Source: a virus
Reading direction: 5' to 3' (one strand)
Length of the DNA stretch: 44,318 nucleotides
Virus record (IMG/VR): IMGVR_UViG_3300034158_000052
Span: 1 to 44,318 of that record
Shown here: positions 1-44,318 of the stretch, piece after piece
How positions within the stretch are numbered: the stretch's first letter is position 1
Layout: each line of letters starts with the position of its first letter
Made by a program: the position numbers and the translations under genes
The notes under the pieces: generated by a model
The model's database searches: none
What the model was told of the DNA's origin: nothing
The model's input: the letters and a program-made list of their open reading frames with translations, nothing else

Positions 1-123
1 GTAGCGTTTGCCGGTGCGCCCGACCAGGAGGTAAGGCAGGTCCGGCGCGACCTGCACGTCGAACGATCGGCGGCTCATGCCGAGATAGGCGGCCGCGGCG
101 TCGGGTTGGTAGAGGCGTTGCAT
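1..123 (-). CDS. Excisionase-like HTH protein, N-terminal part (continues at 44318)
   Basis: These 41 codons start at the ATG at 123 and run off the left end. Continued from base 44295 downward after removing the 23-bp terminal overlap, they give one 117-residue protein. The first 56 or so residues have the pattern of AlpA/Xis-type helix-turn-helix proteins: an N-terminal YQPDAAAAYLGMSRRSF recognition region, then LLVGRTGKRY and DARDLDAWAD. Such proteins bend DNA at attachment sites or regulate integrases. Its place directly upstream of the integrase supports a recombination directionality role, which is inferred. No strong ribosome binding site is visible before the ATG. Confidence 0.7.
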   Translation of the reverse strand, partial: MQRLYQPDAAAAYLGMSRRSFDVQVAPDLPYLLVGRTGKRY

Positions 124-220
124 GGGCTCGCTGGGTTGGGGTTATGGGGTTAGGCAGAAACGGTTTCTGTCTAATTCACTGTTAGAAGGCGCACCCACCG
201 CAGCGAGTGCGCCCAGTTCA
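124..220. other. Intergenic region with two hairpins
   Basis: No gene is seen. A palindrome CAGAAA-CGG-TTTCTG occupies 155-169. A hairpin with 7-bp arms GGCGCAC/GTGCGCC spans 188-213, just past the stop of the BRO antirepressor on the minus strand. It is followed in that direction by TTCT rather than a real T-run, so it is at best a weak terminator. The 13 bases at 180-192 form one arm of a perfect inverted repeat with 1546-1558. Confidence 0.5.
180..192 (+). repeat. Left arm of 13-bp inverted repeat, integron R'-like
   Basis: TGTTAGAAGGCGC here is the exact reverse complement of 1546-1558. It contains a GTTAGAA core close to the integron crossover consensus GTTRRRY. In an inserted integron cassette, the first bases of the cassette are complementary to the R'' arm at its far end. 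That is the relation seen here, so this may be the left edge of a cassette reaching to about 1640. Confidence 0.5.
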
Positions 221-997
221 TCAAGCAGCCTGTTCTCCCTTCAATAAATCGACGATTCGGCTATACCACTTGATCTGTTTCACGGGCGTTCCGTCGCCGT
301 GCTTCTTGCCCGTGTCCAACGCCTCGCCGAGCTTGGCTCCGTCCTCGGTCATCTCGTATTGCTTCCGGTTCTTGTGATCGCGGAAACTCAAGACGAGTCC
401 CTTTTCTTCAAGCATCAAATTTACCTTCTGACCAGACAGGCCAAGCCGTTCGCCGATGTCGGTTGCAGTCAACAGCGCGTCGCGCTCCTTGGCGATCAGG
501 TGCGTTGCGCCTAGGTTGCCGAGCACATCCGTTCCGGTCGTCTTGTAGGTCGCCTGATTGGCTGACAGCAGGGCTTGGTTTCCATCAAAAACCAGCTTGG
601 CAATCGACAGGTTCGAGCGGAATAGTCGGTTAGCATCAATCAGCGGTCGGACTTCGCCAGTTGGTTTCGCCTGATAGCCGCCTGTCTTGCGAACCGTCGG
701 CAAGATCTCCTCGAAAACAAGCTTCTCGAACTCTTGCGCGGTCGGGAGTTGGGAGTTGGCCATCATCCGGTATAGGTCAGGCTCGCGGATGACGCGGGCT
801 TCTTGGTTGCGCCCAAGGCTGTCGACAATGGGGTAGCGTTCCGCGACCCCACGGCAATGCGTTGAAATGGCGTCGTTGGTGTTGGCATAGCCAAGCGCGG
901 CTGCGACATCGCGCGCGACGAACAACGGCTCTCCGTTGTCATCGGCCAGGACGCGAACAGAATGGTTCTCGAACGAAAACGGGATGATATTGCTCAT
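221..997 (-). CDS. BRO-N phage antirepressor with C-terminal KilAC-like domain
   Basis: This 258-residue protein has a Bro-N domain at about residues 5-110 (IPFSFENHSVRVL, LFVARDVAAALGY, EFEKLVFEEILPTVRKTGGY). A C-terminal region at about 165-250 (LLTATDIGERLGLSGQKVN, RKQYEMTEDGAKLGEAL) resembles the KilAC-type domain of phage antirepressors. Proteins of this plan inactivate or compete with the prophage repressor and promote induction. The gene overlaps the upstream small gene by an ATGA, so the two are translationally coupled. Expression is probably held down by the C4-like antisense RNA upstream at 1424-1497. That control is inferred from complementarity, not shown. Confidence 0.85.
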   Translation of the reverse strand: MSNIIPFSFENHSVRVLADDNGEPLFVARDVAAALGYANTNDAISTHCRGVAERYPIVDSLGRNQEARVIREPDLYRMMANSQLPTAQEFEKLVFEEILPTVRKTGGYQAKPTGEVRPLIDANRLFRSNLSIAKLVFDGNQALLSANQATYKTTGTDVLGNLGATHLIAKERDALLTATDIGERLGLSGQKVNLMLEEKGLVLSFRDHKNRKQYEMTEDGAKLGEALDTGKKHGDGTPVKQIKWYSRIVDLLKGEQAA

Positions 998-1275
998 GAT
1001 CTGGCATCCTGATGGGCGCGCTCGGTCAGCATCTTGGCCTGTTCAAGCAGACCTTCGATGCACCAGATGACGTTCATCACATCAACGTGGTGTAGCGAGA
1101 AGCCGTCCTTGATGCTGCCGCCATCGGCGGACAGCAGGAGCAGCACAGAGGATGCGCGGCTCAACGTGCAGTTGAGCGCGTCAACGGGGAACTCGGGGAG
1201 CTTGCCGGGCGGCAAGACGAACAGGTCTTCAGGCGTACCGGGAGAAACGCCAGGCGTGCAGGTGCATTTGGACAT
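994..1275 (-). CDS. Small protein in the C4-antirepressor operon (icd-like position)
   Basis: The 93-residue product starts MSKCTCTPG and ends four bases into the antirepressor gene (ATGA overlap). In P1/P7 the C4 RNA is followed by icd (orfX) and then ant, so this gene holds the icd position, although I see no clear sequence match to Icd. The C-terminal half (ALNCTLSRASSVLLLLSADGG then a helix ending LLEQAKMLTE) loosely recalls small phage proteins of the DUF3077 kind. The reading frame stays open upstream to 1533 through the RNA region, giving an Ash-like conceptual extension (HTPFYGWAGQGAARLAG). I take that part as RNA, not protein. Function unknown. Confidence 0.6.
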   Translation of the reverse strand: MSKCTCTPGVSPGTPEDLFVLPPGKLPEFPVDALNCTLSRASSVLLLLSADGGSIKDGFSLHHVDVMNVIWCIEGLLEQAKMLTERAHQDARS

Positions 1276-1362
1276 TGAGAGTGCTCTTAGTTCGCGGAGG
1301 AACCACCAGCACCGAGACCAATCGGGGCGGGTGGACCGGACAGGTTGGTCTACCGGAAGAGC
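1276..1362 (-). promoter_or_regulatory. Target leader for the C4-like RNA
   Basis: Read on the minus strand, this leader carries GCTCTTC (1362-1356) and then TAGACCAACC (1352-1343). In the same order, these are the complements of GAAGAGC and GGATTGGTCT in the upstream short RNA (1424-1497). Closer to the start codon, ATTGGTCTC (1322-1314) repeats part of the RNA, so the target can pair either with the C4-like RNA or with this local copy. This is the double-block target layout known from P1/P7 immI and related to seqA/B/C of P4. Confidence 0.7.
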
Positions 1363-1423
1363 ACCGGCGAGCCTTGCGGCTCCCTGGCCGGCCCACCCAT
1401 AAAACGGGGTGTGCGCGGGCATG

Positions 1424-1497
1424 AAAAAAGCCGCGATGGTGCGGCCTTGTGCCGCTCTTCTCAGGAGACCAATCCTGGCCTCCCAGTGCGGGGAGGC
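1424..1497 (-). ncRNA. C4-type antisense RNA 1
   Basis: About 74 nt would be made from the promoter at 1504-1533. The RNA begins with a hairpin (CCTCCC, six-base loop, GGGAGG). It then has the pairing segment 1475-1454 (GGATTGGTCT, spacer, GAAGAGC) and ends in a hairpin GCCGC/GCGGC (1445-1430) followed by six T (1429-1424), an intrinsic terminator. P1/P7 C4 RNA is of similar size and represses synthesis of the antirepressor by pairing with the downstream leader. The match here is architectural plus complementarity. I could not run a covariance model. Confidence 0.7.
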
Positions 1498-1503
1498 GCA
1501 TTT

Positions 1504-1533
1504 AACGTATCTCATCCTTTGCGCCCTCGTCAA
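1504..1533 (-). promoter_or_regulatory. Promoter of C4-like RNA 1
   Basis: On the minus strand TTGACG (1533-1528) and TACGTT (1509-1504) are separated by 18 bp, giving a predicted start near 1497. The second C4-like locus has a promoter of the same spacing (TTGACA, 18 bp, TATGCT), which supports both calls. The -10 element is weak by consensus. Confidence 0.5.
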
Positions 1534-1545
1534 GAGTCAAAATCA

Positions 1546-1641
1546 GCGCCTTCTAACACGCGCTTCAAGCGGACCCGCGCGGACAGCGCGGAGTTAATCC
1601 GCCATGTCATCGCGGCGCGGGCCGCTTAACCGGGCGTAGGC
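1546..1641 (+). other. attC-like recombination site of integron type
   Basis: On the plus strand an R''-like TTCTAAC (1551-1557) is followed six bases later by TTCAAGCGGACCCGCGC (L'', from 1564). After a central loop the complementary strand GCGGGCCGCTTAA (ending 1629, L') returns. The arms pair except for an unpaired C after TT and an unpaired A after GCGG. These are the positions where attC sites carry their extrahelical bases (G and T on the folded bottom strand). The R' partner at about 1635-1641 (GTAGGC) is imperfect, while the perfect partner of R'' lies at 180-192, as expected for the two ends of one inserted cassette. Confidence 0.5.
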
Positions 1642-1642
1642 T

Positions 1643-1825
1643 TCACAGCTTCACGGTAGAAGAAGAAACACGCATGACCTCAACGGAAAATCCTTGTTCT
1701 TCCATCCTGCTGGAAACTTCTCCAGCTTCTCCATGGCCCATGCGCTTTGCTTCTTCAATCTCAGATGTCATCAACAGCGTTTCGGCATCGAGCACGTAGC
1801 CAGGTCCAGATTTAACAATGAACAT
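1643..1825 (-). CDS. Hypothetical protein, 60 residues
   Basis: A small acidic protein starting MFIVKSGPGYVLDAE. A GAGGT ribosome binding site lies six bases before the ATG, which supports translation. The C-terminal half (RMEEQGFSVEVMRVSSSTVKL) predicts a mixed alpha/beta fold. No family is recognised. It sits in the leftward early operon, just upstream of the C4-antirepressor module and outside the putative cassette boundary. Confidence 0.6.
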   Translation of the reverse strand: MFIVKSGPGYVLDAETLLMTSEIEEAKRMGHGEAGEVSSRMEEQGFSVEVMRVSSSTVKL

Positions 1826-1858
1826 TCGTCACCTCATCAAAAATGCCTAACCAGTCGC

Positions 1859-2317
1859 TCAAGCCCCCACCCACACATAGAGCTTGACCCAGCTCCCGTC
1901 CGGCGACGGCCGCGACTCGACCAATCGCTTCTTGCGAAAACCGCTCAGCAGCGAGGAACACGGGAATTTCACCGTGTCCCAATCCGCCTGGGTGATGCGG
2001 GGATCGCGGCGGATCTGCTCCCAGGTCAGCCCCGCGGGATGGGATTGCAGCAGGGACGCGATTTGCTGCGATAGGCACGGCGGTTTGACCACTGGCGCCG
2101 GCTTGATCTTGGCTTCCACAAAGGCGACATGCGAGATCGCCGCTTGTTCGCGGCGGTCGGCATTGCTCGCGACCGGGCGCTGGTCCTTCGCCGGCACCGT
2201 CGGCACGCTGTTCAGCTCGCGCGGGACGTAGTTGGGCGGCAACAGCCGCGCGGTTTGCAGGGGCCGATCGATCCGGTAGGTGGGGCCGTTGGTCGTCGGT
2301 TCGCCGTCGAGACTCAT
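1859..2317 (-). CDS. Hypothetical protein with C-terminal winged-helix-like region
   Basis: This 152-residue product has a low-complexity Pro/Arg-rich first half. The second half, about residues 82-150 (SQQIASLLQSHPAGLTWEQIRRDP, then FRKKRLVESRPSPDGSWVKLYVW), has the helix-helix-strand pattern of a winged helix. The gene lies downstream of the recombination genes in the leftward operon. DNA binding is suggested by the predicted fold only, and no named family is recognised. Confidence 0.6.
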   Translation of the reverse strand: MSLDGEPTTNGPTYRIDRPLQTARLLPPNYVPRELNSVPTVPAKDQRPVASNADRREQAAISHVAFVEAKIKPAPVVKPPCLSQQIASLLQSHPAGLTWEQIRRDPRITQADWDTVKFPCSSLLSGFRKKRLVESRPSPDGSWVKLYVWVGA

Positions 2318-2360
2318 AGGGTGCTCCAGCCCGGCCGCCGCCGGGCGTCAGGGTGATGGA

Positions 2361-3695
2361 TCAGCCGGCCGCCAGCGGCGCGCTCAGCGCCTGCCAGCGG
2401 TCGTTCGCGGCCTGCGCCACCCGCCGTTCGGCTTCCGGGTACAGGTCCAGGGTCCGGGCTAGGTCGCACCATTCATCAATCTGGTCCTGGGTCTCGGCGG
2501 TAGCGATCCCGCGCAGCACGCCATCGAGGGTGACCGGCGCGGCCGCGTCCGGCGCCGGGTCGGCGAGCGTTGCCGCGGCGGAAGGATTCGCCGCGGCCTG
2601 CTGGGCGGCGATCGCCCCCGCCTCCACCCGCTCGATCCAGTCCAGATCCGCCCCGCGCTTGCGCCGCCAGGTGCCGTCGGCGTTGACGGAGCGCCCGTCT
2701 GAGTGCGCGCCCTCAAGCCAGGGACAGCCGCGCGCGTCGACGATACGGCCGGTCACCGGGTCTTTCTGTGGCCACTCGGGGAGCGGTTCGTTGATGAGCG
2801 GGGCGGTCTCGGCCGGGGTCTGGGCCTGGGGCTCCTGGACGGGCGCGGTGGCCGCTGGCGACAGGTCCGCGACCGGCTCCGGCTGCCGCTGCGTCTCGAC
2901 CTGCGCCGCCAGCCGGGCGTTGAGGTCAACCACCTTGGGGGCCGGCTCGACCGTGACGGCATAGCCGCCGTCATCCTGGCGCGACACGTCGATGACATCG
3001 CGCGCCTCCTCGACGGTGCTCAATCCCATGAGGATCTCGGGGGCGTAGAGCTTGCCGAAAAACGCGGCGGAGCGGTAACGCAGCATCATGTCCGGCATCG
3101 TCTGCCATTTGCTCCCGTTGCGCTGATACCAGCCTTCCTTGACCGCGATCTCAATCGAGACCCGCGGCGATTCGACGCGGTTGCCGGTGGCCTTCTCGGT
3201 CGCCCAGGCCAGGCAGGATTGATCGTTGACCGTCACGGTTTTCGTGCGCGTTTTGCGCTCGCCATTGTCCCAAGCGGTCTCGGTGTATTCGATGTCGCGG
3301 CGCCCTTTATCCTCGATTTCGAAATGGAGGGGGGAGAAACGCCCGCAGCTATTGACGGCGGCAATGATCCATTGCGAGGACCAAGAGGGGCGGCCTTCGA
3401 TGATATGCAGGTTCTGCATCACCATCATGGGATCGGCGTTCATGCGCTGCGCCATACTCAGCGCGACCGCACAATTCGCCACCGCGCGCGGGTTGTCGCG
3501 GGTTTCCTTGACTTTCCCGTAGCGGTCCAGCTTTTCGATCTGGGAGCGATAGGCTTCCGGGACGATGCTGGAGCTGGCGAACATCTTCGAGACGCGCTGC
3601 ATCAACTCAAACGACTGTAAATCGAAGAAGCCGGTTGTCACTGGAGACGGTAGCGGCACGGTGGCAGGCACGGTGGCGAGGGATTGCAGGGTCAT
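2361..3695 (-). CDS. RecT-family single-strand annealing protein
   Basis: The protein has 444 residues and would anneal complementary strands during phage recombination, partnered with the RecE-like nuclease encoded just upstream in the operon. Residues about 30-250 carry family signatures: MNADPMMVMQ (84-93), EGRPSWSSQW (100-109) and SKWQTMPDMMLRYRSAAFF (195-213). A Pro/Ala-rich linker follows. Near 310-350 comes a short module with HSDGRSVNADGTWRRKRG, seen in other phage DNA-metabolism proteins. The C-terminal 60 residues form a helical module. It is longer than typical RecT proteins of about 270-330 residues because of these added parts. Confidence 0.85.
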   Translation of the reverse strand: MTLQSLATVPATVPLPSPVTTGFFDLQSFELMQRVSKMFASSSIVPEAYRSQIEKLDRYGKVKETRDNPRAVANCAVALSMAQRMNADPMMVMQNLHIIEGRPSWSSQWIIAAVNSCGRFSPLHFEIEDKGRRDIEYTETAWDNGERKTRTKTVTVNDQSCLAWATEKATGNRVESPRVSIEIAVKEGWYQRNGSKWQTMPDMMLRYRSAAFFGKLYAPEILMGLSTVEEARDVIDVSRQDDGGYAVTVEPAPKVVDLNARLAAQVETQRQPEPVADLSPAATAPVQEPQAQTPAETAPLINEPLPEWPQKDPVTGRIVDARGCPWLEGAHSDGRSVNADGTWRRKRGADLDWIERVEAGAIAAQQAAANPSAAATLADPAPDAAAPVTLDGVLRGIATAETQDQIDEWCDLARTLDLYPEAERRVAQAANDRWQALSAPLAAG

Positions 3696-3707
3696 GGTGA
3701 TGATCTC

Positions 3708-4505
3708 CTAAAGCGCCCATTTGGGCAGGGACAGGGTGTTGATCTCGGTGTCGTAGCCGGGCCAGTGCCCAGCCGTCCGACACGCCTGGTAGGTCTCCAG
3801 CGCCCGCTGGTAACGCAGACGCCCGACCCGCAGCGCCTCTTCATCGAGCTGGTACAGCCCGACCGCGTATGGGGGTGCAGGCTCGACCGCCAGGAAGACG
3901 AAAGCGCGCTCGCCCAGGTCGCAGGCGATCGCTGCGTCCTGATACCAGGCCGCCTGCAGGTGGTATTTCCATTGGCCGCACGCCTTGGCAAAGGCGCTGG
4001 GGCCGGCATCGAGCGCGGTCTTGAGGTCGACAATGACCGCGTGCCCTTCGCACAGCCAGTCGGGGCGTGCCTTACAGGCCAGGCCGGCGCGATCCCAGGT
4101 CAGCGAGACCTCGGCCGCGCCATCGGCGAGCAGGGCGCGGGCAAACGGTTGGGCCATCACCGCCGCGCGCATGGCGCGCGCCTGGGCGTCCTGCTCGGCG
4201 GTGGCCAGCAGGGCGCCGACGATGGTCGCGGTCTCGGCCTGGAACGCCTCCCAGGTCTCCTTGCCGGCCTTGGTGCGGCGGTCAACGTCCGGGGCGACCC
4301 GCACCCGGTCCCGGTAGGCGTCGGGCTCCAGCACGCAGAGATGGGTCAGGGTGCCGAGCAACTGCGCCGGGGTCGCGGCGTGGGGCGTCTGGCGCGCGGC
4401 CCAGAAGTGGGCCGGACTGCGCTCCAGCAGCATCAGGCCATGGGCCGAGATGGCATCGAGGGCCAGGTAGTCGGCGAAGTCCAAGCCGAGGTGACGGTGG
4501 TTCAT
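3708..4505 (-). CDS. RecE-like PD-(D/E)XK exonuclease
   Basis: A 265-residue nuclease predicted to resect double-stranded ends to make substrate for the annealing protein encoded 12 bp downstream. The core motifs are visible: GTLTHLCVLEP (51-61), E132, RPDW with D149, VDLKT with D160 and K162, and the QAAWYQD motif (184-190). These are the catalytic D...D-x-K and Q-x-x-x-Y elements of the RecE/lambda exonuclease superfamily. Its length equals the nuclease domain of RecE alone. The start overlaps the stop of the upstream gene by ATGA. Confidence 0.85.
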   Translation of the reverse strand: MNHRHLGLDFADYLALDAISAHGLMLLERSPAHFWAARQTPHAATPAQLLGTLTHLCVLEPDAYRDRVRVAPDVDRRTKAGKETWEAFQAETATIVGALLATAEQDAQARAMRAAVMAQPFARALLADGAAEVSLTWDRAGLACKARPDWLCEGHAVIVDLKTALDAGPSAFAKACGQWKYHLQAAWYQDAAIACDLGERAFVFLAVEPAPPYAVGLYQLDEEALRVGRLRYQRALETYQACRTAGHWPGYDTEINTLSLPKWAL

Positions 4506-5131
4506 GCCGCCAGCTCGCTCAGGGTCGCCGCCAGGTCCAGCAGCCAGGCGCGGATGTCGCCGTTGTTCGCGATCGGCGGACAGTCGGCCAGGGCGCGCAG
4601 CCGGTCGGCGTGCATCGGACCCTCCAAAAAGCGCGGCTCACCCAGGCGTTCGATCGCTTGGATGATGGGATCGCCGTGAGGCCCCACGGGGTGAGCGATG
4701 AGCGGCGCGCACTGGCCGCCGCAGACGTGCTCGGCAGTGGTGAACTCGTCACCGGCGGTCTGTTCGGTGCCGCTCCAGGCCGACACGCAGGACTGGCCGT
4801 CGGCGTCGACCAGCGCCACCTCCTGCTCCAGCACCGTCAACAGCCGTTCCAGCGCGGCGGGCGCCAGCGGTGCCGGGCTCGCGTCCAGTTCCGCCAGTCG
4901 ATACAGCCGCGCGGGCTGATTGCGGCTCCCCTTCACCGTCCCGGCAACCTCGATCTGGCCCGCCTTCTTCAGCGTGCCCAGGGCCAGGTAGATGTCGTCA
5001 TCGCGCTCGGGCTCGATCAACTGAATCAGGTCATGTCCGGTCAATGGCGCCGCCGCCGCGGCGAGCTGCGCGAGGATCTGATCCTGAATCAGGTGGATCT
5101 TGGGCGTGGGCTTCACGGGCATCTCCATCAT
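4502..5131 (-). CDS. Hypothetical protein with N-terminal wHTH-like region
   Basis: This 209-residue protein has an N-terminal segment (IQDQILAQLAAAAAPLTGHDLIQLI, then DIYLALGTLKKAGQIEVAGT, about residues 14-70) that looks like a winged helix. The middle holds two cysteines in a CGGQC motif near residue 137, preceded by a histidine, a possible metal site. The gene is coupled by ATGA overlaps to genes on both sides, so it belongs to the recombination operon. The function is unknown. An accessory or regulatory role for the RecE/RecT pair is only a guess from position. Confidence 0.65.
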   Translation of the reverse strand: MMEMPVKPTPKIHLIQDQILAQLAAAAAPLTGHDLIQLIEPERDDDIYLALGTLKKAGQIEVAGTVKGSRNQPARLYRLAELDASPAPLAPAALERLLTVLEQEVALVDADGQSCVSAWSGTEQTAGDEFTTAEHVCGGQCAPLIAHPVGPHGDPIIQAIERLGEPRFLEGPMHADRLRALADCPPIANNGDIRAWLLDLAATLSELAA

Positions 5132-5388
5132 TCGGACTCCTCGTCGGATTGGCCAATTGGCAGGATCAGTTGGCGGTCATCGACGGCCGGTGGGGGCCGA
5201 TCCTGGCCGATGACGAACTCATCCGTGCCGGCGACCGGCTGGCGATAGCCAGCCAGGCAGAACGAGGGGTCAAGGCCGCAGACCACGAGATCATCGATCT
5301 CGCAGCAACAATCCCCGGTGTAGAGGCCGTGATAGCCGCCGTTGTCGAGGGCGCGGACCAGGAGGGACTCGGCCGTGGGGTTAGCCAT
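5128..5388 (-). CDS. Small Cys-rich phage protein, 86 residues
   Basis: I choose the internal ATG at 5388 (MANPTAES) rather than the one at 5418, because the latter lies deep in the upstream gene. The protein contains a CCCEIDDLVVCG...FCLAGY pattern that recurs in small phage proteins of the early region and may bind a metal. It overlaps the upstream gene by 8 bp and the downstream gene by an ATGA. Function unknown. Confidence 0.65.
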   Translation of the reverse strand: MANPTAESLLVRALDNGGYHGLYTGDCCCEIDDLVVCGLDPSFCLAGYRQPVAGTDEFVIGQDRPPPAVDDRQLILPIGQSDEESE

Positions 5389-5587
5389 GGGCGCGCTCCC
5401 ACTGGATGCGCACACCATTGATCCGGTCCGTCATGGCATAGGCATGGCGCGGCACAAAAATGGCCGGGTCCGGGGTGCCCCGGACGCGGATCAGTGGCGG
5501 CGAGACGTGGGCGTAGGCGCCGACGACCTGACAGCCGGCGCGGGCCAGCAGCCCACAGGCATTCATGGTGAGTTCGACGGTGGTCAT
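5381..5587 (-). CDS. Hypothetical protein, 68 residues
   Basis: A short protein beginning MTTVELTMNACGLLARAG in the leftward early operon. It overlaps the next gene downstream by 8 bp and the upstream gene by an ATGA, the tight packing typical of real genes in this operon. No family is recognised. Its sequence predicts a small alpha/beta domain. Confidence 0.55.
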   Translation of the reverse strand: MTTVELTMNACGLLARAGCQVVGAYAHVSPPLIRVRGTPDPAIFVPRHAYAMTDRINGVRIQWERAHG

Positions 5588-5793
5588 GCGGCGTTCCTCG
5601 GTGGGCGGGGGCTGGTCGGACGACGGGCATGCGTGAAGGGGATCACGTCGGCACGGTCCAGGCGCGGGGCCAGTGGTGCCAGCGGACGGACCGGCTCGGG
5701 ACGCATGCGCAGCCGCAGGCCCTGCGACGCCATGGCGGCCGACAGCCGCGCCAGCGCCAGCTCATCGGGCAGGTCAAGGGTGACGCGGATCAT
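5584..5793 (-). CDS. Hypothetical protein, 69 residues
   Basis: I place the start at 5793 (MIRVTLDLPDELALARL). It overlaps the stop of the upstream 58-residue gene by ATGA, and the longer frame to 5919 would run through that gene. The N-terminal strand-helix pattern resembles the opening of many small phage proteins, while the basic C-terminus (RRPTSPRPPR) is disordered. Function unknown. Confidence 0.55.
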   Translation of the reverse strand: MIRVTLDLPDELALARLSAAMASQGLRLRMRPEPVRPLAPLAPRLDRADVIPFTHARRPTSPRPPRNAA

Positions 5794-5966
5794 GCCGCCC
5801 ACCCCCAGATCAGCCACCCGATGCCGACGCCGATGCCGGTATTCGAGACGACGATGGCCGACATCATCAGCCAGGCGCCCAGCGGGTTGTACGGCTCCGG
5901 CTCGGGGCACATCAGGCATTCGCCCTCGGTCATCCGGTACTGATGCAGATCCTGTTCGGTCATCAT
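5790..5966 (-). CDS. Small membrane protein, 58 residues
   Basis: This frame begins MMTEQDLHQYRMTEGECLMC and carries a CLMCPEPEP motif. It ends in one hydrophobic stretch of about 25 residues (AWLMMSAIVVSNTGIGVGIG onward, finishing WLIWGWAA), a likely transmembrane helix. It overlaps the downstream gene by ATGA and ends the 4-nt gap after the upstream gene, which argues it is real. Function unknown. A small inner membrane protein in an early operon could affect superinfection, but nothing here shows that. Confidence 0.55.
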   Translation of the reverse strand: MMTEQDLHQYRMTEGECLMCPEPEPYNPLGAWLMMSAIVVSNTGIGVGIGWLIWGWAA

Positions 5967-5969
5967 GGC

Positions 5970-6134
5970 TTACTCCGCGTTGGGGTCAGTGGGGCGTTCA
6001 TCAGGCGCGCAATACTCCGGGTCGCGCGGGTCCGGGTGGTGATGGCGCTGGCGGTGATAGGTCGCCAGCGCGCGTTGGTAGCGCGCCGCCAGATAGCGGC
6101 GGGTGGCCAGTTCATCGGGGTCCGGGTCAATCAT
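5970..6134 (-). CDS. Hypothetical protein, 54 residues
   Basis: A short charged protein, MIDPDPDELATRRYLAARY onward, rich in His, Arg, Asp and Pro and probably partly disordered. Its ATG overlaps the TGA of the upstream gene in the chain of ATGA-coupled small genes. No family is recognised. Confidence 0.5.
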   Translation of the reverse strand: MIDPDPDELATRRYLAARYQRALATYHRQRHHHPDPRDPEYCAPDERPTDPNAE

Positions 6135-6346
6135 TCGCGGTGATCTCCGGTCAGGGTGTGATGGGCCAGCGACTCGACCACGCGCATCACCACGGCGCGG
6201 TCGCGGGCATTGAGCCGGCAGAATTCAGCGACCAGGGCCACGATCTCCTCGCCGTCGAGATCAGCCGGCACCGGGCGCGGCCCTGGGTGGCACACCGGCA
6301 GGCGTTGCCGGATGACGGCCGCCAGGTTGGGGAGCACGTCGTTCAT
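6131..6346 (-). CDS. Hypothetical protein, 71 residues
   Basis: Begins MNDVLPNLAAVIRQRLPVC. The second half, EEIVALVAEFCRLNARDRAVVMRVVESL, is a predicted pair of helices. The gene is coupled by ATGA overlap to both neighbours. No family is recognised and no function can be given. Confidence 0.55.
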   Translation of the reverse strand: MNDVLPNLAAVIRQRLPVCHPGPRPVPADLDGEEIVALVAEFCRLNARDRAVVMRVVESLAHHTLTGDHRE

Positions 6347-6468
6347 GCTGCGATCCAGGCCACGGCCACCGTCGCCACCGAGCCGATGAGCACGGCGCCC
6401 AGGGTCACGCCGAGGAACACGGCCAGGTCTTCGAGTAAGTCGCGCGTCGTGGGGTCAAGGTGGTCCAT
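6343..6468 (-). CDS. Single-span membrane peptide, 41 residues
   Basis: I use the ATG at 6468 because GGAG lies seven bases upstream. The longer frame to 6525 has no such site and overlaps the Rrf2 gene. After a charged N-terminus (MDHLDPTTRDLLEDL) comes a 22-residue hydrophobic segment ending the protein. A small inner-membrane protein is likely and its role is unknown. Confidence 0.5.
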   Translation of the reverse strand: MDHLDPTTRDLLEDLAVFLGVTLGAVLIGSVATVAVAWIAA

Positions 6469-6481
6469 GCGGGTCTCCGGG

Positions 6482-6865
6482 TTAGGCCGCTTGCCGCAGC
6501 GGCAGGTCGCTAAAATCCAAATCACTCAGGACGATCCGGGCCAGGGCGTTGTCGAGCGACGCCTCGATGAACTCCAGGGCGGGCGTGGCCTGGCGCCGGT
6601 AGCGCCGATCAGCTACCGCGTCCTCCAAGGCGCGGACGACCTCGGCGACGGTGATCTGCTCCGGGAAGCGCGCCAGCACGTAGCCGCCACCGGGGCCGCG
6701 CAGACCAATCACCAGGTTCGCCGCTCTCAGGTCGGCGAAGATCTGCTCGAGGTAGCTGAACGAACAGTGGATGCGCTCCGCGAGGAGGTTCAGCGTGACC
6801 CGCTCGCCGTCGTGGGCGAGGTGGAACAGGGCCAGCAGGGCGTATTGGTGGCGGGCTTTGAGCAT
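6482..6865 (-). CDS. Rrf2-family transcription regulator
   Basis: This 127-residue protein matches Rrf2/IscR-type regulators along residues 1-85: QYALLALFHLA, LNLLAERIHCSFSYLEQIFADLRAANLV as the winged helix-turn-helix, and RGPGGGY (56-62), the family wing signature. Known members sense Fe-S clusters, nitric oxide or redox state. The three clustered cysteines that hold the cluster in IscR are absent here. The only Cys is residue 34, inside the HTH region, so cluster sensing is unlikely in the usual form. Such regulators are rare on phages. It sits in the early operon between small genes. Confidence 0.85.
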   Translation of the reverse strand: MLKARHQYALLALFHLAHDGERVTLNLLAERIHCSFSYLEQIFADLRAANLVIGLRGPGGGYVLARFPEQITVAEVVRALEDAVADRRYRRQATPALEFIEASLDNALARIVLSDLDFSDLPLRQAA

Positions 6866-6893
6866 GGTGTTGGTCTCGTGAATTGGATGGCGG

Positions 6894-7094
6894 TTATTGA
6901 TCCGACTGCTGATTGAATCGACGTGAAAGCGAAATCAGGCATACCAGCCGCCGCGCCATTTCGTGCGGCATGCCGTGATCGGTGAAGCCGCCGAGCGGGA
7001 CATCACGAAACACCATGTCGAGAAAAGCTAACCACTGGCAATCCTCCGGGCGCGGGTCGCCAGCATTGATGCGGCGCTCAAGCGGCGTTGGCAT
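6894..7094 (-). CDS. Hypothetical protein, 66 residues
   Basis: The start at 7094 (MPTPLERRINAGDPRPED) is preferred because the longer frame to 7124 overlaps the upstream gene by 47 bp. The sequence RPEDCQWLAFLDMVFRDVPLG resembles small helical phage proteins, but I cannot name a family. It overlaps the upstream gene by 17 bp. Confidence 0.5.
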   Translation of the reverse strand: MPTPLERRINAGDPRPEDCQWLAFLDMVFRDVPLGGFTDHGMPHEMARRLVCLISLSRRFNQQSDQ

Positions 7095-7470
7095 GCGCGG
7101 CTCTCCGATGGAATTCATCGGCATACTGATCGACCATCTGCCAGAGCGACGCCTTGATGTCCGAATAGGATTCGCGGCGCCGGATCATCTGCGACAGCGC
7201 ATCAGACATGGCGAATTTGAGCGTCTGAACGTGGTACAGCATCGGCTCCGGCATTTCCTGAATCTTGCAGCCGTACCGCAGCGTGATCCGCCGCGCGGAC
7301 GAGATCATGATGCCCTTCAAGCTGTCTTCCTTCGGCCCATTCCCATCGGCATCCTGATAGCCGTTCAGCGTTGACACCACTTCCATCAAAGCGGTTTGCG
7401 CCGATGCTTCGGCGGTCAGCGCGATCTGTCGCCGGTTCTGCTCGATCGTGAGTGACTTCGATTTACTCAT
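7078..7470 (-). CDS. Hypothetical protein, 130 residues
   Basis: Starts MSKSKSLTIEQNRRQIAL. The ATG at 7470 overlaps the upstream stop by 8 bp and is preferred over the upstream ATG at 7485. The protein is mostly helical with a basic patch (SARRITLRYGC) and ends HRRAAHANAA. It directly follows the DUF3102-like gene, so the two may work together. Function unknown. Confidence 0.6.
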   Translation of the reverse strand: MSKSKSLTIEQNRRQIALTAEASAQTALMEVVSTLNGYQDADGNGPKEDSLKGIMISSARRITLRYGCKIQEMPEPMLYHVQTLKFAMSDALSQMIRRRESYSDIKASLWQMVDQYADEFHRRAAHANAA

Positions 7471-8476
7471 GCGGCAAGGCTCCACGTAATGCCAACTGAA
7501 TCATGTCTGCCAGTTGGCGAATCTTTTGCGCGCCGTGCTCCCATTCGCGAATGATCGCTTCCGGGGGCGTCGGGCATTTGCTGGGGTCGAAGGCATCGCC
7601 AATGAACACGGCGATTTCATTGATGTCATGGTCGATCTTGGAGATCAGTGGGCGGTGATGGGCAATCGCCTTGTTCGCGCCTTCCATCGGTGTCAGTTGG
7701 CTTTTCAGGAAATCAATCCGTTGCTCAATGGAAACCAATTGCGCCTCTTTGGCGTCGAGTGACGATTGCTGTTCGCGGAGCTTGTTTTGAACCCCGCGTT
7801 GAATCGCGTCCTCCCGCTCGCGCTTGAGGCTCTTAATGGACTCCTTGAGCTTGTCCGCTTCTTCCTTGGCCTTGCTGACTTCCAGGCGGGTTTCGAGGAT
7901 CTTCGCTTCGGCCAGCTTGTCGGCTTCGGCGGCAAGGGTGCGGCGCAGGGTGGCCGCTTCGCCCTGGGCGATTTGGGCTTTCTGCTCGGCTTCGGTTTTG
8001 GCTTTCTTTTCGGCGATGGCTTGGGCGCGCCAGCTTTCTTTGTCGCGATCCGCAATAACCCGCGCTTCCGCTTCAGCCTTGGCGTTGGCTTCCGCCGCTT
8101 CGCGGGCTAGGCGCTCTTTGGCGGTTTCCAGTTCGAGCGCGGACTGATCGACGGGCGGCTTTTCTTCAGTGAGGAGTTCGAGGGCAGCGCGGATGCTGGG
8201 GGCTTTGAAATCCGCAGCGCGCTGCGGATTTGAGGCGACCCGGATATATGCTTGCGCAGTCCTTTCGCTGAACTCAATCGCCCCGCTCTCCTGCTGGGCC
8301 TTCAACCAGGGCAACCACTCGCCGTGGGCCAAGCCCGCCTTGACCTGCAACAGCAGCAGGCCGCAGTTGACGGCGTGCTGAACGGCCTCACTCGCCTTGC
8401 TCTGCGAAAGTCGATATTCAAGGTTGATCTGTTCCACCGTTGGCACGGTAGCGATCGGTAACGCCAAGTCTTGCAT
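7463..8476 (-). CDS. DUF3102-like coiled-coil protein, first gene of the leftward operon
   Basis: The product has 337 residues and starts MQDLALPIATVPTVEQINLE. The ATG at 8476 has GGAG nine bases upstream, while a longer frame to 8539 lacks a site and runs into the operator. The N-terminal 100 residues (CGLLLLQVKAGLAHGEWLPWL, FSERTAQAYIRVA) match the DUF3102-type domain of phage and plasmid proteins. Residues about 120-270 form a long charged coiled coil (TAKERLAREAAEANAKAEAE). A helical C-terminus follows. Being first after the leftward promoter, it is made early. The role is not known. Confidence 0.75.
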   Translation of the reverse strand: MQDLALPIATVPTVEQINLEYRLSQSKASEAVQHAVNCGLLLLQVKAGLAHGEWLPWLKAQQESGAIEFSERTAQAYIRVASNPQRAADFKAPSIRAALELLTEEKPPVDQSALELETAKERLAREAAEANAKAEAEARVIADRDKESWRAQAIAEKKAKTEAEQKAQIAQGEAATLRRTLAAEADKLAEAKILETRLEVSKAKEEADKLKESIKSLKREREDAIQRGVQNKLREQQSSLDAKEAQLVSIEQRIDFLKSQLTPMEGANKAIAHHRPLISKIDHDINEIAVFIGDAFDPSKCPTPPEAIIREWEHGAQKIRQLADMIQLALRGALPHE

Positions 8477-8509
8477 CGAGGTCTCCCCGTTGGCCGCTGG
8501 GTGGCGGTG

Positions 8510-8570
8510 TGTGCCGTTTTTTATGTGCCGATTAAGCACTTGAGGGGAACCTTAGTGCCTTTTCGGCACA
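8510..8570 (-). promoter_or_regulatory. Left operators and leftward early promoter
   Basis: Two 17-bp palindromes share the form TGTGCCG-nnn-CGGCACA: 8524-8540 (tgtgccgattaagcact) and 8554-8570 (agtgccttttcggcaca). A single half-site, TGTGCCG, lies at 8510-8516. On the minus strand TTGACG (8577-8572) and TAAGGT (8554-8549) are separated by 17 bp. The second operator fills almost exactly that spacer, so repressor binding would block RNA polymerase as at lambda PL. The centres of the two operators are 30 bp apart. Confidence 0.75.
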
Positions 8571-8579
8571 ACGTCAAGC

Positions 8580-8609
8580 AAAAAAATAGCCGCCGTGAAG
8601 GCAGCTATT
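8580..8609 (-). terminator. Intrinsic terminator of the repressor gene
   Basis: Inverted arms 8585-8594 and 8600-8609 (AATAGCYGCC type, one mismatch) enclose a five-base loop. On the minus strand they are followed by a run of T (8586-8580). It lies 27 bp past the repressor stop codon and insulates the repressor transcript from the leftward promoter that begins just beyond. Confidence 0.75.
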
Positions 8610-8635
8610 TTGGTACTTCGAGAATGGTTTGGTTT

Positions 8636-8971
8636 TTATCTTGGCACGGATCGTGACTGTAATATTAGTTCACGTATTGCACCTTTGACATTCGCGGGGA
8701 GTTGATTATAGGCGTCCGCTACCTCGAAAGTTTCTTCGTCCCAATCCTCAACACGCTCATCTCCAAACGCAAGCCATGCGCGCGGGACTTCGAGCGCATG
8801 TGCTAATTTCCCTAGCTGCTTCGGCATTCTGGTTGTTCCCGACTCTGTTTTGGCAATGACATCGCGACTCACGCCAGAATGTAGCGCTAAATCCTCCTGG
8901 CGCCAATTCTTGTGCTCTCGCGCCCATTTTAAACGCGCCCCCAGTGTTTTTAACTTCGGAAATGTAGACAT
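8636..8971 (-). CDS. Phage repressor, short XRE-type HTH protein
   Basis: The 111-residue protein has an XRE helix-turn-helix at residues 8-66 (LGARLKWAREHKNWRQEDLA, HSGVSRDVIAKTESG) and a helical C-terminus, with no LexA-like peptidase domain. It lies between the two operator clusters, on the opposite strand to the Cro-like gene, which identifies it as the lysogeny repressor. The ATG at 8971 has GGGAG seven bases upstream. The frame to 9103 would run through the operators. Lacking the self-cleaving domain, it should not respond to RecA directly. Induction through the antirepressors is therefore plausible, as an inference. Confidence 0.85.
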   Translation of the reverse strand: MSTFPKLKTLGARLKWAREHKNWRQEDLALHSGVSRDVIAKTESGTTRMPKQLGKLAHALEVPRAWLAFGDERVEDWDEETFEVADAYNQLPANVKGAIRELILQSRSVPR

Positions 8972-9023
8972 TTTGTTCTCCCATGGCGGGAATCGCTCCA
9001 GTGCTGCTTTTCGGCTATTGGTC

Positions 9024-9104
9024 AGCATATCGTTGCGCCCTTTTCGGCACATGTCATGAGAAGAATCGGCACATCGCGCTTGCGTTATGTGCCGTTTCGA
9101 CACA
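9024..9104. promoter_or_regulatory. Right operators with divergent repressor and Cro promoters
   Basis: A palindrome TGTGCCGTTTCGACACA lies at 9088-9104 and CGGCACA half-sites lie at 9045-9051 and 9067-9073, matching the left operators. On the minus strand TATGCT (9029-9024) can be the -10 of the repressor gene, with the operator half-site over its -35 region. On the plus strand the palindrome ends just before AACTAT (9105-9110), a poor but correctly placed -10. That would start the Cro-like mRNA at or next to its ATG. Confidence 0.6.
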
Positions 9105-9114
9105 AACTATCTAC

Positions 9115-9357
9115 ATGAACACATCACAAGCAGCACTCGCTCGGGCGATCACGGTCGCGGGCGGGCCAACCGCCTTAGCACGCAGCCTGAGCAAACTTCT
9201 TCAAAAAGAGGTCAGGCATTACGCCGTCTGCAAGTGGGGACGGGCGCGCATCCCAGCCGAATATGTGCTCGCCATCGAGCAGGCCACAGGCGTCTCTCGC
9301 CACGACCTCCGCCCGGACATCTTCGGACCGGCCCCCGCCACCCGCGAGGCCGCCTGA
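9115..9357 (+). CDS. Cro-like regulator of the YdaS family
   Basis: The product has 80 residues. The ALARAITVAGGPTALARSL start, WGRARIPAEYVLAIEQATGVSRHDLRPDIFG region and length match YdaS/Cro-like HTH proteins encoded opposite phage repressors. It should bind the shared operators and shut off the repressor or early promoters. No Shine-Dalgarno sequence precedes the ATG, and the putative -10 ends five bases before it, so the message may be leaderless. It is the first gene of the rightward operon and overlaps the next start by one base (TGATGA). Confidence 0.85.
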   Translation: MNTSQAALARAITVAGGPTALARSLSKLLQKEVRHYAVCKWGRARIPAEYVLAIEQATGVSRHDLRPDIFGPAPATREAA

Positions 9358-9584
9358 TGACCGTGTGGCACTTCCAGCACCCCGACCACGATGACCTGCC
9401 GCTCGACGGACAGCGCGTGCTGGCGTTCTGGTCCGGGGTCGGGGCGATGGTCGCGTACCACGACGCCCGGACCCAGGAGTGGTACACCGTGCCGCCGCAC
9501 GAGGCGCCCGGAGTCCCCGCGCTGGCGCCCGATGCCTGGATGCCGCTCCCGCCTCCGCCCGAAATTCCGAACGGGGACGCTTGA
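9357..9584 (+). CDS. DUF551-like small phage protein
   Basis: This 75-residue protein begins MTVWHFQHPDHDDLPLDGQR and ends APDAWMPLPPPPEIPNGDA. The pattern of a short beta domain that describes a working quantity (VLAFWSGVGAMVAYHD) and finishes with WMPLPxPP resembles the DUF551 family of phage proteins, whose function is not known. It starts one base inside the Cro-like stop, so it is coupled to it. Confidence 0.6.
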   Translation: MTVWHFQHPDHDDLPLDGQRVLAFWSGVGAMVAYHDARTQEWYTVPPHEAPGVPALAPDAWMPLPPPPEIPNGDA

Positions 9585-9612
9585 TGTCCCCGACGACCGG
9601 CCGGTTTAATCC

Positions 9613-9897
9613 ATGAGCACCATGGCTTATTCAAAGGCCCGGACCGGTCGTCGCCCCTTTCCACTCCCCGCCCCGAGAACTCGCATGAAGGAACCGGCAG
9701 ACCACGAAGTTCGGCTGTGGCTTAAGGGCTCGCAATACATCGCCCTCCGCCACCTGGCCGACCTGGACGAGCGCGGGCTATCCGCCTATGTCCGGCGCCT
9801 GGTGGAACAGCATCTGGACACAGTATCGGCGGCAATGGCAGCCGAAGACAGCGGCGGGTGCGGGTCTGGAGCGGGGCCGGAGGACGGCAGGGGATGA
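9613..9897 (+). CDS. Hypothetical protein with ribbon-helix-helix-like segment
   Basis: Up to 94 residues. The stretch HEVRLWLKGSQYIALRHLA then SAYVRRLVEQHLD has the strand-helix-helix order of ribbon-helix-helix DNA-binding proteins. The start is uncertain, since neither the ATG at 9613 nor the one at 9685 (MKEPADHEVRL) has a strong ribosome binding site. If 9685 is used the protein has 70 residues and is almost only the RHH-like part. Regulatory function is inferred. Confidence 0.5.
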   Translation: MSTMAYSKARTGRRPFPLPAPRTRMKEPADHEVRLWLKGSQYIALRHLADLDERGLSAYVRRLVEQHLDTVSAAMAAEDSGGCGSGAGPEDGRG

Positions 9898-10115
9898 CGA
9901 CTCAGGGGATAACTACTCAGAGGACGATGACGCCATTGACCAGCCTGATGCGGGCCAAGGCGATCCAACTCGACGCCAGTGCCGGCGGGGTCGGTCGGCG
10001 CGGGCACTATCGGCAGGCGTACGAATTGATCCGTCTGGCGCAGCTCCTGCGCGAAGCGGCGGCGCAACTGGAGGCGTGGGAGCAGGGCGCCCCGCCGCCG
10101 GAGACGGCGCCATGA
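9894..10115 (+). CDS. Hypothetical protein, 73 residues
   Basis: Starts MTTQGITTQRTMTPLTSLM with GGAGG nine bases upstream, overlapping the previous stop by ATGA. The middle (GRRGHYRQAYELIRLAQLLREAAAQLE) forms predicted helices. No family is recognised. It belongs to the chain of small coupled genes that precede the replication genes. Confidence 0.5.
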   Translation: MTTQGITTQRTMTPLTSLMRAKAIQLDASAGGVGRRGHYRQAYELIRLAQLLREAAAQLEAWEQGAPPPETAP

Positions 10116-10492
10116 GCGTGACCCCGCACTCCCTCGGCGCGGTCCTGGGCGCGGTCCAGATCATGGGCATCCTGCAATCGGGGCCGACCGCTGGCGAATT
10201 GGTGTACCTCGTGAAACACACCTGCTGCGGTGCCGTGGTCGAGATGACCCATCGCCAGGTGGCGAACCGCCACGCCAACGGCGTGCGGTTCTGCCAGCCG
10301 TGCGGCGTCAAATTCCAGGTGGACAATCGCCGGCCGGCACGGACGAAACCGGCCCCGGACATCCGGGGGCAGCGCTTACGCCCGCCCGGCAGCTTCACCC
10401 TCATCGCGGACCTGCCCGTGGCGCAACGGCCACGGCCACGCATCACCGACGCCGACATCGAGCGCCACCTGGCGCGGGTGTTTCCGTGGTGA
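10112..10492 (+). CDS. Zinc-ribbon-like protein, 126 residues
   Basis: Starts MSVTPHSLGAVLGAVQIMG. It contains HTCCGAVVEMTH and then FCQPCG about 20 residues later, a C-x-x-C style pair that suggests a small zinc ribbon. The basic region RRPARTKPAPDIRGQRL follows, and the end is ITDADIERHLARVFPW. It overlaps both neighbours (ATGA and GTGA). Nucleic acid binding is plausible but not shown. Confidence 0.55.
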   Translation: MSVTPHSLGAVLGAVQIMGILQSGPTAGELVYLVKHTCCGAVVEMTHRQVANRHANGVRFCQPCGVKFQVDNRRPARTKPAPDIRGQRLRPPGSFTLIADLPVAQRPRPRITDADIERHLARVFPW

Positions 10493-10722
10493 GCACCTGC
10501 CGCTGCGATACCTGCTGTCCCGACGCCCCGGCGCCGACCTGGACCGCGGCGTTCCGGCGGGACTGCCTGGCGCGCTATGTCGCCGCTTTGCCCACCCTGG
10601 ACGACCAGCGCGCCTTTCTGGACGCCTGGTTCAGGCGCCATGGGAAGGCCGCGACCGCGGCGCTCAAGGATGCCGTGCGGCGGGTATGGCGGGAGGCCAG
10701 TCATGCGCACCCAATGGAATGA
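10489..10722 (+). CDS. Small phage protein with CRCDTCCP motif
   Basis: I take the GTG at 10489, which overlaps the previous stop, giving 77 residues. The motif CRCDTCCPDAPAPTWTAAFRR followed by ALPTLDDQRAFLDAWFRRHG recurs in small phage proteins placed just before replication genes. Its function is unknown. The cysteines may bind a metal. The end overlaps the replication initiator gene by 20 bp. Confidence 0.55.
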   Translation: MSTCRCDTCCPDAPAPTWTAAFRRDCLARYVAALPTLDDQRAFLDAWFRRHGKAATAALKDAVRRVWREASHAHPME

Positions 10723-11596
10723 GGCCGAGGATGACGCCCTGCATGGTCTGCCCTGGATCGCGCAACTGGTCTATCTGCGGGCGCTGCGCCCGTACATGGA
10801 TTACGCCACCGGGACGGTCGGGATGAAACGTGGCGTCTCGCTCAAGAGTATCGCGGAAATGCTCCACGTCGAGCACGGGCAGGGGCGCCGCGACTACGGC
10901 GACCCAACGCCGAAAGCGGTCAGGTACGCCCTCGAACTTCTGGAGCGTGAGGGCCTGATTGAGCGGATCGCGGCCGATCGTCAGCTCGTTTTTCACTTGC
11001 CCTTGGCTGATACGGATTCGTCCGTCTCGGATAAGTGGGGCAGACGTGGGGCAGACGTGGGGCAGACCAAGCAGGGCAGACCGGAATCCAGTGCTGACGC
11101 GGGACAGCAGGAGAAGCAGGGCAGACGTGGGGCAGACCACGACCGGGCGAAGTGGGGCACTCCTCCGGTATCCGATATGCCGGAGGAAGAAGATGGAGCT
11201 AAAGCTCCATTGTGTGGCGCCGCCCAAAAATCGCGCTTCGGCGAGTTTTGGGACGCCTGGCCGACCGGGCAACGCAAACGCGATCGGCACAAAGCCATGC
11301 AAGCCTGGCAACGCCACCGTCTCGACGCACTGGCCGACATGATCATCACCGACGTGACGCGCCGGGCGACGGACGACCAGCAGTGGCTGCGCGGCTACGC
11401 CCCACTGCCCACGACCTACCTCAACGGCCGGCGCTGGGAGGATGAGTTCGCGGCGCCGACCCCGCACCGCGCCACGGTCGACGGGAAAGCCGCCCTGACC
11501 GAACGCAACCGTTCCGTGCTGGATTCATGGCTGAACCATGACGCGCCGCCCACCGCTGACATCATCGAGGGAGTTTTCAACCGTGAATCATCCTGA
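10703..11596 (+). CDS. Replication initiator (lambda O / DnaT-like) containing the origin
   Basis: The product has 297 residues. The N-terminal part (WNEAEDDALHGLPWIAQLVYLRALRPYMDYATG, then AVRYALELLEREGLIERI) is a winged-helix replication domain of the type found in O-like phage initiators. The C-terminal part (FWDAWPTGQRKRDRHKAMQAW, QQWLRGYAPLPTTYLNGRRWEDE) matches the region shared with primosomal loaders such as DnaT. The linker, residues about 110-165, is low complexity because its DNA is a set of 11-bp iterons. As in lambda O, the initiator would bind repeats inside its own gene. The next gene is helicase-loader-like. Confidence 0.8.
   Translation: MRTQWNEAEDDALHGLPWIAQLVYLRALRPYMDYATGTVGMKRGVSLKSIAEMLHVEHGQGRRDYGDPTPKAVRYALELLEREGLIERIAADRQLVFHLPLADTDSSVSDKWGRRGADVGQTKQGRPESSADAGQQEKQGRRGADHDRAKWGTPPVSDMPEEEDGAKAPLCGAAQKSRFGEFWDAWPTGQRKRDRHKAMQAWQRHRLDALADMIITDVTRRATDDQQWLRGYAPLPTTYLNGRRWEDEFAAPTPHRATVDGKAALTERNRSVLDSWLNHDAPPTADIIEGVFNRESS
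11035..11210 (+). other. Putative replication origin: iterons and two palindromes
   Basis: Three tandem copies of GTGGGGCAGAC occupy 11035-11067 and a fourth exact copy lies at 11127-11137. Variants GCAGGGCAGAC occur near 11071-11081 and 11116-11126, and a partial GTGGGGCAC ends at 11159. Directly after them are a 27-bp hairpin (11161-11187, arms TCCTCCGG/CCGGAGGA) and a perfect 8-bp palindrome around AA (11193-11210). The set lies inside the initiator gene, as does the lambda origin inside O. Confidence 0.7.
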
Positions 11597-12380
11597 TCGT
11601 GGCGAGTTCGCTACCGCGCTGGCTGGCCTGATGGACCTGTACGCCCGCCCACTCTCGCCGGCCTCGATCACGCTCTGGTGGGGCGCCTTCGCGCCGTACC
11701 CCTTGCCAGCGGTCAAGGCGGCCTTCTCGCGCTATGTCCAGGACCCTGACCAGGGTCGCTATCCGCCCACCCCGGCGGCGGTGCTGGGCTGTCTGCCGTC
11801 GACCGGACCGGCGCGGTTATCCGCCGACGAAGCCTGGGCGCTGGCGCTCGGGACCTTCGACGAGGCGGCGACCGTCTGCGCCACCGACGAGATGCTGGAA
11901 GCGGTGGCGGTCGCGGCGCCAGTGTGGGCGGGTGGCGACAAGATCGGGGCGCGCATGGCCTTCAAGGGCGCCTACGAGCGGATCGTCGCCCAGCGGCGCG
12001 CGGCGGGGACGCCCCCGCGCTGGTCCCTGTCGCTGGGCTGGGACGCCGAGCAGCGCGCCCAGGTGGCCCAGGAGGCGCTCCGGCTCGCACGGCTGCCGCT
12101 GGAGCAGGTGCAGGCCTATCTGCCCGCACCGCCCGCGGCCGGACCAGCCGCCGCGGTGGCGGGACTGTTGACCGGGAAGGTGGTCGACTTCCCGGCGCCG
12201 ACGGAGGCCCCCGCGCGCCAGCGGCTGGCGGCGTTGCGGGCCGTGATCGCGGGCGCCGCGCGGCCGTCACCGGACCGCGACCCGGCGGCCGAACGGCAGG
12301 ATTTCGCCCAGCGCCAGCGTGAAGCCACCGCCGCCCTGGAGCGGTTGCAGGCCGAGCGCGAGATCCGGGAGACGGCGTGA
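11583..12380 (+). CDS. Helicase-loader-like replication protein
   Basis: The product has 265 residues from the GTG at 11583, with GGGAG about ten bases upstream. A longer frame starts at 11538 inside the initiator gene. The N-terminal region (FATALAGLMDLYARPLSPASITLWWGAFAPYPLPAVKAAFSRYV, then YPPTPAAVLGCL) is the pattern of phage proteins encoded after the initiator and thought to load or regulate DnaB. The C-terminal 80 residues are Ala/Arg-rich and helical. No Walker motif is present, so it is unlike DnaC. Role inferred from pattern and order. Confidence 0.6.
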   Translation: MNHPDRGEFATALAGLMDLYARPLSPASITLWWGAFAPYPLPAVKAAFSRYVQDPDQGRYPPTPAAVLGCLPSTGPARLSADEAWALALGTFDEAATVCATDEMLEAVAVAAPVWAGGDKIGARMAFKGAYERIVAQRRAAGTPPRWSLSLGWDAEQRAQVAQEALRLARLPLEQVQAYLPAPPAAGPAAAVAGLLTGKVVDFPAPTEAPARQRLAALRAVIAGAARPSPDRDPAAERQDFAQRQREATAALERLQAEREIRETA

Positions 12381-12538
12381 TGCGGCTCACCTGCCGCAGT
12401 TGCGCCCACTACCGCCCGCGGCGCTGCGCCGCGGGCCGCTTCTGGGAGTTCCCGTCGGCGCGGGATGGCGGCCAGCAATGCCGGTGGTTCAGCTATGAGC
12501 TAGGCAGTGACGAAGCGGAAGACGAGGACCACGCATGA
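12380..12538 (+). CDS. Four-cysteine small protein, 52 residues
   Basis: Begins MRLTCRSCAHYRPRRCAAG, with two further Cys-bearing turns (RRC, QQC) and an acidic tail (SDEAEDEDHA). The C-x-x-C...C...C spacing suggests a zinc-binding domain. Its ATG overlaps the loader stop and its TGA overlaps the rusA start. Similar tiny C4 proteins are common beside phage replication genes. Function unknown. Confidence 0.55.
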   Translation: MRLTCRSCAHYRPRRCAAGRFWEFPSARDGGQQCRWFSYELGSDEAEDEDHA

Positions 12539-12930
12539 CCCGGCTCCTGCTCCCCTATCCCATCGCCGCCAATCGATTGTGGCGGGTGGTGGACGGGCGG
12601 ATCGTGCTGTCGGCCGCGGCCAAAGCCTGGAAGCAGGAGGTGGCCCTGCGGCTGCTGGTGGCCGGGGTGCGCCGCCCGCTTGCCGGCCCCGTCGGCGTCG
12701 AGATGACCCTCCACCCGCGCACCACCCAGTCCGGGCGCGCCAGCGACACCCGGCTGGACGTCGACGCCCCGATCAAGCTCACCCTCGACGCCCTGCAGGG
12801 CCTCGCCTACGCCAACGACAAGCAGGTCACCCAGGTCACGTCCCGGATCGGGACGCCCCTCCCCGACGGCGGCTTGAGCGTATCCATCTCTCCCCTTCAG
12901 GAAACCCCATGCCCAACCACGCCTCTGTGA
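12535..12930 (+). CDS. rusA: RusA-type Holliday junction resolvase
   Basis: A 131-residue endonuclease that cuts four-way junctions and branched phage DNA before packaging. The active-site acids fit RusA: D75 and D77 in RLDVDAPIK, with K81 four residues on, and D95 in AYANDKQV, the same spacing as the catalytic set of E. coli RusA. It begins MTRLLLPYPIAANRLWR, typical of the family. The end overlaps the SSB start by 22 bp, so the two are co-translated. Confidence 0.85.
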   Translation: MTRLLLPYPIAANRLWRVVDGRIVLSAAAKAWKQEVALRLLVAGVRRPLAGPVGVEMTLHPRTTQSGRASDTRLDVDAPIKLTLDALQGLAYANDKQVTQVTSRIGTPLPDGGLSVSISPLQETPCPTTPL

Positions 12931-13373
12931 CCCTCGCCGGCCATCTCGGCAAAAATCCCGAGACCCGCACCACCCCCGGCGGCGAGTCGGTGACCAGCTT
13001 CAGCCTGGCGACCACCGTCAACCGCAACCGCGAGACCGAGCGCACTACCTGGTGGAACTGCAGCGCCTGGGGCAAGCGCGGCGAAACCATCGCCAACTAT
13101 CTGCACAAGGGCGATCCGCTCCTGGTGACGGGTGAGCCGAGCCTGCGCAAATACCAGACCCAGGACGGGCGCGACGGCGTGAGCCTGGAGGTCAACGCTC
13201 AGGGCTTCTCCTTCCTCGGCGGCAAGGACCGTGATCAAAGCCACCAGGAGCCCCATAGCGACGCTGGCGGGGGCGAGGCGCGCCAACCACCCGACCGGGA
13301 GCGGCAGGCAGCATCCAGGGCCGCCCAGGCGCCGAGCGGGAATCCGGACTTCAACGATGACATCCCGTTTTGA
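12909..13373 (+). CDS. ssb: Single-stranded DNA-binding protein
   Basis: This 154-residue protein has an OB fold at residues 1-110 (NHASVTLAGHLGKNPETR, WWNCSAWGKRGETIANYLHKGD, VTGEPSLRKYQTQDG). A disordered linker follows, and the acidic tip DFNDDIPF is the conserved SSB tail that recruits host repair and replication proteins. It protects single strands formed in replication and by the RecE-like nuclease. It follows rusA in the replication operon. Confidence 0.9.
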   Translation: MPNHASVTLAGHLGKNPETRTTPGGESVTSFSLATTVNRNRETERTTWWNCSAWGKRGETIANYLHKGDPLLVTGEPSLRKYQTQDGRDGVSLEVNAQGFSFLGGKDRDQSHQEPHSDAGGGEARQPPDRERQAASRAAQAPSGNPDFNDDIPF

Positions 13374-13382
13374 GGGCGGGCG

Positions 13383-13778
13383 ATGACCATGACCCCCCGC
13401 GACGAGCAGATCAACGCCGCGGCGCTGACGTCCTGGGCGTGGTCGCCGATCCTCGTCGAGTTGCACGCCCTGCTGGCGCGCCATTGCCCCGACCCGGACG
13501 CCGCGGTGATGGAGGTCGTGCGCGTTTTCGGCGGGGGGGTGCTCTATATCCCGGTGCTGCGGACGCTGGCGCGGCGCCAGCGGGACGCGGCGATCCGCCG
13601 GGAACTGGCGGCTGCTGCCGACCGCGTCGACCGCGTCGACTGCGCGCAGCGTCATGCGCTCTCGCCGCGCCAGCTCCGGCGCATCCTCGCCGCGCCGTGC
13701 GGACATGGTTTAGGGGACACACCCGGGGCGGCGCGTGCACAGTGTGCCCTGACTCATCCTGATGGAGATGCGCGATGA
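13383..13778 (+). CDS. Mor/C-family transcription activator
   Basis: The product has 131 residues. FGGGVLYIPVLRTLARRQRDAAIRREL (about 49-75) and the HTH AQRHALSPRQLRRILAA (88-104) match the Mor/C activators of Mu-like phages, which switch on middle or late genes. It is the last gene before the lysis cassette and terminase, the expected place for a late activator. GAGGGCGGGC just before the ATG is a good ribosome binding site. The C-terminal 27 residues are not part of the usual family. Late-gene activation is inferred. Confidence 0.7.
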   Translation: MTMTPRDEQINAAALTSWAWSPILVELHALLARHCPDPDAAVMEVVRVFGGGVLYIPVLRTLARRQRDAAIRRELAAAADRVDRVDCAQRHALSPRQLRRILAAPCGHGLGDTPGAARAQCALTHPDGDAR

Positions 13779-13996
13779 CGGATTCATGGCTTACCTCACT
13801 GCTGCGCGGCCGCGTCCTGGCCGCCGTCGCCGGCAGCGCCAGCGCCAGCCTGAGCCTGACGGCGGTCGCGTCTGGTGCCCTGAACGAGTGGACGGCTACC
13901 TTGAATGGCGTGTTGGCACTGGTCACCGTGGTCGCCGCCATCGCCTCGAAACTGCGCGAGATCTGGAGGGGGCAGGATGCAGACGCTGACACCTGA
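13775..13996 (+). CDS. Putative holin, 73 residues
   Basis: A small membrane protein with a hydrophobic stretch at about 12-34 (LAAVAGSASASLSLTAVASGA), a second at 42-60 (TLNGVLALVTVVAAIASKL) and a charged tail (REIWRGQDADAD). It directly precedes the endolysin and overlaps it by 20 bp, and overlaps the Mor-like gene by ATGA. Size, topology and position fit a class II holin that opens the inner membrane for the muramidase. Confidence 0.65.
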   Translation: MTDSWLTSLLRGRVLAAVAGSASASLSLTAVASGALNEWTATLNGVLALVTVVAAIASKLREIWRGQDADADT

Positions 13997-14684
13997 GGAT
14001 TTCAGCGCGGCGGCTCAGCAGCTACGCTGCACCGTGGCGGTGATGCGCGCGGTCGCCGCGGTCGAGTCGCGCGGCGCCGGGTTCGATGCCCAGGGGCGGC
14101 CCGTCATCCTGTTCGAGCGCCACATCTTCTGGCGCGAGACCAAGGGCGCGCACGGCCTGAATGCCCTGTCGAATCCTTCACCCGGCGGCTACACCAAGGC
14201 CCGCGAGCATGAGCGGCTTGGACGCGCCATCGCGCTCGATGAGGAGGCGGCCCTGCGCTCGACCTCTTGGGGCATGTTCCAGCTCATGGGCTTCAATCAC
14301 GCCGCCTGTGGGTTCGGCTCGGTCCAGGCGTTCGTCGCCGCCATGCACCATAGCGAGCGCGCGCAACTGCTGGCGTTCGTCGCCTTCGTCATCCACGCCG
14401 GCCTGGATGGGCATCTGCGGCGCCAGCAGTGGGCGCTGTTCGCGGCTGGGTATAACGGCAAGGCGTATGCCAAAAACCACTACGACACCAAATTGGCGCG
14501 CGAGCACCTGCGGGCCATCCAGCACGGGCTATCCCAGTTGGGTTTTCGGCCCGGCCCCATCGACGGGGCGTTCGGCCCGACGACCTCGCGGGCGGTCAGT
14601 GAGTTCCAGGCCGCGCGCCACCTGCCAGTGACCGGCATCCTGACGGACAGCACCCTGGACGCCTTGAGCGCGGAGATGAAATGA
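13977..14684 (+). CDS. Endolysin: N-acetylmuramidase with peptidoglycan-binding domain
   Basis: The product has 235 residues, starting at 13977 with GGAGG upstream. Residues about 5-170 match the N-acetylmuramidase (DUF3380) domain: AVAAVESRGAGFD with the likely catalytic E30, ILFERHIFWRET, and STSWGMFQLMGFNH. Residues about 175-235 are a PG_binding_1 domain (LSQLGFRPGPIDGAFGPTT, AVSEFQAARHLPVTG). No signal peptide is seen, so release should depend on the holin. In many relatives the binding domain is at the N-terminus and here it is at the C-terminus. Confidence 0.9.
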   Translation: MQTLTPEDFSAAAQQLRCTVAVMRAVAAVESRGAGFDAQGRPVILFERHIFWRETKGAHGLNALSNPSPGGYTKAREHERLGRAIALDEEAALRSTSWGMFQLMGFNHAACGFGSVQAFVAAMHHSERAQLLAFVAFVIHAGLDGHLRRQQWALFAAGYNGKAYAKNHYDTKLAREHLRAIQHGLSQLGFRPGPIDGAFGPTTSRAVSEFQAARHLPVTGILTDSTLDALSAEMK

Positions 14685-14926
14685 CGCTCGAAGAGCTACG
14701 TGTCCTCTCAGACCTGGCGGAGACGGTCGACCGCTGCGGAGCGGTGCTCCGCACCTCGGCCCTGATTCGCCCCCCCTCGGACCTCACCATTGCGAACTGC
14801 CTGACCGCCTGCGCCGAACAGTTGCATCGTTGTCGGCGCGGCGCCGAACACCATCGGCCGGTCCCCACCCGGGATGTTCCCTTCATGCTGATTACGACCG
14901 AGAGTAACGATGTCTGGCATCAATGA
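14681..14926 (+). CDS. Hypothetical protein in lysis cassette, 81 residues
   Basis: Starts MTLEELRVLSDLAETVDRCG, four bases into the endolysin stop region (ATGA). It is mostly helical with four cysteines, no signal peptide and no membrane segment, so it is not an obvious spanin. It overlaps the next gene by 17 bp. Function unknown. Confidence 0.5.
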   Translation: MTLEELRVLSDLAETVDRCGAVLRTSALIRPPSDLTIANCLTACAEQLHRCRRGAEHHRPVPTRDVPFMLITTESNDVWHQ

Positions 14927-15242
14927 AGACTCACAGATGATCCGTGGCGTCGCGCGCCTGGAAGCCCTGGGTGAGCGTGCCGGGGATGACATCGGGCGAC
15001 TGCGCTCCGAGGTCTCCGAACTGCGCGAGCGGATCGCGAAGATCGAGCGCGACAATGAACGGCTGCTGCACGATATCGACGGCATTGCCCAGTCGACCCG
15101 CATCGCGCGCGACGACATGGCGGCGGCCCAGGTCGCTTATGCCAAAGAAAAACAGTCGCTGTTGATTTGGCTTCTCATGAGTTTGCTGACGGTGTTAGGC
15201 ACGGTCGTCACCATGATCTGGCAGCCGTTGAGCGGGCGGTAG
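14910..15242 (+). CDS. Tail-anchored coiled-coil protein of the lysis cassette
   Basis: The product has 110 residues. Residues 20-75 form a coiled coil (GRLRSEVSELRERIAKIERD) and residues about 84-104 a single transmembrane helix (LLIWLLMSLLTVLGTVVTM) near the C-terminus. Position after the endolysin suggests a lysis role. A classical inner-membrane spanin has its anchor at the N-terminus, so if this is a spanin the topology is reversed. A similar layout occurs in DUF1640-type proteins. Confidence 0.5.
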   Translation: MSGINEDSQMIRGVARLEALGERAGDDIGRLRSEVSELRERIAKIERDNERLLHDIDGIAQSTRIARDDMAAAQVAYAKEKQSLLIWLLMSLLTVLGTVVTMIWQPLSGR

Positions 15243-15251
15243 TCGTCACCC

Positions 15252-15767
15252 ATGCCACGACTGACGGCGGAGCAGTGGGCTGAAGGGCGCGCCTTGCGCG
15301 AGGCCGGCGCGTCATTCGAGGAGGTCGCCCGCCAGATCGGGGTCTCGAAAAACGCGGTCGTGAAAGCGTCCAAGCGTGAAGGCTGGGGCGATGGGTCGGA
15401 CGTGGCCGACCTCATTCGGCGCAAGGTGTCCGAAAAGGTGTCCGGCGTAGTGTCCGCGGCCACGGCCCAAAGAAAGGCGGAAATTATCGACGCCGCGGCC
15501 GATCAAGCCGTTCAGATCATCATCCGCCATCGGGATGACTGGGACACGCACCATCAGACGTTTACCGTGACCGGGATCGCCGCCGACTTCGACCTGGGCA
15601 AATCGGCCAAGATCAGCGCCGAGATGCTGGCCATCCGTCAGAAGGCGGAGCGCATTGCCTGGAACATGGACGAACGCGACCCGCCCGCCGGCCCCCCCGG
15701 CGGGTCGCTGGTGCTGCAGCTCGGCGGTCGGACGCTGACGGATGATGAACTTGGGTGGACTCGGTGA
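15252..15767 (+). CDS. Terminase small subunit
   Basis: This 171-residue protein has an N-terminal helix-turn-helix (AEGRALREAGASFEEVARQIGVSKNAVVK, residues about 10-40) followed by helices likely used for ring assembly. Small terminase subunits recognise the packaging site and hand DNA to the large subunit. It lies directly before the large subunit gene and overlaps it by 26 bp, which supports the call. The family is of the Mu-like phage type rather than lambda Nu1. Confidence 0.7.
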   Translation: MPRLTAEQWAEGRALREAGASFEEVARQIGVSKNAVVKASKREGWGDGSDVADLIRRKVSEKVSGVVSAATAQRKAEIIDAAADQAVQIIIRHRDDWDTHHQTFTVTGIAADFDLGKSAKISAEMLAIRQKAERIAWNMDERDPPAGPPGGSLVLQLGGRTLTDDELGWTR

Positions 15768-16983
15768 ATTACTCCCCCCGTGGGCGCTGGAGTTCCTCCC
15801 CGCCCGGCCGGGGCGGCGCTACAAGATCGCCTACGGCGGCCGCGGCTCGGGCAAGTCGTGGGCGTTCGCGCGCCTGCTCCTGCTGCGCGCGGCGCGGGTG
15901 CCGGTGCGGGTGCTGTGCGCGCGTGAGCTACAGAACAGCATTCAGGATTCTGTCCACCAGCTCCTCGAGGACCAGATCACCGCCATGGGACTGACCGGGC
16001 ACTACCGCATTCTGGAGTCAAAAATCACCGCGACGGTCGGCTCTGAATTCCTGTTCAAGGGGCTGCGCGGGCTGCGCAACGACGCCAGCGCGCTGAAATC
16101 GCTGGAGGGGGTCGACCTGGTGTTGATCGAGGAAGGACAGACCATCAGCGCCAAGAGCCTGGCGATCCTGACCCCGACCATCCGCAAACCCAGCGCCGAG
16201 ATCTGGATCGCCTACAACCCGGACCAGGACACCGACCCGGTCCATCAATTGGCGCTCAACCCCCCCGCCGGCTCCCTGGTACGCAAGGTCAACTGGGATC
16301 AAAACCCCTGGTTTGACCAGACCAGCCTGCCGGCGGAACGTGAGTGGCTGTTGCGCACCGATCTCGACGCCTACGCCCACGTTTGGGACGGGGAGTGTCG
16401 CCGCTTCACCGACGCCCAGGTGCTCAAGGGCAAGGTGCAGGTCGCAGCGTTCACGCCCAACCCGGGCTGGGATGGACCCTACTACGGCGCCGACTGGGGC
16501 TTTGCCGAGGACCCGACCGCCCTGGTGCGACTGTGGATCCATGACCGGACGCTGTACGTGGAGCATGAAGCCTGGGGGATCGGCGTGGAAATCGATCATC
16601 TGCCGGCCTTCTTCGACCGCGTGCCGGGGTCACGGCAGCATCTGATCCGGGCTGACGCCGCGCGTCCCGAGACCATCAGCTATCTGCAGCGCCAGGGCTT
16701 CAAGATCGTCGGGGCCAAGAAGGGACCGGGCTCAGTGGAAGATGGCGTCGCCCATCTGCGTGGCTATGCGGGCATCGTCATCCATCCGCGCTGTCCCCAT
16801 GCGGCGGATGAATGCCGACTGTGGTCGTTCAAGGTCGATCGGCTGACCGGCGACGTGCGCCCCGAACTGGCCAGCGGCCATGACCATCTCCCAGACGCAA
16901 TACGGTACGCCCTGGAGCCACTGATCCGGCAGCAAGTCATGGCCACGGCCATCGCCGGCACCCGCAAGCGGTCCATCGGATGA
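15742..16983 (+). CDS. Terminase large subunit (Terminase_3 type)
   Basis: This 413-residue packaging motor has a Walker A motif GGRGSGKS (32-39) and Walker B VDLVLIEE (124-131). A C-terminal RNase H-like nuclease begins at YGADWGFAEDP, with later acids in IRADAARPE and GHDHLPDAIRY. Length and order match PBSX/Terminase_3 enzymes. A second ATG lies three bases after the first and either could be used. Whether packaging is by headful or at a cos site cannot be read from this sequence, but the 23-bp end repeat looks like an assembly overlap and not a cos. Confidence 0.92.
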   Translation: MMNLGGLGELLPPWALEFLPARPGRRYKIAYGGRGSGKSWAFARLLLLRAARVPVRVLCARELQNSIQDSVHQLLEDQITAMGLTGHYRILESKITATVGSEFLFKGLRGLRNDASALKSLEGVDLVLIEEGQTISAKSLAILTPTIRKPSAEIWIAYNPDQDTDPVHQLALNPPAGSLVRKVNWDQNPWFDQTSLPAEREWLLRTDLDAYAHVWDGECRRFTDAQVLKGKVQVAAFTPNPGWDGPYYGADWGFAEDPTALVRLWIHDRTLYVEHEAWGIGVEIDHLPAFFDRVPGSRQHLIRADAARPETISYLQRQGFKIVGAKKGPGSVEDGVAHLRGYAGIVIHPRCPHAADECRLWSFKVDRLTGDVRPELASGHDHLPDAIRYALEPLIRQQVMATAIAGTRKRSIG

Positions 16984-17321
16984 ACTACGCCGACCTCACC
17001 CACCTGCTGGGCGAGGCCGCCGCCGCGCTGCTGGTCGAGCGCCTGGGCGGCATCCCGGTTTATGTCCCGGCCTGCCCCTCGTCCGGCTCGCCGCTGGTGC
17101 TGGCGCTCGGGCATGCCGCCGCCGCCCGCCTGTGCGACGTATGCGCCGGGCAAACGCTGGAACTCCCCAGCCGCGCCGCTGCCGCCGCCCGCGCGCGTCG
17201 AAGCCAGATCCTCTACGACCTGGCGCGCGGCCTGCCGGCCTCCGAAGTCGCGCGCCGCCACGGCTTGAGCGTGCGACATATCCGCAACATCCGCCGCGAT
17301 CAGGAGCGAATTCATGCTTAA
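16980..17321 (+). CDS. Mor-like HTH protein between terminase and portal
   Basis: The product has 113 residues. GGIPVYVP (23-30), a basic helix, and RRSQILYDLARGLPASEVARRHGLSVRHIRNI as a C-terminal HTH give it the overall plan of Mor/C activators, the second such protein in this genome. Small HTH proteins at this place occur in Mu-like phages. It may regulate late genes or act in packaging. It is coupled to terminase by an ATGA overlap and overlaps the portal start by 8 bp. Confidence 0.6.
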   Translation: MNYADLTHLLGEAAAALLVERLGGIPVYVPACPSSGSPLVLALGHAAAARLCDVCAGQTLELPSRAAAAARARRSQILYDLARGLPASEVARRHGLSVRHIRNIRRDQERIHA

Positions 17322-18795
17322 ACCGGCCGCCACCCTCTATCGTCCGGTCGCCATCGAGGACGTGCTCAACCTGCTGGCGCGGCTCCCCGATCCCGACGTC
17401 ATGCTCGCCGCCAAGCAACTGGGGCGGCACGAACTGCGCAAGCTCGAGGCCGACGACGAGATCAGCGCCGCGCTTGAGACCCGCCGCGAGGCGGTGCTCG
17501 CCACCCCCTGGCGACTGGAGCCCTATGACAGCGAGCCCGCCGCATGGCTGTGGGCCGAACTGGCGCCCCACATCGAGTCACTGCTGCGTGGCGCCTGGTC
17601 GGCCGTGCCCTATGGCTTCAGCGTCCTGGAGGCGGTCTACCGCCCGCCCGCGCCGGGCGCCCCGCGCCTCGGGCTCGCGTTCGTGGAGGAGAAACCGCTC
17701 GAGTGGTTCGAGCCGCGCCGCGACAACAGCCTCTGGTACACCGCCCCCAACGGCGGGATGCCGGTCGCCGTCGACACCACCGCCAAGTTCCTCCTGACCC
17801 GCCGTCAGCCAACCTACCGCAACCCCTACGGCGAGGCGTTGCTGTCGCGGCTCTACTGGCCCTGGTTCTTCCGCCACAACGGCTGGCGCTTCTGGATGCA
17901 ATTCCTCGAACGCTTCGCCGATCCGCTGCTGCTCGGGCGCGTGCCGGTGCGCGGCGTCGATGCCGGCGATGATCAGGCCCGGCTCGACGCCTGGGTGCTC
18001 GGCATGCAGGGTTTAGGCTTTGAGAGCGTGGTCGCCGTCCCTCTGGTCGACGGCCAGGGCGACCTGACCGCCGTCACCTCGGGCGCGGCCGGCGAGTTCG
18101 AGAAAGTGGAAGCCGCCCTGCTCGCCCGCATCCAGCGCCTGATCCTGGGTCAGACCCTCACCAGTCAGGTCGGCGCCAGCGGATCCTATGCCGCGGCCAA
18201 GATCCATAATGAAGTCCGCGACGACAAGCGCCGCGCCGATCTGCGGCTGGTCACCGGCACCGTGCAACGCCTGATCGACGCCCTCTGGACCCTTAACACC
18301 CTGCCCGACGCCCCGCCGACCTTCATCCTGCAGGACGACCAGGGGCTGGAGACTGAGCGCGCCGCGCGCGATGCCCAACTGGTCGAGGCCGGGGTCCTGA
18401 CCCTCACCGAGCAATACCTGCTCAGCAATTACCCCTTCGAGCCGGGCGACTTCACGCTCCCGGTCGCCGCGCCAGCGCCCCCCGTCGCGCTCCGTGCTCC
18501 GCAGATCGACCGCTCCTTCGCCGCCCGCCCGGCCCAACGCTTCACCCAGGATCAACAACTGGTCGAAGACCTGACCGCCGCCGCCCTCGCCCAGGCCGCC
18601 AGCCCGATCGACGCCGCCACCCTGCGCCAGGTCATCGGCGCCGCCGACAGCCCCGCGGACCTGGCCGAACGCCTGGCCGCGCTCTATACCGGGACCGAGG
18701 CCGGCGCATTCCAGGACCTGCTGGAGCGGGCCTTGTTCACCGCCGACGTGCTCGGCTACACCACCGCCGAGCAGCGGCTTGGGGTCACCCTCTAA
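17314..18795 (+). CDS. Portal protein, DUF935 (Mu gp29-like)
   Basis: A 493-residue protein matching the DUF935 family of Mu-like portals: an N-terminal LPDPDVMLAAKQLGRHELRKLEADDEI segment, AWSAVPYGFSVLEAVY, and RQPTYRNPYGEALLSRLYWPW in the centre. It forms the dodecameric ring through which DNA enters and to which the tail is joined. The C-terminal 100 residues are Ala/Asp-rich helices. It is followed by the MuF gene as in Mu. Confidence 0.88.
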   Translation: MLKPAATLYRPVAIEDVLNLLARLPDPDVMLAAKQLGRHELRKLEADDEISAALETRREAVLATPWRLEPYDSEPAAWLWAELAPHIESLLRGAWSAVPYGFSVLEAVYRPPAPGAPRLGLAFVEEKPLEWFEPRRDNSLWYTAPNGGMPVAVDTTAKFLLTRRQPTYRNPYGEALLSRLYWPWFFRHNGWRFWMQFLERFADPLLLGRVPVRGVDAGDDQARLDAWVLGMQGLGFESVVAVPLVDGQGDLTAVTSGAAGEFEKVEAALLARIQRLILGQTLTSQVGASGSYAAAKIHNEVRDDKRRADLRLVTGTVQRLIDALWTLNTLPDAPPTFILQDDQGLETERAARDAQLVEAGVLTLTEQYLLSNYPFEPGDFTLPVAAPAPPVALRAPQIDRSFAARPAQRFTQDQQLVEDLTAAALAQAASPIDAATLRQVIGAADSPADLAERLAALYTGTEAGAFQDLLERALFTADVLGYTTAEQRLGVTL

Positions 18796-18798
18796 ACC

Positions 18799-20043
18799 AT
18801 GCCCGACCTCAAGCCGTTACCCTTCCTGGAGGCCATCGCCTGGGCGCGCGCGCGCCAGGTGGTGCTCCCCGACGTCTACTACGGTGAGCTGCAAGGGCTG
18901 GCCCGCTCGATGGCCTTCAGCATCGCCGGCCTGGCCAAGCTCGACCAGTTGCAGGCCGTGATGGACAGCCTGAGCGAGGCCACCGCCAACGGCGAGAGCT
19001 TCGGCGCCTGGGCCAAGCGCGCCACCGATCCCGCCGGCAACATCCGCCTCGACCTGCCGGCGCATCGGATCGAGAACGTGTTCAGAACCAACATTGGCAG
19101 CCACTACGCCCGCGGCCGTTGCGAGCAGCAGCGGCGCGCGGTCGAGGACTTCCCCTACCGGATGTATGATGCCGTCAACGACTCCCGCACCCGGCCCGCG
19201 CATGCCGCCATGGATGGCGTCGTCGCCCGCCACGACGACCCGCTCTGGTCGACCTGGCGCCCGCCCAACGGCTATCAATGCCGCTGCCGGCTCATCGCGT
19301 TGACCGAGCGCCAGGCCGCCCGCTTCATCGACGCCGACGCCCAGCGGATGCAGGATCAGGAAGCGGCGACCGCGCGCGCCGCGGCCCAACCCGACAAGGG
19401 CTGGGACTATGACATTTGCGCCGAGCCGACTGAGGGGGTGCGGCGGGCGATGGCGCAGCGACGCCAGGAGTGCGGTGGGCGTCAATTCGCTAGCAAGCGC
19501 GGGGGGAGTAAGCTCTGGTGCCAGGGCAAAGGTGCGGACTATCTGGCAATGCTTGAAGCGGTCGCAAACAGTGGCGGCAAGATGCCGGAGCCGAGGCGGG
19601 TCGATATCCCGTTATTACCGACAGGCCAGACTGAGCGGTTCTATCTGGAGCGGTTCATGCGGGAGTTTGGCGAGGAATGGGATGGCACGGCCATCATCGA
19701 AGCGCCATCCGGCCACGCACTGGCGGTATCAGGGCAGTTATTCACAAACCACAAAACAGGCGCGACAAAAATCGACAAGGAGGGGCGAGCGCCGTATGTG
19801 CCGTATATCGCCGAAACCATCAAAGCCCCCGACGAAATCTGGTTATCCAAAGGATCTGCGGGAGACCAGACACTTTATTTTCTGGCCTGGTATCTGATCG
19901 GCGGGCAATCAACGGCAATCATGGCCGTCTTTAAGGGTGGGCGGAAGGCGTGGGAGGGCTGGTCAGGGTATCAAAGCCTGAACATGGCCTATATCGAGAC
20001 CAAGCGTACTGGAATTCTTGTCTACCGAAACCAAAAAAGATAA
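18799..20043 (+). CDS. MuF head protein fused to a PBECR-type nuclease toxin domain
   Basis: The product has 414 residues. Residues about 1-210 are a MuF (SPP1 gp7-like) minor head domain ending in the signatures RTRPAHAAMDGVV (130-142) and GYQCRCRLI (158-166). After a linker, residues about 265-412 (PLLPTGQTERFYLERFMREFG, APSGHALAVSGQLF, YVPYIAETIKAPDEIWL, TKRTGILVYR) match the phage Barnase-EndoU-ColicinE5/D-RelE-like nucleases found at the ends of MuF polymorphic toxins. Base composition is visibly lower in GC over this part, suggesting a transferred cassette. The protein may be ejected with the DNA and act as an RNase, which is inferred from the family. Confidence 0.82.
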   Translation: MPDLKPLPFLEAIAWARARQVVLPDVYYGELQGLARSMAFSIAGLAKLDQLQAVMDSLSEATANGESFGAWAKRATDPAGNIRLDLPAHRIENVFRTNIGSHYARGRCEQQRRAVEDFPYRMYDAVNDSRTRPAHAAMDGVVARHDDPLWSTWRPPNGYQCRCRLIALTERQAARFIDADAQRMQDQEAATARAAAQPDKGWDYDICAEPTEGVRRAMAQRRQECGGRQFASKRGGSKLWCQGKGADYLAMLEAVANSGGKMPEPRRVDIPLLPTGQTERFYLERFMREFGEEWDGTAIIEAPSGHALAVSGQLFTNHKTGATKIDKEGRAPYVPYIAETIKAPDEIWLSKGSAGDQTLYFLAWYLIGGQSTAIMAVFKGGRKAWEGWSGYQSLNMAYIETKRTGILVYRNQKR

Positions 20044-20073
20044 GGCGCAGTGCTGTCCTGCGCCTTGTTGTCG
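20044..20073 (+). terminator. Possible terminator after the MuF-toxin gene
   Basis: Arms AAGGCGCAG and CTGCGCCTT separated by a seven-base loop form a stable hairpin immediately after the stop codon, followed by GTTGTTG rather than a clean T-run. It could attenuate transcription into the head genes or mark the edge of the toxin cassette. Confidence 0.45.
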
Positions 20074-20670
20074 TTTCCCGCGCGAGCCGACAGCCGACCT
20101 TCCGGTACTCCAACTGATTTCATCATAACCACTCACCCATTGGAATTCAACCATGCCGCCGCCATCCAGGCGCGGCGCCCGGCCTGCCCGTAACGTGCAA
20201 GCCGATCTGTTACTCGGCCCCGAGATCGTCAGTCGCCGCCTGGCGAACTGTCCTGTATCGCCGTCTTCGAGCGCGAACAGGGGCGAAAGGGGCCTGGATG
20301 GGCCGAACAAATTACGCAACGACAGATGAAAAATATATCTATCGCAAGCGAAACAAAGAGATATTGGATGGGAGATTATTGTATTTCAGATGGGAGTAGA
20401 GGCAGGGCGTTGCCTCAATCCAAGCCAGCAACTGGTGCGCCACGCCCAACGTCGCTGCTAACTCTGACCCAACCAGCATCGCCTTTCACCCCCAGAGATT
20501 CAATCATGTCAGCCATCCTCACCGAGTTCGTGAGGACTCCGGTCGATCCTCATGAGGACAAAACGCCCAGGGTGCACACCCAAGTCGGACGGGGTTTAAA
20601 ACCCCTCCGGCCTCTCTAGGGAACTATTTCCCTCTAAACAATCGCCCCGGCGCGCGCCAGACTGCGCGCC
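20074..20670 (+). other. About 600 bp without a confident gene between toxin and protease
   Basis: No frame here shows a recognisable protein. Two short plus frames exist: 20153-20326 (57 residues, starting MPPPSRRGARPARN) and 20298-20399 (33 residues, ending LDGRLLYFRWE, in an AT-rich patch). A 97-residue frame at 20326-20619 looks non-coding. Hairpins include GGGGTTT/AAACCCC near 20588-20605, AGGGAA/TTCCCT near 20620-20635 and GGCGCGC/GCGCGCC just before the protease ATG. An immunity gene would be expected beside a MuF toxin and none is evident. This may be decayed remains. Confidence 0.5.
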
Positions 20671-21594
20671 ATGACTACCCCCGCGCCCGTCCTCTACTTC
20701 ACCGCCCCGCTGGCCTTCGCCCCGACCGACGGGAACGCCTTGCCGACCCGTCTCACCGGCATCGCCTATTCCGGCGGACTGATCACCCACTGGGACCAGC
20801 CGGTCGTCATCGATCTGGCCAGCACCGCGCTCGAACCCACCGCGCCCCTGCTCTACGAACACGACCGCGCCGCCACCATCGGCATCGTCACCGCGCTCGC
20901 CCACGACGGCGCCGCGCTCACCTTGACCGCCGACCTGTTCAGTGACTTCGACCCCACCGCCGCGGACATCGCTCGCAAGGCCACGCGCGGGCTCGACTGG
21001 CAGCTCTCCATCGGGCTCTTTGGCGCCGAAGCCGAAGAACGGCGCACCGGCACCATTGAACTCAACGGTCAGACCTTCGCCGCCCCGGTCACCGTGCTCC
21101 GGCATGGATGGGTGCGCGAAGTCTCGGTCGTCGCCCTCGGCGCCGATCGCGCCACCCAGGCCAACTTCTTCGCCGCCACTACCGCGCGGCGCCTATCCTC
21201 TGAGGAACACTCCATGTCCGACGACACCGACACCAGCGCGCGGCTCGCCGCCCTGGAAGCCCAGGTCAGCGCCCTGACCGTCGAGCGCGACACCGCGCGC
21301 GCCGCCCAAACCGCCGCCGAGACCACGCTCGCCGCGGTCCAACTCAGCGCCCGCACCGCCGCCGTCCAGACCCTGTTCCGCGACCTCGGCCGCCCGGTCA
21401 CCGACGCCAGCACCGCCCACTATCTCAGCCTGAGCGACGACGCCTTTACCGCCGTCGCCGCCGATCTGCGCGCCCTCAAACCCCAGGCCAGTGCCCACCT
21501 GTTCCATGAGCAGGCCACCGGCGAACCCGCCCCCGGCGCTGCCGCGCCCAACCTTGATCTGACCGCCATCTATGCCGCCCGGAGGGCCAACTGA
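20671..21594 (+). CDS. Prohead protease with C-terminal scaffold domain (Mu gpI-like)
   Basis: The product has 307 residues. Residues 1-165 resemble Mu gpI-type head proteases: LLYEHDRAATIGIV with a candidate catalytic His64, GLDWQLSIGLFG with candidate Ser113, and REVSVVALGAD. Residues 182-307 are a coiled-coil scaffold region with a Pro/Ala tail. No ribosome binding site is visible at this ATG and a GC-rich hairpin ends just before it, so initiation may be inefficient or coupled in an unusual way. The head decoration and capsid genes follow. Confidence 0.8.
   Translation: MTTPAPVLYFTAPLAFAPTDGNALPTRLTGIAYSGGLITHWDQPVVIDLASTALEPTAPLLYEHDRAATIGIVTALAHDGAALTLTADLFSDFDPTAADIARKATRGLDWQLSIGLFGAEAEERRTGTIELNGQTFAAPVTVLRHGWVREVSVVALGADRATQANFFAATTARRLSSEEHSMSDDTDTSARLAALEAQVSALTVERDTARAAQTAAETTLAAVQLSARTAAVQTLFRDLGRPVTDASTAHYLSLSDDAFTAVAADLRALKPQASAHLFHEQATGEPAPGAAAPNLDLTAIYAARRAN
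21214..21594 (+). CDS. Internal in-frame start: separate scaffold protein
   Basis: Within the protease gene an in-frame ATG (codon 182, MSDDTDTSARLAALEAQ) is preceded by GAGG eight bases upstream. It begins exactly where the coiled-coil scaffold domain starts and gives 126 residues. Lambda C/Nu3 and Mu I/Z make their scaffold in this way from the 3' part of the protease gene. The scaffold would guide capsid assembly and then be degraded by the protease. Confidence 0.65.
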   Translation: MSDDTDTSARLAALEAQVSALTVERDTARAAQTAAETTLAAVQLSARTAAVQTLFRDLGRPVTDASTAHYLSLSDDAFTAVAADLRALKPQASAHLFHEQATGEPAPGAAAPNLDLTAIYAARRAN

Positions 21595-21941
21595 TGTCCA
21601 CCACCATGGGCGCCCGTCCCTATGAATTCCTGCTCTCCGAGGCCCCCGGCACGCTCTCGCGCGACGAGATCACCGTCCTCTCCGGCGAAGACCTGACCGC
21701 CGGCACCCTCCTCGGCAAGGTCACCGCCTCGGGTAAATACGTCGCATACGATGACGCCGGCACCGACGACGGCCGGCGCACGGCCGTGGGGATCCTCACC
21801 GCCGACTGCGACGCCACCGGCGGCGATACCCTCGCCGTGATGATCACCCGCCTGGCCGAAGTCTATAGCGCCAAACTCACCGGCGCCGATGCCAATGGGC
21901 TGGCCGACCTGGCCACCCGCAATATTCTCGCGAGGTCCTAA
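21594..21941 (+). CDS. Head decoration protein, lambda gpD-like
   Basis: This 115-residue protein starts MSTTMGARPYEFLLSEAPGT and carries the family pattern SRDEITVLSGEDLTAGTLLGKVT, AVGILTADCDAT and later AEVYSAKL. Proteins of this family bind as trimers to expanded capsids and stabilise them. Its start overlaps the protease stop, and it lies directly before the major capsid gene, as gpD does before gpE in lambda. Confidence 0.85.
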   Translation: MSTTMGARPYEFLLSEAPGTLSRDEITVLSGEDLTAGTLLGKVTASGKYVAYDDAGTDDGRRTAVGILTADCDATGGDTLAVMITRLAEVYSAKLTGADANGLADLATRNILARS

Positions 21942-21944
21942 CTG

Positions 21945-22931
21945 ATGGCCATGGTCGACCCCTTCTCCCCGGACGCCTTCAGCCTGGTGGCGCTGACGGC
22001 CGCAATCAACAACGTCAAGTACGCCCCGACCCGCCTCGCCCAGTTGGGACTGTTCGAGGAGCAGGGGATCAGCACCCTGGACGCGGCGGTCGAGGAGCGC
22101 GACGGCGTGCTTGCCATCGTCGACGTCGCCCCGCGCGGCGCCCCCGGTCAGCCGGTCGGCGGCGAAACGCGCAAGATCCACAGCTTCCGCGTCCCGCACC
22201 TGCCCGAACGCGGCGCCCTGCGGGCCGACGAAGTCCAGGGCGTGCGCGCCTTTGGCTCCGAGAATCAAGCCGAGGTGCTGACCACGCGTCTCAACGAACG
22301 TCTGGCCACCCTGCGGCGCAACATCGACTACACCCTGGAGTCGCACCGGCTCTCCGCCCTGATGGGCAGTTTCATCGACGCCAATGGCGCCAGCGTCTCA
22401 CTGTTCACCACCTTTGGGGTCACGCAGCAGACGCTGTCGTTCGTGCTCGGCACTGCCACCACCAAGATCCGCTCCAAGTGCCTCACGGTCCTGGCCAACA
22501 TCGAGAGCGCCCTGGATGGCATCCCCTTCAGTGGCGTGCGCGCCCTGTGCGGCGCGACCTTCTTCGACAACCTCATCACCCACGCCAACGTCGAAGCGAC
22601 CTACCTCAACCAGCAGCAGGCCAGCGAACTGCGCGGCGATCCGCGTCAGGAGATCAACTTCGGCGGGATCGTCTTCGAGCGCTATCGCGGCACCAGCGCG
22701 GTCAAGGTCGGCGACAATGACGCCTACGCGGTCCCGGTCGGCGTCCCCGGTCTCTTTCTGACCCGCTTTGCCCCGGCCGACTATGCCGAGACCGTCAACA
22801 CCCTCGGGCTGCCGTACTACGCCAAAAGCGAGCCGCTAAAGTTCGGCAAAGGCTACGAGATCGAGGCCCAGAGCAACCCGCTCAACCTCTGCACCCGCCC
22901 GGCGTCCATCATCAAGCTCACGGTCAGCTAA
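21945..22931 (+). CDS. Major capsid protein, lambda gpE family
   Basis: The product has 328 residues. The pattern DPFSPDAFSLVALTAAINNV, TRLAQLGLFEEQGISTL, then VPHLPERGALRADEVQGVRAFG and the C-terminal YYAKSEPLKFGKGYEIEAQSNPL is that of the phage capsid E family (HK97 fold). It builds the icosahedral shell. A lambda-type capsid and decoration pair combined with a Mu-type portal and connectors makes the head module mosaic. Confidence 0.88.
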   Translation: MAMVDPFSPDAFSLVALTAAINNVKYAPTRLAQLGLFEEQGISTLDAAVEERDGVLAIVDVAPRGAPGQPVGGETRKIHSFRVPHLPERGALRADEVQGVRAFGSENQAEVLTTRLNERLATLRRNIDYTLESHRLSALMGSFIDANGASVSLFTTFGVTQQTLSFVLGTATTKIRSKCLTVLANIESALDGIPFSGVRALCGATFFDNLITHANVEATYLNQQQASELRGDPRQEINFGGIVFERYRGTSAVKVGDNDAYAVPVGVPGLFLTRFAPADYAETVNTLGLPYYAKSEPLKFGKGYEIEAQSNPLNLCTRPASIIKLTVS

Positions 22932-22933
22932 GC

Positions 22934-23335
22934 ATGAGCTACGCCAGTGCCGACGCCCTCCGCGACCGCTACCTGCGCAACGGCCAGGACGAGTTCGCGC
23001 TGCGCGCCGACGAGGATCTGGACCAGGGCCTCCAGGCTGCCACCGCCGAAATCGACAGCTACCTGCCGAGCGGCCCGCACGCGCTCGCCGCGCTGCCGAT
23101 CCTCGCCGACAAATGCCTGACCCTGGCGCGGATGCTGGTCCATCAGGACGATGCCCTCGACGTCAGCCATCCCATCGTCCGCGATGGGCTGGCGGTGCGC
23201 GCCTGGCTGGTGCTGGTCGCGCGCGGCGTGGTCCTGTTGCCAGTCGACCCCCCGGCCGCCGCCAGCGCCACCCTCGCCGCCGGGACGCGGACGCCGGTCT
23301 ATGGCGCCGACTTCGTCGCGGGGTACTCGCTGTGA
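22934..23335 (+). CDS. Head-tail connector, DUF1320 (Mu gp36-like), copy 1
   Basis: The product has 133 residues. SADALRDRYLRNGQDEFALRADED, AATAEIDSYLPSG and LPILADKCLTLARMLVH follow the DUF1320 pattern of Mu gp36, an adaptor that docks below the portal. It comes directly after the capsid gene as in Mu-like phages. A second, more divergent copy occurs at 27047. Confidence 0.8.
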   Translation: MSYASADALRDRYLRNGQDEFALRADEDLDQGLQAATAEIDSYLPSGPHALAALPILADKCLTLARMLVHQDDALDVSHPIVRDGLAVRAWLVLVARGVVLLPVDPPAAASATLAAGTRTPVYGADFVAGYSL

Positions 23336-23826
23336 GCGGTCTCAGCGTCACCATCGACGATGCCGAGGTCAACCGGGCACTGCGGGCGCTGGCGGCGCAT
23401 CTCGATGATCTGACGCCGGCCATGGATGCCATCGGACAGGCGCTGGTCACCGAGGTTGATCTCAGCTTCGACGGCAGCCGCGACCCCTGGGGCACCCCCT
23501 GGGACGCACTGTCCGCCGTGACCCTGGCCCGGCGACGCGGTACCTCGGCGCAGATCCTGCGCGACACCGGGCACCTGGCCAACAGCATCAACTACCACGC
23601 GGCCGCGGACCGCGTCGAGGTGGGCACGGATGTCATCTACGCCGCCACCCACCAATTTGGCCGCGCCGACAACCGCATGTACAACACCCCCAGTGGGCGC
23701 CCGGCGCCAATCCCCGCCCGCCCCTTCCTGCCCATTCGCCCCAGCGGCCAGGTCGAACTTCCCGACGCCACGCGCGACGCGATCCTCGACCTCCTGCACC
23801 GCCATCTGGCGCAAGCGCTGCCATGA
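23332..23826 (+). CDS. Virion morphogenesis protein, Mu gpG-like (Phage_tail_S)
   Basis: I take the GTG at 23332, overlapping the previous stop, for 164 residues. WGTPWDALSAVTLARRRGTSAQILRDTGHLANSI and ATHQFGRADNRM are typical of the Mu gpG/P2 gpS morphogenesis family, which act in head or tail completion. The C-terminus (IPARPFLPI) also fits. It is coupled to the next gene by ATGA. Confidence 0.8.
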   Translation: MSGLSVTIDDAEVNRALRALAAHLDDLTPAMDAIGQALVTEVDLSFDGSRDPWGTPWDALSAVTLARRRGTSAQILRDTGHLANSINYHAAADRVEVGTDVIYAATHQFGRADNRMYNTPSGRPAPIPARPFLPIRPSGQVELPDATRDAILDLLHRHLAQALP

Positions 23827-24275
23827 GTCTGGTGCTCCTCCGTTCGCAACTGGTCACCGCCCTCGCGGGCGCCCTGACCTGCCCGGTCCAAACCGTCGGC
23901 GGCGCCTTCGATGGTGCCGAACTGCGCCGTCATGTCACTCACGCCCCAGTGGCGCTGGTCTCGCTGGCCAGCATCGCCGACTTCAAACGCCACGGCCCCG
24001 CCTGGCGCGGCCGGTTGACCTTCGTCGTCTATCTCGTCACGCGCGACACCCCCACCGTCAGCCGCGACGTCCTGGCGCTCGACCTGGTGTCCGCGGTCAT
24101 GAGCTTCGCCCACGACGGCGTCTTCAGCGCCCCCGGCGCCTTCAGTCTGCTGCGCCCGGGCGACGGCGAGGTCAGTGCCGACAACCTCTACAGCGGCGCC
24201 GTCGATAGTATCGCCGTCGCCCTGTGGGCCGTGCGCTGGCGCGCAGTCGCTACCTGCTACGAGGGCCCGCCCTGA
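23823..24275 (+). CDS. Mu gp37-like tail terminator, copy 1
   Basis: The product has 150 residues. LLRSQLVTALAGALTCPVQTVGGAFDGAEL, HAPVALVSLASIADF and RLTFVVYLVTRD match the gp37/DUF1834-type proteins that cap the tail tube in Mu-like phages. It follows the gpG-like gene as expected. A second gp37-like gene lies at 27541. Confidence 0.7.
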   Translation: MSLVLLRSQLVTALAGALTCPVQTVGGAFDGAELRRHVTHAPVALVSLASIADFKRHGPAWRGRLTFVVYLVTRDTPTVSRDVLALDLVSAVMSFAHDGVFSAPGAFSLLRPGDGEVSADNLYSGAVDSIAVALWAVRWRAVATCYEGPP

Positions 24276-24276
24276 C

Positions 24277-24660
24277 ATGGCCACTCTTGGAACCGTTGGG
24301 GAACGTATCAATCTCAAGATTCGCCAGGGCGCCACCCTCGGCCCGTTCGTGGTCACCCTCAGCGAGCCGGATGGGACGCCCGTCGACCTGACCGGGGCCG
24401 CGCTCCGGGCGCAGATTCGCAAGACCGCACTCGATCCGGTGGTGACCGTCGCGCTGACCGTCACCCTGCTCGACCCGCTGCTCGGCCAGTTCGAGTTCGG
24501 GCTCGATGCCGTCACCACCACCACCCTCCCAGCCGGCGAGGCCCTGACCGATGACGCCTCGCGCTACGTCTGGGACCTGGAATGGGAGGCGCCCGATGGC
24601 ACCGTGACCCCGCTGTTCTACGGCGAGTGCGCCATCTTCCGCGAGGTCACCCGTGGCTGA
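24277..24660 (+). CDS. Phage protein of baseplate-upper or fibre-leader type, 127 residues
   Basis: Starts [20 protein letters not shown]. The pattern [28 protein letters not shown], then [19 protein letters not shown], resembles short beta-rich phage proteins that precede fibre genes and attach them to the virion. It overlaps the collagen-like fibre gene by 8 bp. The specific role is inferred. Confidence 0.55.
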
Positions 24661-26461
24661 GATCACCATCACCCCCGCGGACGAGATCGCGGTAACCCTC
24701 TCTTTGCGGCAGGGGCCGCCAGGGATCCAGGGTGCAACTGGTCCGCAGGGCGACCAAGGCATCCAAGGTATCCCTGGTGATGAAGGCCCCCAGGGGATTC
24801 AAGGCATCCAAGGGCCGATTGGACCTCAGGGTTCGCAAGGCGTCACTGGCGATCAGGGTGACGTTGGTCCGCAGGGTGTCCAGGGCGATGAAGGCCCGCC
24901 GGGGCCAATGGGTTTGACCGGCCCGCAAGGGATCCAAGGCCCGCAAGGCGACCAAGGCCCAATCGGTCTTACGGGTCCACAGGGTCTTCAAGGTATTCCT
25001 GGTGATGAAGGCCCCACGGGTGCGACCGGCCCGCAGGGGATGCAGGGCGACACCGGCCCCACGGGTGCGACCGGCCCGCAGGGGCCGCAGGGCGACACCG
25101 GCCCCACGGGTGCGACCGGCCCGCAGGGGATGCAGGGCGACACCGGCCCCACGGGTGCGACCGGCCCGCAGGGGCCGCAGGGCGACACCGGCCCCACGGG
25201 TGCGACCGGCCCGCAGGGGCCGCAGGGCATCCCAGGTTCAAGCATGAACAATATCGGCACGCCGGGCGCCGCCGGCTTCGGCGTCGGGATCTGCCCGTCG
25301 CTCCCGGCGGGCTTCGTGCCGCTAGTCGGCTACGATGTTCCGGGCAGTGACGCCTATGGCAACTACCAGTATTCGGACGGCTCCGTCTGCTGCTGGATTC
25401 CAGCCTTTTTCTACCGCGTGACGCAGCCGAATGATGTCGTGTCGATCCTGCCGCGCTCAGCCTTCCCGACCGTCGCCGCCGCCAACACCGCCGGTTATGG
25501 CCTGCATCGCGCCTTCTATGATGGCGGGCTGGAGCAGCCGGGCTTTTTCGTCGACAAATACCTGCTCTCCAATAACAACGGCATCGCCTCTTCCATTGCC
25601 AGCGCCGCGCCGCTATCGAGCAATATCGCCCACAATCCGTTCAGCCTGGTCGGTGCCAGCAACACCCACGCCGGCGCCATCGCCGTGGCCAAAACGCGCG
25701 GCGCGCAGTGGTTCTGCGCGCACATGCCCGTCCGCGCCGCGCTGGCGCTCCTCAGCCTGGCGCACGGCCAGGCGGCGACGAGTGCGGCCTACTGCGCTTG
25801 GTACGACGCGGCTGGGGTGATCAATTTTCCGAAGGGCTGCAACAACAACGCCTTGCGCGACGTCAACGACACGGGCGTGATCTATGCGAGCGATGGATAC
25901 CAAGCGTGCGGGAAAACCGGGTCTGGGATGCCATTCGCGAAAACGACGCACAACGGTCAGTCCTCGGGCGTCGCCGATCTCAACGGCCTGCTGTTGGAAG
26001 TCTCGCCAGGGCTGACGTGTAATGGCTCCGGATTTTATCTGCTGAAGCCGGGAGCGGCGATGCGTGCTGTGACCGGAGGCAACACGCTGGCGACGGATCT
26101 CTGGGGCGTGGCCGGTCTATCCGCGCTCTACGACTCGGTCGGCACAACGCTCGGCGCGCTGTCGGGACTCGATCAGGTCCTGCGCTGGGGCAACGGCGCC
26201 GCCGCGGCGCTGTCGACGGCGGTTTCTGGCGATGCCTGGCGCCGCACCGGATTCGGGCTGCTGGAGGCCGCCAGCGCAGCAGGGACTAATCGGTTTGGGG
26301 AGGACTACGCGCGCGATTTTCTGCGCAATGAGCTGTGCCCGCTCGCCGGCGGCGACTGGACCACCAGCGCGTATGCCGGCGTCTGGGCGGTCACCTTGGC
26401 CAACGCGCGCGGCGGCTCGGGCACAGTTGTGGGTGCGCGTGCCGCCTTGTATGTTTTGTGA
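24653..26461 (+). CDS. Collagen-like tail fibre with lectin-type receptor-binding tip
   Basis: The product has 602 residues. After a short beta N-terminus ([20 protein letters not shown]), residues 21-198 are uninterrupted Gly-X-Y triplets of collagen type, forming a trimeric stalk. Residues about 200-602 form a globular domain ending [24 protein letters not shown]. That ending is the C-type-lectin/FGE-like finish seen in variable proteins of diversity-generating retroelements. It should contact the host surface. It sits unusually among the head-tail connector genes, between two gp36/gp37-like sets. Confidence 0.8.
25016..25222 (+). repeat. Tandem 45-bp repeats in the collagen stalk
   Basis: Four full 45-bp units and one partial unit of 27 bp encode the 15-residue block [15 protein letters not shown] or [15 protein letters not shown]. 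Units begin at 25016, 25061, 25106, 25151 and 25196. M and P variants alternate. Near-identity at the DNA level means that copy number, and so stalk length, can change by slippage or recombination. Confidence 0.9.
26345..26461 (+). other. Candidate variable-repeat (VR) region of a diversity-generating retroelement
   Basis: The last 39 codons of the fibre gene ([19 protein letters not shown], then [16 protein letters not shown]) follow the pattern of retroelement-diversified lectin tips, in which a W/G core and a fixed VGxRxAL end surround variable positions. The stop is followed by a direct repeat TAGCGAGCG (26462-26480). No template repeat or reverse transcriptase is present in this window, so if the call is right the region is no longer being diversified from here. 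Confidence 0.45.
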
Positions 26462-26504
26462 TAGCGAGCGGTAGCGAGCGATGGGACTGAATCCAGAGGC
26501 GGCG

Positions 26505-26672
26505 ATGAATCTCAAGTTCATCGAGTTTGCCAAACGCTTGAACATCTATCTGAATCATTCACTGCAATCGCTGCTGACCTACGCCCAGGACACCGATCAT
26601 GCCCTCTATCATGCGCTACCAGCCAGTCTCGGACGCCTACACCGTCTACCGCGTGACGGCGGCCGACCCTGA
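26505..26672 (+). pseudogene. Truncated Avd-like four-helix-bundle fragment
   Basis: The frame starts MNLKFIEFAKRLNIYLNH, which recalls the first helix of four-helix-bundle Avd-type proteins that follow the variable protein gene in diversity-generating retroelements. After residue 18 the likeness is lost and the frame runs into the next gene in another phase (SLQSLLTYAQDTDHALYHAL). About 100 further residues, the template repeat and the reverse transcriptase would be missing. I read this as a deletion scar. The likeness is from memory of the family and needs a search. Confidence 0.4.
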
Positions 26673-27042
26673 TGCCGATCCCGGCCTGACGGAGCTGTGC
26701 GAGCTGGACGGCTGGCGCTATCTGTCTGTCCCCAGCGGGCTGGCGCTGGCCGTCCCGCCGCCGATCGCGGCGCTGGAAACGGTCGTGCTGGACGACACCC
26801 TGCGCGCGCGCATCAAGGCTGCGTCTCCCCATATCACGCTGATCGACCAGCGATTCGATGAGCGGCTGCGCGCGCGCTACACACTGAACACCGAGCTGTA
26901 TTATGCGCGCATCGCGTCCGGGGTCGCGCTCGGGGTGTATTCCTTTCTGCCCAACGAGCAGGACGAGCTGGCCGCGTATCAGGTCTATGTCGAAGGGCTG
27001 CGCACTCAATCGCGGGCCGAGAAAGTGGCGCTGGGGCTGTAA
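26599..27042 (+). CDS. Fibre-associated phage protein, 147 residues
   Basis: Starts MPSIMRYQPVSDAYTVYRVT (an alternative ATG lies four codons in). ELCELDGWRYLSVPSGLALA and IKAASPHITLIDQRFDERLRARYTL, then YYARIASGVALG, show an N-terminal small beta domain and a helical C-terminus. Such proteins follow fibre genes in related phages and may be fibre-assembly chaperones. That role is inferred from position. A GGAC-type ribosome binding site is weak. Confidence 0.55.
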   Translation: MPSIMRYQPVSDAYTVYRVTAADPDADPGLTELCELDGWRYLSVPSGLALAVPPPIAALETVVLDDTLRARIKAASPHITLIDQRFDERLRARYTLNTELYYARIASGVALGVYSFLPNEQDELAAYQVYVEGLRTQSRAEKVALGL

Positions 27043-27046
27043 ACCG

Positions 27047-27544
27047 ATGCTCCTCACCCCCCACGACCTCCTCACCGCCCACGGCGCCCCCGAGCTGGCG
27101 CAGCTCACCACCCCCGAGGGTGCGCCGGTCCTCGATCACGACCTATTGATCGCGACCATCGACGCCGGCGATCGCAGCGCCTGGACCCTGGAGGATCAGG
27201 CCCTGGCCGATGCTGCGCTGGCCACGCTCCAGGCCGCAGTCGATCTGGCCAACGCCCGCACCGGGCGGATCGCCAGCGGCCGGGTGCTCAGTGCCGAGGA
27301 TGAGCTGGTGCTGCTGGTCGCGGGGCGCGATCTCGCGCGCGCGCGTCTCTACGACGATGCCCGCCTGCCCGATGACCACCCGGTGAGCCGTCGCGACCGC
27401 GACGCCCAGCGCTTCCTGGAACGCGTCGCCAGCGGCCTCGAGCCCTTCGGCCAGCCGCTGATCGGCACCCCCGGTCTGCCCGCGATCGCCGCCGATGCCC
27501 CGGCGCGCCAGTTCGACCGCACGACCCTGGCGGACTACGGATGA
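27047..27544 (+). CDS. DUF1320 (Mu gp36-like) connector, copy 2
   Basis: The product has 165 residues. LTPHDLLTAHGAPELAQLTTPEG, LATLQAAVDLANARTGRI and LLVAGRDLARARLYDDARLPDDHPV follow the DUF1320 pattern, as does the later RFLERVASGLEPFG. It resembles the product of 22934-23335 in plan but is longer and diverged. With the following gp37-like gene it repeats the connector order seen before the fibre gene. Confidence 0.65.
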   Translation: MLLTPHDLLTAHGAPELAQLTTPEGAPVLDHDLLIATIDAGDRSAWTLEDQALADAALATLQAAVDLANARTGRIASGRVLSAEDELVLLVAGRDLARARLYDDARLPDDHPVSRRDRDAQRFLERVASGLEPFGQPLIGTPGLPAIAADAPARQFDRTTLADYG

Positions 27545-28152
27545 TCACCAATCTGCTGAGCGCCGAACCCCTGCTCCTCGCCCGCCTTCGCGCGCGATTG
27601 CCGGCGCCGGTCCAGGTCTTCGCCGCCGCCGATCTCGATGGGGTGCGCGAGCGCGAGCAGTACGCCCCCGCGGTGCACCTGCTCTACGGCGGGCATCGCA
27701 TCGGCGACTCGCCCTATCCGGGGGTCGAGAAGCGCCTGCAATCCTGGGTCTGCGTGCTGGTGGCGCGCAATCGGCGCGGCGTCGAGTCGCAGCGCGACGC
27801 GGCCGGCGAGCTGCTGACCCAGGTCGAGACCAGCCTGCTCGGCTGGCGCCCCTCGCCCGACCATACCCCGCGGATCGGCCAGGATGCCCCCGCGCCCCGC
27901 TATGGGGCGGGGGTGATCTATCTCACGCTGGGCTACCAGACCAGCGTGAGATCATCAAAGGCACGCCCTGACCCGCTGACCCTGCGTGGTCGCGGCCTGT
28001 CGCCGCTCCCCGGTTTACGGCACGCTGACGGCGTGTCGGCGGGAACAGAGGTTCAGGTGTCAGTTGACAGTTGTCAGGAAGAGACACGCCAACTGCCAAC
28101 TGCCACCTGCCACCTGCCAACTGCCAACTGCCAACTGCCACCTGCCACCTGA
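27541..28152 (+). CDS. Mu gp37-like protein, copy 2, with a repeat-derived tail
   Basis: The product has 203 residues. Residues 1-130 (LLLARLRARLPAPVQVFAAADLDG, APAVHLLYGGHRIG, SWVCVLVARNRRG) are a gp37/tail-terminator-type domain. The C-terminal 70 residues are unlike the family, and the last 25 are encoded by a heptanucleotide repeat array (28091-28151). The frame probably read into non-coding repeats after loss of the original stop. An alternative is that the true stop is masked by a sequencing change. ATGA couples it to the DUF1320 gene. Confidence 0.6.
   Translation: MITNLLSAEPLLLARLRARLPAPVQVFAAADLDGVREREQYAPAVHLLYGGHRIGDSPYPGVEKRLQSWVCVLVARNRRGVESQRDAAGELLTQVETSLLGWRPSPDHTPRIGQDAPAPRYGAGVIYLTLGYQTSVRSSKARPDPLTLRGRGLSPLPGLRHADGVSAGTEVQVSVDSCQEETRQLPTATCHLPTANCQLPPAT
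28059..28151 (+). repeat. Heptanucleotide tandem repeats with a complementary 5' arm
   Basis: Eight full units and one partial unit of AACTGCC or ACCTGCC run from 28091 to 28151. Upstream at 28060-28077 the sequence CAGTTGACAGTTGTCAG is complementary to the repeats (CAGTTG pairs with CAACTG twice), so the RNA can fold into a long hairpin just before the tail tube gene. Short tandem heptamers of this type are known in bacterial intergenic regions but are unusual in a packed phage late operon. Confidence 0.85.
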
Positions 28153-28164
28153 GAACCAAACCCC

Positions 28165-29070
28165 ATGACTGTCCAGCTCCAAACCTATCGCCCCACCCTC
28201 AACGCCGGTCAGGTCTATCTGCGCCTGGCCATGGCCGCCGCGCCATTGCAGGCGATCGGCAACGTCTCGGTGCTCCAGCTCGCCATCAGCGAGGATGAAA
28301 AGACCCTGGCCGACTACACCGCCCCCGGTGGCGGCCAGTGGGCGGCGCTGTCGCGGGTGACCGGGATCGAGGCCAGCATGACGCTGCATGATTTGGACCC
28401 GGTCAACCTGGCGCGCGCCATCTACGGCGACGCCACCGCGACCGTCGCCGGCAGCGAGACCACCCAACCGCACGTCGCCTACCAGGGCGGTCTGACCCGG
28501 CTCGCACATCCGGCCCCGACCAGCGTCGTGGTCGCCCATGGCGCCGGCACCCCGGCCACCAGCCACGCCTACCTGGTCGGCGACTGGGTCTACACCGGCA
28601 CCCACGTCTACCAATGCACCACCGCCGGCACCTCGGCCGCCACCGCGCCGACCTGGAAGACCGACGGCACCGACACCACCGATGGCACCGTGGTCTGGGC
28701 CGATCGCGGGGCGTTCGCCACGGTCGCCGACACCGACTACGAGGTGCGTCGCGAAGGGCTGCTGATCCTGGAGGGCGGCATCCCCGACGGCTGCCCGATC
28801 AAGGTCAGCTACAGCTACGGCGCCTATTCGGCGGTCGAGGCCCTGACTGCCGGCGGGCAGATCTACGAGTTGTCGTTCGGCGGGCTCAACGAGGCCAACA
28901 ACAACAGCCCGGTGGTGCTGGATATTTTCCGGCTCAAGATCTCGGCCGCCAGCGCGCTGGATTTCCTCGGGGACGACTTCGCCAGCCTGGAGGTCAAGGG
29001 CAAGGTGCTGCTCGACCCCACCAAGAGCGGCGCCGGCACCTCCAAGTATTTCCGGGTGCAGATGGCGTAA
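28165..29070 (+). CDS. Major tail tube protein with a surface insertion
   Basis: The product has 301 residues. The start (LNAGQVYLRLAMAAAPLQAIGNVSVLQLAIS) and end (EVKGKVLLDPTKSGAGTSKYFRVQM) fit phage tail tube proteins. Residues about 125-185 are an inserted module, HAYLVGDWVYTGTHVYQCTT followed by TAPTW and TDGTVVWADRG. That motif is widespread on the surface of phage tails and bacterial adhesins and is likely exposed on the tail. The next long gene is the tape measure, which supports the call. Confidence 0.7.
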   Translation: MTVQLQTYRPTLNAGQVYLRLAMAAAPLQAIGNVSVLQLAISEDEKTLADYTAPGGGQWAALSRVTGIEASMTLHDLDPVNLARAIYGDATATVAGSETTQPHVAYQGGLTRLAHPAPTSVVVAHGAGTPATSHAYLVGDWVYTGTHVYQCTTAGTSAATAPTWKTDGTDTTDGTVVWADRGAFATVADTDYEVRREGLLILEGGIPDGCPIKVSYSYGAYSAVEALTAGGQIYELSFGGLNEANNNSPVVLDIFRLKISAASALDFLGDDFASLEVKGKVLLDPTKSGAGTSKYFRVQMA

Positions 29071-29084
29071 TAAGGCTGGTCATT

Positions 29085-29145
29085 GAAGTCCTTGGTGTTC
29101 CTGAAGTCCTTGAAGGACCCCAAGGACCCCAAGGACCCCAAGGAC
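29085..29145 (+). repeat. Short tandem repeats between tail tube and tape measure genes
   Basis: Two copies of GAAGTCCTTG (29085-29094 and 29103-29112) are followed by three full copies and a partial copy of AAGGACCCC (29113-29145). AAGGAC in the second set is complementary to GTCCTT in the first, so the RNA can fold back. The 104-bp gap holds no gene. Frameshifted assembly chaperones (gpG/GT type) usually found here are not seen. Confidence 0.8.
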
Positions 29146-29174
29146 GTCACAACCCCGTGCCTGAGCATTGAGAC

Positions 29175-32100
29175 ATGGCCACTGATCTCGAACTAAAGCT
29201 GCGCCTGATCGCCGATTTCAAAGCGGCGATCGCTGCCCTGCAGCAGGTCCGCAGCGGGCTGACCGGCCTTGGCGACGCCGACACCGGCGCCGCCGAGACC
29301 GCGTCCGGGATCGATGCCGTTACCGCCGCCACCGAGCAGGCCACCCAGCAGCTGGAGGCGCTGAGCGCGGCGACGGCGGAGACCGGGGGGGTGGCGGACG
29401 AGACCGCCGCCGACGGCGCCAATCTGGGCGATAGCCTCAACAATGCCGCCACGATCGCCGACAGCGCCTCGTTCTCGTTTATCGACCTGAAGAAGGCGAT
29501 CGCGGCCATGGGCCTGGTCGCGATCGCCCGGCAGTTCATCGACCTCAATCGCGAATTCGAGGCCACCCAAAAGGCGATGACCGCGGTCCTGGGCAGTGCG
29601 GAGGCCGCCATCGAGGGCCTGGCTGACATCGACGCCCTCGCCAATCGCCTCGGTCAGTCGGCGTCTGCGCTCAAATCGCAGTTCGTTGACCTGGCCGCCG
29701 CCACCCGCGGCACCGCCCTCGAAGGCCAGGCGACCCGCGATGTCTTTGCGGCCGTGGTCGGAGCCATGAGCGCCCTTGGCAAGAGCAGCGCCCAAACCAG
29801 TCAGGCCCTCAACGCCATCTCACAGATGGCCAGCAAAGGCGTGGTCTCTGCCGAGGAGATGAAGGAGCAGTTGGGCGAGGCCCTGCCCGGCGCCATGCAG
29901 GCACTCAGCGACGCCACCGGCGTCACGGTCGCCGACCTGACCCGGATGATGGAGGCCGGCAAACTGCTGTCCGTCGACATCTTACCGGCGCTGACCAAGA
30001 GTCTGACCGATATCTACAACACCAACACCCGCATCGACGGCCTGGGCGCCAGTGTCGAGCGGCTCGGCAATGCGTTCGAAGGCATCTTTACCGGGCTCGG
30101 GCAAGCCGGGCTGTCGGCGCCGCTCCAGTGGTTGACCGACGTCTTTGCGGACGGGATCAAGGGCACGACCGCGACCATCATTGGTTTGGGCCAGGCCTTC
30201 GGCGTCACGGCCGCCGCCGGCGTCGACACCTTCAAAGGCCTGCTGCCGGCGCTCGGGGACGAACTCACGTCCGTCGGGGGGGTCCTCCGCGCCACGGGTA
30301 AATTTGCGGTCGATGGCGGCCGCGACTGGGACAGCTACAAGACCGCCCTCAAGGCGGCGCTGGATCAGGGGAGTGCACCCGCCGACCGCGCCACGGCCGG
30401 CTGGAACCGGTACAAAGACGCGCTCGCCGGGGTCTGGCGTCAGGCCAAGGTGACGCTGGGCATCATTGACACCCAGACGCCGACGGTCACCACCAGTGCG
30501 CGCTCGCTGCAAGAGCTCGCGGCGGAAGCGGTCAAGGCGGGCGCCGAGTATCTCAACCTGCGCGAGGCCGCCACCGCCGCGGCCGCCGCGGTCAAGGCCC
30601 AGGGCGAGGCGACCATGGCTGCCGCCAACGCCAGCGCCGCGCGCCTCACGCTCACCGGGCGCGAGACCGACGCCCTGCTGGCCCAAGCGAAGGTCGCCGC
30701 CGCCGCGGCAGTTGCAGCCCAGCAAGACGCCGCCGCCAAGCAACGCCTGGCGACGCTGGATCAACAAGCACTGGACCAGATGCGGCAGCTGCTTGTCGAC
30801 CTGGAAGCGTCCAAGACCCTCCGCGGCGCCGAGATCGAGCAGATTCAGGAGCGGATCAAGGCCACCCAGCAAATCATTGAGAAAAGTCAGGCCGCGGTCG
30901 ACCAAACGCAGGCCGAGGCTGACGCCGCCGCGCAACTGGCGGTCACCAACGAGACCCTCTATGAAAAGAACCGCCTGCTAGCCGAGACCTACGGCGATCA
31001 GTCCGGCAAGATCGACGAGTATCGGCGTGCCCTCGATGGGGTGCATTCGACGCTAGAGATCTCGGCTGTCGCGCTCGATGGCTCGATCACGCGCACCGTC
31101 CAATACGGCGAGACCGTCGCCGGCGTGCGCGATGAGATCAACCGCCTGACCGAGGTCGAGGGCGAGGGGCTACGGGCCGAACAGGAACTCGCCGACGTCA
31201 CCAAACAGTTGGACGAAAACCAACGTCGGCTGGCGGACACGACCGCCCTCTCCACGCCGGTCCTCGCCAAACTTGGCGCTGAGAACGAGTCCCTGACCAC
31301 GCGTCACCGCGCGCTGGAACAGGCGATCAAGGCCGGCGCGGACGCGACGCTGCAGATCACGGAATTACAGAAACAGGAAGCGGCGCTGATCTACAAGCTC
31401 GCCGATGCCTATGCCGACCTGGTCAAAAACCGCGAACAGGACCTCGACGCCGCCGAACGCGCCACCCGCACCGTGCAGTCCGAGGGGCAGTTACGGGCCG
31501 TCGCGCTGCGCAACCTGGAAGCCGAGGCGCAGGTCCGCGGCGACGTGGCCGGTGCCATCTATATCGCCGATCAGGCGGCGCGCGACGAGATCCTGACCAT
31601 CAAGGAATTGCTGGCCACGAAGAATCAAGAGGTCATCGCCGCGCAGGCGCTGACCACTGCCAAGCAGCAGGAGGCCGATGCCGACGGCACGCGCACCCTG
31701 GCGGAGCAGGAGGCGATCGCCGCCAGCGAGGAGGCGGCGCTGGCCAAGCGCGCCGAGGCGGAGGCGATCGCCGAGACCGTGCGGCATAAGGTCAAGGAGT
31801 ACAACGCCAGTTTGGATGCGGCTAACGCGGCCAAAAAGGAAGCCGAGACCAAGCGGCTGCTGGCCGCCGACGTCAAAGACCTCTCGGCCGAGGAGCGCAC
31901 GAAAGCGCGCATGCTGAAGGCGGATGCCGCGGAGGCTAAGGCGGCGGCGAATGAGGCCAACGCCGAGACCGAACGCCAGGCCGGGCTGCTGGCATCCGTC
32001 GCGGTGTCCTGGGAACAGGTCATGACCGCCGCCGGTCGCGCGTCCGTGGCGACTGGCGAGTACGCCGACGTCGCCCGCGACGCCTATCAGGCCGCCTATG

Positions 32101-32897
32101 ACCTCAGCATAGCCGAGGCTGGACGCGTCACCTCGATGGAGGCGTCGGTTCGGCTGATCAATCAGGCGACCGCCGCCGGGGTATCGGCCGCCAGTGCCGC
32201 GGCAGCCCACGCCCGCGCGGTCGATGACCTGGCGGCCCGGCAGGATGAGCTGAGCCAGGCGCTGGACGATGGGACGATCGGCCTGGCCGACTACCTGGCC
32301 GGGCTCCAACGCGCCGAAGGCGCTGCCCGCACCCTCGGCCGCGAGGACCTGCGCGATCTGCGCTCCGCCATTGCCGACGCCAAGGCCAAGATGCAGGACT
32401 TTACCGACTCAGCCCGTGACGGTTTGTCAGCGCTCAAGCAGGAATGGGCCGAGCTGAACGGCGATCAGGGCGAGGTCGAGAACCTCCAGTATCAGGAGAA
32501 AAAACTCGACCTCGAACAGCAGATGACCGCCGCCGCCCGCGACGGCAACCGTGAGGCGCTGGCGGTACTCAAGGAACAGGCCGCCTTGCTCTACCGCATC
32601 CACCAGCAGAAACTGGCCAACCTGGCCGCCGAACAACAGGCCGCCGCCCAGCAGGCCGCGACCACCAGCGACGCCGCCGCGACCAGCGACCGCCCGGCCA
32701 CCCCCGCGCCCACCGCGCCGATCACCGATACGGTGGGCATGGCCCAGGCCCCGACGACCACGTCGATCATCAATCACCACTACAGCCACACCATCAACCT
32801 CGGCGGCGTGCTCGACGTCAACGACCCCGTCAGCCTCAGCACCCTCGGCCTCAAGCTCAAGCCGGTGCTGGCCACCCTGGAGCGCCGCGGCGCATGA
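29175..32897 (+). CDS. Tail tape measure protein
   Basis: This 1240-residue protein sets tail length, which implies a long tail of roughly 180 nm by the common rule of about 0.15 nm per residue. The N-terminal part (residues about 100-300, FIDLNREFEATQKAMTAVLG, LKSQFVDLAAATRG, EEMKEQLGEALPGAM) is the TP901-type tape measure domain. Residues about 430-1180 are dominated by Ala/Glu/Lys coiled coils. The C-terminus ends in a basic segment. The Mu-like gp36/37 connectors with a long tail and no sheath gene suggest a siphovirus. Confidence 0.9.
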   Translation: MATDLELKLRLIADFKAAIAALQQVRSGLTGLGDADTGAAETASGIDAVTAATEQATQQLEALSAATAETGGVADETAADGANLGDSLNNAATIADSASFSFIDLKKAIAAMGLVAIARQFIDLNREFEATQKAMTAVLGSAEAAIEGLADIDALANRLGQSASALKSQFVDLAAATRGTALEGQATRDVFAAVVGAMSALGKSSAQTSQALNAISQMASKGVVSAEEMKEQLGEALPGAMQALSDATGVTVADLTRMMEAGKLLSVDILPALTKSLTDIYNTNTRIDGLGASVERLGNAFEGIFTGLGQAGLSAPLQWLTDVFADGIKGTTATIIGLGQAFGVTAAAGVDTFKGLLPALGDELTSVGGVLRATGKFAVDGGRDWDSYKTALKAALDQGSAPADRATAGWNRYKDALAGVWRQAKVTLGIIDTQTPTVTTSARSLQELAAEAVKAGAEYLNLREAATAAAAAVKAQGEATMAAANASAARLTLTGRETDALLAQAKVAAAAAVAAQQDAAAKQRLATLDQQALDQMRQLLVDLEASKTLRGAEIEQIQERIKATQQIIEKSQAAVDQTQAEADAAAQLAVTNETLYEKNRLLAETYGDQSGKIDEYRRALDGVHSTLEISAVALDGSITRTVQYGETVAGVRDEINRLTEVEGEGLRAEQELADVTKQLDENQRRLADTTALSTPVLAKLGAENESLTTRHRALEQAIKAGADATLQITELQKQEAALIYKLADAYADLVKNREQDLDAAERATRTVQSEGQLRAVALRNLEAEAQVRGDVAGAIYIADQAARDEILTIKELLATKNQEVIAAQALTTAKQQEADADGTRTLAEQEAIAASEEAALAKRAEAEAIAETVRHKVKEYNASLDAANAAKKEAETKRLLAADVKDLSAEERTKARMLKADAAEAKAAANEANAETERQAGLLASVAVSWEQVMTAAGRASVATGEYADVARDAYQAAYDLSIAEAGRVTSMEASVRLINQATAAGVSAASAAAAHARAVDDLAARQDELSQALDDGTIGLADYLAGLQRAEGAARTLGREDLRDLRSAIADAKAKMQDFTDSARDGLSALKQEWAELNGDQGEVENLQYQEKKLDLEQQMTAAARDGNREALAVLKEQAALLYRIHQQKLANLAAEQQAAAQQAATTSDAAATSDRPATPAPTAPITDTVGMAQAPTTTSIINHHYSHTINLGGVLDVNDPVSLSTLGLKLKPVLATLERRGA

Positions 32898-35800
32898 CCA
32901 CCTTCGCCCAACAGCGCCTGCTCGCCAATCACGCCAACGCCGTGGTCGGCGCGACCCTCACCGCCAGCACCCACCGCCCCTCGACCGACCTGCGCCTGAC
33001 CGCGCAGACCCGCCAGGGACGCGGCGCCCTGACCCTGACCGGTCCCTTCACCGGCGCCAGCGACCGCGCCCTGGAGGTCGAGATCCTCAACGGCGCCGGG
33101 GCCGGACTGCGCCCCGCGGTGCCCGTCATCAGCGGGGTCGGCAACGGCGCCCTGACCGTCACCGCCATCGATCTGGGCGCGGTCCCCGAGACCGTCGTCT
33201 TCCGCCTGGCCAGCGCCGGCGCCCCGGCGGTGCGCGCCGAACTGCCCTTCTTCGGCGTGACCCTGCTCGCACGCACCGCGGGGACCGCCGGCAATGCCCT
33301 GACCCTGACTGTCGCCCGCCAGCTGACCCTGTCGGCCCCGGTCGCGGCCACCACCGCCGCCCTGCCGTCCGGCACCGCCGAACTGCCCGACGCCCGCTGG
33401 GATATTGGCGCCACCGCCAGCCCCGACGGTTCGGTGCCGCTGGACGCCCCGCGGCTGGTGTTCGACGGCTTCCCCACCATCCATCGCCAATACCGGCAAT
33501 GGTCGGCCGGACGCTGGTCGCTGCAGCTCGATCCGGCGCTGCCAGACGCGATCCCGTCCGAGGTGCCGATCCGCACCGTCAGCGGCGACTACCTGCTGAC
33601 CCTGACCGATGGCGGCGTGACCGAGACCTACCTGGCCGTCACCCTCTACGAGTTCTTGGCCGCGCTCAGTGCCCGCTCGGCCCTGGTCGAGGTGGTCGGC
33701 ACCGTCGTCGCCGATACCGCCCCCGGCGGCATGGCAGTCACCGACCTCCCGTTGCGCACCGATGCCTATGCCCTGCCGGTGATCGCCGCCATCAACGGCG
33801 TGGGCGGCGCCCGGCGGCTCGACGCCGTCGAGGTCGATCCCGCCGCGGTCAGTGAAAACATCCTGATCACCAACCAGGGTGGCGGCGACCGCTGGTCAGT
33901 GGTCGGCGGCGCCTCCGGCCCCCTGGCCGAGGCCGTGACCGGCGTCCCCTATACCGCGGCGCCGGTCGCCTTCACCATCCCCGCCGGGACGCCCAGCACC
34001 GCCGCCGGGGCGCGGATCACCGCCAAGATCGAACTGGTCCCGCGCCCGGACGCCGCCGCCACCCCGGCCGTCTGTCTGCGCCCGCTCCAGCGCGGGGCTA
34101 AGGCCGCGGCCAAAAACGTCAGTTATCGCTACACCGCCCGGCCGCCCACGGCCTGCGATTGTTCAACCCTGCCGGCGCCGCGTCTGTCCGACGTCTGCCT
34201 CGGCCTTGCAACAGGAGCGTCCGCCACCGTGGCCCTCGATCCCGACTATCAAAGTCGTCTCACCTCACTCTACGACTGGCGCGCCACCTTCTTTGGCGCC
34301 CAGTCGAACCTGTCGCCGCCCGCGGCCGCCACCTGGGCCAAGGACGACATGAACCTCTGTGATCAGGTCGTCAGCGCCTTTGCCGAGACCCTGGCCCTGA
34401 TCTATGCCGACGCCACCGCCCGCGCCAGTTGGGACGCTGCCCTGACCCAACTCCAGTCCGAGTTCGGCCCGCTGGCCGGGGTGGGCGCGATCCCGGCAAC
34501 GCCGATCGCCGTCGGCCTGGCGCCGGGGGCTCGGGCACAGCACCCGCTCACCGGCTACCTCTACCAGCTCGCCCGCGTCACCCAGCACCTGGTGTTCGAC
34601 GGCATGAACCTCTCTAACATCACCGGCGGGATGTACGTCGGCACCACCGGGCTCAACCCGCTCAACAACACGCTCTACATCCTGACCGGGGTCAGCTACG
34701 CCACCTTTTCCGTCGGCGCCGGCTGGCAGGCGGTGCCCCGCTCCAATCTCTCCGCGGCGCCCCCGCTGAGCAGTTTGACCGGCAGCGGCACCATCACCAT
34801 TGTCACGACCCTCGCCTACGATCCCGGCGGCGCCGGGCCGACCCAGCAGGAAACCAGCACCTGGGTCGCGGCCGGCGCCCCTGGCACCATCACCAACGAG
34901 GTCGAGGCGCTGGCACTGACCCGCCTGCCGGATCTCACCGGCGCCTGGAGCACCACCACCGGCGCCAGCTTCAGTCTCGATGTCAACCTGGAGTGGGTCG
35001 CCGACGATGTCGGCGACCCGGCGGTCAACACTGAAACCAGTACCTGGATCTGTCTGGGACAGGCGCCCGACCTGCGGCTCGGGGTCGAGGTGACCCAACT
35101 CGCGCGGCGCTATCAAGCGCGCATGGATGCCCTGCTGCCCCTCGCAGGTCTGGTCCCAAAATCTGACGCCAGCAGCGGGAGCGGGGACGGCTGCTGGCGT
35201 GACGATCCGGCGGCGACCCACTGGTGGGTCGAGACGTCCGGGGTCTATCTCCCCGCGTTCACCGGGGTGCCCTATGTGTCCTGCACCCGCAACGGGCAGG
35301 ACCTCGAGAGCACCCAGGAATTCGGCTTCGCCGTGCTGGTCGCGTGCGAAGAGGCGCTGATCGAGGGCGATCAGTTCACCCTCATCCTGTCCGGGTCGAA
35401 CAGCGGCCCCTATGTCGCTGGCGATCAGTTCACCCTGCCGCTGGTCGGCGCCGCCCCCGCCGCCTTCAGCCGCGGCGCCGCGGCCAACGGCGTGCACCAG
35501 TGGGCCGTCGCCGGTGCCAGCGGCGGCGCCTACCCCGAGTGGGCCTGGGACCCCACCGCCCCGACCCCCTACACCGCCGGCCCGCTCGACGCCACCCTGA
35601 CCCCCGGCGGCATCCCCTTCGAGGTCGGCGATCAGATCAGCCTGGCGCTGGAGGGCGGGACGCTGCGCTGGCGTGAGTCAGGCGGCACCTGGACCACTGG
35701 CGATCTCTACGCCGTCGGCCATGACCTGGGCGCCGGGCTGACCCTGGCCGCGACGCCCGGCCCGACGCCCTCGTTCATCGCCGGCGACTCGTGGACCTTT

Positions 35801-36505
35801 TCCGCCCTGGCGACCCATGGCCCGGATCGGTTGCGGCGACCGCGCGAGGGTGCGGCCTTCGCCTGGGACGGCGCTGCCACGACCTTGAGCGTCGATCTGG
35901 GGGCCATCGCCGAACTGGAGTGCGTGCTGCTGGCCCTGCATACCCTGCCCGCCACCGCCACCATCGCGATCAACGGCGGCGCGACGGCCGCCACCGACTG
36001 GAGCCGCGTGGCGACCTGGACCGCGGGGCCGATCCTGACCATGCTCCCCGCCGGCACGACGGCCCGCTATCTGGAGATCGTCATCGACGGGGCAGGATCC
36101 GGCGCCGAGATCGGCTGGCTGTGGGCTGGCGTGCCCTGGGCGCCCACGGCGGGCGTATCCGCGTTGCAGCACGTCCGCCAATACGGCCTGACGCGCGGCA
36201 CCGGGCGCAACCCGGCGGCGGTCTATGCCGGACGCGGCACGGGTGGGCGCTGGTCTTGGGCGTTGGGTGCGGGCGGCGCGCTCACCGAGACCGATGTCGC
36301 TGGCCTGACCGCCCTGCTCGATCACGTCGCCGCGCAAGGGCTGGAATGGGTGTGCCTGGTCCCCGACCTCCGCGACCCGTCCAGCGCCACCCTGGCCCAG
36401 ATCGACGCCGACGAAGTGACCTTCACCGAAGAACTGGGCTACTACCTGCCCGGCGGCGACAAGCTCGTCTCGTGCGACCTGCCATTCCGGGCGGTGCTGC
36501 GATGA
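32894..36505 (+). CDS. Large tail/baseplate protein of unknown family
   Basis: The product has 1203 residues. It is predominantly beta-structured with many Thr/Ala-rich repeats of strand length (GALTLTGPFTGASDRALEVEIL, TGASATVALDPDYQSRLTSLYDW). Residues about 840-880 contain two near repeats, EGDQFTLILSGSNSG and AGDQFTLPLVG. The C-terminal region (about 1080-1200) ends with a compact domain. Position after the tape measure suggests a distal-tail or baseplate hub protein. I do not recognise a named family. Confidence 0.7.
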   Translation: MTTFAQQRLLANHANAVVGATLTASTHRPSTDLRLTAQTRQGRGALTLTGPFTGASDRALEVEILNGAGAGLRPAVPVISGVGNGALTVTAIDLGAVPETVVFRLASAGAPAVRAELPFFGVTLLARTAGTAGNALTLTVARQLTLSAPVAATTAALPSGTAELPDARWDIGATASPDGSVPLDAPRLVFDGFPTIHRQYRQWSAGRWSLQLDPALPDAIPSEVPIRTVSGDYLLTLTDGGVTETYLAVTLYEFLAALSARSALVEVVGTVVADTAPGGMAVTDLPLRTDAYALPVIAAINGVGGARRLDAVEVDPAAVSENILITNQGGGDRWSVVGGASGPLAEAVTGVPYTAAPVAFTIPAGTPSTAAGARITAKIELVPRPDAAATPAVCLRPLQRGAKAAAKNVSYRYTARPPTACDCSTLPAPRLSDVCLGLATGASATVALDPDYQSRLTSLYDWRATFFGAQSNLSPPAAATWAKDDMNLCDQVVSAFAETLALIYADATARASWDAALTQLQSEFGPLAGVGAIPATPIAVGLAPGARAQHPLTGYLYQLARVTQHLVFDGMNLSNITGGMYVGTTGLNPLNNTLYILTGVSYATFSVGAGWQAVPRSNLSAAPPLSSLTGSGTITIVTTLAYDPGGAGPTQQETSTWVAAGAPGTITNEVEALALTRLPDLTGAWSTTTGASFSLDVNLEWVADDVGDPAVNTETSTWICLGQAPDLRLGVEVTQLARRYQARMDALLPLAGLVPKSDASSGSGDGCWRDDPAATHWWVETSGVYLPAFTGVPYVSCTRNGQDLESTQEFGFAVLVACEEALIEGDQFTLILSGSNSGPYVAGDQFTLPLVGAAPAAFSRGAAANGVHQWAVAGASGGAYPEWAWDPTAPTPYTAGPLDATLTPGGIPFEVGDQISLALEGGTLRWRESGGTWTTGDLYAVGHDLGAGLTLAATPGPTPSFIAGDSWTFSALATHGPDRLRRPREGAAFAWDGAATTLSVDLGAIAELECVLLALHTLPATATIAINGGATAATDWSRVATWTAGPILTMLPAGTTARYLEIVIDGAGSGAEIGWLWAGVPWAPTAGVSALQHVRQYGLTRGTGRNPAAVYAGRGTGGRWSWALGAGGALTETDVAGLTALLDHVAAQGLEWVCLVPDLRDPSSATLAQIDADEVTFTEELGYYLPGGDKLVSCDLPFRAVLR

Positions 36506-36771
36506 TCACCCTCACCATCGCCACCATCCCGCCGCTGATCCTGACCGCGCCGACCCTGGTCGACGTGGGCGCGGTGGCAGCGGGTGCCGGTGGCCTGTCG
36601 CCCTCGCTCGACCTCCGCCTCGACCCCGGACGCGGCGAACTGGTGGCACGGCTCGATCCCCCGCCGCTGCGCGTGCGCGCCACCGTCGTCCTGGACGACG
36701 GCACCACCCTCACCGGCACCGTCCAGGCCGTGCGCCTGGGCGCCGATCCATCCATCACCCTGGAGTCCTGA
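36502..36771 (+). CDS. Hypothetical tail protein, 89 residues
   Basis: Begins MITLTIATIPPLILTAPTLVD and is a small beta-rich protein (ELVARLDPPPLRVRATVVLDDGTTLTGTVQAV). It overlaps the large tail protein by ATGA and the following gene starts two bases after its stop. It is probably a structural accessory of the distal tail. Function inferred from location only. Confidence 0.55.
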   Translation: MITLTIATIPPLILTAPTLVDVGAVAAGAGGLSPSLDLRLDPGRGELVARLDPPPLRVRATVVLDDGTTLTGTVQAVRLGADPSITLES

Positions 36772-36772
36772 C

Positions 36773-37162
36773 ATGGCCGCTTCCTATCTCTCCGCCTGGA
36801 GCCCCGCGGCGATCGTCGCCGCCCATACCGCCCTGCTAGCCCTGCTCGACACCGGGGCCACCGTGGGCTCGATCACCATCCACGACAGCGCCGACGTCGA
36901 ACTGGCGCAGATCGACCTGGAGGACCCGGCCGGCGCCGTCAACGGCACCACTGGCGTTCTGACCCTCGCCCCCGCCGCCGCCGGCACCGCCACCGCCACC
37001 GGCACCGCCAGCTACGCCACCATCCGCGATGCCGACGGCGACCCGCATCGCTCACTGACCTGCCAGGCCGGCAGTTCGGCGGTGACCGATCGCTGTGTGC
37101 TCAACACCCTGAGCATCGTTAGCGGCGGGCCGGTCGAGATCGTCAGCGCCGTCATCAGCTAA
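36773..37162 (+). CDS. Hypothetical tail protein, 129 residues
   Basis: Begins MAASYLSAWSPAAIVAAHTA. The pattern ATVGSITIHDSADVELAQIDLEDPAGAVNGTTGVLTL, followed by ATIRDADGDPHRSLTCQAG, recurs in tail modules of siphoviruses of gammaproteobacteria. The fold looks like a beta sandwich. It sits between two tail genes and is probably virion associated. No biochemical role can be given. Confidence 0.55.
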   Translation: MAASYLSAWSPAAIVAAHTALLALLDTGATVGSITIHDSADVELAQIDLEDPAGAVNGTTGVLTLAPAAAGTATATGTASYATIRDADGDPHRSLTCQAGSSAVTDRCVLNTLSIVSGGPVEIVSAVIS

Positions 37163-37163
37163 G

Positions 37164-39521
37164 ATGCCCGGCCCGGTCGTCCAGTCGCTCGCCACCTGGG
37201 CCAGTCCAGGCAGCGACGCGACCACGCACAGTATTACCCTGCCTGGCAGCCTGGCGGCCGGCGACCTGCTGCTGTGCATCGCCTGCTTCGATGGCAACGT
37301 CACGCTCACCGCCAGCGCGGGCTGGACCAAGCTCGGCCAGGCCAACTACAGCTCGTTTTTCACCAGCGGGGTGTTTTACCGCCTGGCGCTGGGAAGCGGC
37401 GATGCGCTGACCCTGACCACCTCGGCCGCGCAGCAGGGCACCGCGCATACCTACCGCGTCACGGGCGCGGATATCGTTGACGGGGCCGGCGCCTCCGGGA
37501 TCGGCCATCCAACGCCGCCAACGCTGACCCTCTCCGACAGCGGCGCGACGTTCGTCTGTATCGCGGCCGGTCTCGCGAACAGTCTCGTCTTCACGACGGC
37601 CGGCCCATCTGGATACGATGGATTTACGTTTACCGCGCCGGCCACCTCACTCGGCGACCCGACGGCCAGCGCCTACCTGGAGGGCCAGACCGGGGCCGCG
37701 ATCCACCCTGGCGCGTTCACGGTCAACCAGGCGGGGGGGTGGCTGGCCTGGACCCTGGCCGCCTACTCGCTGGATGTCACCATCACGGGCCAGGTCGCCA
37801 CAACTGGACCGCTGGGGACCACGACCCTGGTTGCGGTGGCGCCCGTCCGCGCACTGCTCAGCACCCCCGGCCCGCTGGCGCCCCCGGCCATCGTCGCCCG
37901 TCATCTGGCCCCGGTTACCGGCCCGCTCGCCGCGCGTGGCCCGCTCAGGGCGCCGTCACTGCTCGCGACCGCCCCCGCCCGTGCCCTGCTGGCCACCGCC
38001 GGCCCGCTCGGCACGCCCGCCGTCAGGGTCGAAAGCCCCGTCGCCGCCACCCTGACCGCGCATGGCCCGCTCGGCACCCCGCGCCTGGTCGCGGCTGGCG
38101 CGGCCGTGGCCCAGTTCGCCCTCGCCGGCCCGCTGGGTCGCCCGGCCCTGCGCGGGTCCGTCCTCGTCCCGATCGCCGGCCGTCTCGCCCTCCGCGGCCC
38201 CCTCGGTCGCCCGCGCCTCTTCGCCCAGCAGCGCTTCATGGTCGCCGTGCCCCCCGCGACCGGCCCCGCGCCCCGCCCGCGCCTGCTCTCCGACCGCCTC
38301 CCGCTGCGCCGCTCGATCGTCTGGCCCCAGTATCGCGCCGACGTCATCCTGCCCTGGGTCTATGGCCGTGTCACCCTCGCCCCGCTCCCGCTCGATGACG
38401 CCGGCCTGGTGTGGCTGCTGGCCGATCATCCGATCGTCGGCGTCACCGCCGTCCGCGACGGCGCGACCCCCGTCAGTGGCTGGCAACTGGTCCAGCACCT
38501 CGACCCGCTCGGCGAGCCGATCGCCGAACTGCGCCTGACCAGCAAGCCGAAAAACACCCTGGCGGTCGACCTCATCGGCCGCCGTCACGCCGTCACCGGC
38601 GCGGTCCTGGAGCACCCCGCTGACCTCGCCGAACACCTGCTGACCGCCTGCGGCTGGACCCTGCCCGCGGGCGCCTTCGACGCCCTGCGCGACCGCTATC
38701 CCGGCGTCATCCTCGGCGGCGTCCTCGACACCGACCTCACCCTCCGCGCCGCCGTCTCGCTGGTCCTGGGCAGCATCGACGCCGACTGGGGCGCCGCCCC
38801 GCTGCGCGCCTGGGTCGACGGCGCGCCGACGCGGCTGACCCTGACCGCCCACGACTGCCAGACCGCCACCGCCACCGCCACCCATGACGGACTGTGCAAC
38901 GTGCTGCGAGTCGCCTACGGCTACGACTGGGCGGTCGGCAGCCCGCGCGGGTCGCTGACCCTGCGCGCCCCCGACGTCCTCGCCGACCAGGGTGAGATCC
39001 AAGCCGATCTGGACCTGCCCTGGGTCCGTACCGCCCGTGACGCCCTGGCGCTGGCCACCGTCGCCCTGCAACAGCGCGCCCGACCGCGCTGGGAAGTCAC
39101 CCTCGACCTGCCACTGGGGACCGCCTACGCCCCCGGCCAGCGGGTGACGCTCGCCCATCCCTGGGTCCCGGCCGGCGAGGTCGTCATCACCCGCGTCGAC
39201 CGCCGCGCCAGCAGCCAGACCCTGACCGCCGAGCGCCGCGCCGGGGCCGTCCCGCGCGTCGAACTGATCAGCCGCGGCGCCCGCCTCGACGCCGCCGCCG
39301 AGGAGGCGCTGACCGTCAGCTACCGCGACGGCGTCGCCACCTTCACCATCCTCTCGGAGTTGGGCCAGCCGCTGGCCGGCGCCAGTGTGACGCTGGACGA
39401 CACCGACACCCGCACCACCGACCAGCAGGGGCGCGTCCAGTTCGTCACCGCCCGCGGCTCGCATGCGCTGATCGTCGTCGCCGCCGGCTATGCGCCACTG
39501 GAGGTCGAGGTGACGGTATGA
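37164..39521 (+). CDS. Tail protein with seven GPLG repeats and C-terminal Ig-like domain
   Basis: The product has 785 residues. Residues 1-205 form a beta domain (VQSLATWASPGSDATTHSITL). Residues 210-350 hold seven repeats of about 21 residues centred on GPL(G), at 215, 236, 259, 280, 301, 322 and 345. Residues about 370-700 resemble tail hub regions (SIVWPQYRADVILPWVYG, LDDAGLVWLLADHPIVGV). The C-terminal 75 residues are a carboxypeptidase-regulatory/Ig-like domain (GQPLAGASVTLDDTDTRTTD). It overlaps the next gene by ATGA. Likely a tail-tip or central-fibre protein. Confidence 0.65.
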   Translation: MPGPVVQSLATWASPGSDATTHSITLPGSLAAGDLLLCIACFDGNVTLTASAGWTKLGQANYSSFFTSGVFYRLALGSGDALTLTTSAAQQGTAHTYRVTGADIVDGAGASGIGHPTPPTLTLSDSGATFVCIAAGLANSLVFTTAGPSGYDGFTFTAPATSLGDPTASAYLEGQTGAAIHPGAFTVNQAGGWLAWTLAAYSLDVTITGQVATTGPLGTTTLVAVAPVRALLSTPGPLAPPAIVARHLAPVTGPLAARGPLRAPSLLATAPARALLATAGPLGTPAVRVESPVAATLTAHGPLGTPRLVAAGAAVAQFALAGPLGRPALRGSVLVPIAGRLALRGPLGRPRLFAQQRFMVAVPPATGPAPRPRLLSDRLPLRRSIVWPQYRADVILPWVYGRVTLAPLPLDDAGLVWLLADHPIVGVTAVRDGATPVSGWQLVQHLDPLGEPIAELRLTSKPKNTLAVDLIGRRHAVTGAVLEHPADLAEHLLTACGWTLPAGAFDALRDRYPGVILGGVLDTDLTLRAAVSLVLGSIDADWGAAPLRAWVDGAPTRLTLTAHDCQTATATATHDGLCNVLRVAYGYDWAVGSPRGSLTLRAPDVLADQGEIQADLDLPWVRTARDALALATVALQQRARPRWEVTLDLPLGTAYAPGQRVTLAHPWVPAGEVVITRVDRRASSQTLTAERRAGAVPRVELISRGARLDAAAEEALTVSYRDGVATFTILSELGQPLAGASVTLDDTDTRTTDQQGRVQFVTARGSHALIVVAAGYAPLEVEVTV

Positions 39522-39964
39522 CCACCAGAATCATCCGCCGCACGCCGGACCTGGGGTTGACGCTCAAGATGCAACCCGGCTGCCGACCGGAGATCGGCCA
39601 GGCCGCCTGGTGGAACCACCGCAGCCGGGCTTACGATCTCCAACAGCTCGTCGCGATCAAGTCGTATAACTACGCACTCAGTATTGATGGGGTCGACACC
39701 ACCCTGGCCGCCGCGCAGGTCACCGGCGATCTCTGCGGGTGCGCGGTGAACTGGTCGACCACCTGGGCGACCGCCGATCCGTCTGCATCACTGAGCGCGC
39801 CCGACATCCTGACGCCGGATCGCGCCCTCGCCGTAGGCCTGGCCGTGTATCCGCGGGAACAAGGGATTGGTCTGCTGACCGCGACCGCGACCGTGATCTG
39901 TGATGGTCAGCGGAAGGTCCTGGCGCCGATCTATCTGGTCATCGTCTACCGTTATTCCGGCTGA
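39518..39964 (+). CDS. Hypothetical tail protein, 148 residues
   Basis: Begins MTTRIIRRTPDLGLTLKMQPG. Two cysteines in DLCGCAV and a predicted all-beta structure (LLTATATVICDGQRKVLAPIYLVIVYRY) suggest a small structural domain. Near-matching small proteins often close the tail module of related phages. Coupled by overlapping codons to the genes on both sides. Function unknown. Confidence 0.55.
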   Translation: MTTRIIRRTPDLGLTLKMQPGCRPEIGQAAWWNHRSRAYDLQQLVAIKSYNYALSIDGVDTTLAAAQVTGDLCGCAVNWSTTWATADPSASLSAPDILTPDRALAVGLAVYPREQGIGLLTATATVICDGQRKVLAPIYLVIVYRYSG

Positions 39965-40653
39965 TGGCGTTGACCGAGCGACCGACCATCACCCGCCTTC
40001 AGTCACCCGCCGGTGCCCGGGTCGAGGTGCATGTGCTCTCGCATCGTCGGCGCCCCGACTGGCTGACGGACACGCTGGAGAGCCTGGCCGGCGAGCCGTG
40101 CCGGGTGGACCTGATCGCGGGCGGCTTTGAGGGCCAGATCGGCGCCGCGCGCGCCTTCGCCTTCGGCCTGGGGACCGCCGAGTATGTGAGTTTTGTCGAT
40201 GATGATGACTATCTGTTGCCGGGCGCCATGGCGGCCTGCCTCGCCCATCTCGACGCCCATCCCGCGGCCGTCGGCGTCTATACCGACCTGCAGCGACTGG
40301 CGCCGGACGGCGGCCGGCACCCGCTGTGCAAAGGCCCCTGGCAGCCGCTCCAGCAACTGACCTGGCCCGACTGCATCACCCACCTCAAACTCATGCGGCG
40401 ATCGGCGGTCATGCCCCACCTGGCCGAGTTGGCGCGCTGGCCGACGCATGAAGAGTATGTCTTGTGCGGACTGATGGCCGGACCGGGCGACTGGCATCAC
40501 CTGCCGCTCATGGGCGCGGTCAAGCGCATGGCGGTGGACGGCGAATCCTCCTCCCGCCTCTCGACGCCGGACCTCTGGCGCCGCGCCGTCGCGCGGGTCT
40601 TGCCGGCGCTGGTGGCCGCCGGGAGGCGCCACCCAGGCGCCGCCGCGGTCTAG
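39964..40653 (+). CDS. Family 2-like glycosyltransferase
   Basis: This 229-residue protein has a GT-A fold: EVHVLSHRRRPDWLTDTLESLAG at the start, GQIGAARAFAFGLGTAEYVSFV, and the DDDDY motif (79-83), which contains the DXD needed for metal and nucleotide-sugar binding. LLPGAMAACLAHLDAHP follows. Such enzymes on phages can modify host surface sugars, phage virion proteins or DNA bases. It closes the plus-strand late operon directly after the tail genes, so a virion-protein substrate is conceivable. That is inferred. Confidence 0.75.
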   Translation: MALTERPTITRLQSPAGARVEVHVLSHRRRPDWLTDTLESLAGEPCRVDLIAGGFEGQIGAARAFAFGLGTAEYVSFVDDDDYLLPGAMAACLAHLDAHPAAVGVYTDLQRLAPDGGRHPLCKGPWQPLQQLTWPDCITHLKLMRRSAVMPHLAELARWPTHEEYVLCGLMAGPGDWHHLPLMGAVKRMAVDGESSSRLSTPDLWRRAVARVLPALVAAGRRHPGAAAV

Positions 40654-40871
40654 TCGGTCAGTTCCAGCCGCCGTTCGATGCGTTCGACGCGCCGCTTGAG
40701 TTCGTCCACGTCGCCCTTGCCGCCGTAGACCGCCGCCGTCAGTCCCGCCAGTTGTTGACCCATCGCGGATAGCTGAACGCTGTTCCCGGTCACTTCCCGC
40801 TTGAGGTCGGCAATATCCGCCCGAATGGCGCGCAGCTGTTCGAGGACCAGGTTTTCAATCTCGGCGGTCAT
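40650..40871 (-). CDS. Coiled-coil protein paired with DUF1640 gene, 73 residues
   Basis: Starts MTAEIENLVLEQLRAIRADI and is a single charged coiled coil with a short break (GLTAAVYGGKGDVDELKRRVERI). It overlaps the DUF1640-like gene upstream by an ATGA and converges with the glycosyltransferase, sharing four bases at their stops. Paired genes of this type are common in gammaproteobacterial genomes and phages. Function unknown. Confidence 0.6.
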   Translation of the reverse strand: MTAEIENLVLEQLRAIRADIADLKREVTGNSVQLSAMGQQLAGLTAAVYGGKGDVDELKRRVERIERRLELTD

Positions 40872-41107
40872 AGCAGCTTCACCAGTGCCGCAATCAGCGC
40901 GGCTTGGGCGATCATCAGGCCCGCGACCCACTTGATGAGATCGCCCTTGGTGGCTTCCAGCTTGGCATCCAGATAATCCCGCGTCACCAGCTCCTCGCTG
41001 GTCGCGTCGCGGAAGGCCACCGCAAAGGCCTCGGCCTGGCTGTCGGGGATCCCGGCCTCTTTCAGCGTGCGGGCAAATTTGAGGGTATCGAAGGTGATCG
41101 TGCTCAT
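40868..41107 (-). CDS. DUF1640-like membrane protein, 79 residues
   Basis: Starts MSTITFDTLKFARTLKEAGIPDSQAEAFA, the conserved opening of bacterial DUF1640 proteins (relatives of the mitochondrial CCDC90/MCUR1 group). Residues about 59-79 form a C-terminal membrane anchor (WVAGLMIAQAALIAALVKLL). GGAG precedes the ATG and a TACACT -10-like element lies about 25 bases upstream, so it may have its own promoter. It is probably expressed in the lysogen. Confidence 0.7.
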   Translation of the reverse strand: MSTITFDTLKFARTLKEAGIPDSQAEAFAVAFRDATSEELVTRDYLDAKLEATKGDLIKWVAGLMIAQAALIAALVKLL

Positions 41108-41159
41108 GGGGGGCTCCGGTTGGGATAAAGAGAGTGTAGCCGTCCCTGGCCGCGGGCGG

Positions 41160-42209
41160 TCAGACCACCGGCGTCAATTCAAAGCGGGGGTCGCTCGCCG
41201 CCAACTGCCGCTGCAGCGCGATCCAATCCGGTCGGGGCGGGATGGCCGTCTTCATCCGCGCCTTCCAAACCCGGTTGATCTGCGGCGTCCAGGGCAGCCC
41301 CCCGCGCAGATGATCCCGGAAGAAGGACGCGCGGATCTCGCTGACCAAGGTCAACAGGTGACCGGCCCAATCCTTGATCGCGGCGATCAGGAGCAGACAG
41401 GGCTCGAAGTCGCTCGCCGGCAGATCAGCAATGCGCTGGATGTGGAAAGCGACATGCAGGGTGTTGTAGACCTGCTGGGCGTCCTGGTCGTGGAAGATCC
41501 AGCCGGACAGGCAGCCATGGACCGCGCGGGAGATGTCCTGAACCTGCTGGGGGCTGATGCGGTCGTCGTCGGCAGGGTCAGTGACCGGGACCGCTGGCGC
41601 GCACCGCAGGTCCAGGCTGGTGACGTAGACGATGGCCTCGGACAACTGCGTCCGGGGCAGTTGGCTGTACTTGGCGATCCTGAACTTGCGGTGCAGGCGG
41701 CTCCAGGCCTCGGCCAGGGCCTTACCCTGAAGCTCGGGCGTGAGGTGCGCGACCTTGTGATGAACGATCTCGCTCAGGGTTTGCTGCTCGGAGGGGATGA
41801 GCGTCTCTTGATGGGACGCGGGCACCACCTGACCAGCGGCTTCGAGGGCCTTGCGCTCCATGGCGATGAAGTAGCGCCGCGCCTCCCGGCCCTTGGCGTT
41901 GTTCTCGACCATGGACAGCTCTTTGGCCATGTCGAGGCCGAGGAGGTAGTCCTTGCTCTTGCGGTCTCCGCCGCGGCCTTTTTTGATTTCCGAATTTTCG
42001 GAAATCAATGCAAAGTCTTGATCCTGAACAAATCCGTATTTCTCGACGCGGGCAGTGAACCAATCAGCGAATTTCGTTCCAGCTTCAAGAAAAACGTGAA
42101 GATCGGTTGCCTTGCAAACGTGCGCAGGCACGCCGCCAATCTGGCCAAGGAAAACGGGGACGAGTGCGGTTTCGCCGGAAACGGGCGCGATGGGGATCAG
42201 GCTGTTCAT
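41160..42209 (-). CDS. AntA-type phage antirepressor (second antirepressor)
   Basis: The product has 349 residues from the ATG at 42209 (MNSLIPIAPVSGETALVPVF). The AntA domain, about residues 30-115, contains DLHVFLEAGTKFADWFTARV, KYGFVQDQDFALIS and GRGGDRKSKDYLLGLDMAKEL, then ARRYFIAMER. The rest (GKALAEAWSRLHRKFRIAKY, later helices) resembles C-terminal regions of P22-type antirepressors. It would inactivate a repressor on induction. The gene has its own promoter and a C4-like RNA upstream, and no icd-like gene in between. Its pairing sequences differ from those of the BRO locus. Confidence 0.85.
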   Translation of the reverse strand: MNSLIPIAPVSGETALVPVFLGQIGGVPAHVCKATDLHVFLEAGTKFADWFTARVEKYGFVQDQDFALISENSEIKKGRGGDRKSKDYLLGLDMAKELSMVENNAKGREARRYFIAMERKALEAAGQVVPASHQETLIPSEQQTLSEIVHHKVAHLTPELQGKALAEAWSRLHRKFRIAKYSQLPRTQLSEAIVYVTSLDLRCAPAVPVTDPADDDRISPQQVQDISRAVHGCLSGWIFHDQDAQQVYNTLHVAFHIQRIADLPASDFEPCLLLIAAIKDWAGHLLTLVSEIRASFFRDHLRGGLPWTPQINRVWKARMKTAIPPRPDWIALQRQLAASDPRFELTPVV

Positions 42210-42217
42210 GCTGCTTA

Positions 42218-42280
42218 CCTGTATTGCTGTCACGCAAACCACAAAGACTGTGGCGGCCGGGAGGGTGACACGGCTACAGA
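42218..42280 (-). promoter_or_regulatory. Target leader for C4-like RNA 2
   Basis: On the minus strand TCTGTA (42280-42275), a four-base spacer, and TGTCAC (42270-42265) are the complements of TACAGA and GTGACA in the upstream short RNA. A further copy GTGACAGCAATACAGG (42233-42218) lies next to the start codon and overlaps the AGGT that could serve as ribosome binding site. The target can therefore pair with the C4-like RNA or fold onto the start region and hide that site. Confidence 0.65.
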
Positions 42281-42353
42281 ACCGCTCGGTTATTCCCGGT
42301 TTCCCGGTATTTTATTAACCGAACTCCCGGCCAGCGAAAAGCTGAATCGGGGC

Positions 42354-42414
42354 AAAAAAATACCGCATGGCTATCGGGTGCGGATCCGTCTGTAGGAGGT
42401 TGTCACGCCTCTTG
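42354..42414 (-). ncRNA. C4-type antisense RNA 2
   Basis: About 61 nt would be made from the promoter at 42421-42450. It carries GTGACA, six bases, TACAGA (42406-42389), the complement of the downstream leader. It ends in a hairpin CCGCA/TGCGG (42383-42363) followed by TATTTTTTT (to 42354). The architecture equals that of the RNA at 1424-1497 while the pairing bases differ. The loop of the terminal hairpin is 11 bases, so the terminator is weaker than in the first locus. Confidence 0.6.
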
Positions 42415-42420
42415 CCGATC

Positions 42421-42450
42421 AGCATAGGCCCGACCGGCGGCGGGTGTCAA
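42421..42450 (-). promoter_or_regulatory. Promoter of C4-like RNA 2 and the AntA antirepressor
   Basis: On the minus strand TTGACA (42450-42445) is a perfect -35. TATGCT (42426-42421) is a fair -10 with an 18-bp spacer. The predicted start is near 42414. It lies just past the stop codon of the secreted-protein gene, so the antirepressor does not depend on that gene's transcript. Confidence 0.7.
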
Positions 42451-42455
42451 CGGCC

Positions 42456-42809
42456 CTACCGCGTCTGGTACGTCGAGGTCCCCGTGACCTTCCCATCATT
42501 CATCCGGATGGTGGTATAGGTCCCGCCGTTGCGATAGGTGTGGCTTTCATAGCCGCTGCTGTCGCTGTACGTCGATTCTAGCGCGCCATAGCTACCCGGT
42601 TTCCGTTTCGACGAAGCCCCGCCCGCGGAGCGCCAGCGCAATTGCTGCGCGGCCTCCACCTCGCGGTCATATTGCTGGCGAACGGCCGCCTGACGCGCCG
42701 GCTCGCCCCACTCGGGGACCTGCCCCAGAAAGCGGTTGATCTGGTCCTCTGGCGCCGCGCCAGCCATCCCCGCGACCAGCAACCCAGCCACCCCAATGAC
42801 CCGCTTCAT
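42456..42809 (-). CDS. Secreted or periplasmic protein next to attP (possible moron)
   Basis: The product has 117 residues from the ATG at 42809, with AGGAG seven bases upstream. It has a clear signal peptide (MKRVIGVAGLLVAGMAGA, cleavage likely before APED), followed by DQINRFLGQVPEWGEPARQA and a Gly/Ser/Tyr-rich C-terminus (YSDSSGYESHTYRNGGTYTT). No family is recognised. Location between the immunity-related genes and attP, with its own ribosome binding site, is typical of cargo expressed in the lysogen. A function for the host is not known. Confidence 0.65.
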   Translation of the reverse strand: MKRVIGVAGLLVAGMAGAAPEDQINRFLGQVPEWGEPARQAAVRQQYDREVEAAQQLRWRSAGGASSKRKPGSYGALESTYSDSSGYESHTYRNGGTYTTIRMNDGKVTGTSTYQTR

Positions 42810-42904
42810 GTCGATCTCCTGTGCGTTGATTCCCACCTCCCAGCGTAGCTGACCGCGAGCGGCCACGAACTGACCGGCGTCAACGCGCCCGGCCTTGCCG
42901 TCCC

Positions 42905-42924
42905 TGTGGGAAACATGTGGGAAA
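42905..42924 (+). repeat. Arm-type integrase sites, left of attP core
   Basis: Two copies of TGTGGGAAA at 42905-42913 and 42916-42924 are spaced 11 bp, one helical turn. A third copy lies on the other side of the att core. Tyrosine integrases of the lambda type bind short repeated arm sites on both sides of the crossover, so these are candidates. Confidence 0.6.
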
Positions 42925-42993
42925 GACCATACTGAATCATGCCGGGATATGCGTGCGGGCGCCCGGCAAGTGTTGAGTTTAGGCGGCTTCCCC

Positions 42994-43041
42994 GCCCTCC
43001 GAAGGCTGGGGTCACAGGTTCGAATCCTGTCGGGCGCGCCA
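42994..43041 (+). other. attP core: 3' half of a tRNA-Arg(CCG) gene
   Basis: The 48 bases match the 3' part of bacterial tRNA-Arg(CCG): anticodon loop CTCCGAA, the 3' side of the anticodon stem, T-arm (ACAGGTTCGAATCCTGT) and acceptor end through the encoded CCA. The 5' half is absent, so it is not a working gene. Temperate phages carry such a fragment so that integration into the host tRNA gene restores it. The integrase gene ends 67 bp away, in the usual int-attP order. Confidence 0.85.
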
Positions 43042-43095
43042 AAATCAACGAGTTAAAGTATATCCGCTGCGTGTTCCTGTGAGCGTGGCCGTGTT

Positions 43096-43104
43096 TGTGG
43101 GAAA
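43096..43104 (+). repeat. Arm-type integrase site, right of attP core
   Basis: Third exact copy of TGTGGGAAA, followed by AC, in the same orientation as the two at 42905 and 42916. It lies between the tRNA fragment and the end of the integrase gene. Confidence 0.55.
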
Positions 43105-43108
43105 ACGG

Positions 43109-44221
43109 TCACGCGACCTCGTCGGCGATCACGGTCAAACTGGCCGATGGTCGCACCATCCGCTCCGCTTCATTGAGCAGCCGCGCCAGCCCCGGTGACG
43201 AATAATGCAGGGTGATGTCGCGGTGCTCGTGTCCGAGCAGCGACCGGCGGATGTCGAGCGGAATCCCCGCATCGGCTGCCCGCTCGCCGAACGTATGGCG
43301 AAGATCATGCACGCGGATCGGTAGTCCGGCGGCGGTTCGCGCCGTGCGCCAGCCGTGGTTGGTGATCCGGTACAGCGCCCCGCCATTCGGGGACGGGAAC
43401 ACCCACTCGGCATCCTTTCCGCGCTGCTGTTCGATCACCGCCCGCGCCGTGCGGTTGCAGACGATAAAGCGCCCGTCCTGTTCGCTGGTCTTTTTTCGGC
43501 TGTTCCCCTTACGGATGTCCGGCGGCACCCACCAGATCGCCAGCGCTGGAAGACCGGGAATCGTGCGTTGCGCCTCCCAGCGCAACGTGGTGACTTCCGC
43601 CTGTCTGGCCCCGGTGAAGAGAGCAAACAGGACCGGCGCGATCAGATGTTCGGGAAGTTCGGCGAGCAAGCGGTCCTGTTCCTCCCAGGTGATGGGGCGC
43701 GGCTGGCGCTGACCCCAATCCGGCGCGCGCAACCGTGGCACCGCGCGCGCCAGCCAGGGCTGGTTACCGTCGATCAAGACGCGCGCGGCGAAGTTCAGCA
43801 CCGTCGAGACGGTGCGCAACGCCCGGTCGACAGTCCCACTTGACCGGGTTCCCTGCTGGGCATCGATCCAGCCTTGCAACGCGCGCTGATGCACATGCGA
43901 GAGCGAGAGACGGCCGATCGTGTCAATCAGCATCCGAATGTCCTGCAAGGTGCGGGCGCTGTCCTTGCCACGCCGCTCCAGATCGGCCACATATTCGGCC
44001 GCCGCCTCGCTCCAGGTATGCTCGCGCCCGATCGGGCCGCGCAGCAGTTGCTGCCGGGTCTCGGCTACCCGGCGGTCGAGGATGGCGATGGCGTCTTTGA
44101 GCGTGCCTGTGCCAGTTGATTCTCGAAGTTGGACCTTGTCCGCGCCGAGGCGGACTGTTTTGTCGAGGTGCCAGATCCCGCCGCGTTGGATGAGTCCGGC
44201 CGGTCGTGATGGTTGTCGCAT
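43109..44221 (-). CDS. int: Tyrosine recombinase integrase
   Basis: This 370-residue enzyme integrates the phage at a tRNA-Arg gene. Catalytic residues are in place: Arg206 in FTGARQAEVTTLRW, His305 and Arg308 in VHDLRHTF, His331 in LLGHEHRD and nucleophile Tyr340 in ITLHYSSPG. The N-terminal 60 residues resemble an arm-binding domain and residues 70-165 the core-binding SAM-like domain. Its 5' end overlaps the xis-like frame by 157 nt, so the two are co-transcribed leftward. The attP site lies just downstream. Confidence 0.95.
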   Translation of the reverse strand: MRQPSRPAGLIQRGGIWHLDKTVRLGADKVQLRESTGTGTLKDAIAILDRRVAETRQQLLRGPIGREHTWSEAAAEYVADLERRGKDSARTLQDIRMLIDTIGRLSLSHVHQRALQGWIDAQQGTRSSGTVDRALRTVSTVLNFAARVLIDGNQPWLARAVPRLRAPDWGQRQPRPITWEEQDRLLAELPEHLIAPVLFALFTGARQAEVTTLRWEAQRTIPGLPALAIWWVPPDIRKGNSRKKTSEQDGRFIVCNRTARAVIEQQRGKDAEWVFPSPNGGALYRITNHGWRTARTAAGLPIRVHDLRHTFGERAADAGIPLDIRRSLLGHEHRDITLHYSSPGLARLLNEAERMVRPSASLTVIADEVA

Positions 44222-44318
44222 GTGATGGCCCTCCAGGCGCCCGCGGGGTGGATCTTAGTCTGTCGATCGGCCCAGGCGTCAAGGTCGCGGGCGTCGTAGC
44301 GTTTGCCGGTGCGCCCGA
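44065..44318 (-). CDS. Excisionase-like HTH protein, C-terminal part (starts at 123)
   Basis: Continuation of the gene at 1-123. After the shared 23 bases it reads DARDLDAWADRQTKIHPAG and stays open to a TAG at 44067-44065. The last 50 or so codons overlap the integrase gene in another frame and are rich in Ser, Thr, Arg and Gln. They are probably a by-product of the overlap and not a conserved domain. The unbroken frame is the main evidence that the molecule is circular. Confidence 0.65.
   Translation of the reverse strand, partial: GRTGKRYDARDLDAWADRQTKIHPAGAWRAITCDNHHDRPDSSNAAGSGTSTKQSASARTRSNFENQLAQARSKTPSPSSTAG
44296..44318 (+). repeat. Terminal direct repeat identical to bases 1-23
   Basis: GTAGCGTTTGCCGGTGCGCC plus CGA occurs at both ends of the window. 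It lies inside the xis-like reading frame and not next to a tRNA or att sequence, so it looks like the overlap left by assembly of a circular or circularly permuted molecule. Confidence 0.9.

Follow-up and report, generated by a model that had tools for sequence, protein, structure and literature searches.

How does a temperate phage come to carry an RNA-controlled antirepressor operon whose two edges look like the ends of an integron gene cassette? The question is raised by segment 182–1636 of a 44,318-base virus record, which was analysed at full length and is called the window here. Its opening 23 bases are repeated at the record end, and the window is therefore read as a circle. The phage is temperate, and its early operon is co-directional on the minus strand, with the segment cleanly intergenic inside it. 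The setting is as follows:

43109–44221, minus strand: integrase gene int, a tyrosine recombinase (PF00589, PHROG 1).
1–123, minus strand: xis/AlpA-like gene, downstream of the insertion, continuing across the circle join toward int.
182–1636, plus strand: inferred cassette of 1455 bp, cargo plus attC, with crossovers between G181 and T182 and between G1636 and T1637.
1643–1825, minus strand: phage operon gene of 60 aa, upstream of the insertion, with its stop codon 2 nt beyond the attC.
2361–3695, minus strand: RecT-like gene within the phage genome.

We conclude that the segment is very probably an integron gene cassette, or the direct descendant of one, which an integron integrase placed in the early operon of the phage. 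No integron integrase gene (intI) is among the genes examined; the sole integrase identified is the phage tyrosine recombinase.

No close relative of the window was found. Its first 3 kb gave no DNA match in 50,697 GenBank phage records, and in our relative searches RecT and the integrase had distant relatives only and a 152-aa gene had none. Just downstream of the integrase, a tRNA 3'-end-like stretch (GGTTCGAATCCTGTCGGGCGCGCCA, 42960–43045) is a likely attP core. The early region also encodes an Rrf2-type transcription regulator (6482–6865, minus strand; Pfam PF02082, E 7e-22), and ARAGORN reports a tRNA-Asn in the structural gene region (36881–36981, minus strand) that is unusually long at 101 nt and possibly spurious. 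The GC content of the segment is 59.5%, against 67.4% for the genome. The neighbouring gene 1643–1825 is also GC-poor (47.5%), so that composition sets no sharp right edge, and it was dropped as proof of the boundaries. Across the genome, GC content is lowest and composition most unusual at 6800–9000, possibly another foreign insert. The segment starts 180 nt from the contig join, in a virus record of unknown origin. This could point to an integron fragment artificially joined to a phage contig during assembly. We find this hardly credible, as the contig closes with the 23-nt terminal repeat, the insertion respects the genes of a co-directional operon, and the cargo is phage-type, in a genome that holds a second RNA-antirepressor pair (41160–42332).

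The preliminary description of this DNA had staked its case on an attC site in the stretch 1546–1641, to be sought by a covariance search. That search gave a clear match, and a single one in the whole 44 kb genome:

1551–1641, plus strand: attC site (covariance model, 42.9 bits, E 3.1e-10).
1551–1557, plus strand: R'' box of the attC, TTCTAAC.
1564–1580, plus strand: L'', TT(C)AAGCGG(A)CCCGCGC, followed by the variable loop; L' ends at 1629.

As had been claimed, L'' pairs with L' (GCGCGGGCCGCTTAA) and leaves exactly two bases unpaired, C and A. On the bottom strand, the one that folds, they correspond to G and T, and the spacing of the extrahelical bases is identical to that of plasmid aadA attCs (TT(C)AAGCCG(A)CGCC...). 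The R'' box departs from the consensus RYYYAAC at its first position; TTCTAAC is likewise the R'' of a class 1 array site (L287, 4938–4997). Folded in place, the attC reaches −30.3 kcal/mol (z −3.2). The model was built from 23 attC sites of 84–94 nt, aligned with fixed R and L pairings and drawn from candidates that had been gathered from public genomes by pattern; it returned 393 matches in the 82 attC-pattern loci scanned. Because the training motif resembles the L boxes of the window, the model was tested on class 1 integrons annotated in six plasmids, a control that reduces this concern and does not remove it. Class 1 attCs scored about 18–56 bits with strong strand bias (aadA1 55.5, aadB 51.2, aadA2 50.1, aadA16 49.7 and catB8 48.5 bits; lowest 17.8 bits, after dfrA17), which places the window site in mid-range. 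Its opposite strand scores 9.7 bits versus 42.9, an asymmetry as in real attCs. The attC of the segment is of the type found in Xanthomonadales/Lysobacterales integrons.

A cassette should have matching ends, and the far edge of the segment carries the expected counterpart of R'':

181–192, plus strand: left cassette edge, core-site-like GTTAGAA plus GGCGC (GTTAGAAGGCGC), the exact complement of 1546–1557.

Given R'' TTCTAAC, a circular cassette is expected to start TTAGAA after the G. The complementary core site is present at the left edge and unique in the genome, as the only copies of GTTAGAA in 44 kb are the one at 181 and the inverted one that forms R'' at 1551–1557. The perfect complementarity described for 180–192 holds as an exact 13-nt inverted repeat (180–192 and 1546–1558), except that the thirteenth pair, T180–A1558, falls outside cassette logic and leaves 12 meaningful nucleotides. 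In phage DNA, 6 of 14,339 AAC anchors (0.04%) had an exact 12-nt inverted partner at most 3 kb upstream. Among 99 real array cassettes the ends agree at 6–7 of the 7 R-box positions, and the match extends 4–6 nt further in 21 of them; by this comparison the window ends, with 7/7 positions plus 5 nt, are normal for a cassette. When 1636 is joined to 182, as in the circular form, a near-perfect attC hairpin results (−41.5 kcal/mol, z −6.9). The uniqueness of GTTAGAA, the hairpin of the circular join and the rarity of 12-nt partners together bear out the earlier view that both edges are the ends of one cassette.

The arms assigned in the preliminary description need one correction: TTCTAAC stands as R'', and R' is degenerate. 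At the right junction (1636–1641) the sequence reads G/TAGGC, the slash marking the crossover, and is one T short of the expected G/TT (GTTRRRY). The junction could have lost a single base after insertion, or the target could have been non-standard (attG-like). The defect concerns the integrated junction, and the circular form would regain GTTAGAA; with regard to present mobility we infer that the segment may now excise poorly, as the right core site is without GTT. No empty site, array copy of segment 182–1636 or near relative was found in the collections searched. Two relatives of the int-xis region (L219, L220) are without the segment, and their flanks are not alignable to the window.

Inverted operator pairs flank some immunity regions, and the hairpin lies between two operon genes. 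The 13-nt repeat might accordingly be a repressor operator pair, and the hairpin a phage terminator or regulatory structure that is attC-like by chance. This is very improbable in view of an E-value of 3e-10 that comes with attC-specific bulges and strand bias, and of the absence of the hairpin from about 60 other antirepressor loci. A chance inverted repeat or operator pair was rejected on the E-value, the uniqueness of the sequence and the absence of further copies of the repeat beyond chance, and a terminator because the hairpin has no T-run and none was found there.

What the cassette carries can be read away from the attC, on the minus strand, in the order promoter region, isrK-like RNA, C4 antisense RNA, orf93 and ant:

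1505–1533, minus strand: putative promoter of the cargo operon, with TTGACG (1533–1528), a weak −10 GATACG and a 16-nt spacer.
1424–1497, minus strand: isrK-like short RNA (Rfam RF01394, 44.7 bits, E 6e-8; below the gathering score of 50).
1323–1404, minus strand: C4 antisense RNA (Rfam RF01695, 60.7 bits; gathering score 45).
1281–1321, minus strand: predicted C4 target in the orf93 leader, UUGGUCU (1321–1315) and AAGAGCAC (1288–1281).
994–1275, minus strand: orf93, a leader ORF of 93 aa that overlaps ant as ATGA, in an orf45/icd-like position.
221–997, minus strand: Bro-N antirepressor Ant, 258 aa (Pfam PF02498, E 1.3e-19; PHROG 130, E 1.7e-48).

The putative promoter was recognized by eye and by its position relative to the integron arrays L189 and L191 discussed below; a consensus scan did not pick it up at 1505–1533. 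The isrK-like RNA ends GCCGC...GCGGC-T6 and contains decoy copies of the C4 targets (agaccaa at 1466–1472 and gctctt at 1454–1459, as written on the plus strand). Both C4 loop segments, GUGCUCUU (1364–1357) and AGACCAA (1351–1345), are perfectly complementary to the leader segments AAGAGCAC and UUGGUCU, the former of which overlaps the ribosome-binding region ahead of the ATG at 1275. Compared with shuffled leaders, the full duplex of C4 and leader is not in itself exceptional in energy. Our claim of pairing is based instead on the two perfect, rightly placed segments and on a comparison of 73 C4/Xcc1 loci, in which complementarity of the RNA to its own leader exceeds that of mismatched pairs (p 4e-20). 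The ATG of ant overlaps the stop of orf93 at 994–997. No Pfam or phage match was obtained for orf93, and the closest matches of Ant reach at most 65% identity over the N-terminal 119 residues (L243–L246). The cargo, earlier taken for a lone, regulated BRO gene in reverse orientation, is indeed reversed and RNA-controlled, like Xanthomonadales cassettes, but is a two-gene C4 operon. It is an immunity operon of the P1-immI/Gifsy-1 type.

Judged by sequence comparison, no outside evidence speaks more strongly for a cassette than the layout of the Xcc1-symE cassettes. In three attC arrays of Xanthomonadales (L189, L190, L191), sRNA-Xcc1 and symE are reversed, with the promoter side adjoining an attC, and the order of R box, TTGAC, short RNA with terminator, structured RNA and gene is common to these cassettes and the window. 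sRNA-Xcc1-symE has been described as the most widespread Xanthomonas cassette, and its reverse orientation was remarked upon (PMC12444791). The two differ in cargo (symE versus an antirepressor), in RNA (Xcc1 versus C4) and in location, as the Xcc1-symE cassettes sit in a bacterial integron array and the window segment lies alone in a phage.

sRNA-Xcc1 also occurs in the window itself, at 42247–42332 on the minus strand (Rfam RF02221, 54.7 bits), directly upstream of a second antirepressor, an AntA/ORF6C protein (41160–42242, minus strand; ATG at 42207). Its segments CUGUA and UGUCAC are complementary to the leader before the start codon of that gene, so that the phage appears to have two RNA-controlled antirepressors. 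In another locus sRNA-Xcc1 precedes a Bro-N antirepressor (L004, 4848–4941), and in Lysobacterales (L189–L218) it precedes small genes such as symE or XAC0095-like genes. C4 RNA is present at as many as 14 scattered sites per Lysobacterales genome (G128, G223, G236 and others), upstream of SymE-like and other small genes and not of antirepressors alone. Considering the sRNA-Xcc1 loci separately, the match to the own leader is better than to other leaders (p 5e-5). These complementarities suggest that sRNA-Xcc1 is a C4-like local antisense regulator, a resemblance that offers a function hypothesis for the RNA of a widespread Xanthomonas cassette.

Could the attC be real and the antirepressor operon nevertheless not its original cargo, so that a smaller cassette or an attC remnant came to lie beside a phage immunity operon of the ordinary kind? 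Such operons do not include an attC, as about 60 other antirepressor loci are without a bounding one. Forty-three viral antirepressor loci (333,749 bases) yielded one attC match, in a separate cassette of prophage L005, and the best attC score was 12.8 bits in 22 further loci, namely those of antirepressor relatives in bacterial genomes together with the two int relatives. A bounding attC was likewise absent at 40 C4 loci (L149–L188), and neither C4 nor attC was found beside xis in L219 and L220. On these counts we rejected the idea that the hairpin is a normal part of C4-ant operons. The same observation, that C4-ant operons without an attC are common in phages, can be held in favour of a non-original cargo, as can the degenerate R', the low GC that reaches beyond the segment, and the fact that no array copy of the antirepressor cassette was found; among 299 Lysobacterales and 369 class-level genomes, no integron array contained an antirepressor. 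However, at the opposite end of the operon, 39 bp beyond the stop of ant, a core site matches R'' exactly and with a 5-nt extension, GTTAGAA is found nowhere else in the 44 kb, the promoter-beside-attC layout equals that of the Xcc1-symE cassettes, and joining both ends restores the attC hairpin. We therefore consider a non-original cargo unlikely and retain the reading of the whole segment as one cassette.

Other signs of cassettes turned up in the loci scanned. Prophage L005, which has a C4-antirepressor, contains a lone integron cassette with a HEPN/Abi-like gene (7499–8252, minus strand), an attC of 24.4 bits and a partner edge GTTAAAT 691 nt away. Like that of the window it is a single cassette in a temperate phage with a C4-antirepressor; unlike it, the orientation is ordinary, the cargo is another one, and the antirepressor lies outside the cassette. 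An attC in L006 was set aside as unrelated, because its sole partner site lies at a distance of 3 kb and the match is not extended. Further attCs in IMG/VR contigs are located at L024 4606–4665, after a DNA methyltransferase gene and another gene, at L019 6978–7041 and at L025 934–1960 (three sites), and L017 is an apparent integron array filed as a virus.

From the attC, the matching ends, the RNA families and the operon anatomy, all of which are read in the sequence, we infer an integrase-mediated insertion, silencing of the cargo and prophage induction. Briefly, an integron integrase would have inserted the segment between gene 1643–1825 and the xis-int pair. The cargo has its own expression signals, with the isrK-like RNA, C4, a translationally coupled orf93 and the gene of the Bro-N antirepressor. 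If it works like P1 immI and Gifsy-1 isrK-anrP, C4 would pair with the ribosome-binding region of orf93 and keep orf93-ant silent in the lysogen, and the upstream short RNA would supply decoy copies of the C4 target. Once the balance tips, ant would be translated and a prophage repressor inactivated, leading to induction.

Integron cassettes have been studied mostly for antibiotic resistance and lately for phage defence. The sequence relationships described here suggest that phages can gain prophage-induction switches via integron gene capture. If true, a prophage-induction switch in the form of a cassette links integron gene capture to the decision between lysis and lysogeny, and would account for small operons that jump between unrelated phages. 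It is tempting, albeit doubtful, to go further and propose that integrons serve as an exchange for phage switches, in which C4/Xcc1 modules circulate as reverse, self-expressed cassettes between bacterial integrons and temperate phages and an antirepressor is swapped in one recombination step. The window segment provides a concrete test case, being a single-cassette insertion at a non-integron site in phage DNA.

Neither a cassette in a phage nor a cassette with RNAs of this kind is new in itself. Specifically, attC sites, cassettes and CALINs have been published from phage genomes (Qi et al. 2023, PMC9892861), and several phage attCs recombined with attI1 in E. coli (PMC9892861). The earlier proposal of a new route of immunity-module exchange was thus overstated, and only the cargo type appears to be new. 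The phage survey counted only loci with two or more attCs within 3 kb (PMC9892861), so that a lone cassette like that of the window would be missed, as are single-cassette insertions in general by surveys with a requirement for at least two attCs; its text makes no mention of repressors or sRNAs (PMC9892861). Among the papers returned by our literature searches, none appears, by title and abstract, to link an integron or attC with an antirepressor, or C4 antisense RNA with an integron. What appears to be new is the combination, in which a temperate phage carries a C4-regulated antirepressor immunity operon as a lone cassette.

Two further known systems are close to the segment. According to later accounts (PMC12444791 and PMC12901181) of work by Loot et al. 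2024, cassettes also insert outside integrons, at attG sites, and these insertions resemble that of the window in being single cassettes at a non-integron locus; here, by contrast, the target is a phage early operon and the right half reads G/TA in place of the usual G/TT. The C4-icd-ant operon (immI) of P1/P7 and the isrK-orf45-anrP operon of Gifsy-1 are the counterparts of the cargo. We found no report of a cassette or an adjoining attC for either of them, and the leader ORF of the window, orf93, is of no recognised family. In Gifsy-1 the order isrK, orf45, anrP and the AUGA coupling of orf45 to anrP were shown by experiment (PMC4825925). Both operons share with the window segment the isrK-like RNA and C4, a leader ORF that overlaps the antirepressor gene by ATGA, and the position of the antirepressor as the last gene.

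Follow-up and report, generated by a model that had tools for sequence, protein, structure and literature searches.

In the record of phage P1, the immI locus is annotated as the series promoter, a1, b1, C4, a2, b2, icd and ant1, with a 4-nt overlap between icd and ant1. RNase P is the enzyme that processes the precursors of C4. Both the c4 antisense RNA and c4-a1b1 were listed by Weinberg 2010 (available part of PMC2864571). The accessible sections of the 2016 paper on Gifsy-1 (PMC4825925) describe two related arrangements. In P4, the CI RNA pairs with seqA and seqC, resulting in termination, and the IsrK RNA of Gifsy-1 is likened to P4 seqA. In Gifsy-1, IsrK acting in trans increased the translation of anrP about 140-fold, and a stable RNA of approximately 80 nt was processed from the read-through transcript. 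When STnc1160, the RNA downstream of IsrK, was co-expressed, the IsrK-mediated arrest became stronger, not weaker, and the authors' account of activation was refolding in cis (same sections of PMC4825925). As the co-expression result counts against it, the model in which such a leader serves as a decoy is unsettled even in Gifsy-1.

The window analyzed here, the whole 44,318-nt stretch of the virus record IMGVR_UViG_3300034158_000052, was scanned with all Rfam models, and C4 and isrK covariance matches were detected in tandem on the minus strand, which counts for a switch of this kind. The C4 match (RF01695) covered 1323-1404 with 60.7 bits against a cut-off of 45 (E 2e-9; fold z -4.2). The segment was identified as C4 both by this score and by the complementarity of its loop and linker to two sequence pairs, one on the upstream side and one where the next open reading frame begins. 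The segment directly 5' of C4, at 1424-1497, matched isrK (RF01394) with 44.7 bits, which is below the cut-off of 50 although the E-value was 1.5e-6, and is described here as isrK-like only. The c4-a1b1 model (RF03163), which does match P1, Gifsy-1 and P4, gave no match at the leader, its best score in the window being 7.1 bits elsewhere, and this absence counts against the switch, as does the sub-threshold isrK score.

A first-pass annotation had described on this strand a promoter, a 5' hairpin, a two-block pairing segment, a terminator hairpin with six T, a leader with the complementary blocks, a small gene in the icd position and an antirepressor. All of these sequence elements were found in that order. 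The promoter-like pair TTGACG-18-TACGTT, read from the sequence at 1504-1533 (TTGACG at 1533-1528 and TACGTT at 1509-1504), was weak, as TACGTT agreed with TATAAT at 3 of 6 positions, a point against the switch, and the pair was absent from the output of the promoter scan. The 5' hairpin of the leader, also read from the sequence, lay at approximately 1499-1478. The target block a1 (GGATTGGTCT) was located at 1466-1475, its pairing being exact over just 7 nt (TTGGTCT at 1472-1466) with one mismatch beyond, and the target block b1 (GAAGAGC) at 1454-1460. Between b1 and C4, a hairpin at 1448-1427 led into six T at 1429-1424; this terminator-like element (1424-1448) folded with a z of -4.6, although the terminator scan reported none there. 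The complements GCTCTTC (b', 1362-1356) and AGACCAACC (a', 1351-1343) were present as well, but lay inside the C4 RNA as its hairpin-loop and linker blocks, not in a plain leader. Directly before the small gene we found a second copy of the target pair overlooked by the first-pass annotation, consisting of a2 (TTGGTCT, 1321-1315) and b2 (AAGAGCA, 1288-1282). The block b2 ended 6 nt 5' of the ATG and contained only a weak Shine-Dalgarno sequence (AAGAG), which counts against the switch. Upstream of C4, the two collinear blocks gave a match score of 9, attained by 2 of 20,000 Markov sequences, and the extra copy downstream gave a score of 10, attained by none of 20,000; both matches were thus above chance.

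The small ORF in the icd position (93 aa, 994-1275, minus strand) and the antirepressor gene that follows (258 aa, 221-997, minus strand) overlapped by 4 nt. By the order of the elements and this overlap the locus belongs to the P1-type c4-icd-ant modules with two-block antisense pairing, as had been proposed. The 93-aa ORF had no relative in phages, viral contigs, PHROGs, Pfam or PADLOC, another point against the switch. In the antirepressor, the expected Bro-N domain was detected (PF02498, E 1.3e-19) along with similarity to PHROG 130, anti-repressor Ant (E 1.7e-48), but the KilAC domain also expected was not found in the domain search. A CI-like HTH protein encoded at 8636-9103 on the minus strand counts for the switch. 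A YdaS-type HTH protein at 8983-9357 on the plus strand was divergent from and overlapped the ORF of this CI-like repressor.

C4 loci of other viruses were collected by a pattern scan of viral contigs, which returned at least 120 stretches and favors copies near the pattern. The 122 matches listed were reduced to 93 by an outer-stem rule, to 78 with a distinct loop and linker, and to 74 by dropping L014, L057, L073 and L095, whose records had no C4 match; 73 loci had enough flanking sequence. Among the listed C4-pattern records, C4 was detected in 73 of 77 and isrK in 70 of 77 at E <= 1e-3. In a swap test, the own loop and linker of each locus were compared with swapped partners, the criterion being a better fit than 95% of the swaps. 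The fit of the upstream pair was 9.59 with the own partner and 5.01 with swapped ones (63 of 73 listed loci beating 95%), and that of the downstream pair was 9.47 and 5.46, respectively (61 of 73). The C4 loop sequences varied between phages, and all three places in the listed loci still matched one another. At strong matches in these loci, the gap from a to b had a median of 7 upstream versus 23 downstream. A run of at least five T preceded C4 in 49 of the 73 listed loci when compared to 7.7 expected, and b2 mostly ended 4-12 nt before the start codon where a leader ORF was recognized. The 59 ORFs downstream of the listed C4 loci, picked crudely, included 11 with Bro-N, eight with Rha, five with KilA-N, three with P22_AR_N, two with ORF6N and one with AntA. 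A Bro-N antirepressor behind C4 is thus not rare.

We consider it very likely that the locus is a C4-type antisense switch composed of leader, terminator, C4, a2/b2, small ORF and Bro-N antirepressor, and that the second module described below is alike. One minus-strand transcript from approximately 1500 would contain the isrK-like leader with a1/b1, the terminator, C4, a2/b2, the small ORF and the antirepressor, and C4 would be processed from transcripts reading past the terminator. Its loop and linker would pair with a2/b2 and mask the region where the small ORF starts, so that the small ORF and, through translational coupling across the 4-nt overlap, the antirepressor would be blocked and the prophage kept quiet. 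Once produced, the antirepressors would be expected to act on the phage's own repressor. As the leader bears the same target pair as a2/b2, it is probably a decoy of C4 by analogy with IsrK in Gifsy-1, and the terminated leader RNA would relieve the block by titrating C4. C4 may also bind the nascent leader and favor termination, as in P4. What the sequences themselves show is the set of elements with their order and complementarity, the latter covarying in many phages.

Attenuation of the P4 kind alone, in which the main effect of C4 would be termination at 1424-1448 through the nascent a1/b1 leader and a2/b2 would be of minor importance, is conceivable but rather unlikely. The terminator-like hairpin and T run after a1/b1 in the window, the T run at the same place in 49 of the 73 listed loci and the termination caused by pairing of CI RNA with seqA and seqC in P4 (accessible sections of PMC4825925) agree with it, whereas the similar retention of a2/b2 and a1/b1 (61 versus 63 of the 73 listed loci) and the position of b2, mostly ending 4-12 nt ahead of the start codon where a leader ORF is recognized, argue against it.

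The first-pass annotation had instead taken the RNA of 74 nt at 1424-1497, within 1424-1533, as C4 itself, repressing the leader downstream. Its size is about right for C4 and the following segment contains its complement, but the Rfam check proposed along with this assignment matched the C4 model to the locus at 1323-1404, while 1424-1497 was matched by isrK. In P1, the equivalent of 1424-1497 is annotated as the target sites a1 and b1, and C4 is the next RNA. Moreover, the blocks in 1424-1497 are copies of a2/b2 and hence have the polarity of a target, making pairing with the ORF start region impossible. We regard this assignment as wrong and the corresponding model as highly improbable; the first-pass interpretation was right about the type of switch and mistaken about the segment. 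The possibility that the likenesses among a1/b1, C4 and a2/b2 are functionless direct and inverted duplications has nothing but the repeats themselves in its favor and is contradicted by the swap test, since the loops vary by phage and yet the three places match together, so that we give it practically no credence.

The anatomy of the C4-type switch recurs in the window, also on the minus strand, with sRNA-Xcc1 replacing C4 ahead of an AntA/AntB antirepressor. This module starts with a promoter-like pair TTGACA-18-TATGCT (42421-42450, 10 of 12 matches) and an upstream target pair GTGACA + CTACAGA (42389-42406), identified by sequence and pairing tests. A possible terminator, CCGCA...TGCGG followed by seven T (42354-42383), was read from the sequence; its fold was weak and the terminator scan did not report it. 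Downstream of sRNA-Xcc1 (42247-42332), the second target pair GTGACA + TACAG (42219-42233) lay 9 nt before the ATG of the second antirepressor (41160-42209), which carries AntA/AntB (PF08346, E 2.9e-22) and ORF6C (PF10552, E 2.1e-7) domains. The RNA is a member of sRNA-Xcc1 (RF02221) just above the cut-off (54.7 versus 53 bits; fold z -3.7), and RF02221 alone was reported at 42247-42332, with no C4 covariance match there. Its fold showed the layout of C4, in which an outer stem encloses two hairpins, with a free linker ahead of the closing strand, the loop block being TCTGTAG (42280-42274) and the linker block TGTCAC (42270-42265). By its anatomy the RNA looks like one that works as C4 does, although its family assignment is sRNA-Xcc1, not C4. 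The target matches were modest, attained singly by 262 and 1,701 of 20,000 random sequences and jointly by 23 of 20,000. The duplex energies of sRNA-Xcc1 with its own targets (-17.8 and -16.1 kcal/mol) were close to those with the C4 targets (-16.9 and -13.6 kcal/mol), indicating weak specificity in energy, and the specificity of C4 was clearer (-27.6 and -20.7 kcal/mol with its own versus -12.6 and -16.0 kcal/mol with the foreign targets).

sRNA-Xcc1 was first described in PMC2996969, and has been reported in integron cassettes with symE (PMC12444791) and in Xylella vesicles (PMC12189769); it is further covered by Rfam 15 (PMC11701678) and by PMC8876359, PMC11932112, PMC8780938 and PMC12370729. 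In E. coli EDL933, 108,363 reads of C4 and 40,293 reads of sRNA-Xcc1 (89 nt) were detected, both RNAs being abundant with low ribosome coverage (PMC5331693). The available parts of these papers contain no link between sRNA-Xcc1 and antirepressors, and an earlier notice of it is possible.

The sRNA-Xcc1 loci of other phages were investigated in the same manner. The pattern scan returned at least 120 stretches, again favoring copies near the pattern, and the test set comprised 83 unique matches with the outer stem, in addition to the window and L004. In this set, which still contains chance pattern matches, the own antisense segment beat 95% of the swaps for the upstream pair in 53 of 83 listed loci and for the downstream pair in 45 of 85, when approximately 4 were expected in each case. 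These are the less biased figures. The 51-member subset (50 records confirmed by RF02221 and the window) was picked after inspection of the covariation table, which biases its values of 38 upstream and 34 downstream pairs upward. In the same subset, an ATG with a long ORF was located within 15 nt after b2 in 45 members, compared with 140 of 2,000 control points, and a T run preceded sRNA-Xcc1 in 43 when 12.4 were expected.

Among the genes behind the listed sRNA-Xcc1 loci, 57 of 73 were scanned for domains, the other 16 being dropped as they resembled chance pattern matches or duplicates. The 57 proteins gave KilA-N (14), P22_AR_C (14), Rha (10), Bro-N (9), P22_AR_N (6), AntA (6), ORF6N (5) and ORF6C (2), counts that may overlap within one protein. 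None of these antirepressor-type families was found among the best 25 of 36 families of 51 control ORFs (51 of 52 scanned, with the window's own left out). In Escherichia phage Rac-SA53 (L269), sRNA-Xcc1 scored 78.1 bits before an annotated ant gene, with the target pairs TCGAAAC + TTACAAG upstream and TTCGAA + TACAAG before the ATG, and phage PhiR5_2 carries two copies before two annotated antirepressors. Searches of two sRNA-Xcc1 loci against E. coli genomes and of a third locus against phages gave no match, and a search of plasmids with the consensus gave four weak records. On account of the same anatomy, the covariation and the antirepressor domains behind it, sRNA-Xcc1 looks like a second family of the C4 type.

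Six loci with relatives of the Bro-N antirepressor were also scanned. One, L005, carried isrK and C4, another, L004, carried sRNA-Xcc1, and the remaining four (L003, L006, L007 and L141) had no isrK, C4 or sRNA-Xcc1 match nearby and may have other leader RNAs. As the relatives stand behind either RNA, C4 and sRNA-Xcc1 seem to be interchangeable. L005/L139 is a Desulfogranum genome, outside the gammaproteobacteria, with an isrK-C4 module before its Bro-N antirepressor.

Two C4 matches each were observed in G017, G024, G027, G029, G032, G038, G044, G055, G059 and G066, and up to five sRNA-Xcc1 matches in other viral records (G087 and G123), suggesting that one phage can carry several brakes. The combination of C4 and sRNA-Xcc1 was rejected as a common pattern, as the window was the only one with both among the 50 C4 records searched. 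The phage studied here, whose best terminase matches were less than 47% identical, appears to hold two potential awakening genes off, each by its own small antisense RNA. The first 23 bases of the window (1-23) were repeated at 44296-44318, and a reading frame truncated by base 1, which resembled AlpA on visual inspection, continued there. Possibly the record is circular or delimited by att repeats, in which case both antirepressor modules would stand on the same strand within a few kilobases.

The C4 module is, with high confidence, one more example of a known switch. The second module suggests for the orphan family sRNA-Xcc1 a function that is concrete and open to experiment, and one that would explain why the family is mobile, as an alternative to the proposals of its copies as virulence or cross-kingdom RNAs. 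If several brakes share one phage, the induction of its prophage could come under the control of separate RNA circuits whose loop-target partnerships are readable from the sequence.

Compared with P1 immI, the window has the same leader with a1/b1, C4, a2/b2, small ORF and antirepressor with the 4-nt overlap. It differs in that the antirepressor shows Bro-N only, that the small ORF is without a relative, and that the isrK score of the leader is higher (44.7 versus 35.1 bits at the a1/b1 leader of P1). The C4 model scored 68.8 bits in P1 and 74.9 bits in P4 and also matched Gifsy-1, and the isrK model scored 60.8 bits in P4 and 79.3 bits in Gifsy-1. By this sequence comparison, 1424-1497 corresponds to the a1/b1 leader of P1, seqA of P4 and IsrK of Gifsy-1. 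The isrK-orf45-anrP locus of Gifsy-1 likewise has isrK, C4 and then an antirepressor-like gene, but the start of orf45 lies close to the 5' end of that C4 segment, according to position arithmetic on the available text of PMC4825925 and the covariance matches, whereas the best placed ORF start in the window is downstream of C4 and a2/b2. The seqA-CI RNA-seqC region of P4 shares the isrK-like and C4-like RNAs, but there, as stated in the same available text (PMC4825925), termination controls replication genes and no antirepressor is involved. In the accessible literature, sRNA-Xcc1 is integron-borne, virulence-linked or vesicle-borne, its role being unproven, or is found in front of symE; in contrast, the window's member and those of many phages precede antirepressors and have two target pairs. 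The comparison of sequences supports sRNA-Xcc1 well as a C4-like antisense class, and it is likely a second class of this kind, one that brakes phage antirepressors as a mobile element equipped with an upstream decoy and a start-site target of its own, and that phages could combine with C4 or carry in several copies as separate brakes on separate antirepressors.

Follow-up and report, generated by a model that had tools for sequence, protein, structure and literature searches.

The antA gene of the virus record IMGVR_UViG_3300034158_000052 is preceded by short sequence blocks that occur twice in the same sense and once as their complement, and the question arises which of the RNAs encoded there would act as the antisense RNA, and on what. 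The window, i.e. the whole stretch of DNA that was analysed, comprises 44,318 nt, and the AntA locus is read from 42450 to 42209 on its minus strand. In our view, this locus of a temperate phage is very probably a self-controlling antisense switch in which an RNA of the sRNA-Xcc1 family takes the role of C4 or CI, comparable to the immunity regions of P4, P1, P7 and Gifsy-1. The immunity region of P1 and P7 has the order c4-icd-ant and that of P4 the order seqA-CI-seqC; both C4 and CI are processed, trans-acting RNAs, and P4 immunity works by early termination of the transcription of replication genes.

The promoter, the RNA of about 61 nt, the hairpin with its T-run, the leader and the start-site copy named in a preliminary description of this DNA were all found in place on the minus strand:

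42421 to 42450, minus strand: promoter, with TTGACA (42450-42445), an 18 bp spacer and TATGCT (42426-42421)
42354 to 42414, minus strand: predicted target-mimic RNA of about 61 nt, its 5' end inferred from the promoter and its 3' end from the T-run
42401 to 42406, minus strand: small-RNA block a1, GTGACA, in the loop of the hairpin GAGG(CGTGACAA)CCTC
42389 to 42395, minus strand: small-RNA block b1, CTACAGA
42354 to 42383, minus strand: intrinsic-terminator-like hairpin CCGCA...TGCGG, followed by T7
42247 to 42332, minus strand: sRNA-Xcc1 (RF02221) element, the C4-like antisense RNA, an 86-nt structured leader
42274 to 42280, minus strand: leader block b', TCTGTAG, in the loop of hairpin 2 of the predicted fold
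42265 to 42270, minus strand: leader block a', TGTCAC, in the single-stranded joint between hairpin 2 and the closing stem of the predicted fold
42219 to 42233, minus strand: target site over the antA ribosome binding site, with a2 GTGACA (42233-42228) and b2 TACAG (42223-42219)
41160 to 42209, minus strand: antA, encoding a 349-aa AntA/AntB antirepressor with an ORF6C domain (Pfam, PHROG)

Blocks a and b thus occur at the start site as well as in the small RNA, and the leader holds their complements. The promoter, with 10 of 12 matching positions, is the sole promoter-like site in 42150-42550 (0.2 in shuffled sequence), and comparable promoters with at most two mismatches were found at 43 of 82 related loci, as opposed to 5 in shuffles. 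A hairpin with a T-run is present at the equivalent place in 65 of these 82 loci (4 in shuffles); the one at 42354-42383, which has a stem of 5 and a loop of more than 8, is not listed by a consensus terminator scan. The placement of a1 in a small hairpin loop recurs at 55 of 75 loci, where 28 would be expected from shuffled flanks. At the other end, b2 overlaps the ribosome binding site at its AGG, which lies 8 nt upstream of the ATG at 42209, and antA begins directly after b2, with no small leader ORF of the P1 icd type in between. The assignment of AntA is supported by Pfam (PF08346, 2.9e-22, 79.5 bits with a cut-off of 27; PF10552, 2.1e-7) and by PHROG (anti-repressor Ant, 5.7e-41).

The locus had been described as a C4-like antisense switch with the 61-nt RNA as the antisense RNA. 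Mechanism and layout of this proposal hold, whereas the family does not, as the leader at 42247-42332 (minus strand) matches sRNA-Xcc1 (RF02221) over its full length with 54.7 bits, barely above the gathering cut-off of 53, and C4 (RF01695; gathering cut-off 45) finds no match in 42100-42500 even at E<=1. Our own model R1 scores the leader with 68.6 bits, the window itself being among the 45 rows from which R1 was built. The predicted leader fold has the C4 topology, in which a closing stem encloses two hairpins; b' lies in the loop of the second hairpin and a' in the joint that follows it. The scaffold helices covary in the RF02221 set, with 97.1% of the cells paired and 68 double-change cells compared to 21.4 after shuffling. 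At the DNA level, the leader gave no direct match to phage or plasmid records. Because both the RF02221 match and the predicted C4 topology lie in the leader, the roles of the two RNAs have to be exchanged: the structured leader is the antisense, C4-equivalent element, and the 61-nt RNA, the letters of which are identical to those of the start site, is a target mimic. By analogy, it would hold the place of P4 seqA, c4-a1b1 and IsrK; the covariance models of isrK (RF01394) and c4-a1b1 (RF03163) did not match it at E<=1.

If the pairing matters, related elements should be found to preserve it. For 78 distinct RF02221 arms, we scored the best ordered two-block exact match between the reverse-complemented arm and its own flank and compared it with 10,000 permutations. 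The mean was 13.71 for the cognate small-RNA region (9.38 in permutations, SD 0.19) and 12.62 for the cognate start-site region (8.23, SD 0.24), and none of the 10,000 permutations reached either value. For the AntA locus alone, the two-block match of the leader arm has a P of 0.003 with the small RNA and of 0.012 with the start site, where the duplex is of moderate strength (-19.5 kcal/mol, P=0.025). Among 49 pairs of elements with scaffolds at least 85% identical and different arms, the cognate match exceeded the cross match in 46 and tied in 3, with no reverse case, for both targets. Raw duplex energies over long flanks had also been tried as a cognate test and were dropped: they ranked the cognate first in just 5 of 57 cases, since G+C content and scaffold dominate them, and the two-block match was used instead.

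Individual cases illustrate the same behaviour. In an allelic series of E. coli prophages with a near-constant frame, the block reads CAAATAAG, CTTACAAG, CTTCAAAG or CGTCAG, each time changed in three places, and the minimal pair L152/L154, likewise from E. coli prophages, has TCGAAAG and TGCAAAG, respectively, switched at all three sites. A close relative of the window's element, located before a Rha-type gene (L136), has GTGAGA in all three copies where the window has GTGACA. RNA and leader blocks hence change together, as the preliminary description had expected of related phages, which decides its refutation test in favour of the switch. Since the matching sequences of relatives change in concert at all three sites, this comparison shows that the pairing predicted between leader, small RNA and start site is real and under selection.

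The same phage carries a second module of this kind, also on the minus strand:

1424 to 1497, minus strand: isrK-like target-mimic RNA (TTGGTCT ... GAAGAGC), RF01394 with 44.7 bits, below the gathering cut-off of 50
1323 to 1404, minus strand: C4 antisense RNA, RF01695 with 60.7 bits (gathering cut-off 45)
1281 to 1321, minus strand: target sites before the leader ORF, TTGGTCT (1321-1315) and AAGAGCAC (1288-1281)
994 to 1275, minus strand: 93-aa leader ORF in an icd/orf45-like position, its TGA overlapping the antirepressor ATG
221 to 997, minus strand: Bro-N antirepressor (PF02498, 1.3e-19; PHROG anti-repressor, 1.7e-48)

No Pfam or PHROG match was obtained for the leader ORF. The region 1275-1500 repeats the three-part layout of the AntA locus with different bases, namely TTGGTCT/GAAGAGC in the small RNA and TTGGTCT/AAGAGCAC at the start side compared to GTGACA/TACAG, so that the two loci do, as had been stated, share their architecture and not their pairing bases. 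The computed energies also follow the earlier expectation that cognate pairs are stronger than crosses. For the C4 arm, the values are -31.1 kcal/mol with the cognate small RNA and -25.1 kcal/mol with the cognate start site, compared to -10.0 kcal/mol with either partner from the AntA locus; for the sRNA-Xcc1 arm, the cognate values are -20.8 and -19.5 kcal/mol and the cross values -13.2 and -17.7 kcal/mol. Cross pairings between the two loci are no better than shuffles, and if the paired regions are widened to take in the closing stem, G+C blurs the difference between cognate and cross. By computed pairing, the C4/isrK/Bro-N locus is thus predicted to be orthogonal to the AntA locus. In genomes with many RF02221 copies, the block pairs mostly differ as well, and some copies share one block (G016, G349, G161).

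The view that two such modules in one genome are unusual turned out to be too strong, because C4 was also found in 3 of the 23 other phage records with RF02221. One of the three is the isolated Stx phage P27, in which C4 precedes Ant (at 18 kb) and RF02221 precedes an AntB gene adjoining the integrase. Two antisense modules in one phage are a minority but recurrent arrangement. The two ends of the window share a 23-bp direct repeat (1-23 and 44296-44318) and an excisionase-like ORF spans the junction, for which reason the molecule looks circular; if it is, the two modules lie about 3.4 kb apart on one strand and flank the integrase. Beside the integrase, a stretch at 42990-43041 that ends in GGTTCGAATCCTGTCGGGCGCGCCA resembles a tRNA 3' end and may be an attachment site.

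The combination of this leader with AntA proteins extends to other phages. RF02221 is located directly before AntA/AntB genes in the E. coli phages Rac-SA53, Stx P22 and Stx P27; it matches in 20 of 274 genomes of one class and in 9 of 96 of one family, and with R1, further elements were detected ahead of AntA genes, in genome contigs as well as viral ones. In two sets of 80 AntA loci each, taken together, an RF02221-like element was in place in at least 38 and a C4-like one in 40, and about half had neither, a count that is slightly too high as three loci typed as lacking an element (L185, L190 and L201) carry an RF02221-like one. With about half of the sampled genes devoid of both, AntA does not require the element. 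A third scaffold such as c4-2, a name that a later structured-RNA catalogue reportedly gave, was looked for by an Rfam scan before 20 AntA loci without C4 or RF02221, and nothing was in place. The nearest AntA homologues, from Thiocystis and Chromatium (L009-L011), have a longer upstream coding region and no element. A query of the viral contigs with the single AntA protein gave no match, whereas an alignment query did find relatives. Near the AntA gene of a Magnetococcales contig, a Type II hammerhead ribozyme was noted (L046:978-1043).

The start codon mostly follows 31-43 nt 3' of the RF02221 element, and the Pfam classes of the downstream proteins (n=45) comprise SymE_toxin (10), AntA (8), Phage_pRha (6), Bro-N (4), ORF6N (2) and P22_AR_C (2). 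Before close relatives of AntA, it is C4 that occupies the equivalent position, as in L008 (66-71% identical), L013 and the viral L156, and one E. coli AntA allele (L153) has isrK and C4 where other alleles have RF02221. A weakly resolved AntA tree of 149 rows requires at least 14 switches between the C4 and RF02221 scaffolds across its 77 typed rows. Since C4 occupies the RF02221 position at close relatives of AntA, the two antisense cassettes are interchangeable, and we regard this exchange of scaffolds as the best evidence that C4 and sRNA-Xcc1 do the same job.

Compared with known systems, the AntA locus resembles P4 in the sense-antisense-sense order within one transcript; P4, however, terminates the transcription of replication genes early, whereas the last copy of the AntA locus lies over a ribosome binding site. 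The C4 system of P1 and P7 (RF01695; c4-a1b1, RF03163; icd-ant) likewise exposes b' in the loop of a hairpin and a' in a joint, carries the target once upstream (a1 b1) and once more at the start site (a2 b2), and is followed by an antirepressor, but the AntA locus has the RF02221 scaffold, no C4 score and no icd-like leader ORF. With IsrK-orf45 (STnc1160)-anrP of Gifsy-1 (RF01394), it shares a short terminated RNA and a read-through mRNA from one promoter and a short RNA that matches the segment silencing the antirepressor, while its short RNA fails the isrK model and a leader ORF is absent (PMC4825925). In that system, the short IsrK activates anrP, P4 seqA is regarded as a structural homologue of IsrK, and STnc1160 was compared with CI (PMC4825925). 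To sRNA-Xcc1 itself, the likeness is a sequence and structure score above the gathering cut-off; the family has been described as an integron-borne, trans-acting virulence sRNA, whereas the arm of the phage element would be antisense to the next gene.

Taken together, the following mechanism is the most likely. From one promoter (42450), a short terminated RNA carrying a1 and b1 would be made, and read-through transcripts would continue into the sRNA-Xcc1 element and antA. Once folded, the element would present b' in the hairpin loop and a' in the single-stranded joint and, either processed free or in cis, would pair with b2 and a2 and thereby mask the ribosome binding site, which would keep antA silent in the lysogen. 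An incoming phage whose specificity matches may have its antA silenced by this element as well. Carrying the same a and b, the short RNA could occupy the antisense RNA and so allow more AntA to be made, as for IsrK; alternatively, it could serve as a termination target as in P4. Layered superinfection immunity, as proposed in the preliminary description, may then result from the two modules.

It is also conceivable that the locus is mainly a cis attenuator, in which pairing inside one transcript sets read-through or translation and neither a free antisense RNA nor immunity in trans is involved. When the 236-nt leader is folded as a whole, the element is predicted to pair with the small-RNA blocks of its own molecule, and the long RNA of Gifsy-1 is silent via such a cis structure (PMC4825925). 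However, the a and b sites are hypervariable and largely orthogonal among co-resident copies, which is what recognition in trans would predict, and a free 88-nt form of sRNA-Xcc1 is known (PMC2996969). As far as the role models are concerned, the C4 RNA of P1 and the CI RNA of P4 are both known as processed RNAs acting in trans. Mainly cis action is, in our judgement, possible and rather unlikely. A true C4 (RF01695) module, to which the shared topology, position and target layout could point, is highly improbable given the missing C4 match at E<=1, the conserved scaffold letters of the RF02221 set (AATACAA..ACC..GG.AATA), which are unlike those of C4, and the clans of Rfam 15, where C4 and c4-a1b1 belong to CL00128 and RF02221 to none.

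Nor do the data fit well with an sRNA-Xcc1 that is a virulence or host-targeting RNA acting in trans and is placed before antirepressors by coincidence. Control by HrpG/HrpX in Xanthomonas, as announced in the title of Chen 2011 (cited in PMC12444791), and the presence of sRNA-Xcc1 in Xylella vesicles (PMC12189769) are compatible with such a role; the three-way covariation with the element's own flanks, its recurrent position 31-43 nt before the starts of antirepressor or SymE genes, and its occurrence in Stx and Rac-like E. coli phages render it extremely doubtful for the phage elements. The Xanthomonas sRNA-Xcc1 that is said to answer to HrpG/HrpX need not, for its part, be an antirepressor-type switch. 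The suspicion that matches between blocks of just 5-7 nt reflect chance or low complexity is refuted by the permutations and by the scaffold-matched pairs, 46 of 49 of which favour the cognate partner with none against.

The switch driven by an sRNA-Xcc1 element, which we prefer to these readings, is of a kind already known from C4, CI and IsrK. What appears new is that the sRNA-Xcc1 scaffold belongs to it, together with the putative control of SymE toxins, and in the open-access literature we found no paper joining sRNA-Xcc1 with C4 or antirepressors. The founding study mapped sRNA-Xcc1 as a stable 88-nt RNA in Xanthomonas (Xcc) with many predicted targets (PMC2996969), and its association with symE in Xanthomonas integrons has been reported (PMC12444791). 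In the available text of the study on Xylella vesicles, C4, isrK and sRNA-Xcc1 are annotated close together, and the link is not drawn there (PMC12189769). The present analysis proposes what an orphan RNA family, which in papers of 2025 still figures as a virulence or vesicle-delivered sRNA, may do and which gene it may target, and it provides a simple, testable pairing code. The antisense scaffolds of phage anti-immunity would accordingly number at least two, C4 and sRNA-Xcc1, which are exchangeable, and since specificity is rewritten in three places together, immunity types could be read from sequence.

Outside the antirepressors, RF02221 was observed directly before SymE-family toxin genes in eight loci (L100, L119, L126, L127, L137, L139, L140 and L141), and a SymE search in plasmids gave no match. 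As most of these cassettes show three-way block matches, their sequences suggest that SymE toxins may be under C4-like antisense control. This would differ from SymE/SymR, with which these cassettes have the SymE-family gene at their 3' side in common, in that SymR is a cis-encoded overlapping antisense RNA, whereas the RF02221 cassette precedes the gene on the same strand.

Two further elements (L027:512-598 and L055:2621-2705) have an upstream small-RNA match and lack a target copy and gene of their own, and a complete second module follows in each case. For Xylella, PMC12189769 reports five RF02221 copies in a row. One could speculate, as an improbable extension, that sRNA-Xcc1 is a general exchangeable cassette with dozens of orthogonal two-block specificities that gates antirepressors and SymE toxins, and that target-less copies such as these two and the five-copy row are immunity arrays silencing the antirepressors of heteroimmune phages. 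As a separate observation in the window, ARAGORN reports a 101-nt tRNA-Asn(gtt) at 36881-36981 on the minus strand, within the late-gene region, which is odd in both length and place.
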